A stretch of 64,000 nt of DNA from Ustilago trichophora (taxonomy: Eukaryota; Basidiomycota; Ustilaginomycetes; Ustilaginales; Ustilaginaceae): contig OOIN01000020.1 of assembly GCA_900323505.1 (NCBI GenBank), forward strand, positions 62,001 through 126,000, written 5' to 3'. Position 1 is the stretch's first letter; each line of letters starts with the position of its first letter. A program made the position numbers and the translations under genes. Of the stretch, positions 1 to 64,000 are shown one piece after another. A model generated the notes under the pieces. The model ran no database searches and was not told the origin of the DNA. It worked only from the letters and a program-made list of their open reading frames with translations.

Positions 1-1018
1 TATGTATTTCACCGCCCATCCTTCTAGGGTGATCAATGTGCCTTTACGTGGGGGAACAATCTGCCCATGGAGTCACGACATGCATGCAATACCACCATGA
101 GAACAATCTTTCTATTCTAGTCGATGGAACCAAGCGAGGCTCGATCCGAAGAAGAATTCACCTACGGTTTTCCTCGATGCACGGCCGGCGGGTCGCTTGT
201 CAAAAACCCAAACCTGCATAGGCCGGAATCTTCGCAATCAATTTGTGCAGCTTCGGCCCATTTCGTCGTGTCTGTGCACTCTCACCTTTCTGGAACGGCA
301 GCGATTGCTTCCTGAAAGTTTCTGCATGCCTTTACGCGCTGCGTGGTATGAGGAACGTGGACATCTGCTCGGATCGTTTTCGGCAGCTATGTGCGTCCGT
401 GTTTCTCTGCTTTGTATCCCTACTGATTGTCCATCTGAATACCTCTCTGTATCACCATTTTGGCCCTAGACGGCCAGTAACGCCATGCGTCCTCCCCTTA
501 CTTTGGCGCACTCGCTGCTCTTTGCTTTTCTCGCTGTTCGTGTTCCCGGAACATCTCGCTTCAACCATGCTTATCTTGTCGAAGAGGCAAGATTGCAGCC
601 GATAGAACCAAACACGTGCTAGCCGTTCCTACATTTCTTCCGCGGTACCCACACCTCAACCCGGCGGGGCGAAGGAAGTGCTGTTGCCGAAACGTGCCCT
701 TGTCCATGCGCTCAGTATGGCTTTTTGCACCGCTCAGCTTCTTCTGAATGGCTAGGAAGGTTGCGTCAGTACATCGTAGGAAAATACGCTCAGTGCTAAT
801 ATGCAGACAAAGGCGGCTTCAAATAAGCAAATGACATGATGTTACTATTTCGTCAAAGCTAATAAGCTCACGTGGCATGGGGAATCACCTACTGCAGACA
901 TTGCATGTGGTGACCAATGCCAACTAACGACGTCAAAGAATCTCCTCGGTGCCCGCGAGCCCTTATTATGCAGCGATGTCAACAGCTGGACCTGCCTCTG
1001 ATGACTGATTTACCAGAT
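1..1018. other. Window edge, no supported gene
   Basis: I see no convincing gene here. The overlapping plus-strand reading frames between 36 and 605 are short (61-120 codons), mostly lack a good ATG context and show no recognisable domain. The stretch lies downstream of the MFS transporter gene and probably holds its 3' untranslated region plus ordinary intergenic DNA. A gene ending just outside the window cannot be excluded. Confidence 0.5.
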
Positions 1019-2811
1019 TCAAGCTGAACCATTGCTCTTGCCTGGCTCTACCTTGAACTCCGCAGATGGGCTAGCGAATCTAGACTTTCCCCTCAACCAA
1101 GCCCCATACCGATACAGCAACACCAACAGCGGCACGCACAAGCACGCCAAACCAGCGAGCAGCGAAACGCCCTTGCCAATGCCCAAGTTCTTAAACAGTG
1201 GTCGACCCACCATCACGAAACCCGCCGCGAGCGACGATCTAGAAAAATCATTCGCGGCCAACAGCGAAGCTGCGTACTTGGGATACACCTGCGGGACGTA
1301 TAGCAGGACGCATTGCAGCAGCACATAAAATCCGATGCTATAGATTCCGATGCCAACGAGACCTACCGTCCAGTGAATCCATTCTCGTGTTGTCCAGGCG
1401 AAGAGAAAAAGGCCGAGGGGCATCATGATGCTAGCCGGGATCGCCGGAATGAGGCGCGATTCGAGTGGGGGAAGATTGCCGGATTTGCGGATTCGAGGCT
1501 CGACGTAGTGGTGCACGTAAAAGATGTATCCAGAGGCGCTCATGGCGGTGGTCACTACGACGCTGAGGAATGTGAGGCCCGCAGTGCCCAGCTTGAAGCG
1601 ATAAATAACCGGATAGATCAGGGGGAAGCTCTCAAAGAAGCTATAGTAGATAGCGTAGACTAGGGAGACGTAGACGTTCATGAATCCTGTGCCTGGGTCC
1701 AAGATCGAGATTTGGATTGGTCGAATGAGGGCATCTACGATCACCTTTTGCAGGGTGAGCTTGCTCTCCTCCATCTCTACTGCACACCTCAGGCCCAAAC
1801 ACTGCGTCACCTTTCGCAGCCGACGAGCCCTTCGCACCAGGATGTTCTGAGCACTCGTCTCTGGCATGCAAAAGAACATCAGGATCAGCACCGGCCCACA
1901 CAGCCAGACCTGGATCCACATTGGCCATCGCCACGTTTTGGCTTGCACCGCAAATCCACCCATCACGGGGCCCAGTGCAGGGCCCATACTCGCCGCGGCC
2001 ACCCAGATGGCGATACAGTAGGGAAGCTGGATGACGCTGTACATATCTTGAAGTGTTGCACCTCCCGTGGCTAGCGCAGGGGAGCCCACGAAGCCAGCGA
2101 GGAACCGCAAGATGATGAGCGATGCAAAGCTGGGTGCAACTGCTGTACCAACTGTAAAGGCGGTATAGAGGATGAATGTGATGATGTAGATCCAGTTACG
2201 ACCTAGGGAGGGAATCTCGGACAGGGGGGAGAAGAGCATCGCTCCGGCGCCATCTGTCATACGAACAAACAAACAAGATGGAAGACTGCATATCAGTATA
2301 GGAACCCTTGAAAAAGATCCGATGGTGAGAGGGGCTTCCACCTACAACCAAAGACGAATAGGGCAAGGCCAAGGTTAGCAGCAGCGTACGAGACCTCGAA
2401 TTGTTGCATTACCCCCATCACAGATGGTGTGTAGATCGCCGACCCGAGATAGACCGTAAACGTATACAGACATATTAACCCAGCGACAGAAGCCTTTTCG
2501 GTTGAAGACCAGTTCTGTGGGTTGTCGGGATCTTTATCGCCATACCAGCCAACTAAGCTGTGAAAATTCTTCTCTTTGGGCACATTCGATGCCTGAGAGT
2601 TTCGAGATGGCACGGTTTGGGAGGCTTTAACCCATCGTGCGGCCCAGTGTGCCCATTCTGTCGCATCGGATCCGTTGTGCTGTCCCAAAGCATTTCTTGA
2701 ATCCTCGATCCACCCCGACGGTAAGTCGATGCATCGCTCTCGATGAGCAAACAGCTGATCTCGGCTCAAAGTCCGGATCAGCTGGCCAAAGGCTGTATCG
2801 CCAAAGTGCAT
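1019..2811 (-). CDS. MFS transporter, DHA1 drug/polyamine type
   Basis: This is a predicted 566-aa proton-coupled major facilitator of the plasma membrane, probably exporting drugs, polyamines or other small toxic molecules. I read two exons, 2811-2346 and 2253-1019, with a 92-bp intron (donor GTAGGT at 2345, acceptor ATGACAG ending at 2254). The join restores the family sequence LALFVFGYGAGAMLFSPLSE. Before the first helix there is the typical fungal motif GDKDPDNPQNWS, followed by about twelve hydrophobic segments, including the motif region LSEIPSLGRN and the long cytoplasmic loop after the sixth helix. The reading frame extends upstream to a GTG, but the first ATG (MHFGDTAFGQLIR) at 2811 is the natural start. 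The substrate cannot be read from sequence; TPO1/FLR1-like proteins are the nearest families I recognise. Confidence 0.85.
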
Positions 2812-3512
2812 ACTCGTTGTTCTACGTGAGGGGCAAGTCGCGATGTGTGTCGATACCGCTCGGAAAAGCACCTCTGTGTGCCTTGAACGCTGTACAAGAG
2901 TGCGAGTTCAAACCAAGACCACACACTTTATATACAGTATTGTATCCCACAAGATGCCACACAATCAACCCTCATGATGCAGAGACAAGGTCAAAGCCGA
3001 CAATTCAACTCCAATGCAATGCGTAGAGCTGAGTTAAGTTTCAGTTATTAGACGTGAAGGTTTGACTCAGTAGCATGGAAGGTTTTCATGAACGATGCGG
3101 CTGTTTCCAGGGAAATTTTGGAAGCTCGGTAGCCACCGCGTGCCTGCATCGATCGCACCCGCGGCTCGTGGAGGATAACTTGATATGACACAAGACAGGT
3201 GATGAGCATGTGACGAGTGTTTGCCCCCAAGCACACCCTTGCTCAATTTGACAAAACCGCTTCGACACCGATTGCAGTTTTCATGGACACCTAAACTCTA
3301 CTACAGAAGTACAAGGTTCCTCTGAATTGAACATGAGTGAATATTCTTTGAGCTACATCTGGCTAGGTCCGTAGCCGGCCAGCGCCATGAATTTCTGTTA
3401 CAATTGGAGTTTGCGATATACAGTTGAAGTCTATTGAAAATTTTCATCTCGTCCTTCGACAACGAACTCGCCATGTATACATACTGTAACTTTGTGTTGA
3501 AAGAAAACAAGA
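2812..3512. other. Intergenic region between MFS and SDR genes
   Basis: This 0.7-kb gap is upstream of the MFS transporter and downstream of the SDR gene, so it should hold the transporter promoter and the reductase 3' end. The short frames in it (60-83 codons) look like chance. I see no other feature. Confidence 0.5.
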
Positions 3513-4689
3513 CTACTTTCGGCTCTCTGCCAATTTCGCCTCTAGCACCCAATCGATGAAATCGGTTACCATCTGTTTCGGCTCCTTGTACGTCAGCCCA
3601 AGAATCTCCTTTGACGCCGTCGTATCGTACCTAGTTACCCGCTTCTGGATCGCCTCTGCATCCTCTGGCTTTTCCACCTTGTCAAATGGAACCTCACCTC
3701 TATGCTCTTTAGCCCAGTTGACCAATTGCCAATTACTCGACTGGGCACCCACCAACAAGAATCTCTTACCATCAGCCTCCTCCCTCTGCATTGCTCGAAC
3801 ATGACCCTCTACAACATCCTCCAAATCCACATACCCCGCCAAGGTATTATCCGGTTGCAAAGGTCTACCGTTAAGCAACTGCCAAAAGGAGCCATTGGTC
3901 CCACTTAACCCTTGCCCCATAGTAGGCCTACCTATCACCAATGCAGGGTTGACCGTAGTTAGCTTGAAATGCGGTTTCTTATCCTCTACAAACTTCCACG
4001 CTGCCTCTTCGGCTAGTTTCTTGGAAGCGGCATAGATGGTCATTGCGACCTTGATATATCCTTCCTTGTCGGTCGTGGACAGTTTCTCGCCGAGGGAAGC
4101 AGCCTCGTTGTAGGTGATTGGGTTCCAGTCGGCCTCGGTGAAAGTTGCACCTGTGTTGGCTCGGGTCAAGCTGAGGATGGATGCGACGCTGGAGGTGAGT
4201 ACGATTTTTTGTACGGTTGGCGTGGAATGGGCGTCTTGAAGAAGTGTCAGAGTGCCGGAAAGGGCTGGGTCGAGGAAGTCTCGTTTGACATCGGTCTTTC
4301 CTACTGCCGGTAGGGGAGAGGCCATGTGGAAGACGTGCGTCGCGCCTGACATCATCGCGAAGACAAACAGATTGACACAGGTGACAGTGAATTTTGTGCG
4401 AGTGAAAAGGATCAGCAGTGAAAACGAGCAGAATAAGGTTACGAATCAGCGCAGACTCACCTTGAAGAGCATCCCTAAAAGCCTTTTCAGCAGTTATATC
4501 TTGAACAAGTCTAATCTCGAGATACCCTTTCGCCTCGGCTGTCAGCGAGGAACGTAGCGACTCCCCTGCTTGAGCACGACGAACAGTAGCTCGTACATGC
4601 GCACCGGCATCAACGAGCCTTCTGACCAGCGCCGATGCTATATAACCATTTGCGCCTGTTACTACGTAGATGGGCTTGATTTCGGACAT
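3513..4689 (-). CDS. Extended SDR reductase (GRE2/dihydroflavonol reductase-like)
   Basis: This is a predicted 353-aa NAD(P)H-dependent oxidoreductase of the extended short-chain dehydrogenase family, which reduces aldehydes or ketones such as methylglyoxal in the GRE2 branch. There are two exons, 4689-4461 and 4345-3513, with a 115-bp intron (GTGAGT to GATGTCAG). Splicing yields DALQGATHVFHMASP, the normal junction for this family. The Gly-rich cofactor motif VVTGANGYIAS is at residues ~9-19 and the catalytic YAASK (Y-x-x-x-K) near residue 178. A Thr-rich core follows, with a late substrate-binding lobe containing VNPALVIGRP. The start ATG at 4689 lies just ahead of the first beta-strand, as usual. 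The exact substrate is unknown; a role in aldehyde detoxification is inference. Confidence 0.85.
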
Positions 4690-5578
4690 GATCGATGTGT
4701 GCTTGAACGACGAGAATTGCTTCAGAGTCCAAGTGAAAGATGACGGACTATCATCATCTTGTCCGTACCAGGTTTGGGCTTTCTTTTTATGCCCTTCTCA
4801 CTCGTCACTCCTTCCAGAGACGACTGCGAAACCAAAGTAGATCACACAACATTGTTCTACAACAGCGTCATCTCTCCGGAGTCCGATTTCGAACAATCTC
4901 GCGTCAAAGTGAGCGCCACATTATATCTCCGTGTGACTTCGACAATAAGTTGTCTCTGGTGCTGGACTTTTTCCCGCTGTCAATCAGTGCACAGATTTCA
5001 AAAAAAAAAAGAAAAGAAAAGAGAGATAAATCCGGAGTAACGAACAGCAGGTTACCAAGTCTAGACTAGCTTGATATGCAGGATCTCAAACACTCACTTA
5101 CTTGCAACCGTCGTGGAATTGGTGTAGGTATAGACGATGAGAACTGTCAATCTAGTTAGAGCATCGAGGCATTGAGACTAGAGTACAGTAGAAGGGCAAT
5201 TTTGCAACCAAGATCTCGCCCATTCAAGTGCCTGGTGGGGGAAACTTTGCACTGAGCCATAACTTATGTTATTTCCGACAACTTACAGGCAAAGTTGGTC
5301 ATAAAGTGGAAATATGAGCTCATCATGCTCAATATCAATTGGTGTCAGGAGAAAGGTGCACACACATCTTCTCGAACAGCGCAAGATGTCGTCCGGCAGC
5401 TGATCGTTGTTGCAACGTACAACGAAACAGTCCCACAGCTCCCAATCATGCAGACAAACTACCTTCCTGTACAGTACACACAAAGATACCGATATCCGAG
5501 CTGATGTGTCAACACGCCCTTCAACCATTCAATCACTATGCAGCATCTTGTTGAGACGGCGTTTCGTCAATCTATCGC
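4690..5578. other. Intergenic region with two GTACAGTA sites
   Basis: This 0.9-kb gap holds the SDR promoter (it reads leftwards from 4689) and the 3' flank of the 1171-aa gene. It contains a purine tract at about 5000-5035 and two copies of the recurrent intergenic motif, GTACAGTA at 5183-5190 and TGTACAGTACA at 5468-5478. The overlapping frames of 60-109 codons show no family resemblance and are not called. Confidence 0.5.
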
Positions 5579-8500
5579 CTACACCGCAACCTGGTGCACC
5601 TCGTCAGAGGGCACAGCCGTCACCACAGGACCATTGACTCCTTCATTATTAGACATTGCCTTTGCTGCCGCTGCAGCAGCTGCAGCCACAGTCACACTGC
5701 TGACGGTGGAGGAGAGAGCATCTTCTTCCAGCATGACTTGGTCGACCTTTGTCTGAGGTAGATGAGCAGTAGAAGGGTCCGGAGTGTGCAGTTCTTCGCT
5801 GATCGCACTTTCGCTTCCATGCTTCATCAGTGCTCCACTGCCAGGACGGCTCATAGTGCTGTGTCCGCTGCCAAGGAAGAACGAGTCTTCCGACGAGGGC
5901 GTCTGAGAGTCAGTGCGGAGGATTTGAGCAGGTCGCGATCGTTCCCATCCATCTTCTTTGCTCGATTCCTTGTCCTCCTCGGTGCTGCTTAATGCAGCTG
6001 CTTTGTCGTCCACTTCAGCGGTATCCGTCTGCTTCGGATCAACAATAGCCTTCGAGTCGCCGTTGGTACTGCTTCCGAGCTTGTAAGCAGATCGAGTGCC
6101 AAATCCATTCTTGGCCATCTCCTCATTGACAGGTGCAGGAGAAGCTTTTGAAAGGTCCAGGCCCTGGATTCGAGGAGCAAGCTCCGACTCCACGGTCGCA
6201 ACCTTCCGAGTACGCTCGTCAGGAGAGTCGACAGCTTTGGTGATGCGCGTCTCGCTTGAGTCAGTCGAGCTCTCAGCCTTGCTGACATCGTCGGCCTTGC
6301 TAAGCTTCTGCAATTTATCCATATCCACCACGGGCATCGTAGATGCGTCCGGAAAGTTGGCCTTGGCATTGTTGGCCTCCTTGTCGCTCTTGGAGCTAAA
6401 GCTGCTGAGTCGGCGCAAGAGTGCTCGGATGGGCCGCTTCTTCTGCGTGGGCCGCTCCACTGAGTCCAGAGCCATGCTTGAACGTCGGCTCGCGTTGGCA
6501 CTCGAAGGCTTGCTTTGGCGAGAAGCATCATGCGTCGGTGGCAGATCCACAGCACGGAACGCGACGGGCGAAACATCGGCATCGCTATCGGCGGAGACCG
6601 CAGCCGACTGCGGCGACAAGGATTGAGCTGGTGTCTCGGCAGAGGGCGTAGCATAGACACTCATGTCGGGCGACGTAGCGGAAGAAGCATGATGCGAAGA
6701 GGCCTGTACGCTAGAGGCAGTGTCGACCTGCACTTTCGATCTGTTGGAGCGGAATAAGCCGGAAAGACGGTTCATCTTGCTCGACTTGGCAGGAACCGCC
6801 AATCCAGGATGAGTGCTCACCTCGGACGGCGCCATCGAGGTGCGCCTGCTGGGCACTATCACGCTGGCCTCGTCCGGACGTAGACCACCATCGTCGGTAG
6901 AGACGATGGGGAGCTCCTTGCTATCAACGTTGGAACTGGTCGCGTCAGTCTCAGCCTGTCCGTTGACACCTGTAGAGCCATCTTCGGCAGACTGCTTCTG
7001 AGTAGCAGCTACTTGCTTTAGGTTGGTGAAAGAGGGGCTCGGACTAGGCGCTCGACTGCTGGCACGACTTCCAAATGGCGTCAATCGCTTGCTGCCGCCT
7101 TCCTTGGGTGGCTTGGTAAGGCCCTGCAGCTCGGCTTGCGGATCGTTCATTGTCATAGTTAGGACTGGACGACGCTTGCTGTTGTTGGGCGACGTCTGCG
7201 ATGCAGACCAGGTCGAGGCGCCAGAGAGACTGCGCGACACGGCCACTTGGTTGGGGGTATGGTAGACGTGAGTCTTGTTGGCGTAGGCCATGGTAGCGTC
7301 GAAAGGCGAGTTTTCCTGGGTGAGGGGAATGCCAAAGGGATCGGTATTGTCCAGGGTCAGACTAGCGGAACGAGAAGTCGCAGGCGGAAGGCTTGGATAA
7401 GGCGAGCCGCCGAGACCCAAGAACATCTCCTTTGGCACCATTCCGTTGGTAGGATCAGCAGGGAGGCCAGGTGTTGGCTTGACTGCACCGATACCCGTCA
7501 TACTCAATCCTTCAACAGCCCTTGCGCGTGCATTGGAACGTGAGGCGTGAAGAGGTGTCATAGGCTTGAGACCGTTGGGAGCAGTGGAAACGGGAGTGAT
7601 ACTATCGTCCTGCAGAGGCGCATCCTCAAGAATGCTAGGAAAGGAGCGACGGCGTGGGTCGTTGAAGGCGCCGTGACCAGCTTTGGTGCGATGGGGTGAC
7701 GAGCTACCGCTGCGGCTGGCGCGTGCAAATGGAGGCTGGGGTACCTGCTCAGCGATGGCTTCAGCGGCAAGTTCGCGAGCGAGCAGGTCTAAGTCGCGCG
7801 TGTCGGCATACCTTCGTCGTCGGCCTGGCGTTGCGGTTCCCGAGGAAGTACCCGAGCCGATAGTAGGGCTGCTGGGCGCTGGAGTGGGCGTCTCGGAGCC
7901 GTCTCGAGAGTCGTTTGAATTCTCGGACTTGTTTCGACGCGCACGCGAGCTCATGGCGCGGAGGAAGCTCTTTCGTCTCTTGATCTGCGTCTCTCCGCCA
8001 GCATCCGATTTGGAACGAGCGCGTTGCGAAGGAGTACGAGAGAGCTCGTGTTGGACCTGGTCGGACTGCGCGCCGTTGTCTTCTACGGCGCTATTGTCCT
8101 GATTGGTGGTGGTGATAGGGGAAAGGCTGGAACCGATGCGTTTGGGAGAAGCTGGAGCCGACTTGCCCTTCTTTCGGGTCTCGACACGAGCCTGCTGACG
8201 AGCAGCTTCGAGGACGAGCTGGGCAGCACGTGCCAACATGTTGACCTCTGCACCTTGCTCTGCTTGGGAAGCTTCTCTGCTCTTGGCTGGTGGCGTCACA
8301 CACGGCGTAGCGCCATCGCCGCTCATTGTTCCTGTGACGACGTCTTGATGCGACACAGCCTTGATGCTGGTATCCATGGTAGCCGGAGGTGGTGAAGGTT
8401 GCTGTGTGGTTGACGAACTGGTGCTTGCGAGAATTTCTGGATGGATACCGCTGTTGCCAAGCGCCGAAATGGTTTGGGAGACAGTTGGGAGCTGGGAAGC

Positions 8501-9094
8501 AGACTTTGTTGGGGAAATGGAAGGAGGAGAGGTGGAAGATGTAGAGGAGCGAGGCTGAAAGATGGGCTGACCTAGACCACGATTTTGTGCGTGTGCTTGA
8601 GCAGCAGCTGTGCTCCCCGAAGCAAGCGCAGCGTGTACTTGGATGGACGAGGCGAGTTCGCGTTCTGCAGCTGTGCTATCTGAAACCTCCATAAAGGGTT
8701 CCGGAGTCTGTTGCGAGTCCCACTTGATGCCGCTTTTGAACTTGCCTGTAGGTTTGCTGAGTTCGGCCAAGTTGGCGCCCGTGGTTGCGTCGGTTGATTT
8801 GCGGGATGTTCGCGACGAGATGCGTCTACCAATGGACGGTCTCGGTTCGCGTGATTCTGCGTTGGTACTCGCTTGAGCTTCTGCAGAGGAAGTGTTTGCG
8901 CGGGTGGAAGAAGAGCTTGTTAAACGAGCGAGCACTCCACCACCTGAAAAGCTCGAGGAGGAACGACGGAAAGGGTTGGCGGTGATGAAGCGCGGCTGGG
9001 AAGAGGAGGAAGCTTGTTGATGCAATGCATTGGCAGCTGATTCCGGGCTAGGCGGCTGCGCATCCTGTGCTGCGGTGTCGGCGTGTGTTGCCAT
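5579..9094 (-). CDS. Unrecognised 1171-aa Ser/Ala-rich protein
   Basis: I do not recognise this protein. It is one uninterrupted frame from a good ATG (MATHADTAAQ) at 9094. It is dominated by serine, alanine, proline and threonine with many basic patches, so it is probably largely disordered. Repeated short modules of the form R-R-x-S (for example SRRTS, RRSS, RRLSSF, RRRSF) resemble basophilic kinase sites. A few segments look more constrained: RFITANPFRRSSSSF near residue 36, KPTGKFKSGIKWD near residue 115, and KKRPIRALLRRLSSFSSK near residue 890. The C-terminus has a run of eight alanines. There is no signal peptide or membrane span. A scaffold or signalling role is only a guess. The size and intact frame make it a real gene. 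Confidence 0.8.
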   Translation of the reverse strand: MATHADTAAQDAQPPSPESAANALHQQASSSSQPRFITANPFRRSSSSFSGGGVLARLTSSSSTRANTSSAEAQASTNAESREPRPSIGRRISSRTSRKSTDATTGANLAELSKPTGKFKSGIKWDSQQTPEPFMEVSDSTAAERELASSIQVHAALASGSTAAAQAHAQNRGLGQPIFQPRSSTSSTSPPSISPTKSASQLPTVSQTISALGNSGIHPEILASTSSSTTQQPSPPPATMDTSIKAVSHQDVVTGTMSGDGATPCVTPPAKSREASQAEQGAEVNMLARAAQLVLEAARQQARVETRKKGKSAPASPKRIGSSLSPITTTNQDNSAVEDNGAQSDQVQHELSRTPSQRARSKSDAGGETQIKRRKSFLRAMSSRARRNKSENSNDSRDGSETPTPAPSSPTIGSGTSSGTATPGRRRRYADTRDLDLLARELAAEAIAEQVPQPPFARASRSGSSSPHRTKAGHGAFNDPRRRSFPSILEDAPLQDDSITPVSTAPNGLKPMTPLHASRSNARARAVEGLSMTGIGAVKPTPGLPADPTNGMVPKEMFLGLGGSPYPSLPPATSRSASLTLDNTDPFGIPLTQENSPFDATMAYANKTHVYHTPNQVAVSRSLSGASTWSASQTSPNNSKRRPVLTMTMNDPQAELQGLTKPPKEGGSKRLTPFGSRASSRAPSPSPSFTNLKQVAATQKQSAEDGSTGVNGQAETDATSSNVDSKELPIVSTDDGGLRPDEASVIVPSRRTSMAPSEVSTHPGLAVPAKSSKMNRLSGLFRSNRSKVQVDTASSVQASSHHASSATSPDMSVYATPSAETPAQSLSPQSAAVSADSDADVSPVAFRAVDLPPTHDASRQSKPSSANASRRSSMALDSVERPTQKKRPIRALLRRLSSFSSKSDKEANNAKANFPDASTMPVVDMDKLQKLSKADDVSKAESSTDSSETRITKAVDSPDERTRKVATVESELAPRIQGLDLSKASPAPVNEEMAKNGFGTRSAYKLGSSTNGDSKAIVDPKQTDTAEVDDKAAALSSTEEDKESSKEDGWERSRPAQILRTDSQTPSSEDSFFLGSGHSTMSRPGSGALMKHGSESAISEELHTPDPSTAHLPQTKVDQVMLEEDALSSTVSSVTVAAAAAAAAKAMSNNEGVNGPVVTAVPSDEVHQVAV

Positions 9095-11867
9095 GTTGGC
9101 GTGCTACAAAGGATCGCCAGTCGAACAGCAACTGCAATCGATGCGATGCGATGCGATGCGATACGACTCTTTTTGATTCGATGTGGGCTTTTGCTATCTG
9201 CAATGAGTGGAGCAATTTGGGATGGCAGCAGCAGCTGTGCTTTGTCCCAATGCGTTGGTGCGTCAAGAGATGATAAACCGTTTTGCGCAATGTATAAGCG
9301 TCTGCGGCCAATCCGAATCGAGGCAGCGCACGAGCCCGGTCAATGTGACTTTGACAGACGAAAGGCAGAGTGTGACAGCCGAAGAGGGAAAGAAGAGCTC
9401 AATTATTTGGCTTGTGGGACTTGAATTTTGGCAACTTTGCTTGGCAAATGATGCGTAGATGAAGCAAAGCAAGCTTAATTGTGTCGGTTGCGTAACGGAG
9501 GTCTTTGCAGCAACAAGCTTTCGAGCTTGTCACACCCGAGGCCTGGAGCTTGATGATCACTAGGGTAGAGACGATTGCAGCAGGCGTCAAGATCCGAGAG
9601 AGTTGACCGATAGGAGAGGGCGCAGATATCGCGAATAGGGTCGAAAGAAGGTTGGATTTGGGATAAACGGTGGATGTGTGAGAAGCGTCAAGAGTGAATA
9701 ATGGACGATTGCGAGCGAGTGTGTCCACGCTGGCAGGGTATAGATGAAGACAAAGACGAGATGCAGCAGTCGAGTAGGTGATAATGGATGGGAGGTGAGT
9801 GTGGATGGCGGGAATGAAGAGGAGCTAGCTAGCGAAGAGGGTGGACCATGGCAATTAGCAATGGCAATGATGGCCTGACCTGTCAAGGACGACTCGTCGT
9901 AAAGAGTACTGTACAGTATAGTAGCTTGGAAACGTGAGCGTGGGCATTGAATTGACCAAGGAGGACAAGAGAGTGGCTGTCACGCATGGCTTGTATGCAG
10001 CTCTCTGCGAGCTGAACTTGAAAAACTGTCGCTTTGAGAGTGTTGTTGTGCTGCTGCTTTGCTTTAAATCAAATAGAGACACGGTGACGCATGAGCACGC
10101 CCTCACCGCAAAACACACAAATTCCAAAGATTTCGATGCACAAGAATTTCAACACAACAGCACAGCACGGCACAGCACAGCACAGCATGGCCATTTGGTT
10201 CTACTGTATCTTGATGAAATCACAAAAATTCTTTGGCAACAGGCAGGCACAGCGGCAGCAGCACACTTTCTAGTCTTTTTTTTTTTCTTTTTCTTTTTTC
10301 TTTCTTTTGGCTGCGAAATTACTGTAGACCAGATAGGCGTCTTTCCCACCAAAGAGCCAGCCAGCCAAGCGACTCGGATGTCGCCTTTCTTTGTTCAACA
10401 ACATCGACATGAGGGATTCGACCCTTGCCCTTCTCATCTCTGTAGCGAGGCTGCACAACACACAACCCTGCGCATCATTTGCGGCCCCTATCGATTCCAC
10501 CACACAGTCCCTGACCCTCGCTAGCTACCTACATTCAATCCTGCCCTGCATCCATAGCCAGCCAGCCAGCCAGCGAGCAAGGCCGAACTTTGCGTCGCTT
10601 GAATCACTGACAGCTGTCATTGAATACAGGCCAAAACCAGTCGAGGTTTCCGCTGCGCTTGCCAAGTGATGCTGACCTATAGAAGTCGTGAAGCTCTTAT
10701 CGTCCACAAGGCACCGCGCTGATCATGTGCGATCGTTCTGGAATCGCTCCAAAGCCCGAAGAATGCATGTGTACAGTATGTCCAAAGTGTGGATGAATCA
10801 AGGATCGCTTAGATGCGGCTACAGCACAGATTCCAGCCAGGGCCTCGCTAAGCGCTCTTCTGTCACTTTACGGCGATAAACCCGCCAAGAAGAAGCCAAG
10901 CCGATGCTGTTGCACAAGAGTAATAACTATGATGCTTAGCCAGCTAGCACGAGGATCACAGATCATGGCTCACAAGCTCGCTTCTTGACTGTCATCATAG
11001 ATGATGGTGGTCATAGTGCTTTCTGCATGAATCTTTCAAGAGGCTCAATTTGATTTTCCGAATCACCAACCGCAAAGACAGGAATGTCGAGCTTGATTTT
11101 CCAACTCGATCGATCCGGCACCTTCCTCTCTCTTTCGGCTTCTCGCTGCGAGATTGCCTTTCTTTCATGACAACCTTGAACCCGCCACGTTCGACTTGTG
11201 CCAAGCATCCTCATCGTCATCAGAAGCACCAAACACTTCCTAATCCTTTCAGACAAGATCGTTTCCGATCCTGCTGTCGCAACTTGTAGCCTACCCTTTC
11301 GAAACATTGAATCAAGGCAAAGATTCGACGGATTAAAGAGAGGCAATCATGAAGCGAGATCAACCGGTGTCCAAGTGCTAATCAAAGTGGCTGGCGAGCG
11401 ATTGAGATCGGCTGCAGTTGCCAAAGCCAAGCTGCACAGGTGAAGTCATCGTTGTCTCGTTTTTCGCGCTTTTCGTGCATGCATCAATTTCCCGTCCCTT
11501 GAAATTCCAATCGGTTGCTGTTGGCTGCTTTGGCTGCTCTGTTCCTTTGCACAAAGCTTAACTAGATCGCCGGCGCGTTATAGCCTGCTTCTGTTGACTG
11601 GAATCATTCAAAGACGTGATCTTGACCGGCCAACCTGGTCAGCTCACCTGCTTAATCTCACACCCTACCTGTTTTTTTTTTTTCTTTTCTCTTTTTCAAG
11701 CAATCCCAATCTGTAGCAATATCGGGCCGTCGGCTGACATCCGAGGGGTGATCCGAGATGCGACCCTGGCACGCTTCATAGTCTAAACACAGGTGCTGAT
11801 GCATTATGGGATAAAGTGTTGATGGTACAAGTACAAATGCAGGTCATAAACCGAGACGAAAAGATGC
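9095..11867. other. Long intergenic region, 2.8 kb, with simple repeats
   Basis: This region separates the start of the 1171-aa gene (9094) from the 3' end of TSR3 (11868). It holds several low-complexity tracts: four ATGCG units near 9139-9163, CACAG-type repeats at about 10158-10190, poly-T at 10276-10310 and 11672-11695, and CCAG repeats at 10556-10575. One copy of the intergenic palindrome, AGTACTGTACAGTA, is at 9905-9918. The longest frame (9934-10524, 196 codons) runs through the poly-T tract and is not convincing. No gene is supported. Confidence 0.5.
9139..9163. repeat. ATGCG pentanucleotide repeat
   Basis: There are four tandem copies of the unit GATGC/ATGCG just upstream of the start of the 1171-aa gene, within its presumed promoter or leader. 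Confidence 0.7.
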
Positions 11868-13112
11868 TCAAGGCTCGATGGAGCGATCCGTAATGCGAAC
11901 AATCTTGGAAAAATCTTGCTGTAGCGCCCTGTCTTCGGCTTCTCGCTCATCCTGGCTGTCAAACTCGTCGGCGGCGGCGGCGGCGGCGGCGGCGGCTTCA
12001 TCTGCGATTCTATCCAGCGTTCCCTGGATGCCGCCAGACTCGTTAAAGCGCTTCTTCAGCTCCTCCTTCTCCAATCGATCGTCCTCGACCATCTTGCGAC
12101 TCAACTCGTCCACCTCGCGCGCATCCTTGCAACCTCTATAGGCACGAATCCACCTCGCGTTGATCTTAGGGAAGTGTTCGCCCCATCCAAACTTGGACAG
12201 CAGCAACCTTCCTTGCGCTGGCATCTCGCACACGTAGAAAGCAGCTGCAAGCGCTTCCACACAGTTGAGCTTCATTGGCTTGCCGTAGTTGACCGGGTTC
12301 GTAGCAATCATGTGCGGCAGAAGGCGCTCGTTGGGACTCTTGAGCTTGCCAAACGGAACTTCGTCGAGACGCGCCCAACTGCATTCCACGACGGCGACTC
12401 CATTCTCAGCGATGATGTCGGCATCAGCGGGAGAGAGCGTCTGGGTAGCGTTGGGGGTGAGCACGATACCGCGGAACTTTTGCCCCACGCGAAGTTCTTG
12501 AATGAGCCCGAGGCGGGATAGCTTCTTGCCTGAGCAGCGTTTGGGATCGCAATGGTTAAAGTCCCACATGGCAACAGGGACTTCTATTGAGTCGACATCA
12601 GAGCCACCATCGACAGAATTTTTGTCGCTGTCTGCCTCGCTCGAGTCTTCTTCGTCATCCTCGTCGTCATCATCCTCATCGCTGGAGAAAGCTGCGGCTC
12701 GTCGTCGTCTCGATGGTTCTTCCTCTTCGGAGTCGTCTTCTCCACCATCACCTTCAGCCTCAGAGCTTCCTTCTGAATCGTCCGAGGTGTTGCGTCCGCC
12801 TCCTCGGCGTGGCTCGTCAATAGCGCTATCAGGTCGCCAGCTGTCAGTTTCGAAGGCGGATGCATACCGATCTGCCAAGTTTCGGCCTCCACCACGACCG
12901 CCTCGTCCACGGCCTCTACCAGCTGCTCCTCGCCCTCCCTTTCCGCCTCTTGCCGATGCTGAAGGCTTTCCCATTCTCGTATTGTATGGTTGAGGTTGAA
13001 TGTATGTTCTTGGAGGGCGTTGTTGCGTGCCGCTTGATGCATCAGAAGAAAGTGAGAGTGTGGAGAATTTTGGTGCGACAGTGTCGGGAGTCGGAAGTGA
13101 GCTGGTAGTCAT
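11868..13112 (-). CDS. TSR3: 18S rRNA aminocarboxypropyltransferase Tsr3
   Basis: Tsr3 transfers the 3-amino-3-carboxypropyl group from S-adenosylmethionine to the hypermodified pseudouridine of 18S rRNA, late in 40S maturation in the cytoplasm. The 414-aa frame contains the hallmark block VAMWDFNHCDPKRCSGKKLSRL, then FRGIVLTPN, a VVECSWARLDEVPF segment and the LPHMIATNPVNYGKPMKLNCVEALAAA segment, together at residues ~180-340. This is the RLI-type N-terminal domain plus the DUF367 SAM-binding domain. Ahead of it is an unusually long N-terminal extension with an RGG-like stretch (residues ~50-78) and an acidic Ser/Asp/Glu tract (~105-170). A run of alanines encoded by GCC repeats lies near the C-terminus. 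The ATG at 13112 is the first in frame. Confidence 0.93.
   Translation of the reverse strand: MTTSSLPTPDTVAPKFSTLSLSSDASSGTQQRPPRTYIQPQPYNTRMGKPSASARGGKGGRGAAGRGRGRGGRGGGRNLADRYASAFETDSWRPDSAIDEPRRGGGRNTSDDSEGSSEAEGDGGEDDSEEEEPSRRRRAAAFSSDEDDDDEDDEEDSSEADSDKNSVDGGSDVDSIEVPVAMWDFNHCDPKRCSGKKLSRLGLIQELRVGQKFRGIVLTPNATQTLSPADADIIAENGVAVVECSWARLDEVPFGKLKSPNERLLPHMIATNPVNYGKPMKLNCVEALAAAFYVCEMPAQGRLLLSKFGWGEHFPKINARWIRAYRGCKDAREVDELSRKMVEDDRLEKEELKKRFNESGGIQGTLDRIADEAAAAAAAAADEFDSQDEREAEDRALQQDFSKIVRITDRSIEP
11970..11995. repeat. GGC trinucleotide run inside TSR3
   Basis: About eight GGC units on the plus strand encode the polyalanine stretch near the C-terminus of Tsr3, a likely length-variable microsatellite. 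Confidence 0.75.
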
Positions 13113-14469
13113 CGACTCGTGCGAAAGGAAATTATGCTCAAATTTTGATGGTTCAACGCGGCTCGACTAGAAGACGGATTTGCGAGGATGTCAACTGCAA
13201 GCTCGATTCGAAGTCGATCCAAACACGAATTTCCGTTTGAAGCCGCTGCCTCGAGTTGAAATCCTAGCCCCATATCTATCGATTTTGGTGCTAGCCTGCC
13301 GCTCGAAGCTCTTGATCACACACGGTGGAAGCAAAGGCATCTTGCGGGCAGTCAGAGGGCTCCATTACATATCACGTCTTCTTTGCTATGAAGTCGAAGC
13401 ATGTCGCCCTCTGTACTATTGAGCAAGGATAGAAGTATCATGGTTGGTGCGACGGCATTGCACAGAGTTGAGAACAGGAGGCTGGAATTGCTAGGCTACA
13501 AGAGAACCGGGCTTTCACGTTCTGGATGCCGGAAGCAGTGATGACGGCGGGCGGACGGATCGGAGATGAAGCTCACACCAGAACAAGAGGGGCTAGACAA
13601 GCGAAGGCGTTTGTTCTACTATACAGTGCAAGTGCAGTAGCCAGCTGCCAAGTGCGTGAAAGAAGAGAAGAACCAAATCAGGCGCTGTGCTGCCACATTT
13701 TTTGTCAATTAACTTTTGTCTGCAACTGGACGAACAAACCTCGCCATTTTGGCCAAATTTCTCCACACATATGCGCATCTGGAAGAGAGAATACAGATGC
13801 CGGAATCAAGGCAGCAGAGCGCGATACCGGCTCAATTTCGCTTTCCAACGCCCGTGACTCAGGTGAAATCTTAGCGAGAGTGCCCAAATACGACTGCGGG
13901 GATCGAGGCGCTAACACAGAGCTCGACACTCGTCCAGAGCACAAAGTCCTCCACACCTAACATCATTAGCCTTGGCTCCAGTCCGCTTGCGCCGATGGGT
14001 TTCAACAGGTGTTTCGGTCTTGTGCGACTGGAAACCAACGGTGCTTGTTCGGCACAGTCACACTGATGCCGGGTCACGGTAACATTTTGGCTGTCCTCCC
14101 TCCGCTTGCCAAGAGTGTGGAGACAAGAAGGACAGCAGTTGCGAGATGCAGCAGAGCAGATACAGGAGGCGAAATCGAGCGCGCATCATCACTTTCCGGT
14201 AATGGCGATCCCTGTATGCTCCGCCTTGAAAGCCAGAAAGATGATTAGGATCCAAGCAAGCGCTCACTCATATATACCTCTGAAACGCTTCTTGCACATC
14301 AACTTTACCTGTTACAATCATCTTATTTCCCCCTCCCACTTCCAGCTCGTCGTTGATCTTAATCGACACTTCTCGTTACCGCATACACTTACCACCAAAA
14401 CTCATTCCTCTACAACGCGACAACTTGCACTATTCGCTCCCTGCTTTCTAGACAAACTTGATCACAATC
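13113..14469. other. Divergent TSR3/ICL1 intergenic region
   Basis: This 1.36-kb region separates the starts of TSR3 (minus) and isocitrate lyase (plus) and must hold both promoters. The 200 bp before the isocitrate lyase ATG are pyrimidine-rich, as expected for the leader of a strongly expressed fungal gene. I could not identify a confident carbon-source control element. No gene is supported. Confidence 0.5.
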
Positions 14470-16065
14470 ATGGCTGACCAGGAGCTCAAACTCTTCCAGG
14501 AGGAGGTCGAGGCCGTCAAGCAGTGGTGGAAGAACCCTCGCTTCGCCAACACCACCAGGCCTTACACTGCCGAGCAAGTCGTCTCGAAACGAGGCACGCT
14601 CAAGCAGACCTACCCTTCCAACACCCAGGCTCAGAAGCTCTGGAAGACGCTCGAGGGCCACGCTTCCAAGGGAACCACTTCGCACACTTATGGTGCGCTT
14701 GACCCCGTCCAGGTGACTCAGATGGCCAAGCACCTCGAGACTGTCTACGTTTCCGGATGGCAGTGCTCGTCGACCGCCTCGTCGACCAATGAGCCCGGTC
14801 CCGATCTTGCCGATTACCCTTACAACACTGTCCCCCTCAAAGTAGAGCACCTCTTCATGGCCCAGCTCTTCCACGACCGCAAGCAGCGCGAGGAGCGATC
14901 CAACATGTCGGCCGAGCAGCGCGCCAAGACTCCCATCGTCGACTACCTCCGCCCAATCGTCGCCGATGCCGACACTGGTCACGGTGGTCTCACGGCTGTC
15001 ATGAAGCTCACCAAGCTGTTTGTCGAAAAGGGAGCTGCTGGTATCCACATTGAGGACCAGGCACCAGGCACGAAAAAGTGCGGTCACATGGCCGGTAAGG
15101 TGCTGGTCCCTATTCAGGAGCACATTAACCGTCTGGTTGCTATCCGACTCCAGTACGATATTATGGGTGTCGAGAATCTTGTCGTTGCCCGTACCGACTC
15201 GGAAGCTGCCACGCTTATCACCACCAACGTCGACGAGCGTGACCACGCCTTCATCCTTGGTACTACCAACACTAGCCTCGAGCCCCTTGTCGATATCCTC
15301 AACCGTGCTGAGGCTGAGGGAGCCGATGGCCCCAAGCTCATCGCTCTCGAGGACGAGTGGCTCGCCAAGGCTCAGCCCGTTCGTTACGGTGACGCCGTCG
15401 CCGCCGAGCTCGAGAAGAAGGGCAAGAAGTCCGAAGCTGAGGCCTTCCGCAAGGAGGTCATTGGCATCTCGCTGCTCAAGGCCAAGGCCAAGGCCAAGAG
15501 CCTGGGTGTCGAGGTCGGCTTTGACTGGGATGCCTGCCGTACCCGCGAGGGATACTACCGATACCAGGGTGGTACCGACTGCGCCATCAACCGTGCCATC
15601 GCCTTTGGTCCCTACGCCGATCTGCTCTGGATGGAGACCAAGTCGCCTATCCTTGCCCAGGCCAAGGAGTTCGCCGAGGGTGTCAAGGCTGCCCGCCCGC
15701 ACCAGTGGCTCGCCTACAACCTTTCTCCCTCGTTCAACTGGGATGCTGCCAAGCTCAGCACCGAACAGATGAAGAGCTACGTCTGGGATCTCGGCAAGCT
15801 CGGCTTTGTGTGGCAATTCATCACGCTGGGTGGTCTCCACTCGAACGCCTACATCTCGGACCTCTTCGCCGCCGGCTTCGCCAAGGAGGGCATGAAGGCG
15901 TACGTCGAGCTAGTGCAGCGCAAGGAGCGCGAAATTGGTTGCGACGTGCTGACGCACCAGAAGTGGTCGGGCGCCAACTTTGTCGACGCCTGCCTCAACA
16001 CTGTACTCAAGGCCGCATCGACTTCGGCCATGGGCAAGGGTGTCACCGAGACCCAGTTCAAGTAA
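14470..16065 (+). CDS. ICL1: Isocitrate lyase
   Basis: Isocitrate lyase splits isocitrate into succinate and glyoxylate, the first committed step of the glyoxylate cycle, needed for growth on acetate, fatty acids or ethanol. The 531-aa protein has the eukaryotic architecture: an N-terminal helix, [12 protein letters not shown], the [19 protein letters not shown] metal-site region, and the catalytic KKCGHM motif around residues 201-206, followed by VARTDSEAA and later [11 protein letters not shown]. The longer frame begins at a TTG; ATG 14470 (MADQELKLF) is the true start, preceded by a pyrimidine-rich leader. The C-terminus ends QFK, so no classical peroxisomal PTS1 tripeptide is visible. Very regular C-ending codons suggest high expression. 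Regulation by carbon source is expected from the family but not shown here. Confidence 0.97.
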
Positions 16066-17614
16066 ACGCACGCTTTTCTCTGACGAACGACATGTACACT
16101 ATCTTTTTCCGCTCGTAATCACGATTTCGTCTTTTCGCATTGCTTTGTCGGTGTGTCTGAGTGTATGGGCACTTTGAGGTTGAGAGTAGTAGAATGGCTT
16201 GGTGTACGATCGGATGAGGGTCTCAATCAAGGTTCTCGTGGACAGGTTGGTGAGGAGAGTCACATACAGTCCAGCTTGATGTGATGAGTTGAGATGAGAT
16301 CGGCGGTTGTGCAAAGTACGATCTCGATCTGCTGGGCTGAGTGAAGAGCATGATGTCAACCTCGGTATTCGGACAAAGTGGTGAGCAGTGTCTCGATTTC
16401 CATGTTTCGTAGAAAACTGGTTAACTAACACAAAAGTCCAGACCGCGCTGCCAATGCCAATTTCGATTTGCAGGCGAGATCAGCGAACAGCATCGCCGCT
16501 GTCCGCGGAGAAATAGAATAGAACGCATCAGCCAAAGTCGAGCCAATCGCCTTTACTGTAGATACTGTCCTTTTCTTTTTTTTTTTTGGTGGATCTTGGA
16601 ACTTGCCGCGGAAAGCGTTGTTTTCCACGGACCTAGAATGAAACCTCGAAATCTCTTTCAAATCGGATTGGTTGGCTGCAAATGTCGTCTTCCCCCCTCC
16701 GAAGCATGCCCGTGATGCGCAGCGAGAAGCATGCCGCGGAAAGACCAGGGCTTCTTTTGGTTGCTCTTTTGTTTGTTTCAGAACAATGATGGCTATCTGC
16801 CAAGCTTTGTTCGATGCAGCCATGGAAGAAGATACAAACAAGATCACTTAAGCGGTCTTGGCGAATATAGGGTAATGAATACCAAAGATAACAAGGTAGA
16901 GTTCCACGTCAGCCCTCTCAAGCCGAACCAAGACGTTGACATTTATCGATACCAGAAGGGGGTCCAACCATATTGTTGTTGAAACAGAAGTAGGGTGTGG
17001 GTGTGTGCGTATCGTAATCCCACCGACGACGACGAGCAAGCCAACCATCCTCCTTTTGTTTAGTGTCCGAGGGATTTCCGGCTGCTCAGCTAAGATTGCT
17101 TTTTTCCTCGGCTCGTCCTCGGCGCCCTTTTTAATTTTGGCAGTTGGTGAATGTGATACAGTCTCCCCACGTGGAGTAAGTTGTACAACCTCGAACATTT
17201 CCAATGCCGAGTCTGCAGTAGCAGCATCCCATCACATCCCATCACAACACATCACAACACACTATACGCATCCGTATCCCGAATTTGTCAAATCACTTTT
17301 TTTTGTCAGCGCCCGCACTTCGTCTGGCAAACTCACAATCACAGACGGTTGCTGTCGCTTTAGCGTCCCCTTTTCCATAGCTTGGCAGCAGCTGCCCTAA
17401 GCATATTTGTTCTTCCTAGCCTACTTTACAGGTACCATCCGCCATTAACCGAAATCGTGGGTAGCTCGTGACGCCGATATATACAAGCCTGTCTGGTCTC
17501 CTCTCCATTTCCGTCTGTATCCAACATCCATCATCCATTACTCCTTTTGACTGCCCTTCACAGATCTCAGTATACTGACTCCGCTCCTCCATCGTGAGCA
17601 GTCTAGGGTCCATC
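16066..17614. other. Intergenic region between ICL1 and the ABC transporter gene
   Basis: This 1.55-kb gap carries the 3' flank of isocitrate lyase and the promoter of the ABC transporter gene. It contains a short poly-T at about 16575-16588 and CATCACA-type repeats at about 17226-17262. Small frames here (up to 154 codons) are unsupported. Confidence 0.5.
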
Positions 17615-19828
17615 ATGACGACTGAACAACAACACTTGCAACCAAACATGACCGCGCCCCCCTCGCCTTCCACCTTGGCTGCCAACCACGACATGCGCTC
17701 CGCATCTTCCATCTCCTCTCCAGAACCCTCGCATGTCGGTCAGAACACTACCACCGCCACAACATCGAGCGCTGATCTCTTTTCCTGGCGCGATATCACC
17801 TATGATGTTCTCCTCTCGAAAGCTCGACGCAAGCAGATCAAGAAGCAGGGCTCTGCCTCCTCCTCCTCCTCCAAGCCTCCCGCTTTCGAGCAGACCGTCA
17901 CACAGGAAAAGGCATCCGAAGCAGAAGAAGGCCACGCCTCCCTCAGTGGCAGTCTCGATGAGATCCTCCCAGAGCACAATGAGGTCTTCCCGCACCTTCC
18001 TCCTCTTGATCCTATGAGGCGGCGCGTGCTCAACGGTGTTAGTGGACACGTCAAGAAGGGCGAGATGGTCGCCATCCTCGGTGCCTCTGGTGCCGGTAAG
18101 ACGTCGCTCCTCTCGATTCTCTCGGCTCGACTCGACAAGTCGTCCGATATTGCTGGCGAGGTTCTCTTCCAAGGCAAGCAGCGCGATCCCGCAACCTGGA
18201 AACGGCTTACTGGCTTTGTCGAGCAAGACGATCTCATGTTCTCCGCCCTCACCGTCCAAGAGACGCTCCAGTATTCTGCCGACCTTCGCCTCCCCAGACG
18301 CCTCTACAACAAGCAGGAGCGCGACCAGCGTGTCCAGGACAGCATCTCGATGCTCCGTCTCGAAAAGTGCAAAGACACCCGAATTGGCGGTCCAAACCAG
18401 CGCGGTGTTTCGGGGGGTGAGCGCAAACGTGTTGCCGTCGGTACCGAGCTTGTCGCTGATGTCAGTGTGCTCTTGCTCGACGAGCCTACCTCCGGCTTGG
18501 ATGCCTTTGCCGCCCTCAACTTGGTCAAGAATCTCAAGGAGATTACTCGCGAGAGGGAACTGTACACGCTCATGACCATCCACCAACCCTCGTGGAACAT
18601 CTTTAAACATTTCGACAAGGTCATCCTCCTAACTCGAGGTCAGATCTACTATTCGGGTCCACCCACTGCTGCCCCCGCCTGGTTTTCCTCTCTCGGACAC
18701 AACCCTCCCGAGGGCGTCAACCCCGCTGATTACTACATCACCATTGCCGAGAACTACGAAAAGACCAACGAGGCCGAGACGCGCGTTCGCAATCTGCTCA
18801 CCTCTTGGCGCCAAAACGGCGAGAGCTTCATGTCTCACCAAGCTTCCAAGCAGCTCGCCCTTTCTTCATCGAACAAGGGCGAATTGGAGCGCAAGCACTC
18901 GCGCATCGTCCCCAAATCCAGCGACGCGACCGACCTCGCCGGCAGCTGGCCCAACACGTGGTTCAACGAACTTGTCGTCCTTACGCACCGCAATGCCATG
19001 CTCGTCTTCAAGGATCCCACCATCGTCTTTGCCTCGTTCGGTCAGAATCTTGTGCTCCTCATCATTATCGGATTTGCATTCTTCCGTCTGTCCAACGATC
19101 AAGGCGGCGCTCTTTCTCGCATTGGCGCCCTCTTTATCGTCCCCGTCAACGCATCCTTCGCCGTCCTCTTCCCTATCCTTGCCATCTTCCCTCTGCAGCG
19201 CAATATTATGCTTCGCGAGCGTTCCGCCGGCACTTACCGCATTTCGTCCTTCTACCTTTCAAAAATCCTCACCGAGGTACCCAATCAGCTATTCCAACGA
19301 ATCCTCTTCTATACGATTGTATACTGGATGATTGGTCTGCGTCAGACCGCATCTTCGTTTTTCATCTGGCTTGCGATCAATGTACTTCAAATCGGCACCG
19401 CTGTCGGTCTCGGATTGGTCATTGGAGGCGGAGTCTCCTCGATCGAGCTCGCAAACATTTTTGCTCCCGTTATCAACGTCATCTTTCTTCTCTTTGGTGG
19501 AAATCTTTTGCCTCTCAGCTCCATTCCCCCGTGGTTCATCTGGTTGCACTGGATTTCGCCCATCACCTACACCTATTCCGCGCTGGCACAAAACGAGTTT
19601 AAACACTTGCGATTCACATGCGCTGCCAACTCGCAGCAGTGCTATCAGACCGGTCAAGATATCCTCAACCAGTACGATCTGCAAACTTTTACCATTGCTG
19701 AAAATGCTGGATTCTTGGCCGCAATTACGGTGACTTTCTTGACCATTGGTTATGTTTTGTTGAGATGGTTGGGTAGGCCAAGTTTCCGTTATGTCCAGCC
19801 TAAGGCGGCGCTTTCGGCTGCAAAGTAG
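17615..19828 (+). CDS. ABCG-family half-transporter
   Basis: This is a predicted 737-aa ATP-binding cassette transporter of the ABCG (White/ADP1) half-size type, with one nucleotide-binding domain before one six-helix membrane domain; such proteins dimerise to export lipids or xenobiotics. In order I see a Ser-rich N-terminus, Walker A GASGAGKTS near residue 157, the Q-loop VEQDDLMF, the signature VSGGERKR near 265, Walker B VLLLDEPTSGLD near 286 and the H-loop TIHQPSW. The membrane domain spans about residues 465-720, including the late loop FGGNLLPLSSIPPWFIWLHWISPITYTYSAL in parts. The frame upstream begins at GTG; the first ATG is 17615 (MTTEQQ). The stop is followed by five more in-frame TAG codons. 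The substrate is unknown. Confidence 0.92.
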   Translation: MTTEQQHLQPNMTAPPSPSTLAANHDMRSASSISSPEPSHVGQNTTTATTSSADLFSWRDITYDVLLSKARRKQIKKQGSASSSSSKPPAFEQTVTQEKASEAEEGHASLSGSLDEILPEHNEVFPHLPPLDPMRRRVLNGVSGHVKKGEMVAILGASGAGKTSLLSILSARLDKSSDIAGEVLFQGKQRDPATWKRLTGFVEQDDLMFSALTVQETLQYSADLRLPRRLYNKQERDQRVQDSISMLRLEKCKDTRIGGPNQRGVSGGERKRVAVGTELVADVSVLLLDEPTSGLDAFAALNLVKNLKEITRERELYTLMTIHQPSWNIFKHFDKVILLTRGQIYYSGPPTAAPAWFSSLGHNPPEGVNPADYYITIAENYEKTNEAETRVRNLLTSWRQNGESFMSHQASKQLALSSSNKGELERKHSRIVPKSSDATDLAGSWPNTWFNELVVLTHRNAMLVFKDPTIVFASFGQNLVLLIIIGFAFFRLSNDQGGALSRIGALFIVPVNASFAVLFPILAIFPLQRNIMLRERSAGTYRISSFYLSKILTEVPNQLFQRILFYTIVYWMIGLRQTASSFFIWLAINVLQIGTAVGLGLVIGGGVSSIELANIFAPVINVIFLLFGGNLLPLSSIPPWFIWLHWISPITYTYSALAQNEFKHLRFTCAANSQQCYQTGQDILNQYDLQTFTIAENAGFLAAITVTFLTIGYVLLRWLGRPSFRYVQPKAALSAAK

Positions 19829-19843
19829 TAGTAGTAGTAGTAG
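19826..19843 (+). repeat. Six tandem in-frame TAG stop codons
   Basis: The stop codon of the ABC transporter gene is the first unit of a (TAG)6 microsatellite, so the frame is closed six times in succession. Confidence 0.9.
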
Positions 19844-20409
19844 TTAGCGACAGTCACTGTTTCATGTCTGATGTAACGATGGTTTTCATGGTGATTCTGC
19901 CGCGACGCATTTTAATCCATGTTGATTTCTTCTTCATGTCTTGAGTCATGTCAATCAGACATACAGTAGGCGTCGAAAGATGCATCGTCAAGCGTTGAAA
20001 CTTGACCCATCGACAAGTGCTACTTGTCGTGGAAAGGGGACACGGCTTAATGTAGAACAGTTCAAACTTTATTCGCACATATGCTGAACGGATGTACAGT
20101 ACTGTATCTTGGTTGTACGTATAAACTGGACAAAAAATTCAACACTTTTGTCAAAAGCTTTTTTCTTCGCTACGAAAAGAATAGAAAAAAAAAACCTTTC
20201 ATTCCTAAATATCGCACTGAATCGTTTCAGATCCCAACACATACAAGTCGCCAATCAACTGTGAGCAACAATGAAAACAAGTGAATCTGATATGTTGTAC
20301 TTTCACACTCACCCATTCAAGCCCCCAACTTCTCACAATGACGAAACAACGAAATGATGCCATTGCTACAAATGCTACTCTTCCGCAGTATCATTCACCC
20401 TATCCCTTC
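19829..20409. other. Convergent gap ABC transporter / BTB gene
   Basis: This is a 0.58-kb 3'-to-3' gap. It contains the palindrome-family copy TGTACAGTACTGTA at 20093-20106 and an A-rich stretch near 20186-20195. I see no gene. Confidence 0.6.
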
Positions 20410-22671
20410 TCACTCTTTGTAACTGACATTCCTAGGCACAACCCCATCCAACTTGACCGCCAAAAACAACCTTCCCGAGCTATGCAACGTCCCCAATTCA
20501 AACATCCTATCGAACAACCCTTGAACCCAAACCCTGCTTGCAGTCTGACAGCTGCTCAACTGGGCCCCGTTGCTGTTGGTGGTGGTTGCATCGATTTCCC
20601 TAAGATGTCTGAAAATCGCACTTGGTTGCGGCGGGCTGAATCGGAAAGCGTTTGCATACGCTGCTTGCCACTTCTCATGCAACCCGCGTGCACATCCGCT
20701 CGGATCGGGACACGTTGGATGGCATTCATAATCTCTTCCCGGGTTGGCAAGGCCTAATTTGAGAAGTCGTTCGAGGAACCATGTCCGTTTGCGTTCCAAT
20801 TTGAGCAGAGTTTCCTTCGATAGAACTTCGAGCTCGTCCGGTGTCCACGCGGAAAAGTTGTCGAGCACGTGTCGACTGGCTTCCTTGTAGAGGTCATCCA
20901 TCCCATGCAACTCGGCAAGTCTCATCGCTTCTATAGGCCGTCCAGCTAGCGCGGCGCGGAGAAAGCTGACGCAGGCACGCCGCAAGAAGGGAACTTGGAA
21001 CTTGTCTGAAAAGCGTAGCAAGGGGCCACAGTTGAACCACGTCACTGAAAGATCGAGATGCGGGTAGGCGTGAAAGAGGAAATCGTGGAATGTTGAGGCG
21101 GACTCCTCTGCAAGATCGATGATCGATATGATGCCCTTGTAGCGTTGCGGGAGGGTTGCCACCTTGCGCGATGATGAAGGTGGCAGTGGTGGCGCTAAGG
21201 TAGTCGGATTGATTTCGGTGCTAGGTTTCGGGGTGACGTCGATGGTGGAGGGCGTGCAGAGGGCTTCCTGGCTTGGTCGACGGGAAACTGGAGGGGTGGC
21301 GAGTGACTCGAGCCTTTCTAGCGGTCCAGCTGCCACATTTTGCTCCGTATTCGGGTGAGGCACGAGCCCTAGACCAGCACCTTTACTCGTGCTTCGCGTA
21401 GGGATCCTCTTTTCCCGCTGCGCCGACTCCAGCTTTCGTAACGTCAAGCGCGCAGCCAAGTGTTTTGACTTTGATCGCACCTGTTTCAAGCCCGAAGATC
21501 CGTTTCTTTGCCTCTGAGGCGCTTTGGTAGGTTCCTGTCGCTCTGCAATGTCGTGCGAGTCGTCTTGGTGGACGGCAACGCTGGTGCTAGACTTGTCGTG
21601 TGTGCCGGCATCTTGGGCTTGGGCATCCTCTTCGTCAGACTCCTCGTCCTGGAACTCGTCCTCGCTAGCGGTCACTTCCTCTTCAGCACTGTGCCGATCA
21701 ACATTGTTGGACAAAAGCGGATCCTGGTCTGTCGCGTCCGGAAACGCAGCAGCGCAATGAGAAAGTGTCGGCGAAGTACTCTTCTCATCATCTTGACTCC
21801 ATAGTGCAGTGTGGTAAGATGCTCTTAAGAGACTCCTTCGTCGAGCTTCGCCAACTTCAAGATGTTCACTGTCGAGCTCGCTTTCAGCCACATCGTCTCT
21901 CTCTTGCTCGAGTGGATCGTTCTCCGCGAGACCGGTGACCAATGTAGGATGCGGACCTCCGAAGTGTTGATTGTCAGGTCCGGCTAGCGAGGGCATGGCC
22001 GGGTCTGCAGCTGTGCCTTGTGGGCTCGTGTCGACTTTTGTAGCTCCTTCATCGCTGTTGCTTTCTCTAGCATTAATATTGACTCGATCCTGCCGCTCCA
22101 CCGCCGCTCCCTCAGCCTCTACGTCCAGACTCGCTTCCGCCTCCGCATGAAGCAGCGTCGACAGGCGCGACTCCTTCCACTCACCCCCCAAGATGCTTTT
22201 AAAGAAAGGACTCGAGAATAACAGCACGTCTTTATGCACCCAAAACTCGACCCCGTCCACCCTGACCAGCACATCGCCTCTGTTCTCTGCATCGCTCCCG
22301 AACGTTGGATGCACTGCAAACCCTTCTTCTCCACCAAAGCTGCCCCTTGGGCCATTCTGGTAGGGTGTCTGGGAGTGCTTGAGCGCAAGACCGCTAGACC
22401 AGGTTTTCGAAGTGGAGATGTTCTCGCGTGTCGATACGGGGTGTGCCGCGGTCGGGAGGGAGACGGCTTGTTGCAGGTCTGAGCGATGACGTCGGGTAGG
22501 AGGGTGTGTGGGGCGAGAGGCGGTGGATGAGGAAGACGAGGGCACGCCATCAAGGTGGTTGACTGTCGACAAGCTCGGAGGAGCCAATACGGTGGTGCGA
22601 CGCGCAATGAGCGCCGGTACTGGATTGGTGCTGAAGGATGGGTTTGAATATGACATGTTGGGCGGAGGCAT
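20410..22671 (-). CDS. BTB/POZ-domain protein with a large internal insertion
   Basis: This 753-aa protein has a BTB/POZ fold that appears split. Residues ~132-170 (GDVLVRVDGVEFWVHKDVLLFSSPFFKSI, read in two parts) form the first half. Then comes about 340 residues of acidic, Ser-rich low complexity. The second half resumes near residue 512 (ISIIDLAEESASTFHDFLFHAYP in parts) with the BACK-like helical continuation FLRRACVSFLRAALAGRPIEAMRLAELHGMDDLYKEASRHVLDNF in parts. BTB domains mediate dimerisation and often Cullin-3 recruitment; fungal members of this type are mostly uncharacterised. A Cys/His-containing segment (CHPTCPDPSGC) lies near residue 655. ATG 22671 is a good start, though a second Met lies five codons later. 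Confidence 0.8.
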   Translation of the reverse strand: MPPPNMSYSNPSFSTNPVPALIARRTTVLAPPSLSTVNHLDGVPSSSSSTASRPTHPPTRRHRSDLQQAVSLPTAAHPVSTRENISTSKTWSSGLALKHSQTPYQNGPRGSFGGEEGFAVHPTFGSDAENRGDVLVRVDGVEFWVHKDVLLFSSPFFKSILGGEWKESRLSTLLHAEAEASLDVEAEGAAVERQDRVNINARESNSDEGATKVDTSPQGTAADPAMPSLAGPDNQHFGGPHPTLVTGLAENDPLEQERDDVAESELDSEHLEVGEARRRSLLRASYHTALWSQDDEKSTSPTLSHCAAAFPDATDQDPLLSNNVDRHSAEEEVTASEDEFQDEESDEEDAQAQDAGTHDKSSTSVAVHQDDSHDIAERQEPTKAPQRQRNGSSGLKQVRSKSKHLAARLTLRKLESAQREKRIPTRSTSKGAGLGLVPHPNTEQNVAAGPLERLESLATPPVSRRPSQEALCTPSTIDVTPKPSTEINPTTLAPPLPPSSSRKVATLPQRYKGIISIIDLAEESASTFHDFLFHAYPHLDLSVTWFNCGPLLRFSDKFQVPFLRRACVSFLRAALAGRPIEAMRLAELHGMDDLYKEASRHVLDNFSAWTPDELEVLSKETLLKLERKRTWFLERLLKLGLANPGRDYECHPTCPDPSGCARGLHEKWQAAYANAFRFSPPQPSAIFRHLREIDATTTNSNGAQLSSCQTASRVWVQGLFDRMFELGTLHSSGRLFLAVKLDGVVPRNVSYKE

Positions 22672-23427
22672 CTTTGTCTGCTGATGGAGATGCTGGAAGA
22701 TTCACAGCATTCGACTCGCGGCGAAAGCGAGAGCTGTCGCTCAAATCCTCAGAAAAAGCATCGATAGCTCGAAAGGACCCGCGCTCGTCCTTTTCGATGA
22801 GGAAACCGTAGCTGCTCTTGCAGTGAGAGTGGTGGTAGTAGAAGGTTCAGAAGCAAAGCTGAAATTGAGTCTGTGGTATCCCGGCTGACTGCTGAGCTGT
22901 CAAAAGTTGTGGCTGAGTTCCCTGAGCGCACGGACTGTGGAATTGGGCTGCACGCGTGCAGAATTGGACCCTGAGCTTTCATCACACAAAAGCTTAAAAA
23001 AACCCAACTTACCAGCCGAGTTACGGTAGCAGAATCCGCACCTCCGTCAGTCGATGGCATTCATTGAGTCGAGAGCTGAGCTGAGCTTCTCAGCAGTCAG
23101 CATGCTCTGTCCGAGTCCGTCAGAAGTGCTCCAAAGACAGCTGGATTGTCTGCATGAAGCTCGACTAAACCGCGATGCAACTCGCCGCTTCATGTCGGAT
23201 TGACGAGCTCACTCAGATGCCTATCGACAAGTTGGCACACATACGCACACCTTACTCGGAAGCGCGATGAGCCATGCTCCGAAAATCAGACTTGTCAAGT
23301 TTGTTGAAAGTGGGGTATATTTATGGTTGCTAGTCTCGGATGTTGGCAAAGCTTCCGCGCATTTCGTGTCGAGACTGCCCGCTGGTGTTCATAGATCAGA
23401 CAAATCAGGTGTGTCCGGGCCCGCGCA
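22672..23427. other. Intergenic region between BTB gene and CWC25
   Basis: This 0.76-kb region holds the BTB-gene promoter and the CWC25 3' flank. I see only short unconvincing frames and no distinct motif cluster. Confidence 0.5.
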
Positions 23428-24828
23428 TCAGTCCATACGCTGCAATCGACCTCGATCCCTCCTCATGCGCTCAGCAAGATCAACATGGTCTCCAAATGTC
23501 TTACGTTGTTGATCAAGGAGAAAGTTGCCTTTTCCGTCACTGTTGCCCTTGGCTTTTGCATCAATGAGCTTTTGTCGTAGCTCGGCTTCCCTTCTATCCT
23601 GTTCAGCTTCCTCGGCGTTGATCTTGGAGACGTACGAACTGCGTTGCTCCTCCATCGACTTTGCGTTCTGCTCCATTTCACGGAGCTTTTGCTGTCGAAT
23701 CTCTTCCTTGTGCTTCTCTTCCTCCTCTCTGCTGATAACAGAGCCATTGCCATGTGGACGTCCGATCCTTACAGGTGCATTGCGGTGATCATGTCGAGAC
23801 GATTCGCGTGGGCGAGATGCATAGTCATCGCGAGCTCTTCGATCTCTGACCGGAGAGATGCTACGACTGCGTGAACGAGCCTGGCCGCCGTGTGCAGCTC
23901 GCCTCGACCGATCTCGATTGTTGCGTGATTCCGTGCGAAGTCCTTCCTCGTCACGTTTCGAAGGAGGAGTTCGAGGTCGATCAGGATGACGGCGTTCAGA
24001 GTCATGGTCTCGGCTGTCATTGCGACGTCGTTCGCCGTCCCGACGGCCTTCATCACGATGTGGTCTAGACGAGCGATGCTCATCGTCACGATGACGGCGG
24101 TGTGAGGCCTCGCCATTTCTACGCCGCGGACTGCGAGCTCGATCACGGTCCTTGCTATCCTTCTCCTCTCTGTGCCGATGCGAGCAACTGTCACTCCGCG
24201 AATCGTGTCTGCGGCGGCGGTCGTCGTCGTCGTCGTGTCGTCTACGCTTGTCTCCTTCATCTTGTCTACGTCGCTTCTCCTCCTTCCTCTTGCGTCTGTC
24301 TTCCTTGCTCTCGGCATCGACATCGATACCGGCCTGCATCTTGAGCTGACGGAGTCTTGCTGGATCACGGAGAAGCGCTTCGTAAGCTGCTTGCTCCTGT
24401 TGCTTGATGGCCAACATGGGGTCGTCCCGCACCTTTGCAGCAAGGTCCCGTGCGGAGTTGGCGTTTTGGAGCGAGATGAGATTCTGCTGATTGGTCTTGG
24501 AAATTTTCTCAGCTTCATCTCCTCGTAGCAGCTTGTCGACGCGCTTCTTGCCAAGCAGATAGTCTTCCATCTCTGCTGCTGAATTGGAACCAGTTGCAGC
24601 GGGAGTGGCATACATCCAATCGACCCGATCAACGCGTTTCTTACCACCAGCCTCCTCCTGCAGACGCTGAAGCTCTTGTATTTCGCGCTCCTGCTCTCGT
24701 TCTCTTCGAAGTTCCTCGAGCTTCTTGCGCTCTTCGAGAGCTTCCTTCTCCCTCTTCCATACCCTCTCTTGATTGGACTGCAGGAGAGGGTGCCACGACT
24801 TTTTCATGTTGAGATCGCCTCCACCCAT
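23428..24828 (-). CDS. CWC25: Pre-mRNA splicing factor Cwc25
   Basis: Cwc25 joins the spliceosome after Prp2 action and promotes the first transesterification. The 466-aa frame begins with MGGGDLNMKKSWHP, the classic start of the family, in which the N-terminus reaches into the active site near the branch helix. A CIR-type N-terminal coiled coil (residues ~8-60, rich in E, R and K) is followed by VDWMYATPA, EDYLLGKKRVDKLL and DPMLAIKQQEQAA, all family signatures. The middle and C-terminal parts are an RD/RS/RH-rich low-complexity region (residues ~175-360). It ends with a conserved-looking helix that contains QDRREAELRQKL and a final FLLDQQRKTFGDHVDLAERMRR read in parts. The single exon and ATG at 24828 fit well. 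Confidence 0.93.
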   Translation of the reverse strand: MGGGDLNMKKSWHPLLQSNQERVWKREKEALEERKKLEELRREREQEREIQELQRLQEEAGGKKRVDRVDWMYATPAATGSNSAAEMEDYLLGKKRVDKLLRGDEAEKISKTNQQNLISLQNANSARDLAAKVRDDPMLAIKQQEQAAYEALLRDPARLRQLKMQAGIDVDAESKEDRRKRKEEKRRRQDEGDKRRRHDDDDDRRRRHDSRSDSCSHRHREEKDSKDRDRARSPRRRNGEASHRRHRDDEHRSSRPHRDEGRRDGERRRNDSRDHDSERRHPDRPRTPPSKRDEEGLRTESRNNRDRSRRAAHGGQARSRSRSISPVRDRRARDDYASRPRESSRHDHRNAPVRIGRPHGNGSVISREEEEKHKEEIRQQKLREMEQNAKSMEEQRSSYVSKINAEEAEQDRREAELRQKLIDAKAKGNSDGKGNFLLDQQRKTFGDHVDLAERMRRDRGRLQRMD

Positions 24829-25582
24829 CTTGAGATCGGGAGCACCTTTGCCTGGGCAGGCTTTCTAGTGATCGGTTGGGAGATGTGTGGAGAGTTGCGA
24901 GTCGAGTCGAGCCGGTAGAACGGTGACTGTGATGGTGAGAGTTGGAAAACAAGGGTCTTGGCTCAGCTCGACGCTCAAAAATGAATAACCGGAAGTCTGA
25001 CATTTCCGTCTTCCGAAAAGCAGAATGGCTGAGCTCATTCGCACGATACGATTTGAAGACGAACGCAGAGGAAGAAAGGACGCGCGCGCAGTTAAGCAGT
25101 CAAAAGCAAAAGAGTGGCAGCAGACATCACACACAGTCGCCGCGCGCTCACATCGTCGCCATTGCAAGCATTTGATCGTGATCAACATCTTTCACGTCCA
25201 CCGTCACCCTTCACCACCGTTTACTCTCTCTCTTTTTCGCACCTGTTGCGTTTGCAACAGAGCCTCTGATCTGCCCTTCCATCTGGTCACCGACATCCCA
25301 CCAACATCGCCGGTGCTCATCGACTGCGTCCGATCACGCTCATTTCTTCACCCTTCTCCTTCGTCCAACTGGTCGATAAGTGCGCAGCAATACACACCAG
25401 ATTTTCTCAGGTGCACATTCACCGCAGAAACCGAGCTTCAAGCTCGTCGGTTGCTGTTGCATCGTCCGTGATACATCACCGGTCTGTATCGCAGCACTGG
25501 ACTATTTTGTCTCGACCCCCCCCCCCCCCCCCTCTCTTTCCTTCGATTCCGCGACGCTGAATAGGCGTCAACAGTTGTAATT
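24829..25582. promoter_or_regulatory. Divergent promoter region CWC25 / RPB2
   Basis: This 754-bp head-to-head interval separates the starts of CWC25 (minus) and RPB2 (plus). The RPB2-proximal part is pyrimidine-rich and holds a run of 17 cytosines at 25516-25532, about 50 bp upstream of the RPB2 ATG. No TATA-like element stands out. Confidence 0.6.
25516..25532 (+). repeat. Poly-C tract in the RPB2 leader
   Basis: An uninterrupted run of 17 C residues lies about 50 bp ahead of the RPB2 start codon, within the likely 5' untranslated region. Confidence 0.85.
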
Positions 25583-28500
25583 ATGGCCGACTCCGTAGCT
25601 TATGATAAATACATGAAGGACACCCTCGATGAGGGCGCAATCGACGTTGATGATCTCGACACTGCCGGCTACAACGACACCTACGGCGGCGGCAAAGGCG
25701 CAGAATACGACGATGAGGATTATTACTCAGAAGAGATTTCGCAGGAGGATTGCTGGGATGTCATCCGTGCTTTCTTCGAAGAAAAGGGTCTCGTCCGCCA
25801 CCAGCTCGACAGTTTCAACGAGTTCATGTCCAACACCATTCAGGAGCTCGTCGAAGAGGTGCGCAGTCTCACCCTCGAGCAGAGCGACCAGCACTCGGGC
25901 CATGTAGAGGACAAGACTCGTCGATACGAGATCGAGTTTGGTCAAATCTACCTCAACAAGCCTACCATGACCGAATCCGATGGATCCTCTGCCCAGCTCT
26001 TCCCGCAGGAAGCGCGCTTCCGTAACCTTACCTACTCTGCTTCGCTCTTCGTCGACGTCACGCAAAAGGTGCTCGTTCAGAGCGAGGACGAGGTCGACCT
26101 CAACGGCGATCCCGCCTGGGTCCCCGAATATGGAAAAACCGACGTGGAGGAGCAGCAAATCTTCATCGGAAAGGTGCCGATCATGCTCAAATCCGACTTT
26201 TGTTGGCTCAAGGGTCTCGATGACGAGATGTCGTATTCTCTCAACGAGTGTCCATACGATGCCGGAGGATACTTTGTCATCAACGGTTCCGAAAAGGTAC
26301 TCATCGCTCAGGAACGAATGGCCGCCAACCACGTCTACGTCTTCTCCAAAGCGCCGCCCGCCCCTGTTACCTTCCTCGCCGAAATCCGAAGTGCCGTCGA
26401 GAAGGGCGGCAAGACCATCTCCACCATGCAGGTCAAGCTCTTCTCGCGCAACAAGGAGAAAACTGCCAACAACACCATCCGCGCCACCCTTCCCTACATC
26501 CGCAACGACATCCCCATCGTCATCGTCTTCCGTGCGCTCGGCATTGTCCCCGATCGTGAGGTGTTGCAGCACATCTGCTACGACTTTAACGACACGCCCA
26601 TGCTCGAGATGCTCAAGCCATGCATCGAAGAGGCTTTCGTCATCCAGGATCGCGACGTCGCCCTCGACTTTATCGGTCGTCGTGGTACCACCACCGGTCT
26701 CTCGCGTGCCAAACGTACCGTCTACGCGCAAGAGATTCTCCAAAAGGAGATGCTGCCACACATCTCCACCTCTGAGGGCTCCAACACCAAGAAGGCCTAC
26801 TTCTTCGGCTACATGATCCACCGTCTTCTGCTCGCTGCCCTCGACCGTCGCGAGATCGATGACCGTGACCACTTTGGCAAGAAGCGTATCGACCTTGGTG
26901 GCCCTCTCATGGCCAACCTCTTCCGCATGCTCTTTCGCAAGGTCACTCGCGACGTCTACCGCCACTTGCAAAAGTGTGTCGAGGAGCACCGCGAGTTCCA
27001 CATCCAGGCTGCTGTCAAGTCGAGCACCATCACCAACGGTCTCCGCTACTCGCTCGCTACCGGTAATTGGGGTGACCAGAAGAAGGCCATGCAGGCCAAG
27101 GCCGGTGTGTCGCAGGTGCTTAATCGCTTCGCCTTTGCCTCGACCCTCTCGCATCTTCGTCGTACCAATACGCCCATCGGCCGTGACGGTAAGATTGCCA
27201 AGCCTCGTCAGCTCCACAACACCCATTGGGGCATGGTGTGTCCCGCAGAGACACCCGAGGGACAGGCATGTGGTCTGGTCAAGAACCTCAGTCTCATGGC
27301 CACCGTTACCGTTGGTACCCCCTCGGCGCCCATTGTCGAGTTCTTGGAGGAGTTCGGTCTGGACAGCTTGGTCGACATGCAGCTCGCCCACGCCAAGGCT
27401 ACCAAGATCTTTGTCAACGGTGTCTGGATGGGCACGCACGACGACCCCGGTCAGCTCGTCGACACGCTCCGCGATCTGCGTCGAAAGGACGACATCTCAC
27501 ACGAGGTCTCCGTCGTTCGAGACATCCGCGAGCGAGAGCTTCGTATCTACACCGATGCCTCTCGTGTCTTGCGCCCTGTCTTCATCGTCAATCCCCACGA
27601 CATGACCCTCTTTATCAAGAAGCGACATGTCCAGATGATTGGCCAGCCCATTCCCGAGACCGGCGAAGAGTTTCGTTGGACCCAACTGGTACAGGAAGGT
27701 GTCATCGAGTATCTCGACGCCGAAGAAGAGGAGTCGGTTCTCATCTGCATGTCAACGACAGACCTCGAGCAGTCTCGAGAGTACAAAGCACGCAACGGAC
27801 AGATCAACCTCAGCTCGGCAGATCCCTCGGCACGACTCAAGTCTGTTCACACCATTGCACCTGACACATGGACTCATTGCGAGATTCATCCTGCCATGGT
27901 GCTTGGAATCTGCTGTAGTATCGTGCCGTTCCCAGATCATAACCAGAGTCCTCGAAACGTCTATCAATCAGCCATGGGTAAACAAGCGTCAGTAATCGCT
28001 CCATCCATCGTCCTCGCCATCATATCTGGAATATTGACTGACACGCATTCTTATTTTTCATTTTTCATTTTTCATTCCTCTTTTCTCACCGACACAATAG
28101 TATCGGCATCCCAGTGTCCAACCTACTCAGCCGTGCTGATTCGATGCAGCACGCCTTGTACTATCCTCAAAAACCGCTGGGAACGACTCGATCGATGGAG
28201 CATCTCCGCTTCCGCGAGTTGCCTGCTGGTCAAAACGCGATCGTGGCCATCATGTGTTACTCGGGTTACAACCAGGAAGACTCGGTGATTATGAACCAGT
28301 CTTCGATCGATCGTGGTCTCTTCCGATCGCTGTACTACCGAGGATACATGGCAGAGGAGAAGAAGGTGGGTGTCATGCAGCTCGAAGAGTTTGAAAAGCC
28401 GCACCGCGATACTACCATCCGCATGAAGCACGGCACCTACGACAAGATCGACGCCGATGGTCTCTGTGCGCCAGGCACGCGTGTGTCTGGTGACGATGTC

Positions 28501-29421
28501 ATCATTGGCAAGACAGCGCCGTTGCCGCCTGACTCGGAGGAGCTGGGTATGCGTTCAAAGCTCCACACCAAGAAGGACGCAAGTATCTCGCTCAAGTCGA
28601 CCGAGAACGGTATCATCGACCAAGTGCTGCTTACCACCAACTCCAACGGCAACAAGTTTGTCAAGGTCCGTGTTCGTAACACGCGAATCCCTCAGACGGG
28701 AGACAAGTTTGCCTCTCGTCACGGTCAGAAGGGTACCATTGGTATCACGTACCGTCAAGAAGACATGCCATTCTCTGCGGAGGGTGTGACGCCCGATATC
28801 ATCATCAACCCACACGCCATTCCGTCACGAATGACCATCGGTCATTTGGTCGAGTGTCTCTTGTCCAAGGTCGCGGCGCTGTCTGGTCAGGAAGGTGATG
28901 CGACGCCCTTCACCGAGCTCACGGTCGAGGCTGTTTCCTCTATTCTGCGTGGTCTCGGCTATCAGTCACGTGGTCTTGAGGTTATGTACCACGGTCACAC
29001 GGGTCGTAAGCTGCAGGCGCAGGTGTATCTGGGACCTACGTACTACCAGCGTCTGAAGCACATGGTCGACGACAAGATCCACTCTCGAGCTCGAGGTCCG
29101 GTGCAGATTTTAACACGTCAGCCAGTGGAAGGTCGTTCGCGTGGAGGTGGTCTGCGCTTCGGAGAGATGGAACGAGATTGCATGATTGCACACGGTATCG
29201 CCGGCTTCCTCAAGGAGCGTATGTTTGACGTGTCGGACCCGTACCGCATTCATGTGTGCGACTTGTGCGGTCTGACTGCGCTCGCCAATCTCAAGAAGGG
29301 CACATACGAGTGCCGATCATGCCGCAACCGCACCGCCATTTCGCAGATTCACATCCCATACGCGGCCAAGCTCTTGATGCAGGAGCTCATGAGTGTCAAC
29401 GTTGCCCTCCGTCTCTACTAA
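25583..29421 (+). CDS. RPB2: RNA polymerase II second-largest subunit Rpb2
   Basis: Rpb2 forms half of the catalytic cleft of nuclear RNA polymerase II. I read two exons, 25583-27987 and 28101-29421, giving 1241 aa, with a 113-bp intron (GTCAGT donor, ACAATAG acceptor). The join gives [20 protein letters not shown]; without splicing the frame drifts into nonsense. Diagnostic segments include [12 protein letters not shown], the [20 protein letters not shown] block near residue 552, [18 protein letters not shown] near 855 (the acidic metal-B region), [13 protein letters not shown] in the hybrid-binding domain, and a C-terminal zinc site CDLCGL...CRSC near 1187. Length matches the family (about 1210-1224 aa in yeasts). 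Widely used as a fungal phylogenetic marker, so this locus would fix the species. Confidence 0.98.
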
Positions 29422-30000
29422 GCATTTCCACCGACAACAAAAAAAAACCCCCCCACAGTTCTCAATTGTATCTTAGCCTCTCCACCACACACAAAAAGCA
29501 AATCGACTCGATTCTGAAGCTTCCCTACGTTCCCGGTGATGTGTGCGGTAATCAAAGATGCCATGAAATGAAATGTTGTGACTTCTGGACAGCAGTAGGA
29601 GCACTCTGGGAGAGCGTTAAATGGTGTCTTCGTGATTGTGTGGATTGACACGTTAGCCGGTGGATATTCCGCCAAAAAATGAGGTCGAAAAAATGTTGTC
29701 AGAATTCTCAGTTGCAATTGAGGATCTAAAGACAGCACTTGACAGCCAAGAGCCATCTGTCAACTAGCAGAGGCACTTTGCTCTGAAGGCAGTTCGGCTT
29801 CTTTGCTTGACATGAAGATGAGAACTGATTTCATATTTTCCTCCCCCCCCAAAGTCGAGGTGCTTGTACTGCAAACGGTGGATCATGCTGGTGGGTTCTC
29901 ATCCTAATGTTGGTTACACTGAGGCACGAAAAGTAGAGCGGAGGTGGAACGGTTGCAGCGAGATTGTACTCCGATCGACGACTAAAGCAAGGAGCAAACA

Positions 30001-30036
30001 CTAGACTGAAGCAGGTCTGCTTCGGACCGAGTCTAG
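30001..30036. repeat. Two-part inverted repeat (hairpin)
   Basis: CTAGACT plus GAAGCAG (30001-30014) pairs with CTGCTTC (30017-30023) and, after a 6-nt bulge, AGTCTAG (30030-30036). The potential 14-bp stem has a very short loop, so part of the inner stem would open. Function unknown. Confidence 0.6.
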
Positions 30037-31126
30037 AGTAATTTAGTTAAGAGTCGGACTGTGGTTCGGGAATTGGAGGGCTCGGGGATGGAAGAGCAAG
30101 AGTTTGGTCATTCTGCGCAGAATGTCCCATAAGAACGCTAGCTCGGCTGTTGGTGCTGCAGCATCAGCAGCAGGGAGAAGTCAAAAGGGGATGTTCGAAG
30201 CATTCTTGCTTGCTGGCTCTTTCGCCTTGTGCATAAATTCACCTGATCGTACGCTATGCTACAGTACGCTCTCAAGTGGCGATGTGTCTGCATGTTGATT
30301 CGGTCGATGATGGCATGCATGTTGTATGAAAGAGCTTGGCCTAATTCTCGAGACAGCGGACAAAAACACAGCTGATTCGATGTTTGGTTCAGTGTTGTGT
30401 CGACGGTCATCAGTCAAAGACGAAAGCAACTCGGGGTGAGTGTTGTTGTGCGCGACGCGACGCGCGTTGTGTTGATGTCAACATCCCAACACTTTTTCTC
30501 GAAGGAAGCTCCGTTCCGAGCGCGAGCCAAGACCGAGTCGAACCCAAAAATTCCAAAATGATGAATACAAAAAAACAAAAAACAAATCAAGATGCAAAAA
30601 AAGGGTTCAAACCACTTGACAACCGGGCATGAGCTGCCGGTCATGGCAATCAAGCATCTCGATTGACTACAATACCTAGACCTTTATGGCTGTTCTGTTT
30701 TGCATCCTCTATCCGAGCTGTCGATCGCCGTGGTCCGTCGCTGGGCACATGCCATGCCAAGCATGTCGATCATCCTTCATCTTGAAAGCTTAGATTAGGA
30801 TTGTGGTACAAGATGATCAAGAAGCGAGGTTGGCTTGCCGAAATCCTCCCGAGCGTGCCTTAGATCTTCTTTGTGAAGCTTGACTCGGAGTGTTGAATGA
30901 AAACTTCTTTCCGCACCAAGGCCCGAAGAGTCAAGCTCAGAGCATGATGATGATTCGATCAACGATGAAGAGAGAAATAGGGAGAGAAAGAGGGAGAGAG
31001 AGCTTGAGCTTGGAGCTGCATGAGGATGAAATGAATTCATGGCTTTTCGCATGGCGCTTCCGCTGTGCAGTGGTACAGTAGGCTGACCACACGGCTGCAG
31101 GTCGAGTGTTCTACGCCATGAAAAGA

Positions 31127-31144
31127 GAGAGAGAGAGAGAGAGA
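31127..31144. repeat. GA dinucleotide repeat
   Basis: About nine GA units form a simple microsatellite in the long gap upstream of the 1740-aa gene. Confidence 0.8.
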
Positions 31145-33020
31145 TTGATGGGCGCTCTACGCGCCTGGAAGCCTACGGTTGTATCTCAGTGGTAATATGT
31201 CATCGCAACCGGAACTCGACGATTGGACCAACATGGTTCCAAGCGTACATCCGAGGCACAGCATCGCCGCACTAAGACTCATGTTACTGCAAACCGACTC
31301 GGACGCAGCTTGAGTCTGATGCAAGGTCGGGTGGACCGGTGCGAGTGCCGGCTTGATTTTCTTTTAATCATTTCTTTGGACAACATTAAGTGCGAGTGAC
31401 GATCGGAATGAGCGCCATGGCATTCACTTGTTATGCACAGTAGACACTGACCTGCGGCCAAGACAATGGTATGTATAGCATGATACTCTTCATGTAGTCG
31501 ATCGACGTCGATCGAGTACAGTATGACATTTGGCTCACAATCCAGCACTTCCATTGTAGAGTGGCGTACCCAATGGCGACAACTCCCGGTTGTGCAGATA
31601 TTGAGCATTTCAAAGTCGCTCTCACTCGCGCCCATTCAATGTCACTGCTGTACGGAGAGGTCAAGTCGTCTGCGCCATCCAGTCAGCTCGAGGCTGTCAC
31701 AAATGAGAGTGGCTGAAAGGTGTCGTCGCGAACACGGCTGGCTTTCAATGCAGAGAGGGTGCAGATTTTTTTTTTTTCGAGATTTTTTTTTTGTAAATGT
31801 CGCCGAGAACGAGCGAACAGCAGCTTGCCAGCTGGCACTCAATTTGACCAACCATGCATATTCACCAGATGCACATCAGCGTGACTCAAATTGAGAAGAA
31901 CAACAAAAAAAGGTTGCTTTTCGTCAATAGAGGACACTTTCATCTCCCTCTCGGAGATGGCTCTGTACCTTTGACAGTATTTACACGGTAGGCATTGGTC
32001 TTTGTGTCGATGTTTTGTTGGTATCATGCCTCATCCGATTGCTCTTCGGTGCCCTGTTTCCTTGTGTAACATTGTTCAGGCTAAAAAGCGCGTGTCACGT
32101 TGAGCCAAGATCAAAGCAGCGGCTGTTGACCCTGACACTTTACCGAAAGCCCCAATTTTTCTTCCTTTACTTTTTGTGATCTCAAAGGAAAAAAGGGCTT
32201 TTGCTCGTGTACTGTGCAGTACTGTACAGTACACCGCCATTCTGCGGTTCGTCCCACTCGATCAAGTCGGTTTTCGCAATTACTGCAACCAAGCCTCTTC
32301 CTCTACACCATCACACTCTCACCCTCCTTGGCTCCCGAGCCTCCCGTCTCTCTCTCTTTCTCTCGCACTGTCAACCCTTTCGCTGGCAGCCTCTTGTTCA
32401 CCTCTTTGTTGTCACCATTGTGTTCGACTCAGCTCCTCGCATTCGAGCTTCTTTACCGTGACACCCTTTCTTTTCTTCCTTTGTATCATACCGACCACCA
32501 CCACCATCATTATCATCATCTACACCATCACCAACGTCTTTTCGATCTGCCATCGACTCGACACGACCTCTCATTCCTTGTATCACCATCTCACCTTGGC
32601 CTTCCGGCCTTCCACTGCAGCCTATCCAGCTTTGCCTATATCACGGCCCGAACTTTCATCTGCAGCGCTCGGACCGCCTCACAACCTGTCAAAAGCGCGC
32701 CATAATAATCATTTACTCTCTACAGATCTCCTTCCGCTTTCATCGACTGCAGAGCCACTTCCCAGCACAACAGACGCGCTAGCTGAGCCAACTGCACGCC
32801 TGCATCGTCGCCAATCGACATTCGACAGCGACGCCAACCCACTGGCAACATTCTCGAAAGTGTCCAGTGAGCGCACCGACTTTTGGATGCTCTATCGACG
32901 CTGAGAGCATCGTGCTTACGCATACAACCTCTCGATCTGAGCACCCTCTGAGCTTACGGCGTTCAGCCTACTTCATTCATCAAAGCGGCTCGGTCGCATC
33001 TTCATCACAAGCACGACTCG

Positions 33021-36000
33021 ATGTCGGTTGCCATTCCACCTTCGTCGAGCTCGTCTCCTCGATCCATATCACAAGAGACGAGGTCGCCTTCCAACCAGCC
33101 ATCGCCCGTCACGTCAATTCCCAGCACCCACATCCACGACTCGACGCTGCTCACCACCTTTGAGTCCACCACCACCACCAGCCATTCGCATCGTGCTCAC
33201 ATCTTCGAGCAGCCCGGAAAACTCGGACTTTCTCTATCAGCACCGCATCCAGATCCGTTAGCCGTCTCGTCATCAATACACAGTGTTGCCCTCCCAATCT
33301 CACACATGACCTCTTCCGACCCTGTCAAAGCGACAGCTCATCCATTCCCTTCGGCAGCGGCAGCCGTACCTGTAGCAGCCGATCATGCTCTTCACGGCGT
33401 CGACCACGGCGTCAGCCCTGTCATCAATGCTTTCAGATCACCCTATCCACCAAGTCCCAGCTACTTTGTAACCGTGGTCCCACCAGACAACTTCCCAATC
33501 TCACCAGAGAGTAGCCAGCACGAACGCGACCGCTTGCAACGAGGCTCGCTTCTACCTCTCTACCCAACACTCGGCGGACAGCTGTGGGCCATCTCACGCG
33601 AGTTTGCGCTGCCCTCACTCGGCGGCTTGATGCTCTACCTGGCAGACGATGGCCAGGGCAATCGAGGTCCCCGGATTGGCGATGTTGCATGGCAAGCGCT
33701 TTGGTCAAGATACTTTGTCGAAGAAGAAGCACCTTCTACCACTGCATACAAAGGCGCTACAGGTCTCACGCCTAGCCGTCGCTCATCCACCCTGGCAGGC
33801 GACTCCTTTGCCGATCCCTTGTCGTCTTCAAGTGCGCATGCGGCCGACTTGTCCCGCTCGACGCTGGGCGAAGGCTCTTCCAGCCGACCCAGCATTCCTT
33901 ACGTCTCATCACGTCCATCACCAAGGGCGGATACGCTGGGCTTCTCCCGACGCGATGTCTCTGCAGATTGGAGCCCCTCGGCACGCAGCGCCGCTTGGTC
34001 TGGACATGCTCCCTCATCTGCTGGCCGTGGGTCTGCTTCTGCCGCGCCCTTCCCACGCTTGCCGATTTTGGCGCGCATCGAATGGCAAGTGGATTCGAAC
34101 AAAGCGTCATGGTGGCCAAGCTGGATCGCTTCCCGATCTGCAGTGCGAGAACAGAGGCCGTCGCATAAAACGAGAAAGAGCATGCATCTGGCAAACAACT
34201 TGTCGCAAAGTAGGGATCATGATGAATTACAAGCTCATGATGACGACAAGCAGGAGGAGCAACAAGACGAGATTCCACAGTCGGCCACTCGAGAACTGGA
34301 TGCTCACACCAGAGAAATTCAATTCGAGCGTGTGGAGCCAGCCGAGGCAGCGCCAACAGCATTTCGAGCTCTTTCACCTGTACAGTCCGGCCCATCAGAT
34401 AGCAATGCGTTTATCGCCGCCATACCTGCTGCAAACTCGGGGCATGAAAAGGAGCCATCGCTGCACTCTTCCGCCCCATCCAGCCCAACACCATCGCTTC
34501 GCCAAACCGATGTCGACACCGCAGCATCGGTCAAGGAGGAGGATCAAGCTGCATTCGAACAGTCCAGAGAGGTCTCGGTGGCAGAGCTTGCATCGGGCCG
34601 TGCCTCTCCCTCGGACGAGCCGCTTCGATCAGCACGAGCCAGCATTGTGTCGATGAGCTCAGAAGGTTCTGGTCGCACCACTACCACTTCGCGCTCATCA
34701 GTCAAGCCAGCGGCGCAAGAGACAGCCGCAGCTGCTTCAACGTCATCTATCGACGCTGCCTCTCGATCAGCCTCGCCTCATCCTCGTGTCGAAAGCAGCG
34801 CTGCATTACTCAACCACAATGATGCATCGGATCACAGCCGAACAGGGTACTCAGAGATCCTTGATGCAGGCGCTGGAGATGATGACGATACTGGGCATGA
34901 TGCCAGCTTCAGTCGAGAAGCGCTCTCGCTAGCGCATGATGGTGACTACTCGGCTCTCCCGGATTCTCCCTCTTCGGATGCGCACGAGATGGCCGATCGT
35001 CCAACTGTCTCTGCCGACGAGCAAGAGACCTTCCCGCACGAGGGCTTTCCGCTCCGTCACAGCTTCATCGTCGATGCTGGTGATGAAGCCATGTGGCGCG
35101 ACTTGCAGCATCACGGTATGGATCAGATGTTCCCCGAACCTCGCGAAGAGAGCGAGGCGCCGCCCGCTCACGACCCACGACACGAGTCGAATCACTTTCT
35201 AGAAGAAGAGACGCATGCGGAAGCGCATGAGAACGAATTTGAGCTGGTGCAAGGGTCAGGTCGAGATGGTGCGATTCAACAGCAGCACCCAACACAGCAT
35301 CAGTGGTCTTCTTCGACCGCAATGCAGGCTCCCCGAGAGTTGCAGGAGCAACAGCAGCACTATGCACACCCAGACGACTTTGCACAGGATGCCTACTACA
35401 GCCCTCAGCGTTCCAATATGGCTAGGATTCAGAGCTGGATTGGAAAGACGCCAACTGGACGACCCAATTCTTCCGGCGGTTTTGATGATGATTTTGGCCA
35501 GGATGCCTACGAGGACGAATCGCAGCTGCCCAAGGAATCGGATTTCGACGAGGTCGTCGGTCTCTGGGCCAGCAAGGTTCGTGAAGATCCTTATGGCGTT
35601 CCCCACATCAACAGTCCCACGGCCTCTGTAACTGGGGATGGCGACGACAGAGCCAGTGTCAGTGCTAGTCAACGCAACGTGCAGGCTGAAGAGATGCAGG
35701 ATCGAGCGGTTGAGCAACATCATGGCGAGGCTAGCTTGGATGCTGCTCCTGTCCCAGCGTTCTCGCTTCTAAGTCCTATCCATCTCGACGCTGCAGCATT
35801 CGGCGGTGTCAAGCCGCAATTGGGCAATTTGACTGTTCCCTTGTCACCGCAGCTTCTCAGCCCAACAGCCGTGGGCGACGCATTCAACACGCCCAGAGCA
35901 ATCTCTCCCGTGCAGCGTTCCGTGTCGACACCCACCGTCCAGCAGCATCCACCTTCGTCGCCTTCCTCGTTGGCTCCGCCTCAGGATCGTAGACCCAGCA

Positions 36001-38243
36001 GTGCTAGCCGTCGCAGCTCTGGCGATCTCAGCGATTCACTCGAAGAGATGCAGAAAGCCCTCGAGCTTCTCAGCCCCGGATGTTCGCCCAACCCTGGCCG
36101 AGGTCCCAGCCCCGACCCCCAGTTCCGCAAAATGTCGAGCAGGGACAGTCTCGCCTACGCACGCAGCCTTTCTGCGTCCGTGACACCTAGTCCCAAGTGG
36201 ATTGCCCGTGCCAAAGCTGCGACCGTCAAAAGCAGCAGGAGCAACGCAAAAAGCACATTCGCCGCAGGCGGCAGTCCATTCGATCGAGAGCAGGTTTCCC
36301 CGCGACCTGCCAGTACGTCGGCTATGTCGTCCTCGCGTGCCAGATCTCCTGGATTCAGGGCACCTTTCAGCGCTTCGAGGTTGATCGAGTTCAGCAAGGC
36401 TGATACGATGCCTCGTTTGGCTAGGACGGAGGGAGGTGATGCCGACTCGATCAGATCAAGAGATACGGTCAGTGACGATGTCACGGAGCCAGCGGCACCT
36501 GCAGCGGCAATGCCTTCTGCCGAATTGCTTGCTCAGAACTTCTCGCCATCTGCAGAATACGAGGCGGCACACATCGAGTCGGTGACTGCCGCCACGCCTA
36601 AAGCTGAGGAGCGTCAGTTGGACGACTTCGAGCCCGAGACAATCACCGCTTTGCCCACCGAGGGAGTTGAGATTTCAACAAAAGTTGCCACAGCGGAATC
36701 CTCCGAGCTTGTTGAAGCATCCGCGGTCCCCACTGCGTCCCACTCAAAGCCGCTGCCACCCGCGCCAGCTACCGAGACTGAGGGTGAGCACACGCAGGAA
36801 TTGACTGCTTTCATGGGCGACGATCACGACGACGGCATTGCTTCCATTCAGCGCTTCCTTCGAGGCAAGGTGTTTTCTGCCGACTCTGACGCTTCCCTCT
36901 CGCACGATCTGTCCGCATCTGTCACCGAGCAACAGCAAGAAGCGAGCACTGATGACACCATCATTGAGAGGTCGGCAAGTCTCGAGAGCGACTTGCGAAC
37001 CGCTACGCCGCAGCCATGCGCTTCTCAGACAGACTACGCAGAGCTGGCTGACCCAAAAGAGGAGATGATCGAGCCCATCACAGACCAGGACCCACAGGTT
37101 ATTCGTGAGGAAATGGGTTCGAACGAGCGCTGGAGTCAAGTCTCGTACATCACCGGCCAATGTTCATCCCACCATCCCTCCGGATATTCGCTCAACTCGA
37201 ACAGTCCCAAACGGGACTTGCATCACGAAGTGCGCACCCCGAGCTTCACGTACGACACCCATCTCAGTTCGGAGCCGACCACGGTGGACACGCAGCTGAG
37301 CAGCGCAAGTGCAGAAGGAGAAGGGCTGTCGGTGGCTGGAGAGGTGGTCAAGTCATACTTGAGCAGCTCGCCGAGTGATGAAACCTTTTTCATCTCTGGG
37401 CCGTCTGTTGCTCCTGTTCCACAAGAGCAGCAGCAGAGTGCAGGAAGGGAGGCAAATCAGAATGTCGAGCAGCAGCAGCAGCTGGCATATGAGAATCATG
37501 GTGGCGGTGATGAAGTCGAGCAGCAAGGCGTTCCTGCCGCCGAGTCTGCAGCAAGCCCTTCAATTCCAGCGCTGGCCTACAGATTCGCCTCGTCTCCCAT
37601 CCACACCGACACGTTCCCCGTCCACCGCCCTCTCGCCGGCACCCACGACTACAGTTTGGACGAAGACGAAATTCGCACTATGAACGAAGATACACGCGCT
37701 GCTGTCCGCGAAGCACTTTCGCAATCGACAGCGCACCACGTCAACATTCTCCCCGCCATTGCACCCATCTCTTCTGCACCCCTCTCGCCCAAGAGTTCTG
37801 CCTCGCCCACATCACCAATCTCCAGTCATTCTTCACTCGGCGACCAATTCAGACGCCGCGGCTCTGCATCAAGCCTCAACTTGACCTCTGCCGGTGGTGG
37901 GAGTGGCAGCAACGCCTCCTCACCTCACCTCAACGGTAGTGTCGGCTCGGCCAATAAGCGCAGACCAGCAAGGTTGAATCTGGACATTGACGGACTGACC
38001 CGCTCCCCTCCTGCAGCAGCAACGACAGCAGCGGCAAGGAGATTGCCGTCCACATCCCCCAGATCGAGGTTCGGCGCACTTCCACCGAGTCCATCGCTCC
38101 ATCCGAGCTACAAGGCGGCCGCTTCGAGTCCACTGAGTCAAAGCTTTCCCGTGATGGGCGGTGGGATGGGCAGCCCGCAGGGTAAAGGATTTTTGCCCAG
38201 TTTGGCAAGTGTAACTTCGATCGAGGGGGAGTTGGCTGGGTAA
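33021..38243 (+). CDS. Unrecognised 1740-aa protein with a conserved-looking N-terminal domain
   Basis: I do not recognise a named family. The frame opens at ATG 33021 (MSVAIPPSSSS) and runs intact for 1740 codons. Most of it is disordered, rich in S, P, A, E and Q, with glutamine runs and many S-P dipeptides that suggest proline-directed phosphorylation. One region is different in character: residues ~138-245 contain YPPSPSYFVTVVPPDNFP, RGSLLPLYPTLGGQLWAI, SREFALPSLGGLMLYLAD and GPRIGDVAWQALWSRYF, which look like a folded domain. It continues with LPILARIEWQVDSNKASWW near residue 350. The C-terminus (residues ~1580-1740) is basic and S/P-rich with ASSLNLTSAGG and ARLNLDIDGLTRSPP. There is no membrane span. 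It could be a cytoskeletal or polarity scaffold, but that is a guess. Confidence 0.8.
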   Translation: MSVAIPPSSSSSPRSISQETRSPSNQPSPVTSIPSTHIHDSTLLTTFESTTTTSHSHRAHIFEQPGKLGLSLSAPHPDPLAVSSSIHSVALPISHMTSSDPVKATAHPFPSAAAAVPVAADHALHGVDHGVSPVINAFRSPYPPSPSYFVTVVPPDNFPISPESSQHERDRLQRGSLLPLYPTLGGQLWAISREFALPSLGGLMLYLADDGQGNRGPRIGDVAWQALWSRYFVEEEAPSTTAYKGATGLTPSRRSSTLAGDSFADPLSSSSAHAADLSRSTLGEGSSSRPSIPYVSSRPSPRADTLGFSRRDVSADWSPSARSAAWSGHAPSSAGRGSASAAPFPRLPILARIEWQVDSNKASWWPSWIASRSAVREQRPSHKTRKSMHLANNLSQSRDHDELQAHDDDKQEEQQDEIPQSATRELDAHTREIQFERVEPAEAAPTAFRALSPVQSGPSDSNAFIAAIPAANSGHEKEPSLHSSAPSSPTPSLRQTDVDTAASVKEEDQAAFEQSREVSVAELASGRASPSDEPLRSARASIVSMSSEGSGRTTTTSRSSVKPAAQETAAAASTSSIDAASRSASPHPRVESSAALLNHNDASDHSRTGYSEILDAGAGDDDDTGHDASFSREALSLAHDGDYSALPDSPSSDAHEMADRPTVSADEQETFPHEGFPLRHSFIVDAGDEAMWRDLQHHGMDQMFPEPREESEAPPAHDPRHESNHFLEEETHAEAHENEFELVQGSGRDGAIQQQHPTQHQWSSSTAMQAPRELQEQQQHYAHPDDFAQDAYYSPQRSNMARIQSWIGKTPTGRPNSSGGFDDDFGQDAYEDESQLPKESDFDEVVGLWASKVREDPYGVPHINSPTASVTGDGDDRASVSASQRNVQAEEMQDRAVEQHHGEASLDAAPVPAFSLLSPIHLDAAAFGGVKPQLGNLTVPLSPQLLSPTAVGDAFNTPRAISPVQRSVSTPTVQQHPPSSPSSLAPPQDRRPSSASRRSSGDLSDSLEEMQKALELLSPGCSPNPGRGPSPDPQFRKMSSRDSLAYARSLSASVTPSPKWIARAKAATVKSSRSNAKSTFAAGGSPFDREQVSPRPASTSAMSSSRARSPGFRAPFSASRLIEFSKADTMPRLARTEGGDADSIRSRDTVSDDVTEPAAPAAAMPSAELLAQNFSPSAEYEAAHIESVTAATPKAEERQLDDFEPETITALPTEGVEISTKVATAESSELVEASAVPTASHSKPLPPAPATETEGEHTQELTAFMGDDHDDGIASIQRFLRGKVFSADSDASLSHDLSASVTEQQQEASTDDTIIERSASLESDLRTATPQPCASQTDYAELADPKEEMIEPITDQDPQVIREEMGSNERWSQVSYITGQCSSHHPSGYSLNSNSPKRDLHHEVRTPSFTYDTHLSSEPTTVDTQLSSASAEGEGLSVAGEVVKSYLSSSPSDETFFISGPSVAPVPQEQQQSAGREANQNVEQQQQLAYENHGGGDEVEQQGVPAAESAASPSIPALAYRFASSPIHTDTFPVHRPLAGTHDYSLDEDEIRTMNEDTRAAVREALSQSTAHHVNILPAIAPISSAPLSPKSSASPTSPISSHSSLGDQFRRRGSASSLNLTSAGGGSGSNASSPHLNGSVGSANKRRPARLNLDIDGLTRSPPAAATTAAARRLPSTSPRSRFGALPPSPSLHPSYKAAASSPLSQSFPVMGGGMGSPQGKGFLPSLASVTSIEGELAG

Positions 38244-38639
38244 GAAGCCAGAGCGATGGGGTTGAGTGTGTACCTGTTAGTGCTAGATGTCAGGTTTTGA
38301 TAACCTTGGCTCGCCATATGAATGTTATTCACCATTGTTCTGACCTGAGACTGCAAGAGAAGAGGTGGTGTGATAATTTTGTGAAGCTGTTCGCCAAGTT
38401 ATTTTGAGGGCTGTGTGCGATCTGCAGGATTTTTCGTCAAAGTGTTAGACCGAGTCAGTTTGCAGTTCTGATTTTGCCCCGTGATCCTCCACTTTGAGAA
38501 GAACCGCACTCGGAGCTGAACCCATTGCCACCATCACCGTCACCAGGCAGCTTTGTTGCAATCACCTTTATCTTTACAAGCGCTCTCCGGAGAATTCGAC
38601 ACTGTTTTGGCTTGCCTCTCTGATAGCCTTTGGATCAGG
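38244..38639. other. Intergenic region between the 1740-aa gene and NAA20
   Basis: This 0.4-kb same-strand gap contains the 3' flank of the 1740-aa gene and the NAA20 promoter. I see nothing distinctive. Confidence 0.5.
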
Positions 38640-39386
38640 ATGTCGTTGTTACGTCCCTTTCGAGCCGCCGACCTATTCAAATTCAACAATGTGAATTTGG
38701 ATCATTGGACCGAGACGTATTCTCTGTCCTTCTACCTTTCCTACCTTGCGCGGTGGCCGGATTTGTCATTCATTCAGACAGCGCCGTCTTCGAGCCGAGT
38801 TATGGGCTATGTGATTGGGAAAGCTGAAGGACATGATCCTTTTCCTGCCTCTTGTTCTGGTTCTGCTTTGAGCAGTTCTCTTACGTCGACACTTGAAGCT
38901 GGGAAATCTCGTAAATCCGTGGATCCACCAACACTACATGGACACGTTACAGCTATCACTGTAGCCCCCGAATATCGTCGTTTAGGATTGGCAAATGGAA
39001 TGATGCATCTCCTAGAAGACGTAAGTCACAGAGTTTACGCAGCATACTTTGTCGATCTCTTCGTAAGACCAAGCAATATCACGGCAGTAAAGATGTACGA
39101 GCGAATGGGATATCAAGTGTATAGAAAAGTTAAACAGTATTATTACGGTGGTGGAAAAGGCGGAAATGACGAAGATGGTTTTGACATGCGCAAGGCTCTG
39201 CCAAGGGATGATAAAGGCGTAACGGTCAGGACTAATGGAAGGAACTTTATGGTTCATCCTCAGTAAGTATACCACATATCTAGTCAGCCATGGATGAGCT
39301 GTGTGAGAGTCAAAAGACTGACACCAGCTTTGCATTTGTTACAAACAAACAGGGACACACTCTTTGAACCTGCCTACAGGCCGTAA
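38640..39386 (+). CDS. NAA20: NatB catalytic subunit, N-terminal acetyltransferase Naa20
   Basis: Naa20 acetylates nascent proteins beginning Met-Asp, Met-Glu, Met-Asn or Met-Gln on the ribosome, together with Naa25. The GNAT fold begins MSLLRPFRAADLFKFNNVNLDHWTETYSL in parts, with FYLSYLARWPD as in all family members. The acetyl-CoA loop is RRLGLA in VTAITVAPEYRRLGLANGMM in parts. NITAVKMYERMGYQVYRKVKQYY and DGFDMRKALPRD complete the signature. An extra ~25-residue Ser-rich loop (residues ~78-100) is inserted before the core strand. I propose exons 38640-39262 and 39353-39386, giving 218 aa ending QDTLFEPAYRP; unspliced, the frame stops at 39266. The first ATG of the upstream TTG-opened frame is 38640. 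Confidence 0.9.
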
Positions 39387-39519
39387 AATCTTGTTCAGAA
39401 GCAATTCATTGCACAACCCTCTGGCACACATCAGAGTGGCTCCCAACGAAAGCCTGCACAGAAATGAGACTGTGTATCCTAGATGATCTGTGTTGAGATT
39501 GCGCTTCCGTGTACAGCCT

Positions 39520-40905
39520 TCAATCCCAATCAATAGGCGGTGGCCTCTGATACGACCTCTCGATACCCAATTTTTGTGTCACCTTCAACGGCATGCAATA
39601 AGTCGGATCGACCTGTTGCAATCCTTCAAAGCCCAACAGCGACAAACCTACGCCCCGATACAGCAAGCGTTTTGAAACATTGTCAGCCTTATTCTCTCTC
39701 TGTCGACATGACAACAAAGCTCGGGTGGGGAGACCAACTTACCTGCGCAACCAAACACTGTATGAAACACATCGGTGACATTATCCGGTCTGTCGGCTAT
39801 CCCGCCTTCGTCCGGGTCTTGAGCAGACAGAATAAACCGAGCCAACTTTTTGGCGTTGATCCAGTGCAATCGACCCACCACACTGAGGGTGGACAGGACC
39901 CACCAGCTGTAGCAGACATCTTCTAGCTTCTGCGGTCGCCCGTTCAAACCTCCATTGGGCAGTTGACGCTCTGCTAGCCAACCGCCGACACGATCGGCGT
40001 CGATCCTGTCTAGCGCAGAGAGGATGGAGAGTGCGCCGATGCACACCCATGCTAGATTCCCGGGAAGGATTGTGAAAGGGATGAGGCATCAGCATGTCAG
40101 ATATCAAAGGCGATTTTGGACTAGGGGTAGGAGATCGGGGACTCACCTTGTGCAGCGTGAGATTCGGCACCGGGCCCAGTACCGAATCCTCCATCGGGAT
40201 TGTGACATTCCAAGATGTGGGAGATGGTGAGCTCGCGATCGAGTTTGTCGAGCACGTTGAGGTGTGCAAGGGCGGATACGGCGCAGTAGAGGAAGCGAGT
40301 ATCTGTTTCGCCCCATCTATCGCCCTGTATCGCTCCGTTGTGGAGCTGTAATCCCAGCAAGACTGTCGCACAGTATGGGTGCACATTAGGGAAGCGATTG
40401 GTCAGCGCTAAACATCAACGTCGTCACTCCAGACTGGCTGGCTACTCACACCGAACGAGCCTGTCCTTTAGCCCTCTGTCATCGAGTTCGGACAACGCAT
40501 CCTTCATCGCCAGGATCTGAATCGCAGACAGCGAGCTATGTACGTGCGCATCGTGTCCCGGGAAGCTCCCGAATCCGCCTGTCATCCCAAATCCAGCATC
40601 GAAGCAGAATCAAGTCAGCTACCAGCACCACTCCACCTCATAGGGGTAGGATCAAACTTACCAGCATTGTCATCCCAGCAGCTGAAAACGAAATCTATCA
40701 ACGCTTGCCTATCCAACACCTCTGGCCTGCCAAGTATCTCTAGCGCTGTCAAGCCCCAATAGACGCCGTTCATGCGGAGATGCGTTGTGAAATGGTAGGC
40801 CAGCGAGTCGCGCTTCTTGTCGAGAGCTTCAATGAAGGCGACGTGTAGTGGGATTAGGAGACGCCGAGAGGCTTCATCGTGTGTAGATGTCGAAGCTGCA
40901 GCCAT
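39520..40905 (-). CDS. BET2: Rab geranylgeranyltransferase beta subunit (Bet2)
   Basis: Bet2, with the alpha subunit Bet4 and Rab escort protein, geranylgeranylates Rab GTPases, which membrane traffic requires. I read five exons: 40905-40662, 40578-40450, 40362-40147, 40051-39743 and 39647-39520, giving 341 aa. Introns are 83, 87, 95 and 95 bp, each with a GT donor, AG acceptor and a CTGAC-like branch site. The joins restore the prenyltransferase repeats: [57 protein letters not shown] and [19 protein letters not shown]. Zinc ligands are visible as the Asp and Cys of LEDVCYSWW and the His of DVFHTVFG. The length matches yeast and human proteins (~325-331 aa). The 3' end lies 133 bp from that of NAA20. 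Confidence 0.95.
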
Positions 40906-41336
40906 GGTGAGGGAGCGCTCGATGATTGAGGTGGTGCGAAATGGTGTGAGTGAGCGTCGTGAAAGTGTGCAGGAGTGGAGGAGGGTTGGAATTTGTCCGA
41001 GAAAAGTAACACTTCCCAAAGAACAAGACCCTGGCTGAGTTGGGCCATGGAATCATTAATTGATTGCGACTGAGAACACCCTTTTTGTCGGTAGAGGGGG
41101 GTCTCATTAAAGAACGTGTCGGACTATGGTCGACCTTTTCAGTACTGTTTAGCTGGGTCCCACCCTCCTTCCGTATCATCACTGTCCACCACTTCATTTG
41201 ACTCCGAGCCACAGCACGCATGTGTAAAATCAAGTCGATAGCCTCCTGAGGCACTGTACTGATGTCCTTACCAGCATAAGGAGTTCTTTTCGCCACCACG
41301 CCACCCGAACTTCGTCCAAAACAGGGTCCAGCAACT
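40906..41336. promoter_or_regulatory. Divergent promoter BET2 / MSH3
   Basis: This 431-bp head-to-head interval is the only upstream space for both BET2 (minus) and MSH3 (plus), so the two genes must share or closely pack their promoters. I see no cell-cycle MCB (ACGCGT) box in it. Confidence 0.7.
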
Positions 41337-44300
41337 ATGCCGCCACCCTCGCCAAGACAATCCGGCCAGGCCAGCATCAGCGCTTTCTTCAAGCCCAAGT
41401 CCACTCCCTCTTCAATCATCACCAAGTCTTCCCAACCGGACCTCATCACAAGCAGCAATGGCCGCTCTCGTAGCACCGATGCTTCCTCTTCGTCTGCATT
41501 CGAGCCTCCAAACAAGCGGTCGCGCCTGAACAACCACGATGACAAGCCACGTCGCCAGACCATCGACCGGATGGGGAAGTGGAAGTTTACCCCCATAAAA
41601 CACTCTAGCAGTCAAGTAGAAGGTCCCGGTGTCGCCGCTTCACAGGGAGAAAGCCGGCGCAGCCACAAGGACGAGGCACGCCACGAAGCGTTTCGCAAGA
41701 AGTTGCTCGGGTCCAACTTTGCGATTGATCGCCATGCGAGGAATCAGATGCAGATCGAGGAGATGTCTTCCCATGATCCTTTCTCGCCTAGCGAACGTAG
41801 AACTAGTGCCCTTATTGGAGAGCAGGAGGCTATTGTGATCAATGATGACGACCATGACGAAGCTGCATCGGGTGAAGGCACTTCCACAGTAAACCGCTTT
41901 ACCCAATTCGCCTCTTCTTCTACCTCCACCACCGCCTCTGCCCGCGGCAGCAAAGCCAAGGGCAAATCCAAGGCCTCCGAAACCGATTCTGATCGCACCT
42001 ATACCCCCCTCGAAAAGCAGATTCTCGAGCTCAAAGCAGCCCACCCGGGCGTCCTGCTCATCATCGAAGTCGGCTACAAGCTCAAGTTCTACGGTGAGGA
42101 TGCACGCATTGCCTCAAAAGAACTCAACATCATGTGTTTCCCCGAGCGTAATCTTCTCACCGCCATGATACCCGTCCATCGTCTTCACATCCACGTCAAA
42201 CGGCTGATCCAAGCAGGTCACAAAGTCGGTGTTGTCCGGCAGATCGAGACGAGGGCGCTCAAAGCCGCCTCGAAAAACGCGTACACGCCATTCGTGCGGA
42301 AGCTCACCGCGCTGTATACGGCCAGTACGTGGATCGATGATTTGGCGAGTAGCGATGGAATGGGTGCAGGATTAGGTGGCGAGGGTTATACAAATCAGCC
42401 CAAGAGTCTGATGGCGATTGTCGAGCAGTCAGAGGGTGGAAACGGCGCGGAGGATAGGGTCAGTATCGGAATCGTTAGTGTAGAGGTGAACACGGGCCAT
42501 CTGACGTACGACCAATTTAGCGATGGACATGCGAGAAGCGAGCTCGAGACCAGGATTGCGCATCTGGCGCCCGCGGAAGTGCTCGTGCCCCCAAAGCTAA
42601 CCAAGCCGACTGAAAAGGTGATCTCGTATTTGCTAGGTAGCGGCGCTGAAGGCGGCGTTCGCATCGAAAGGATGGAGACCAAGCCGGACTACAACCAAGC
42701 ATTCCAGGCTGTCATCCGGTTCTATCGTGATCAAGGGCTTGAAGGCGAGAATGGCAGCAGCACTGCAGCTCCAGCTACCACGAGCGCAGCTACCACGAGC
42801 GCAGCAACCACGAGCGCGAATGCAGAGAACACGAACGGTACAACTTCGGAACGTGCTCAACAGGACAAGACCCCATTCATGTCCCTCATCCTCAATCTCC
42901 CTCACCTGTCCCTTATCGCCCTCGCCCAAATCATTCAGCACCTGCAAGCCTTCCAGCTCGAATCCATTTGCACGCTTTCGACTAACTTTCAGTCCTTCTC
43001 TTCGCGCACCACGATGCTGCTCAACAGCAACACACTTGCCAATCTCGAGATCTTCCGCACCGCAGACGAGCAGACCGAGAAAGGATCTCTCATCTGGCTC
43101 CTCGACAAGTGCAAAACAGCAATGGGCCGTCGCTTGCTCCGCAAGTGGGTCTCTCGTCCGCTTACGGATGTGGACAAGCTCGAAGAGCGACTGGACGCCG
43201 TCCAATCTTTGCTCGAGGGGAAGAGCTATGTCCTTCGCACATTGCCAGACCTTCTCCGCGGTCTGCCTGATTTGGAACGGGGCTTAGCCCGCATGACTTA
43301 TGGCCGCGCCACACCCACCGAACTCGCCACAGTTTTGCTAAGCCTCAACCGCGTTACGCAGGAATTCAAGCTCGAAGACGAATCCACCTGGAACACGGCT
43401 TCTACCCTCATTGATTCGCACCTGCTCTCCGTTACCTGTGGCAAAGCACCCGTACAGCGCTATCTAAACCAGATCAACATCAAGGAAGCTCGCGCCAACA
43501 ATAAACCCTATCTCTTTCCAGATCCAACCCTCTACCCCTCTCTGCAAGATGCAAAGGACAACATTGCCATTGTCGAATCTGAGCTGCGTGGACATCTCAA
43601 GGAGATACGACAGGTGTTGAAGCGGCCCAGCGCCGAGTACGCTAGTGTTGCGGGGGTTGACTATTTGGTAGAGGTGAGGGTGGCAGATGCAAAAAAAGTT
43701 CCTGTGGAGTGGTTGCGTGTCAGCGCCACCAAGACTATGGTTCGTTTCCACACGCCAGAGGTGATAAGGTTGGTCAAGCTGAGGGATCAACACAAGGAAA
43801 CTCTCGACGGAGAGGCTGATGCGGCATTCAAGAACTTCGTAGCGGATATGTGTAGGAGCGAGTACCTTGCGCTACGAAACACGGTAAACAGTCTGGCGGT
43901 GTTGGATGTGCTCATGTCTTTGGCTGAAATCGCCGCTTCCCCCGGGTATACTCGACCAACGTTTGTCCGATCTTCCAACTCAACATCGAGCGTACCCGTC
44001 GAGATCACAGCTATGCGACATCCCATTCTCGAGGTCACCTCTTCGCTACCCTACATACCCAACAATCTCACCCTCTCCACGGCCACCTCTTCTCCCGGCA
44101 TCCTCCTCACCGGCTGCAATATGGGTGGCAAATCTTCCGTCGTCCGAACCCTCGGCCTCATCATAATCATGGCTCAATTGGGCTCTTTCCTTCCCTGCAC
44201 CAGTGCCACTCTTGGCATCCATGATTCCGTATTCTGCCGTATGGGTGCACGCGATAGCCTGATTAGTGGTAAGAGTACGTTTATGGTCGAAGTTCAAGAA

Positions 44301-44897
44301 ACCGCCGAAATCCTACGCTCTTTAACACCTCGTAGCTTGGTCATTTTGGACGAACTTGGGAGGGGAACAAGCACCTATGATGGGTTATGCATAGCAAGTG
44401 GGGTATTGGAGTATCTTTTATCTCTTGGTAACGGTATGCCAAATACGGTTTTTATCAGTCACTATTTTGCTCTTGGAGAATTGGAGGCAAAGTATGGAGA
44501 GGAAAAGATACGAAATTTTCACATGGCTTTTATCGAGACTTTACCTCCTGTTTCTTGCTCTTTTGGAGATGGATTGCCTGAATTTAATGGGCTTGAAGAA
44601 GAGGAAGGAGGAGAAGGGGGAGGGGGAGGAGGACAGATTGAATTTTTATACAAGCTTCGTAGAGGAATCGCAAGTAAGAGTTTTGGAATTCATTGTGCTC
44701 GTCTTGCTGGATTGCCAAAGGCGATTTTGGATACTGCAGCTGAGGTTTCGGTTGGATTGGAGGAAAGGCATTTGAAAGCGAAGAGGGGAAAATTGGAAAA
44801 GATTCTTTTGACAAAATTATTCAATTTCAAGATTGACAACCAAGATGATCCGTTAAAACTCATTCAGCATCTAATCGCTTTACCAAGCTCAAGTTGA
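41337..44897 (+). CDS. MSH3: DNA mismatch repair protein Msh3
   Basis: Msh3 pairs with Msh2 as MutSbeta, which recognises insertion/deletion loops. The 1186-aa single exon has an N-terminal PCNA-binding box (Q11-A-S-I-S-A-F-F18) and a disordered region. Domain I starts near residue 223 and has the Msh3-type sequence YTPLEKQILELK, GYKLKFYGEDARIASKELNI in parts and PVHRLHIHVKRLIQAGHKVGVV in parts. Lever and clamp domains follow. The ATPase has Walker A GCNMGGKSS near residue 927, where Pro of the usual GPNMGGKS is replaced by Cys. It continues with Walker B LVILDELGRGTSTYDG near 1001 and the FISHY His switch. A short Ala/Thr repeat (about residues 475-500) and an acidic-Gly insertion near residue 1090 are lineage oddities. 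The last 600 bp use more A/T-ending codons than the rest. Confidence 0.95.
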   Translation: MPPPSPRQSGQASISAFFKPKSTPSSIITKSSQPDLITSSNGRSRSTDASSSSAFEPPNKRSRLNNHDDKPRRQTIDRMGKWKFTPIKHSSSQVEGPGVAASQGESRRSHKDEARHEAFRKKLLGSNFAIDRHARNQMQIEEMSSHDPFSPSERRTSALIGEQEAIVINDDDHDEAASGEGTSTVNRFTQFASSSTSTTASARGSKAKGKSKASETDSDRTYTPLEKQILELKAAHPGVLLIIEVGYKLKFYGEDARIASKELNIMCFPERNLLTAMIPVHRLHIHVKRLIQAGHKVGVVRQIETRALKAASKNAYTPFVRKLTALYTASTWIDDLASSDGMGAGLGGEGYTNQPKSLMAIVEQSEGGNGAEDRVSIGIVSVEVNTGHLTYDQFSDGHARSELETRIAHLAPAEVLVPPKLTKPTEKVISYLLGSGAEGGVRIERMETKPDYNQAFQAVIRFYRDQGLEGENGSSTAAPATTSAATTSAATTSANAENTNGTTSERAQQDKTPFMSLILNLPHLSLIALAQIIQHLQAFQLESICTLSTNFQSFSSRTTMLLNSNTLANLEIFRTADEQTEKGSLIWLLDKCKTAMGRRLLRKWVSRPLTDVDKLEERLDAVQSLLEGKSYVLRTLPDLLRGLPDLERGLARMTYGRATPTELATVLLSLNRVTQEFKLEDESTWNTASTLIDSHLLSVTCGKAPVQRYLNQINIKEARANNKPYLFPDPTLYPSLQDAKDNIAIVESELRGHLKEIRQVLKRPSAEYASVAGVDYLVEVRVADAKKVPVEWLRVSATKTMVRFHTPEVIRLVKLRDQHKETLDGEADAAFKNFVADMCRSEYLALRNTVNSLAVLDVLMSLAEIAASPGYTRPTFVRSSNSTSSVPVEITAMRHPILEVTSSLPYIPNNLTLSTATSSPGILLTGCNMGGKSSVVRTLGLIIIMAQLGSFLPCTSATLGIHDSVFCRMGARDSLISGKSTFMVEVQETAEILRSLTPRSLVILDELGRGTSTYDGLCIASGVLEYLLSLGNGMPNTVFISHYFALGELEAKYGEEKIRNFHMAFIETLPPVSCSFGDGLPEFNGLEEEEGGEGGGGGGQIEFLYKLRRGIASKSFGIHCARLAGLPKAILDTAAEVSVGLEERHLKAKRGKLEKILLTKLFNFKIDNQDDPLKLIQHLIALPSSS

Positions 44898-45315
44898 TCA
44901 TCTGTGGTCTCTCGGATCTAAATCTATCTCAATCTTGTCCAAGCTTCCATATTGTATATATGAAGAAAGAAAATGTGCGACGCCATTCGACTTGTATGCA
45001 CGCTTTGTGTCCCAGGTCAAATCATCCCGCTTCACATACAACTCCCTACCCATCAACGAGAATTTCCAACCAAAAAAACAACCCCCAAAACAAGTAACTT
45101 GACAGCCACCCTGAAACACACCTCTCACAACTCACTAAAAGCTCAACAATCGCACAATCACACAGCGTACAGTACTGTACATCATACTGGAGATATCAAC
45201 CGGATCTCGATTGCACAAAACTATAAAAAATAAAAACAAACGACAGGACGAGGAAAAGACTAGATACTAGAGTTACACAAAGACAATAAAAGTACACACT
45301 CGAGTCAAAATGCAA
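44898..45315. other. Convergent gap MSH3 / pacC
   Basis: This 418-bp 3'-to-3' interval is A-rich and contains a perfect 14-bp palindrome, GTACAGTACTGTAC, at 45167-45180. There is no gene in it. Confidence 0.7.
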
Positions 45316-47790
45316 CTAAACATCGCACTCCATCTCCCTCTCAGCCATTGGCCTACTCCTCTTCTCGGGAAGATCATTGAGCAACTGGGAGAGGGTTGGC
45401 AATGTAGGCCTTCCCGGAGGAGTGGGGGTAGAGTTGCGATCGCTTCCCTCGCCATCTACTGTCGACACGTTCTTGGTTTCGGCGGAAGGGGTGACCTCGC
45501 CGTCCTCAGAAGGGCGCAGACGGGGGAGCGAGCCAGTGAGGATGGGGGGAAGACGGACGCGGTCGTGCTCCTGAAGTTTGGCGCGCGCCTTGTCGGGGAA
45601 GTTGATGGCAATGAGGAGATCGCGGATCAGGCGAACGTGTTCGCGGCGCATGGCTTCAGTGGATTCCTCAGATGGGGATGCGGAGGGGGAGCGGCCAAGG
45701 GGTCGGCCGAGACCTTGCATCTGCGAAACTCGGTCGACGAGGCTGGGATAGAGCGAGCTGGAGGAGGAGGAGGATGACGACGATGGGGTGGGAGAGGCAG
45801 CGGGGGCAGAGTGGCGAGAAGAACCCTCGAAAGGAGTGCTGTCACGTCGCGATGGAAGGCGCCTGTCGGAGTCCAAGAGCGAGCTGATGGAAGCGGAAGT
45901 GCTGGCAGTCGAGTTGGATCGGATGGGTGGCAGCCTGCGCGAAGCCTCGGTAGGCGAGACGCGGGGGTAGAGACCGTGCGATGGCGAGGAGCTGCCACGA
46001 CGACCAGCCTCAGACCAGCCGCTCTCAGAGGAAGCGGCAGGGCTGACAGAGCGGAAGCGGCTGCTGAACTGCGAACCGTCGTCATCGAGCTCATCCTCCT
46101 CCATAGCGTCGTCCTCGTCCTCGACCTTGATGGGCGTGCGGTGAGCATCAGGTCGGATGGTCTCGGTCTCGGTGGGAGCAGCGCGGGTGAGGGCCTCGAC
46201 ACGGCGGTAGCTGTGTCCACCAGCGTCCATAGGAGCAAGTTGGGGGACAATGGCGGGACCACGCGAGACACGGACATTGTCGAAGGAAGGCTGGTGCATC
46301 TGGTGTGCGCCATTCGAGTACGAGCTGGTGTCGGGGTAGTGCATGTGACCATGGTGGCCCTGAGCACGGCTGGGAAGCTGAGCGATGGAGCGCTGACCGT
46401 TGGCGAGCAACGATTCGTCGAAACCAGGAATGTTGGTGAGGCCGTACTGCGAGAGCGACGAGAGGTCAAAGTCGGCATTGTTGCCCTGCGACGAGAAGGA
46501 GGAGCCAGTCGACGAACCCGACGAGGACGAGAAGCTGTGAGAGTGCGAACCCAGAGTGGAGGCGGCGCTGGCACCGAGCTGGAGAAGGAAAGCGTTGAGC
46601 TGAGCGAGGTCCGTAGGCTCCTGCTTGACTTGGACACGAGCGGCGGAAGCATTCTCCATCTTGACGGCGGGGTTCATGGGAGCCTGACCGTAAGCGGCCG
46701 ATGGGTCAAAGGTCGAAAGAATTGCGTTGAGCGAGACATCGTCGATACCGTTGACACCAAAGGTCTGATTGAGTCTCTCAGCCATGTGCGAGTCGTAAGC
46801 GGGAGCCATCTTCTTGCGTCGAAGGTCGCCAAAGAAGTCCTCGACCTGCTCGTGACCACGCTTGCTGCCAGCAAGATTGTGGCTGGTGGTGGCACCGTGG
46901 GCAAGATAAGTGTACGAGGTGGGGTCGGTGGTCACCTTGCTGCGGGGGTCGAGACCAGAGGCGAGGTGCATGTAGGAGCCGCCATCCTGAGCGTGGTGGT
47001 TGGGAGTCGGGCTGCTACCCTGTGGAGTGTCGATGCGCGAAGACATGGGCGAGAGGGAAGCACTGGATGTCGAGTGGGCGTAGTGATCACGAGCATAGTC
47101 CGATGTGGGCAGAGATGGGTATGCCGAGGGATATGCTGATGCCGAAGGATAGAGGCCCTGCTGAGCGGGGACGGCAGGGTAGCCGAGGTAGCCGTTGGCG
47201 GCGTGCATGGGAGGGTAAGGGTAGGCGCCAAAGGAAGCGGCGTGCTCCGACATGCTGTAAGCGCGTGCGGCTGCGTTTTGTGCTGCCTTGTGTTGACGCT
47301 GCTGCTGGTGCTGCTCAGTGTGGATGCGCTCGTGTTTCTTGAGATCCTGTGGACGCTTGAAGGTCTTGCCGCAGACGTCGCAGTTGTGAGGCTTGAGTGG
47401 TGTATGGACTCGGATGTGAGAGGTGATGTGGTCACGCTTGGCACAGCTGACGTCGCATCCTTCCCACTTGCAGGTGAGGCAGAGGTTGTTGGTGGACTTG
47501 CGGCCAACGTGGTCGTCGCAGAGATGCTTGTAGACGACTTCGGGGTCGTAGAAGATCTTGCCACAGTCGTCCCATCGGCAAGTGATTGGCTTGGCGGGTG
47601 TCTCAAAGTCGGCGGCGTCCGATGAGGAGGAGCCGTTGACCTTTGCGGATGGTGATGGTGATGATGATGATGATGAGAAGGACGTGGCTGTGGAGTGGTG
47701 GGAAGGGGCTGGACTGGCGCCGAGTTGGCTGCTGGATGTAGCGTAGCTGGAGTGCTCACTGGCCGAAGCCGGCGAAAGGTGGTTGCTCAT
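45316..47790 (-). CDS. pacC: pH-response transcription factor PacC/Rim101
   Basis: PacC/Rim101 is the zinc-finger end-point of the Pal/Rim pathway: it is activated at alkaline ambient pH, usually by C-terminal proteolysis, and binds GCCARG. The 824-aa protein has three C2H2 fingers at residues ~68-157: [20 protein letters not shown] then [20 protein letters not shown] then H; and [20 protein letters not shown] then H. This order and the Trp residues of fingers 1 and 2 are diagnostic. The remainder is S/P/A/H-rich with acidic patches ([16 protein letters not shown]), as expected of the regulated C-terminal part. The frame opens at a TTG; the first ATG is 47790 (MSNHLSP). Some fifteen GCCAAG cores lie 0.25-1.3 kb upstream, which suggests autoregulation. 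Confidence 0.95.
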
Positions 47791-48033
47791 GATGATGTGT
47801 TGCAACTGCGATGAGATGATCGAATAGGGAGTGGTGGGGCTGACGCAAGCTTGAAGACGATCTGTTTTTGTAGATGAATCAAATCGTGATGATGATTTGC
47901 TGATGGTAGCTACAGTTGATGGGGTAAGTTGATGGTGGAGGAGCAGTTGATAACGAGGACAAATGGGATCGAAGGTAGGAAGGAGCGCGAGGAGGCGTCG
48001 AGTATATGAAGGATCTCGAGGTCAAGTGAGGAA

Positions 48034-49076
48034 TGCCAAGAATCTAAAGTCGGAGAGAGAATGCCAAGACTTGGCAGAGTCGATCCACGTCGGAGGGGCC
48101 TTGGCAAGGACGACGCAAAGTAATCAGGGTGCAGAAGAGGCTTGGCGCTTGTCGCGATGAAGAAGAGGATACAGTAGGGAGGGAAGAAAAAGAGCAGGTA
48201 TGAGGTATGAAGCAAGCAGCTGTCGCAAAGTCTTGGCAACTGTGGAACGAGAGGAAAGGGGTGGGGCAAAGCAGTTGAGAAGGAGCGATGTAAGCCCTAA
48301 AGAGGAATGGAGAGAGAGAGCAATCACTGGGGCGGGGCGGTGCAACGACAAGCGGCCAAGCAGCCAAGGTTTCCAGTTCTTGGCAAACAGAAGGGCGGAA
48401 AGGAATGAGCGAGCGAGATCAGAAAGGGTGGTAAAGTGCCGTGCTGAACAGAGATTGCCAAGACTGGTAATTGCTTATGATGAGGCCACTAGACTGGCCA
48501 AGGCTGAATTTATGCGCAGTTCTGCCAGAAAGCGAGAGAGAGGAAAACAAAAGAAAGCTTGTCTTGAGGATAAGGCGACCGGCACAGACAGAGAGAGAGA
48601 GTGTGTGTGTGAGTGTGTGTGTGTGTGTGCTCGAAAGAGCAAGAGAGATTCAAAGGAAGTGAATGCATTGTCACCAAGAGTGAGTGCGCCAATGCCAAGA
48701 CATGTCTCCTTGTGCTTCCTGGCACTTTGGCGGTCAAGGCTCTATCTCTGAAAAGTGGAAAACGTGTTCATCAATTTCAAAGGCAAAACCTACTCATTTC
48801 AATTTAAGACCAAAGCTCGGCACAGCCTGCTTGAAAGAAAAATTTAAATCACACCTTTTTGATCCCCACCGTTCTCAGTAGTCTGCAATGTAGAAATCGA
48901 TTTTTTTTACCGGAAAAAAAAATAAAACAAGAAGAAAATAATTCTCGTCCATACGAATGCCAAGAACTCACAATCGCAACGACAAAGTGCCTGCTTGTAG
49001 AGAGGCCCCAGGAGAAATTGGACCGCAGGTCTTGGCATTCCAAGGGCCCTCTCCACGGACTGGGGAGAGTGCCAAG
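48034..49076. promoter_or_regulatory. Cluster of ~15 PacC core sites (GCCAAG) upstream of pacC
   Basis: GCCAAG on the plus strand occurs at 48035, 48063, 48355, 48363, 48457, 48497, 48694, 48959 and 49071. Its complement CTTGGC occurs at 48070, 48100, 48141, 48232, 48379 and 49031. Many are extended to TGCCAAGA, the Rim101 preferred form, and 48062-48076 is a perfect 15-bp inverted pair TGCCAAGACTTGGCA. GCCARG is the established PacC target. Chance predicts about 0.5 such hexamers in this length counting both strands. One GCCAGG-type variant (CCTGGC, 48718) is also present. Confidence 0.85.
48601..48630. repeat. GT dinucleotide repeat
   Basis: A nearly perfect GT microsatellite with one interruption sits inside the pacC upstream region, adjacent to a GA run. 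Confidence 0.85.
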
Positions 49077-49158
49077 ACTTTTTCGATGATGCAGTTCGAC
49101 TGTCCTTAGGTTCGTCGACGTCGCTACTCCGCGTTTCGCTGTGTGTGTGTGAAGAGAG

Positions 49159-49182
49159 AGTCGTCGTCGTCGTCGTCGTCGT
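49159..49182. repeat. CGT trinucleotide repeat
   Basis: About eight CGT/GTC units form a simple repeat in non-coding DNA upstream of pacC. Confidence 0.75.
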
Positions 49183-50984
49183 TTCGATCGGATAACGGAT
49201 GGAACAGGTTGCTTCTTACGGACGAGATTGAGTGACTGGGGGCAACAGATAGAGACATGCGCTTTCGGACGAACTCTTCCGTCCAACTCCCTTGCACCGC
49301 GTGTCTCTGGGTGGGCCTTGTCCCACACAACAGTCTCTCTCCATCATACCTACTGTAGCTCCTTGTCCCCGCTCACAGTCAGCCCAACCCTTCTTTGGCG
49401 TTGCAATCGGTCCCACCCTCTGCTGCACAAACTCAAAGATTTCCTTTCATCATTGCAATGGCGACAGCCCACCTCTGTTGCTTCGTGGGGTCCTTGCCCT
49501 AATCCCACGTACAGCTTAAGAGTGCCGAACTCTGACCGAAGGTCATTTGCTTTTGCACCAAAATCAAAATGGAGCGCAGTGTGCCGCCCAGCAGCGTGCC
49601 GACACGGCAAGCCGACACAGGCTCAAGGGAGGACTTTTCGGCAACAGCGTCAACGGAATTCAAATAGCTCTGTATTTGGTTCGTTGTGGTTGATTTGAAA
49701 TGCGTCCAGATGCAGAGAGTCTTTTTGTACAGAGTTGCGAGCGTTTTCAAAATGGGACCATGTTCCTGGGCTTTCGCAGCGCGTCGCAAAGCTTCAAGAA
49801 ACAGAGACAGCGGCACGCAGAGCAAGCGATCTTGCCGAAACGTGCGTCATGTCGATATCCGCTTTCTATCTCTATGCTTATCCGTAACAAAAGGAGCCAC
49901 ATCCTATCCGAAATTTGTCTTTAGTCGCTCCTGCTCACGCTGCCAGCACGCTGTCAGCACATGGCGTCTAGAACGAGTTCATGCCTCTTGCTCACTGTAT
50001 CCTCGCTTGCAAATTCAGCTCAAGCTTCTAGGGTACAGTACAGCCTCGCACCGGCGAACGCTTTCGTGAAGAAATAGGACAACACTATGAGCGTGAGCGT
50101 TGCTGATGATTCAAGCCTCAGAGAGAAAGAAAAATAAAAATAAACTGGCAACAGCAAAGCATGACGACCGACCCGCCGGGCAGCTCGTCAAACTCCGCTT
50201 TGCGTTGCAGATCGCCACTTTGCCCTTACCTCTTTCAATCATCCGGCTTTCATCAGGACCAGGACGCGTTGTCATGACGCATCGAGCAACGGATGGACGT
50301 ATCGGCCGTGCTAACGTGGGACTTCATAGCAATCAGCGGGGCCGTCAGTTTACAACGGAACGGCTGCCAGCTTCATCAAGCCTTTGGGCAGCACGATCCC
50401 CTTGTTAGGCCAGATCAAGAGCCAACTTCGGGCATTTCTGAAGCATTTTAGCACTCTACCACCTGACAAGATGAGAATAGGTGCAGAAAGTACTACTTAC
50501 AGTACCTATTTACCCACGCTCAGTCTCGCTGGTTGTCGCAACCCCGCAACGTGGGAATCTACCACACCTTCACGCTGCAATGTGGACGAATTCTCCAGGG
50601 CTGACTGAGCACCTCAGAGCGTCGTGTGTGGGGGACAGCGATGCACAATGCCAATCGACCATGTCACCCAAGGGGGCGACTCTCCGCCAAGAGCTTCACG
50701 CAAACGAGCAGGCAAGCCATGTGTTGGCGCATGGAAGCCAAGCCGCCATCCTGTCTTGGCATGGATTTGCGGGATGGCGCAATGTAGCTTCGCCAAGGCT
50801 ATCATGTTCATCGCCGATTAGAAGCACGCTTATAGACAATCGCCCCGATTCTTCTTCCAGCGTCTCGTCGAGCAAGGTACGGTTGTGTATTACAGACAGA
50901 GATCACAGCATCGTCATAGTGCCGAGAGGAATGTTTGAAACGGTATCTAGAATGGTACATGAGAGCCACGCCAAAGCAAAAGCA

Positions 50985-51976
50985 TCACTGAGTGCCGGCG
51001 GCTTCAGCAGCTGACGAGATGGTAACAAGAAAGTCTCTGGGCGAATCCAGGTAACGCCAAGTAGGATCCGATGAGCGCAGTCGCTCAATGGTAGACTGAA
51101 TATGAAGGATCCTATTCCGACGGCGTCTTTCATCTTTTGCCTCTTCTTCTTCGTCGAGACGATTGAGGCTAGAATGAATGGCAAGACCAAAAACGACCTT
51201 GCCCATGCGTCTACGCTTGTTGCGACGAGGTTGTATCTCGGGTGAAACGTTGCCAGCTACTGCCTCCGTTTGTTCCCTAACTGCGTTTGACGTTGCGGCA
51301 GTAGCAGCTTCTGATGGTGCGGCTGAAGCTGCTGTTGGTGTTTCGGTTGCTTTGCCCTTGCTGGTTGATTTGGGCGTTGTGTCAGCTCGCATAGTCTGAT
51401 CGAACAGACTGCCAGCTTGAATTGCTTGTGCTTTGGCCAGAAGTGCTTCTTTGCTTTTGTTCGCTGATGAAGGTGCTGCGAGTGGCGAGGGTCGGATGGA
51501 CCGAGTCGTGGGAGTTGCCGTCAAACTGGCTGCAAATGCGCTGTTGACCACATCCGAAGGTCCCGATAGCGTCTGTGATGAGCCGCTCGAGACTGATTGC
51601 ACGGCTGTTCGAAAGTCGCGTTCAGCTGCGGCAAATTGAGCAGGTGGCAGACCACTCGCTCGGATGGCTGCGCCTCGGTCGGGTACTCGCGAGTCGAGAC
51701 TGCCAAAAGAACAAAGTGGGCGAACGTCAAGGTCTCGTGATCAGATCTCCTTCTAAGGCGGCAACGTTGCTTTACTTTGTCTTTGTGCACTCACCTCTCA
51801 GCCGCAAGATAGCAGCAGATGGCTACAATACCTGTACCAGCATTCTTGACAGCCTTGGCATTGCCTCTGCGTGACCAGATATCCACGGCAGCCAGATACG
51901 ACTCGACTCGATCGATCAGTGGGCCTGTGCGCACGCCGCACAGCGACTGAATTTGGGCACGACGTGATGCCGCCAT
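50985..51976 (-). CDS. ORC6: Candidate origin recognition complex subunit 6
   Basis: This is a predicted 298-aa protein with exons 51976-51795 and 51699-50985 and a 95-bp intron (GTGAGT donor, TTGGCAG acceptor). Residues ~18-88 resemble the cyclin-like N-terminal domain of metazoan Orc6: VESYLAAVD, then GIVAICCYLAAESLDS, then DRGAAIRASGLPPAQFAAAE, matching the pattern EEYL, CLDLAAS and DRAYLIKLSGL of the human protein. After it lies a Thr/Ala/Ser-rich linker with T-P and S-P sites (TPTTRS, TTPKS, NVSPE), as expected for a CDK target, then a basic patch RRNKRRRMGKV and a C-terminal helix. In yeast Orc6 sits in the ORC ring and is CDK-regulated. The assignment rests on this pattern match alone; another cyclin-fold protein is possible. 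Confidence 0.62.
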
Positions 51977-52316
51977 GGCTTGATATCAGAAGGCTTGTGG
52001 ATATTTGACGCTCCTTGATGCACCTTATCGAAGAGATGAAGACTCTGGATGGTCTTTGGTCGAGTACAAGTTGCAGTGAAATAGGGTCCAAGCACATCAA
52101 CATCTTTTGGCAAACCTCAAAGTCCGACATCCGACATTTCTCGGCCAAGTCACGCGGAAAGAAGCTCAGAGAGCTTTTTGTGCACTTTTCCTGTGTGTGC
52201 GCATCATTTTGGCCAAATCCGAGTCAGAAATATTCTTGTCGACTCACAGAGCACATCTTGTTTCTTCTTGTCCCCTCTCCACATCATTCACCACTATCGC
52301 TTGATCTTCACCAATC
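51977..52316. promoter_or_regulatory. Divergent promoter ORC6 candidate / DPS1
   Basis: This 340-bp interval is the sole upstream sequence of both flanking genes. The part nearest the synthetase is pyrimidine-rich. No specific element is recognised. Confidence 0.65.
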
Positions 52317-54005
52317 ATGGCCGACCAAGCTACCATTCAAAACGAGCAGCAGCAGCCTCCTGCTGCCCCTGCACCCGTCGCTGCCGATGGCGCCGAGGAG
52401 CTCAACCCCGATGGAACCCCTCTCTCGGACAACCAGAAGAAGAAGCGTGCCGCCAAGGCTGAAAAGGAGCGCATCAAGGCTGAAAAGGCTGCCAAGCTCG
52501 CTGCCGAGAAGGCCGCTCGTGAGGCTGCCGACGTCGACTTTGCTTCCCAAAACTACGGCAAGCTGCCCCTCAACATGTCCCAGGAGCGTTCCGGTCGCAC
52601 CTTCACCAAGATCTCCGAGATCAGCCCGGAGCGCGACGGCGAGCAGATCATTCTCTCTGCTCGTGTCCAGACCAGCCGTGCTCCTTCCGCCAAGCTTGTT
52701 TTCCTCACTTTCCGACAGGGTGTTGATTGTGTCCAGGCTACCCTCGCTCAGGCTCCTGAGAAGGTCTCGCGCCAGATGACCAAGTGGGCTGCCGGTCTCG
52801 CTGCCGAGACCATCGTTCTTGTCGAAGGCACCATCGTCAAGACTCCCAAGCCTGTCGAGTCCAACACCGTCACCGTCAAGGAGGCCGAGATCAAGATCTC
52901 CAAGATCCACTCCACCAGCGAAATCGCTTTCGAGCAGCTCCCCTTCGGTGTCGATGATGCTACCCGATCCGAGGTCGAGATCCAGGCTTCCCAGCAGACC
53001 GAGCGTCCTCTTCCACCCATCGCCCTCGACACCCGTCTCGACAACCGTGTGCTCGACCTGCGAACCACCACCAATCAGGCCATCTTCCGCCTCACCCACG
53101 GTGTTTGCAAGCTCTTCCGCGAGTACCTTGACAACCTCGATTTTGTCGAAATCCACACTCCCAAGCTCCAGGGTGCTGCCACCGAGTCCGGTTCGTCCGT
53201 CTTCAAGGTTTCCTACTTCAAGGGTCAGGCTTTCCTTGCACAGAGTCCTCAGCTGGCCAAGCAGATGGCTATCGCTGCCGACTTTGGCCGCGTGTACGAG
53301 ATTGGTCCCGTCTTCCGTGCCGAAGACTCCAACACCCACCGTCACATGACCGAGTTCACCGGTCTCGATCTGGAAATGGCCTTTGAGGAGCACTACCACG
53401 AAGTCGTCGACGTTCTCGACGGTCTCTTCACCTTTATCTTCCGCGAACTCCCCAAGCGCTACCGCAAGGAGATCGACGCCGTCAAGCGCCAGTACCCATG
53501 CGACGAGTTCCTTCTCCCCGAAAAGACTGTCCGTCTGCAGTACAAGGACGCCATCGCCCTCCTCCGCGAGAACGGCAAGGAGCTCGGCGACCTTGAGGAC
53601 CTTTCCACCGAGATGGAGCGCACTCTCGGCGCTCTCGTTCGCGAAAAGTACAAGACCGACTTTTTCATGCTCGACAAGTTCCCCTTGGAAATCCGACCCT
53701 TCTACACCATGCCCGACCCTCAGGACAGCAAGTACTCGAACTCGTACGACTTTTTCATGCGTGGTCAGGAGATCCTTTCCGGTGCACAGCGTGTGCACGA
53801 CGCCACCTTCTTGGAAAAGAGGATGGCAGAATTCGGCATCCCCGTCGAAAGCATGAAGCACTACGTAGAGGCATTCAGGTTAGGATGCCCTCCTCACGCC
53901 GGTGGTGGTATCGGTCTGGAGCGTGTCGTCATGTTCTACTTGGGTCTTGGTAACATTAGAAGGGCTAGCATGTTCCCTCGTGACCCTAAGCGTCTTGACC
54001 CTTAG
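52317..54005 (+). CDS. DPS1: Cytosolic aspartyl-tRNA synthetase
   Basis: This class IIb synthetase charges tRNA-Asp in the cytosol. The 562-aa protein has a Lys/Ala/Glu-rich N-terminal helix (residues ~38-75) of the kind that binds tRNA in eukaryotic AspRS. Next is an OB-fold anticodon domain (~95-215). The catalytic domain has motif 1 around FVEIHTPKL, the flipping-loop region GSSVFKVSYFKGQAFLAQSPQ in parts, motif 2 VFRAEDSNTHRHMTEF near 332 and motif 3 GGGIGLERVVMFYLGL near 529. It ends RASMFPRDPKRLDP, the family C-terminus. ATG 52317 follows a pyrimidine-rich leader. Strongly C-biased codons fit high expression. No mitochondrial presequence is visible, so a cytosolic role is inferred. Confidence 0.97.
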   Translation: MADQATIQNEQQQPPAAPAPVAADGAEELNPDGTPLSDNQKKKRAAKAEKERIKAEKAAKLAAEKAAREAADVDFASQNYGKLPLNMSQERSGRTFTKISEISPERDGEQIILSARVQTSRAPSAKLVFLTFRQGVDCVQATLAQAPEKVSRQMTKWAAGLAAETIVLVEGTIVKTPKPVESNTVTVKEAEIKISKIHSTSEIAFEQLPFGVDDATRSEVEIQASQQTERPLPPIALDTRLDNRVLDLRTTTNQAIFRLTHGVCKLFREYLDNLDFVEIHTPKLQGAATESGSSVFKVSYFKGQAFLAQSPQLAKQMAIAADFGRVYEIGPVFRAEDSNTHRHMTEFTGLDLEMAFEEHYHEVVDVLDGLFTFIFRELPKRYRKEIDAVKRQYPCDEFLLPEKTVRLQYKDAIALLRENGKELGDLEDLSTEMERTLGALVREKYKTDFFMLDKFPLEIRPFYTMPDPQDSKYSNSYDFFMRGQEILSGAQRVHDATFLEKRMAEFGIPVESMKHYVEAFRLGCPPHAGGGIGLERVVMFYLGLGNIRRASMFPRDPKRLDP

Positions 54006-54339
54006 AGGAAGGCAGATGTTGGCTGTTCAGATAGATGGCCATGACTTTTTTTTTTTTTTTTTGGTGACTGCATTTTGTTGCTTTTCAAGAATTGATGCTT
54101 TCATTCGATGTGCGGTGTACTGTACTTTTTGACCGTGTGATACTGCTATTGATGGTGTCCACTTGTAACCGACGGGGATGTGTGTGTTCCTGACCACCTG
54201 TGGATATCGCAAGCATGACTTTCACAACTCAAGTAGGGAGTTCACACCAAGTCGCTAGAGTGTGGTGTGTATTCTGAAGCTTTTAATACAGCCTGGTGGA
54301 GTAGCTTTGGGAAGATGCAAACTAACGGTGACAATCGGC
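54006..54339. other. Convergent gap DPS1 / CPSF6-like gene
   Basis: This 334-bp 3'-to-3' interval has a poly-T of 17 or more at 54045-54062 and the motif GTACTGTAC at 54117-54125. Confidence 0.65.
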
Positions 54340-55678
54340 CTAGTTCTCGTCCATACGATGGCGTTTTCGCTCTCGATCATCTGCACCCATTGCTCCGGGT
54401 GGACCACTGCCGTTGGGACCCATACCCATTGCACCACTCATTGGCATACCACCCATGGGTGGCATGGGTGGCATACCCATCATCCCGCCTCCGAAGAAGT
54501 TGGGGTTGAAATGTCCTCCTGCATTGGCTTGTGGTCCACCTCCCCGGCCGCCTCTATTGCCCCAGCCACCGCCTCGACCTCCTCCGCGGCCATAGGGTCT
54601 TCCACCACCACCACTGTTGGCACCCGTACTTGGACCAGTGGGAGCATTCATCATGCCCATCATCATCGGGTTCATCATTCCCATTCCTCCTCCGGGTCCA
54701 TTGGCACCACCCATTCGGATCGGGGCACCTGCCATCGGCGCCATGTTGCTGTTATGCCCTCCTCTGCCTCCTCCCATTCCACCACCATCCCTTCCGCCTC
54801 TTCCACCACCCATACCACCCATTCCCATTCCACCACCACGCTGACTTCGTTCGTTTTTAGGCACTGGATCCTTGGGCAAAGTCCTAAACGGATTGCCGTT
54901 GGCACTCGTTGTCAGTGTCACATTGGCACGTTTGAATTGGAAATCGTTCTCCTCAAACCAGGTTTTGACTTTTCGGGCGTCTTGTTCGCTATCCGTCTCT
55001 ACATATGCTACGCCCTTGGATTTACCGTTGACCTTGTGCTCTGAGAAGGTGATGTCGTTGAGACTGACAATGACACCGACAGAGGAAGCGATCTGGCGAA
55101 TCTCTTCATCGGTCGCCCACCAGTTGAGGTCGCCAATGTAGAGTGCATTCTGGATCGAAGGGTCCGTGACTTTAGGGCGCCCAGCAAGGGTGCTCATCGT
55201 GCTCCTGACGGGAGGGGCGGTGGAGGAGGAGGGATGCGGTGGAAGCGAGGATGGCGGTTGTTGCGCAGGTAAAGATAAATCGGCATGACGTTGGTAGGAG
55301 GATGTTGAAGGTGCGGCTGGTGGTTGTGAAGTAGTGGTGGTTGGGGCTGGCTTTTCATCGATGGAATCCGCTCTTTGACGCTTGCTAGATCCGCCGACAC
55401 CAGCATTGGCTGAAGTAGAAGCGGCATCGTCGGTGGAAGGCTCAACCTTCATAGACTGCTCATCTTCCTTGCCGAGAACGTCCGAGTACAGATCGTCCTA
55501 CACATTATTCATCATGAGCAGAAGATTTCAACCAGAGTCAGTATACGTGAGCGGCTAATTCGTGCGCTCGGACCGCCGTTGTGCAGCGGGTTGTGCAGCT
55601 GAGCAACAAAGGCTTGGAGCGAGGAGAGGACAGACTCACACTGTACAGATCGAACTTGTCGTCATCCATGTTTGACAT
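54340..55678 (-). CDS. RRM protein resembling cleavage factor Im 68 kDa (CPSF6)
   Basis: This is a predicted 398-aa nuclear RNA-binding protein with exons 55678-55640 and 55497-54340 and a 142-bp intron. The tiny first exon encodes only [13 protein letters not shown] and joins to [14 protein letters not shown]. That acidic Asp/Tyr start recalls the N-terminus of CPSF6/CPSF7, which define poly(A) site choice with CPSF5. The single RRM (residues ~126-205) has RNP2-like [16 protein letters not shown] and RNP1-like [12 protein letters not shown], and the double Trp after DLN is typical of the CFIm68 RRM. The C-terminal half is Gly/Met/Arg-rich ([16 protein letters not shown]) and ends with basic [11 protein letters not shown]. 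Other glycine-rich RRM proteins are possible. Confidence 0.75.
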
Positions 55679-56673
55679 TTTTCGTACGTGGTGCGAGGTA
55701 AAGAACAAAAGGCGTGGGCTGAAAGGCTACACGTATTCTATAAAGCTGCCATTTGAGCATAGATAGGAGAGGCAGAGATGTAAGAATACAGGTCGTAGCG
55801 CGTCGAAAAAAAGGTACAACGAGACAGAGAGAGAGAGAGAGAGAGAATGTGGTTATGCCTAGTAGCGATGGTCAGCAAGAGTGTGCACTATGTGCAGAAT
55901 ACAGAAGCTTGCGTGTTGATACTGGACGTGGTAGACCGAGCAGCTGCAGGTTTTCCAGAAGGCCTGTTTTGCTTCGAGTAAGTCTGCACTTGTGTATCTG
56001 TGCGTGAGTGAGACTACTTACAACAACGACCCGGATGATGGGCGTACAAGAACAAGAACAAGCCTAGCTGAGTTGTGATGGAAGATTAAAGATGAAGCCA
56101 ACTTTGAGCGTGTTTGGTGTTTAGGCTGCATGCAACTGCCAAAAATTGACTGAACAGGGTCTCTCTCTCCCTCCTCTCCCTCTGCGGACAGTGTCTGTGC
56201 GGTTGGGACGCGACAAAGCGTGTAAATCCTCTTGACGCTCGATCACGGATCCGAATGCGCCTTTTCCACGCTCTGCAATTTGTTCAGGAAGCCAATCTTA
56301 CATTACAACCAAAAAGACGGGAATTCGGCGAAAAGCCGAGCGACCGTGCGTCGCGGTGAAATGGCGCGGGAGGAGGATGAGGAGGAGGAGGAGGAGGAGG
56401 AGGAGGAGGAGGAGGAGGAGCATGCCTTTGCTTTGTCTCGACTGACTCGACTTGAAATGCCAACATATTCAGAGGAAGAAGAAGAACTTGATTTCACACG
56501 GTACTGTACTGTGCAGCGCAGTAACACGTTCCGGAACAAGACCGAACCAAGCCCAGCTATCAACCCACGCAAAGGAAAAGCATATATCTTCTCACACCTC
56601 CTTTCATCGTCAACCATCATCATCCATCACCATCAACTTGACTTGACACACACGATCAACAACTTGTTTCAAA
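55679..56673. promoter_or_regulatory. Divergent region CPSF6-like / LYS1
   Basis: This 1-kb head-to-head interval holds GA repeats (55828-55847), a GGA/GAG microsatellite (56367-56420), and GTACTGTACTGTGCAG at 56501-56516. TGACTC at 56443-56448 matches the core of the Gcn4/CPC1 site (TGACTCA, last base differs), plausible upstream of a lysine gene. The leader near LYS1 has CAT/CA-rich sequence. No gene is supported. Confidence 0.6.
56367..56420. repeat. GAG trinucleotide microsatellite
   Basis: A roughly 54-bp run of GGA/GAG units lies upstream of LYS1. Frames crossing it give only poly-Glu or poly-Pro. Confidence 0.85.
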
Positions 56674-57843
56674 ATGTCTACCCGTCAACCCCTCTACCTC
56701 CGCTGCGAGATGAAGCCAGCCGAGCATCGCGCTGCGCTCACCCCTACCACTGCCAAGGCCCTCATCGATGCCGGGTTCGACATCACCGTCGAATCCGACC
56801 CTCAGCGTATCTTTGACGACAAAGAGTACTCGGACGTAGGATGCACCGTTGCCCCTCACAACACCTTCCACAGTCTTCCTCCGCACATCCCCGTCATCGG
56901 TCTCAAAGAGCTCGAGGAACCCGGTCCGGATCTCCCTCACACCCACATCCAGTTCGCCCACTGCTACAAGAAGCAGGCTGGCTGGGTCGACGTTTTGGGT
57001 CGCTTCAAACGTGGAGGAGGTAAGCTGTACGATTTGGAGTTTTTGGAAGACAAGAATGGCAGGAGGGTGGCTGCTTTCGGATGGCATGCTGGATTTGCGG
57101 GTGCTGCTTTGGGTCTGTTGGCACTTGCAGAACAGGTACAGGGTGAACAACGTCGTCTGGGACCACAGAAGGCCTATCCCAACGAACAGGCACTGATCGC
57201 TCATGCAAAGGAGCAGATCGAACACATTAAGAAGAGCCGTGCCGACGGCAAAGTTAAGGCTCTTGTCGTCGGTGCTCTGGGACGTTGTGGACGTGGAGCA
57301 ATCGACTTTTTCGAAAAAGCCGGCGTCGCTTCCGAAGACATTGTCCGTTGGGACATGGCTGAGACATCCGCCAAGCACGGTCCTTACCAAGAGTTGCTCG
57401 ACGTCGACATTTTCGTCAACTGCATCTACCTCACCTCCAAGATCCCTCCTTTCCTCGACGCCCCCACCATTCAAGCTGCCGGCCCCAATCGTCGCCTCGG
57501 TGTCGTCGTCGACGTCTCGTGTGATACTACCAACCCTAACAACCCTTTGCCCATCTATGACATCAACACGACGTTTGACAAGCCCACTGTCGACGTTGAT
57601 ACCGGAAAGGGCAACCCAGCTCTAACTGTCATCTCCATTGATCACTTGCCTACCTTGCTTCCTCGAGAGAGCTCGGAAGGCTTCAGCAACGATCTTCTAC
57701 CAAGCCTGCTGCAGCTGCCCGAGGTGCTCGGAAAGGACACCACCCAGTTGGAGACGCTCGAGGAGGGTAAGGGAGCTGTATGGCAGCGTGCCGAGAAGCT
57801 TTTCCGTCACCACCTCGCTGAGGCCGAGAAGCAGGGTGCCTGA
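56674..57843 (+). CDS. LYS1: Saccharopine dehydrogenase (NAD+, L-lysine-forming)
   Basis: Lys1 catalyses the last step of the fungal alpha-aminoadipate pathway: saccharopine plus NAD+ gives lysine and 2-oxoglutarate. The 389-aa frame starts MSTRQPLYLRCEMKPAEHRAALTP in parts, with the N-terminal alanine-dehydrogenase-like domain, the conserved FAHCYKKQ block containing a catalytic His, and FGWHAGFAGAA. The Rossmann part includes ALVVGALGRCGRGAIDFFEKAG in parts and the aspartate segment VRWDMAET. DVSCDTTNPNNPLPIYD and SIDHLPTLLPRESSEGF are further family signatures. Length fits the family (about 370 aa). The C-terminus QGA is not a PTS1, unlike the yeast enzyme, so a cytosolic location is inferred. 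Confidence 0.96.
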   Translation: MSTRQPLYLRCEMKPAEHRAALTPTTAKALIDAGFDITVESDPQRIFDDKEYSDVGCTVAPHNTFHSLPPHIPVIGLKELEEPGPDLPHTHIQFAHCYKKQAGWVDVLGRFKRGGGKLYDLEFLEDKNGRRVAAFGWHAGFAGAALGLLALAEQVQGEQRRLGPQKAYPNEQALIAHAKEQIEHIKKSRADGKVKALVVGALGRCGRGAIDFFEKAGVASEDIVRWDMAETSAKHGPYQELLDVDIFVNCIYLTSKIPPFLDAPTIQAAGPNRRLGVVVDVSCDTTNPNNPLPIYDINTTFDKPTVDVDTGKGNPALTVISIDHLPTLLPRESSEGFSNDLLPSLLQLPEVLGKDTTQLETLEEGKGAVWQRAEKLFRHHLAEAEKQGA

Positions 57844-58375
57844 ACACATTCACTCGCCCACAGTTGTAACTAGATTGACTCGTTACTGTACCATAATTTT
57901 CCACAGCCGGCTTGCTTTCTTTCTGGCCGACTCGTCAAAATCGAATCACATACGTAAGACGTTCTCAGCCTGTGTGCTTGTGATTCTTGGACACTGATTG
58001 AGGTATCGACGTTGAGAAGTTATTTGTTGACTTTATGCAATGCGTGTTTGAGTGAAAATGGAAAAGAAGGAGGTGTAGAGTACAGTACAGTTGTGAGGAA
58101 GCCAGATTTGGCTAGGAAAGGTGAGAAGAAAGTGTGTGATTCTCTGGAAGAGACAAGGATGGTTGGCTGACTTTTGGGTTTCGACCGACTTGAGCAATAC
58201 ACCATGGTAGAGGACTGGGCAAGTGAATTTGCGAGCTATTTGTTTGCCAGGATCATTCCTTTCTTTGAGCACGAATCGCGGTTGACACCGCAACCGTAGC
58301 TGTCTTCACGAACCAGAAATCCTTCCCTTATTTTAATGACTCGATCTTATCATAATCAGGTGTTGAATTCGTGAT
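57844..58375. other. Convergent gap LYS1 / bL32m
   Basis: This 532-bp 3'-to-3' interval contains TACTGTACC (57884-57892) and GTACAGTACAG (58080-58090), two copies of the recurrent motif. No gene is supported. Confidence 0.6.
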
Positions 58376-58888
58376 CTACTGTTGAGGGTTAAGACTCTTC
58401 TGCACTCCACTTTGGGCCAACTTCTGAGAACCAAGAGAGACTTTTCTAGCGCGGTTCAATTCAGCATAGCAAAATCCACAAAGGTGATGTTGAGCTTTTG
58501 GTTTACCACAACCACTACAGTGAACCAGGTCTACCCTATCCTTCAATCCCTTATTAGCTGCACGCATAGATTTGCGCGAGTGAGAAACTTTTTTCTTGGG
58601 TACCGCTTTCAACAATCCATCCCACCATCCGGCAAGCGTTTCTCCTAAAGTTGGACAAGTCGTAGTGGAAGATTCCGATGCTCCTGCTGCTGCTGCTGCT
58701 GCTGTTGATGGGGACAATGCAAGTGCTGGTGTGATAGACGATGATGTAGAAGAGGATGGTGTGGAGAAAGTCGATGGAGTTGTGAGGATTGCTGGAAGGC
58801 GAAAGCGAAGAGTGGTAGATGATGTGAGTTTGAGAGAAAGCTGAAGATGGAGCTGCGCCGCTGCGGCGCGGGTGTAAGTTGGCAACAT
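58376..58888 (-). CDS. MRPL32: Mitochondrial large-subunit ribosomal protein bL32m
   Basis: This is a predicted 170-aa mitochondrial ribosomal protein. The N-terminus MLPTYTRAAAAQLHLQLSL is a basic, alanine-rich presequence of the kind cleaved on import. In yeast, bL32m is processed by the m-AAA protease. A low-complexity Ser/Thr/Ala linker with a polyalanine run (encoded by GCA repeats) follows. The mature part starts at PKKKVSHSRKSMRAANKGL, the universal bL32 start. The zinc motif CSGCGKPKAQHHLCGFC (C-x2-C...C-x2-C) is near residues 128-144, followed by YAELNRAR. The frame is open upstream to a TTG; the first ATG is 58888. Confidence 0.92.
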   Translation of the reverse strand: MLPTYTRAAAAQLHLQLSLKLTSSTTLRFRLPAILTTPSTFSTPSSSTSSSITPALALSPSTAAAAAAGASESSTTTCPTLGETLAGWWDGLLKAVPKKKVSHSRKSMRAANKGLKDRVDLVHCSGCGKPKAQHHLCGFCYAELNRARKVSLGSQKLAQSGVQKSLNPQQ

Positions 58889-59341
58889 GATGGGAAATCT
58901 GTTATGCCGTCTGTATGTGCGATGTCCTTTGTAGGGCAAAGAATCCGGAAGATGATACGAGAGAAGATAATGTACCGTAAAGGGGCGAATCGAAGATGGT
59001 GTTGAATGGTGCGTGTGTGTGTGTAATCACGATGAGAAGAAAGTCGTGTGGAACTCGAAAAATTACAAGACACAGTGGTGACCTTTCTTTCCGATTCAGA
59101 TTTTTTTTTCGTGCGATAAAACTCTGAATCCTCTCACCCACTTCGGTACAGTACCCTCTCCCAGCTGCCACACCCCACTACTCGGCTCCATCACACATCG
59201 CCGTGTAGCATACGCTCAACATGGGATTGATGACTGCAATGATGTACTCTATGCTATGGTTGTTGAACGGTGTGTACAATTGCGATTGCATTTTTGTGGG
59301 TCGATGCTGCTGTTGCTAGAAGAGGAGACTGATGGTGCACA
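58889..59341. other. Intergenic region between PTM1-like gene and bL32m
   Basis: This 0.45-kb interval contains the bL32m promoter and the 3' flank of the PTM1-like gene. It has GGTACAGTACC at 59145-59155, a poly-T at 59101-59109 and a short GT run near 59012. Confidence 0.55.
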
Positions 59342-61436
59342 TCAATCGTTCTTTACATCCCTCTTCTTGCCGCTAGGCACCAGCGTCTCTTCCGAATTGT
59401 TTGCACTTCCAGACCTCATCAGTCCCTGCCTTTCCCCTCTCCCACTCGTCTTTCCAGCTGCGACATTATCCTTACTCTGATCCCCGTCCTCTTCCTCATC
59501 CCCAATCTCAAACACCACCTCGTCCCTGACCGCACCTCTTGAACCCCCACCCGCATTTGCATTACCCCCCTGGCTCGTCTTCTTGGCCTCTACATCATCC
59601 TCATCGTCACTATCGGGTCCATCCGGCCCCCTCATGGCAAACGTATCCACCTCGTACCCCTCTGCGGTCGGATCATCTTCGGTAGCCAGTTCGTCCGACA
59701 TGGCAAGGCGCATATTGTTTCCTGTAGGTCTCCAGACAAACGCGATGGCGGCGAAGACGGAGAAATAGAGCAAAGCAAGCCAACCATCCAGAAGGAACCA
59801 GCGGTATTGCCACGTGTTGGGCGCAAATCCTGACCCGCCAGATTGCGAAAAGGCGATCGAGGAGATGATAAAGAATGCAAACTGTCCAGAGTCCGACGTT
59901 TGACACCATGATTTCAGTCAGAGAAAGTCGAGTCAGTACACTGTTGAGGAAGAGAGCCGAGAAACGAAGTGAAAGATAGTGTGCTGGTGACTTACGATAA
60001 CAACCACAGCAGCAATCAAGATGCGGTGGAGCTTGACAAACATGCCACGTTTGAACGTCTGCTTGCGTTGGGTGAGATACTCAATGCTGCGGTTGAGCGA
60101 GTTCATGATCCAGGTTAGGAAGGCGGTCAGTGTCATGGCAAGGGGGAAGATAAAGGCAAAGATCCATGCTCCCCCTTGATCCAGCTGGATGAGGACGATG
60201 CCGACACTGTACAGCACACCAAACACAAAGTGTGCCGCAGTGAGCCACCGCACCCTCGTCATAACCGGACCGATCGATGGTCGGATAACGCCATATCCCA
60301 TCGCCACGATGAGCAGCAAGAAGAACGACACCGAGTTCCTGCCCGCATCCAGGATACTCGTCAGCACCAGCAAGAACCGGGCCACGGCGGTTACTCCAGT
60401 CTTGCCATTAACTTCAGAGATCCTGAAAAAGTCGATCAAATGATTGTTGAGGTACCAGTAGTACGCCCACTGGGCAGCCATTTCGACGACAAGGAAGGCG
60501 ATGGTCCCCGAGATAAAGTACTGGACGGTCAGCAGTTCATCTCGGTGCTTGAGGCAGAGCGAAAGCCAATAGCCTCCCAGGGCGAGGTAGGCGATGGTCA
60601 TGGCAAAGTAAAAGTTGAGTTTGGGGTATTCGGCCGCGGGAAGGTTGCCCGAGAACTTGTTGAAGAATTCGACACGACCAGTGAATGCGGCGTGTACAGA
60701 GAGGTCGCCTGTGCCGCTGGGGCTGTCTTCGAGCGAGACGAGAGGCACTTCGGCTAGACAAGGCGATCCAGGATGGAAAGAGGGACAAAGGGTCAGTATC
60801 GCGCTGTCAGAGGAAGAACGTTCGGGTGGGGATCGGGGGGCAGCTCACTCGCACCGAAGCAGTAATATCCGGTTTTGGTCACATTGTACCTCTGTCGCCA
60901 TAACATTATTCAAAAGGATCGAATGGCAGTCAGCATCTCCTCTATGATCCTCTCTCTTGTCCTCTCGATGAACATTTGTCACTCACCAGCGTCTTCTCGT
61001 CCTCCGAACCCTTTGCGCTGAAATCAAGCCTCTGCAGCTGTGTGGTAGTCGCCTTGCCCTCAGTCTCGTCCACGATAAAATTTCCCAACTGCTCGTTGGT
61101 ACACAGCTTCTCCTCGACCGCCTTGGGTGTGCAAATGTAGCTCTTGAGCTGGAATCCAAACGCATCTTTGTCACCAGAGAACTTGCCGAGCTTGTCAAAG
61201 TCGGCGAACTCGTAAAACATGGTGGCAACGGTACCGGTAGAGCCTTGGTGGAAAAAGGCGGAGATGTGGCTATCGCCACCTGCGATCATACCGGAACATG
61301 TTTGGCGCAGTTCGTCCTTCTCCGAGATGGTAACGGTGAAGGAGGAGACGGTCGAGGCGAGGCAGAGGAGGAGGGCGAGGATGAATGTGGGGATGGTGCT
61401 TCTTGACGCCGTGCGGTGGGGGCTATCGAGGAACAT
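59342..61436 (-). CDS. PTM1/GPR107-type seven-transmembrane protein
   Basis: This is a predicted 596-aa Golgi or endosomal membrane protein of the Ptm1/lung seven-transmembrane (GOST) family, implicated in trafficking between Golgi and plasma membrane. I read four exons: 61436-60987, 60891-60849, 60753-59996 and 59881-59342, with introns of 95, 95 and 114 bp. Start MFLDSPHRTASRSTIPTFI leads into a signal peptide (to about residue 38). A lumenal domain with paired Cys residues follows, including RYNVTKTGYYCFGATEVPL across two exon joins. Seven helices lie at about residues 220-480, with EMAAQWAYYWYLNNH and RWFLLDGWLALLYFSVFA. The long cytoplasmic tail is acidic with GPDGPDSDDEDD. The frame is open upstream to a GTG; the first ATG is 61436. 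Confidence 0.88.
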
Positions 61437-62377
61437 TTCGGCGGTGGTAGCGGCAGCCGGTGATCGAGTTAAGGCCACGCAGAATTGTTACCCAGAGCGC
61501 AGGATGTTGCTGGTCGCTGATGGCGAATGTGGAGCTGCTTTGGTGCAAATCGGTGATCAATCCTAGTAGCTCCTAGCAGAGTCGGAGCTTGACGGCCGAC
61601 GAAAACGATTGTGAGACGCTATTAATGCGAGTCGCTAGCTGCTAATCATGCGCAGAGAGAGCTCGTCGTAGAGATTAGCTGCCTTGCGGTGGTAACGTGG
61701 TAACCGATTGCTAGTGTCGATCGACGCGCTTCGAGATACTGTAATTGCTTTTGACAAGCACACTTGCTCGGTGGTCGAATGCGCAAGCAAGATCAAGGAT
61801 GGCGACTGCTCTCAGCTGCTCTTGAGGTTGAAAATCGAGATGTTGGGATGAAGGTAGCGGGACGATGACAAGCAACAAAGCATGTTTGCCAAGCATTGTA
61901 CTCTTGAAGACGCGAAAAATGAGAAGGCGGTCCATGCGTGCGTGGAACATTTGTGTAACATTTTCATCACAGCTTTTTGCGGAATGCTGACCGGATGCCC
62001 ACACACACAAACAGACTACAGCGCCATAGCTTGGCTTGCTAGCCAGGGTCCAGTTTTGGGCGTTCTTCTCAATTCAAGCTGCAGCCTAGACAGAGGCTTG
62101 CTCAAGCGAGCTTGAGCTTGCGATTAATTCCTCCTATCTTTCAACACCGCCATCTCTTTCTTCCCCACACTCTCACCCCAAGCTTTTGTCTGCTTGGCGG
62201 CCACGTCAGATTTCATCAAAGACCGCCTCGCTCAACGCTTTGCTCGGAGGTCACCCCTTGAGCGCTTGCTGGATCTACATACATATAGAGCATCGGCCAC
62301 ACGCACCCTTCTCCAGCGTTTCATTCCCAAAGACTCGGAACCATCTCCGCCTCCGAGCAAGACCCAGAACCGCCAAC
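61437..62377. promoter_or_regulatory. Divergent region PTM1-like / ICMT-like genes
   Basis: This 0.94-kb head-to-head interval must hold both promoters. The last 200 bp before 62378 are C/T-rich, a likely leader. No distinct motif is recognised. Confidence 0.55.
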
Positions 62378-63046
62378 ATGGACGAAATCCGCTCGCTCAT
62401 CGCCGACATCCCATCTGTCTGGAGCGACCTTGACAATCTCAAACGGACTCTGGTCGTGCTCAAAGCCATCGCGGATTTCACCTACTGTGGGATCACCCCT
62501 CTGCTCTTCATCACATCCAAGCTCAGTCTGCGCTCCTTCGTCTTGATCCCCGCTGTCGGCTTCGCCTTCATCTTTTCGGACGCAGCCATGTTCTTCGCCC
62601 TCCCCAAATCGGCCGACACGACCCAAGTGTACATCGGCATCCTGCTTGTGCTGTACAGCCTTGTCTTCTTCTGGTGGGCACAATACACCATGTCCTCCAC
62701 ACCTGGGCTCACGGGCGCTTTCAGCGACGACGAGCCATCCTTCCTCATCACTCAGGGGCCGTGGGCATTTGTGAGGAACCCTCTGTACTCGGCATACTTG
62801 GCATCGTTGCTGGCAGGGTTCATCCTGACTAGCTCGTCGAATGACCCAGATCACGGCCATGCATTCTTGGTTTCTCATGCAGGAGGGATCGCTCTGGCAG
62901 GACTGTTGGTCGGATTTAGCGTTTTTTACCAAGCGATTAGGGAGGAAGAGGCCAAGTTTAGCTCAAGCAAGTTGAGGTCCAAGCACGAGGCATACAAGAA
63001 GAAGGTGTGGTGCTTGCTGCCACTCACCGATGTTTTCGGACGTTGA
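62378..63046 (+). CDS. ICMT/PEMT-family membrane methyltransferase-like protein
   Basis: This is a predicted 222-aa multi-span membrane protein resembling isoprenylcysteine carboxyl methyltransferase and related phospholipid methyltransferases of the ER. After an amphipathic N-terminus (MDEIRSLIADIPSVWSDLDN) come about five hydrophobic segments. The C-terminal half has the SAM-binding pattern of the fold: GPWAFVRNPLYSAYLASLLAG near residue 127, read in parts, then EEEAKFSSSKLRSKHEAYKKKV near 190. True Ste14 proteins have R-H-P where this has R-N-P, so the substrate may not be prenylcysteine. The frame is open upstream but the first good ATG is 62378, in context AACATGG. A bona fide CAAX methyltransferase cannot be claimed. 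Confidence 0.72.
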   Translation: MDEIRSLIADIPSVWSDLDNLKRTLVVLKAIADFTYCGITPLLFITSKLSLRSFVLIPAVGFAFIFSDAAMFFALPKSADTTQVYIGILLVLYSLVFFWWAQYTMSSTPGLTGAFSDDEPSFLITQGPWAFVRNPLYSAYLASLLAGFILTSSSNDPDHGHAFLVSHAGGIALAGLLVGFSVFYQAIREEEAKFSSSKLRSKHEAYKKKVWCLLPLTDVFGR

Positions 63047-63804
63047 GTGGCTCCAGATTTCATTCACTTTGTTCAGCAATAGTCTGTATTCGTACTGCGT
63101 TCCCTTACAAATCTCACACCAGAACAACAAAGAACTCACATCGTATCATATTGTATCCTGGTATCTTGCCTCGTGTGAGATGACTGTGAGTGTGTGCGAA
63201 AGCTGAGCCATCGGGAACTCGAATCGGCGATTTTCAAAACAAAAAGAAAAAGAATTTCCTCAAGTCACGAGGACGCAGCGAAAAAGCGAGAGCGTCGGCC
63301 AAAGAGGCCAAAAAAAAAAGGGAAACGTCTCTTTTCTTCTGTGTGCGCCGCTTACACTCGACCAGCATATTGTACTGTACTGTACAGTACTGTACTCGAC
63401 AGAAACAGAAAGGGATCGGAAGATCTGGTTGTCGTCGGTCAAAAGATTGCTTTTGACAGGAGCAAGCAAACAAAACGTCGCAAGCCAACGCCAAACGATC
63501 AGCAGCACGCGAGCATCCCCCAACGCCCAGTTCAGTAAACCATCTTCGCCCCAGTAGCGCTCGGATCAGTCAAGTTCGCACGCTCCGCCAGCGACGCCAT
63601 TCAAAGCAAAGGCCAACAGCAGCAGTTGCAAAGCGTGTACACTGCCTTCATCTCGGAGACAGTGACATTTCACGCGGGCGTGGGCATTCGTCGCGCCTAC
63701 ACAACCTGGTTTGGCGTACGAGTAGCAGTGCCAAGCGTCGTCGTGATCGCCAGTCCTCGTGCCTGCGCCTCGCCTGCTGGCATTGGCATAAAGAGTGGCT
63801 AGGT
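63047..63804. other. Intergenic region with a long palindrome-family copy
   Basis: This 0.76-kb interval contains the most extended copy of the recurrent motif, a 24-bp run of GTACTGTAC/GTACAGTAC units at 63372-63395, and A-rich tracts near 63240-63330. The minus-strand frame 63566-63820 is unsupported. Confidence 0.55.
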
Positions 63805-64000
63805 ATGCAAGCCTATTCACCGGTCTCTACATCGACCTCCCAGCCACACCATACCAACAGCACCAATGCGCCTTTGACCATCAATCCAGCAGCCTTGTTC
63901 GGGCGCTCGACTCAATCAGCATCAGCATCCATATCAGCATCAGGGTCAGCGACAATAGGCGCCCATGCAGGAAGCAACAGTATCGATGCCATCCACAGCT
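63805..64000 (+). CDS. Probable N-terminus of a gene leaving the window
   Basis: An ATG at 63805 opens a frame that stays open for 65 codons to the window edge. It reads MQAYSPVSTSTSQPHHTNST, then a Ser/Ala-rich stretch SASASISASGSATIGAHAGS. The composition matches the disordered N-termini of other proteins here. The family cannot be judged from this fragment. Confidence 0.5.
   Translation, partial: MQAYSPVSTSTSQPHHTNSTNAPLTINPAALFGRSTQSASASISASGSATIGAHAGSNSIDAIHS

Follow-up and report, generated by a model that had tools for sequence, protein, structure and literature searches.

A conserved array of PacC-type sites in the pacC promoter of Ustilago trichophora and candidate autoregulation of pacC

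The promoter of the Ustilago trichophora pacC gene carries 15 GCCAAG hexamers in about 1 kb and, farther upstream, a compact cluster of four more, and both groups are conserved in a second, diverged pacC copy of the same genome. Judging from their sequence, they probably constitute a homotypic set of PacC sites, proximal and distal, through both of which PacC would control its own gene; we give this reading a probability of about 0.8. The window, the whole 64-kb stretch of DNA that was analysed, lies on contig C19 of the genome searched here (38,820,965 bases, 45 contigs), and positions without a contig name are those of the window.

The pacC gene and the sites upstream of it

The pacC locus comprises the following features:

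45316..47790, minus strand: pacC/RIM101 gene, a single open frame of 824 aa whose N-terminal part carries three C2H2-type fingers
47979..48016, minus strand: 38-bp block that both pacC copies share unchanged, with a TATA-like CATATA
48035..49076, both strands: proximal array of 15 GCCAAG hexamers, 245-1281 bp upstream of the pacC ATG
Hexamer starts in the array, with strand: 48035+, 48063+, 48070-, 48100-, 48141-, 48232-, 48355+, 48363+, 48379-, 48457+, 48497+, 48694+, 48959+, 49031-, 49071+
48062..48076: perfect 15-bp dyad TGCCAAGACTTGGCA, that is TGCCAAG-A-CTTGGCA, within 43 bp (48048-48090) that do not differ between the copies
48355..48384: three-site module with equal internal spacing in both pacC copies
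49493..49541: longest identical block of the promoter, 49 bp, without GCCAAG
50686..50797: distal cluster of four GCCAAG within 112 bp, some 2.9-3.0 kb before the pacC ATG

The 824-aa protein displays the three C2H2 fingers by which PacC/Rim101 regulators are recognized. Pfam families PF21816 and PF00096 account for residues 69-95 and 135-157, and the middle finger was identified by eye in the translation. Homologues named PacC are present among the best 120 of 1,118 protein matches, the closest named one being ‘probable Transcription factor pacC [Ustilago trichophora]’ (96%). Homologues from Sporisorium reilianum, Melanopsichium pennsylvanicum and Pseudozyma hubeiensis are among the matches as well. 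NCBIfam contributed no family for PacC, nor for the Zn2Cys6 regulator described below, and the best 60 of 95 PDB matches were zinc-finger proteins of other kinds.

All fifteen GCCAAG/CTTGGC hexamers that the preliminary description of this DNA had counted in about 1.05 kb were found again at 48035-49076, and the sequence likewise confirms the perfect 15-bp inverted pair that it placed at 48062-48076. The core is preceded by T (TGCCAAG) at 11 of the 15 sites. Many sites were also said to share one extended form, and indeed nine of them read TGCCAAGA (48034, 48062, 48231, 48378, 48456, 48693, 48958, 49030 and 49070), while GCCAGG occurs once in the stretch, at 48718. The earlier expectation of about 0.5 hexamer, from base frequencies, is about half the true background: a first-order Markov model of the array region gave a mean of 1.06 hexamers with a maximum of 5 (1,000 sequences), and the genome-wide count of GCCAAG (23,035 + 23,101 in 38,820,965 bases) predicts 1.24 per 1,043 bp. 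The excess still amounts to about 12-fold, with a Poisson P(>=15) of about 6e-12 at the genome rate. In its GCCAAG form, the array thus shows the site density above background that defines a homotypic cluster (15 against 1.06-1.24).

Two other origins of the array were rejected. A tandem repeat does not account for most of it, as only two of the 15 sites fall within the 8-bp repeat, 2.5 copies long, at 48349-48368. Nor is the array coding, since it lies upstream of the pacC ATG; the 183-aa plus-strand frame that overlaps it (48200-48751) is regarded as a mechanical ORF.

Conservation between the two pacC promoters

The second, diverged pacC encodes a protein 96% identical to the first and lies on a contig of 692,910 bp. 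Four long aligned blocks, 83-87% identical, were found in the DNA around the two copies. With 38.8 Mb and two copies about 13-17% apart in the DNA around pacC, against 20.7 Mb for published U. trichophora genomes (PMC4966473; PMC8951962), the assembly looks like that of a hybrid or a strongly diverged diploid. The promoter comparison draws on this single pair of related subgenomes and sets the 3,195-bp intergenic region against a 3,381-bp homeolog segment; identity amounts to 83% over the aligned bases and to 78% of positions when gaps are counted.

Against this background, conservation of the array, which the preliminary description had proposed to look for in related smuts, is observed between the two pacC copies: 13 of the 15 sites are unchanged in the homeolog, those at 48100 and 48497 being lost. 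The distal cluster, absent from that description, is conserved at all four sites (4/4) and lies near the point where the next open frame ends (its 3′ end; 50985-51392, minus strand). Over the intergenic region as a whole, GCCAAG is unchanged in 17/19 cases versus 84/195 for hexamers of the same composition (Fisher p 8e-5), and a BLAST-based alignment gives 17/19 versus 89/195. Within the proximal 1.3 kb, GCCAAG is kept in 13/15 cases versus 22/49 for same-composition hexamers (p 0.004), and 41% of all proximal hexamers are unchanged between the copies. The sites are thus more conserved than their surroundings, as expected for a homotypic cluster, in the one subgenome pair compared. Where the window aligns outside the pacC promoter, noncoding GCCAAG is conserved at four of eight places, a small control, and coding GCCAAG at 15 of 18, probably because of protein constraint.

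Not only the sites but also their close arrangement is maintained. The two copies agree in the short spacings at the dyad (28 and 7 bp) and at 48355-48384 (8 and 16 bp), and a number of the longer linkers vary by a few bases between them. The homeolog segment contains 22 GCCAAG in its 3,381 bp, some of them its own and one within the next open frame, including one extra site beside the three-site module. Toward the gene, the near edge of the array lies about 20 bp upstream of the TATA-like block at 47979-48016, the likely core promoter. The block at 49493-49541 is perhaps a site for another regulator. Since the promoter is fairly conserved overall and its longest identical block carries no GCCAAG, other factors probably act on it too.

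Autoregulation and its sign

From the excess of sites, their conservation, the kept module spacing, the array edge next to the TATA-like block and a rare dyad shared with other loci, we infer that PacC binds this promoter and affects pacC transcription. Autoregulation, already put forward in the preliminary description, is therefore well supported as a reading of these sequence features. We suppose that, at acid pH, full-length PacC would occupy the array and the dyad beside the core promoter and keep pacC low, and that, at alkaline pH, processing would deplete full-length PacC and relieve this repression. It may be speculated that, with so many sites, occupancy would change steeply within a narrow range of PacC concentrations.

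If PacC does control its own gene, the odds that the loop is negative would be a little better than even, and those of a positive or mixed loop a little short of even. Repression by unprocessed PacC is slightly favoured over activation by analogy with Aspergillus nidulans genetics alone. In that fungus, pacC is described as repressed by full-length PacC and derepressed upon processing (PMC4832277), and an intermediate PacC form has since been argued to play a part (PMC11011638). The A. nidulans system resembles the one proposed here in that PacC acts on its own gene within the ambient-pH pathway, but it is documented by transcripts and genetics whereas the smut system is read from DNA alone; moreover, the repression requires PacX, which is limited to Leotiomyceta (PMC4832277).

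Alternatively, processed PacC could bind the array at alkaline pH and activate pacC, giving a self-reinforcing switch. We regard such positive feedback as a serious possibility, if not the expected one; it shares the premise of autoregulation, and its likelihood overlaps with that of the main reading. YlRim101 of Yarrowia lipolytica is reported to stimulate its own transcription (PMC8265631), thus resembling the smut reading in its self-regulation and differing from the favoured sign, and the same motif occurs at ENA genes, whose A. nidulans counterparts are activated by PacC (PMC7459330). However, both the transcripts and the reporter alleles of A. nidulans suggest that pacC is derepressed rather than activated (PMC4832277), and sites as close as about 20 bp to the TATA-like block suit repression equally well, a position compatible with either sign. 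For most species outside Aspergillus, the sign of pacC autoregulation was considered unsettled in a 2015 paper (PMC4832277). Further comparisons concern site numbers. In Y. lipolytica, seven target genes have 3 to 7 GCCARG upstream, counted on targets and not on the regulator gene (PMC8265631). The A. niger pacC promoter contains GCCARG as does that of the smut, the accessible portion of its description making no mention of an array, a dyad or conservation (PMC2718513).

The reader of the motif and other loci carrying it

Identification of GCCARG as the PacC/Rim101 target in the preliminary description agrees with the core given in the literature (PMC3432076; PMC8265631). In the present genome, four ENA-type loci, forming two homeolog pairs, have 5-6 GCCAAG in 1.2-1.5 kb upstream; in A. 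nidulans, where the ENA class is PacC-activated, enaA has 5 and enaB 6 in 1 kb upstream (PMC7459330). Direct pairs of TGCCAAGA occur at 18 places genome-wide. In one of the two ENA-type homeolog pairs, that of a Na+ ATPase gene, such a direct pair precedes the first ATG of the frame by 1.5-1.6 kb in both subgenomes. As the same list contains other paired places (C13/C14, C28/C34 and C17/C44, the last resembling Lys/Ala-rich coding sequence), the ENA match is one of several. Taken with the PacC sites of the A. nidulans ena genes, the motif at ENA-type genes supports PacC as its reader. Like the pacC array, the ENA genes have several GCCAAG upstream, but 2.5 to 3 times fewer (PMC7459330). With 15 sites against 5-6 at ENA-type genes, and 5 and 6 at enaA and enaB, it was reasonable to call the array denser than simple activation needs.

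It is improbable that the motif is read by another GCCAAG-binding zinc-finger protein and not by PacC. Besides both pacC copies, the genome has 15 stretches with weaker zinc-finger matches to PacC, some of them sharing a gene, and the dyad and dense sites are present at further genes, as such a reader could explain. Nevertheless, GCCARG is the established PacC core (PMC3432076; PMC8265631), the array stands at pacC itself, and ENA-type genes, which carry the motif, are a known class of PacC targets.

The dyad is rare. In the whole 38.8-Mb genome, TGCCAAG and a following CTTGGCA are separated by 0-30 bases at 25 places, among which a 1-base spacer occurs in 7 and every other spacer in at most 3. 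Six of these seven dyads belong to three homeolog pairs (pacC, a Zn2Cys6 gene and KRE6/SKN1) and the seventh lies inside a ZW10-like open frame; since homeologs are not independent, the seven represent four independent cases. The Zn2Cys6 gene, which also encodes a Fungal_trans domain, corresponds to UTRI_05052_B (100% protein match), uncharacterised and with homologues in other smuts. Its dyad is upstream and conserved in both subgenomes, and its upstream region attains 13 GCCAAG per 1,043 bp in both (C24:361143-364245; C19:329001-335000). At KRE6/SKN1, the dyad is located about 0.86 kb before the likely gene start in both subgenomes. This beta-glucan gene adjoins a second KRE6-like copy, and the dyad upstream of it is part of a conserved three-site block (locus L031, ~3056-3091; locus L032, ~3009-3045). 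In Candida albicans, SKN1 is linked to Rim101, and rim101 mutants of U. maydis have cell-wall phenotypes. A bolder and doubtful proposal, based on these sequences, is that TGCCAAG-N-CTTGGCA could be a two-molecule PacC element of smuts marking the top of the pH network, namely pacC, the Zn2Cys6 gene as a feed-forward arm with its own dense array, and KRE6/SKN1, with pacC also reading the conserved distal cluster about 3 kb upstream.

Within the genome, the density of the array was compared at several scales. The best 1,043-bp window elsewhere in the 64 kb and not touching the array has 8 hexamers. Across 15 other 10-kb stretches (round-numbered, on C1-C5, 150 kb in total and not truly random), the best has 7 hexamers and 2 TGCCAAGA, versus 15 and 9 in the array. 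Five genome-wide pair searches, which detect only TGCCAAG-type pairs within 61 bp, returned 122 places, or 106 groups after joining places within 1.5 kb; the pacC promoter of the window has the most matches (5), and the homeologous promoter and a place on C44, which resembles Lys/Ala-rich coding sequence, have 3 each. By contrast, when three TGCCAAG were required on one strand, neither of the two gaps exceeding 30, the genome-wide search returned a single place, on C12, and did not include pacC. At that scale and in that orientation the array is therefore not unique, and its density becomes apparent over 1 kb, with sites in both orientations. As to whether pacC ranks first in genome-wide density, a check proposed in the preliminary description, it does so by most measures applied (totals, the 15 stretches and pair searches), but not by same-strand triples, which point to C12. 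Equal density at many other promoters, which would have spoken against the idea, is not seen in the sampled portion of the genome; one other locus reaches 13 per 1,043 bp.

Two further occurrences of the word were noted. A further tight TGCCAAG cluster, probably homeologous, is located at C24:555511-555604 and C19:143275-143324, about 33 kb from pacC. At the end of contig C1 (C1:208-2537), GCCAAG matches recur every 706 bases, which suggests a subtelomeric tandem repeat.

A chance or compositional artefact, by which a frequent word would cluster randomly or via simple repeats, is very improbable: GCCAAG is indeed common (1.19 per kb, about three times its reversed control word), AC- and AG-type simple words are likewise enriched within the array stretch, the 8-bp repeat covers two sites and another locus has a 13-per-1,043-bp window, but the Poisson value of 6e-12, the Markov maximum of 5 in 1,000, the maximum of 7 per window in 150 kb and the preferential conservation of GCCAAG all argue against it, and the dyad of the other dense locus, that of the Zn2Cys6 gene, is itself conserved.

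Autoregulation by PacC is known; the density of the array, the distal cluster and the dyad appear to be new, on the weak evidence that no title or abstract describes such features in the open-licence literature, most subscription papers lying outside this scope. U. trichophora has been studied as a malic acid producer (PMC4966473). In this genome, the dyad singles out a few genes that may be PacC targets of the top tier, among them an uncharacterised Zn2Cys6 regulator, and the two diverged promoter copies present in one genome would provide a compact test of the sign of the pacC loop in a basidiomycete.
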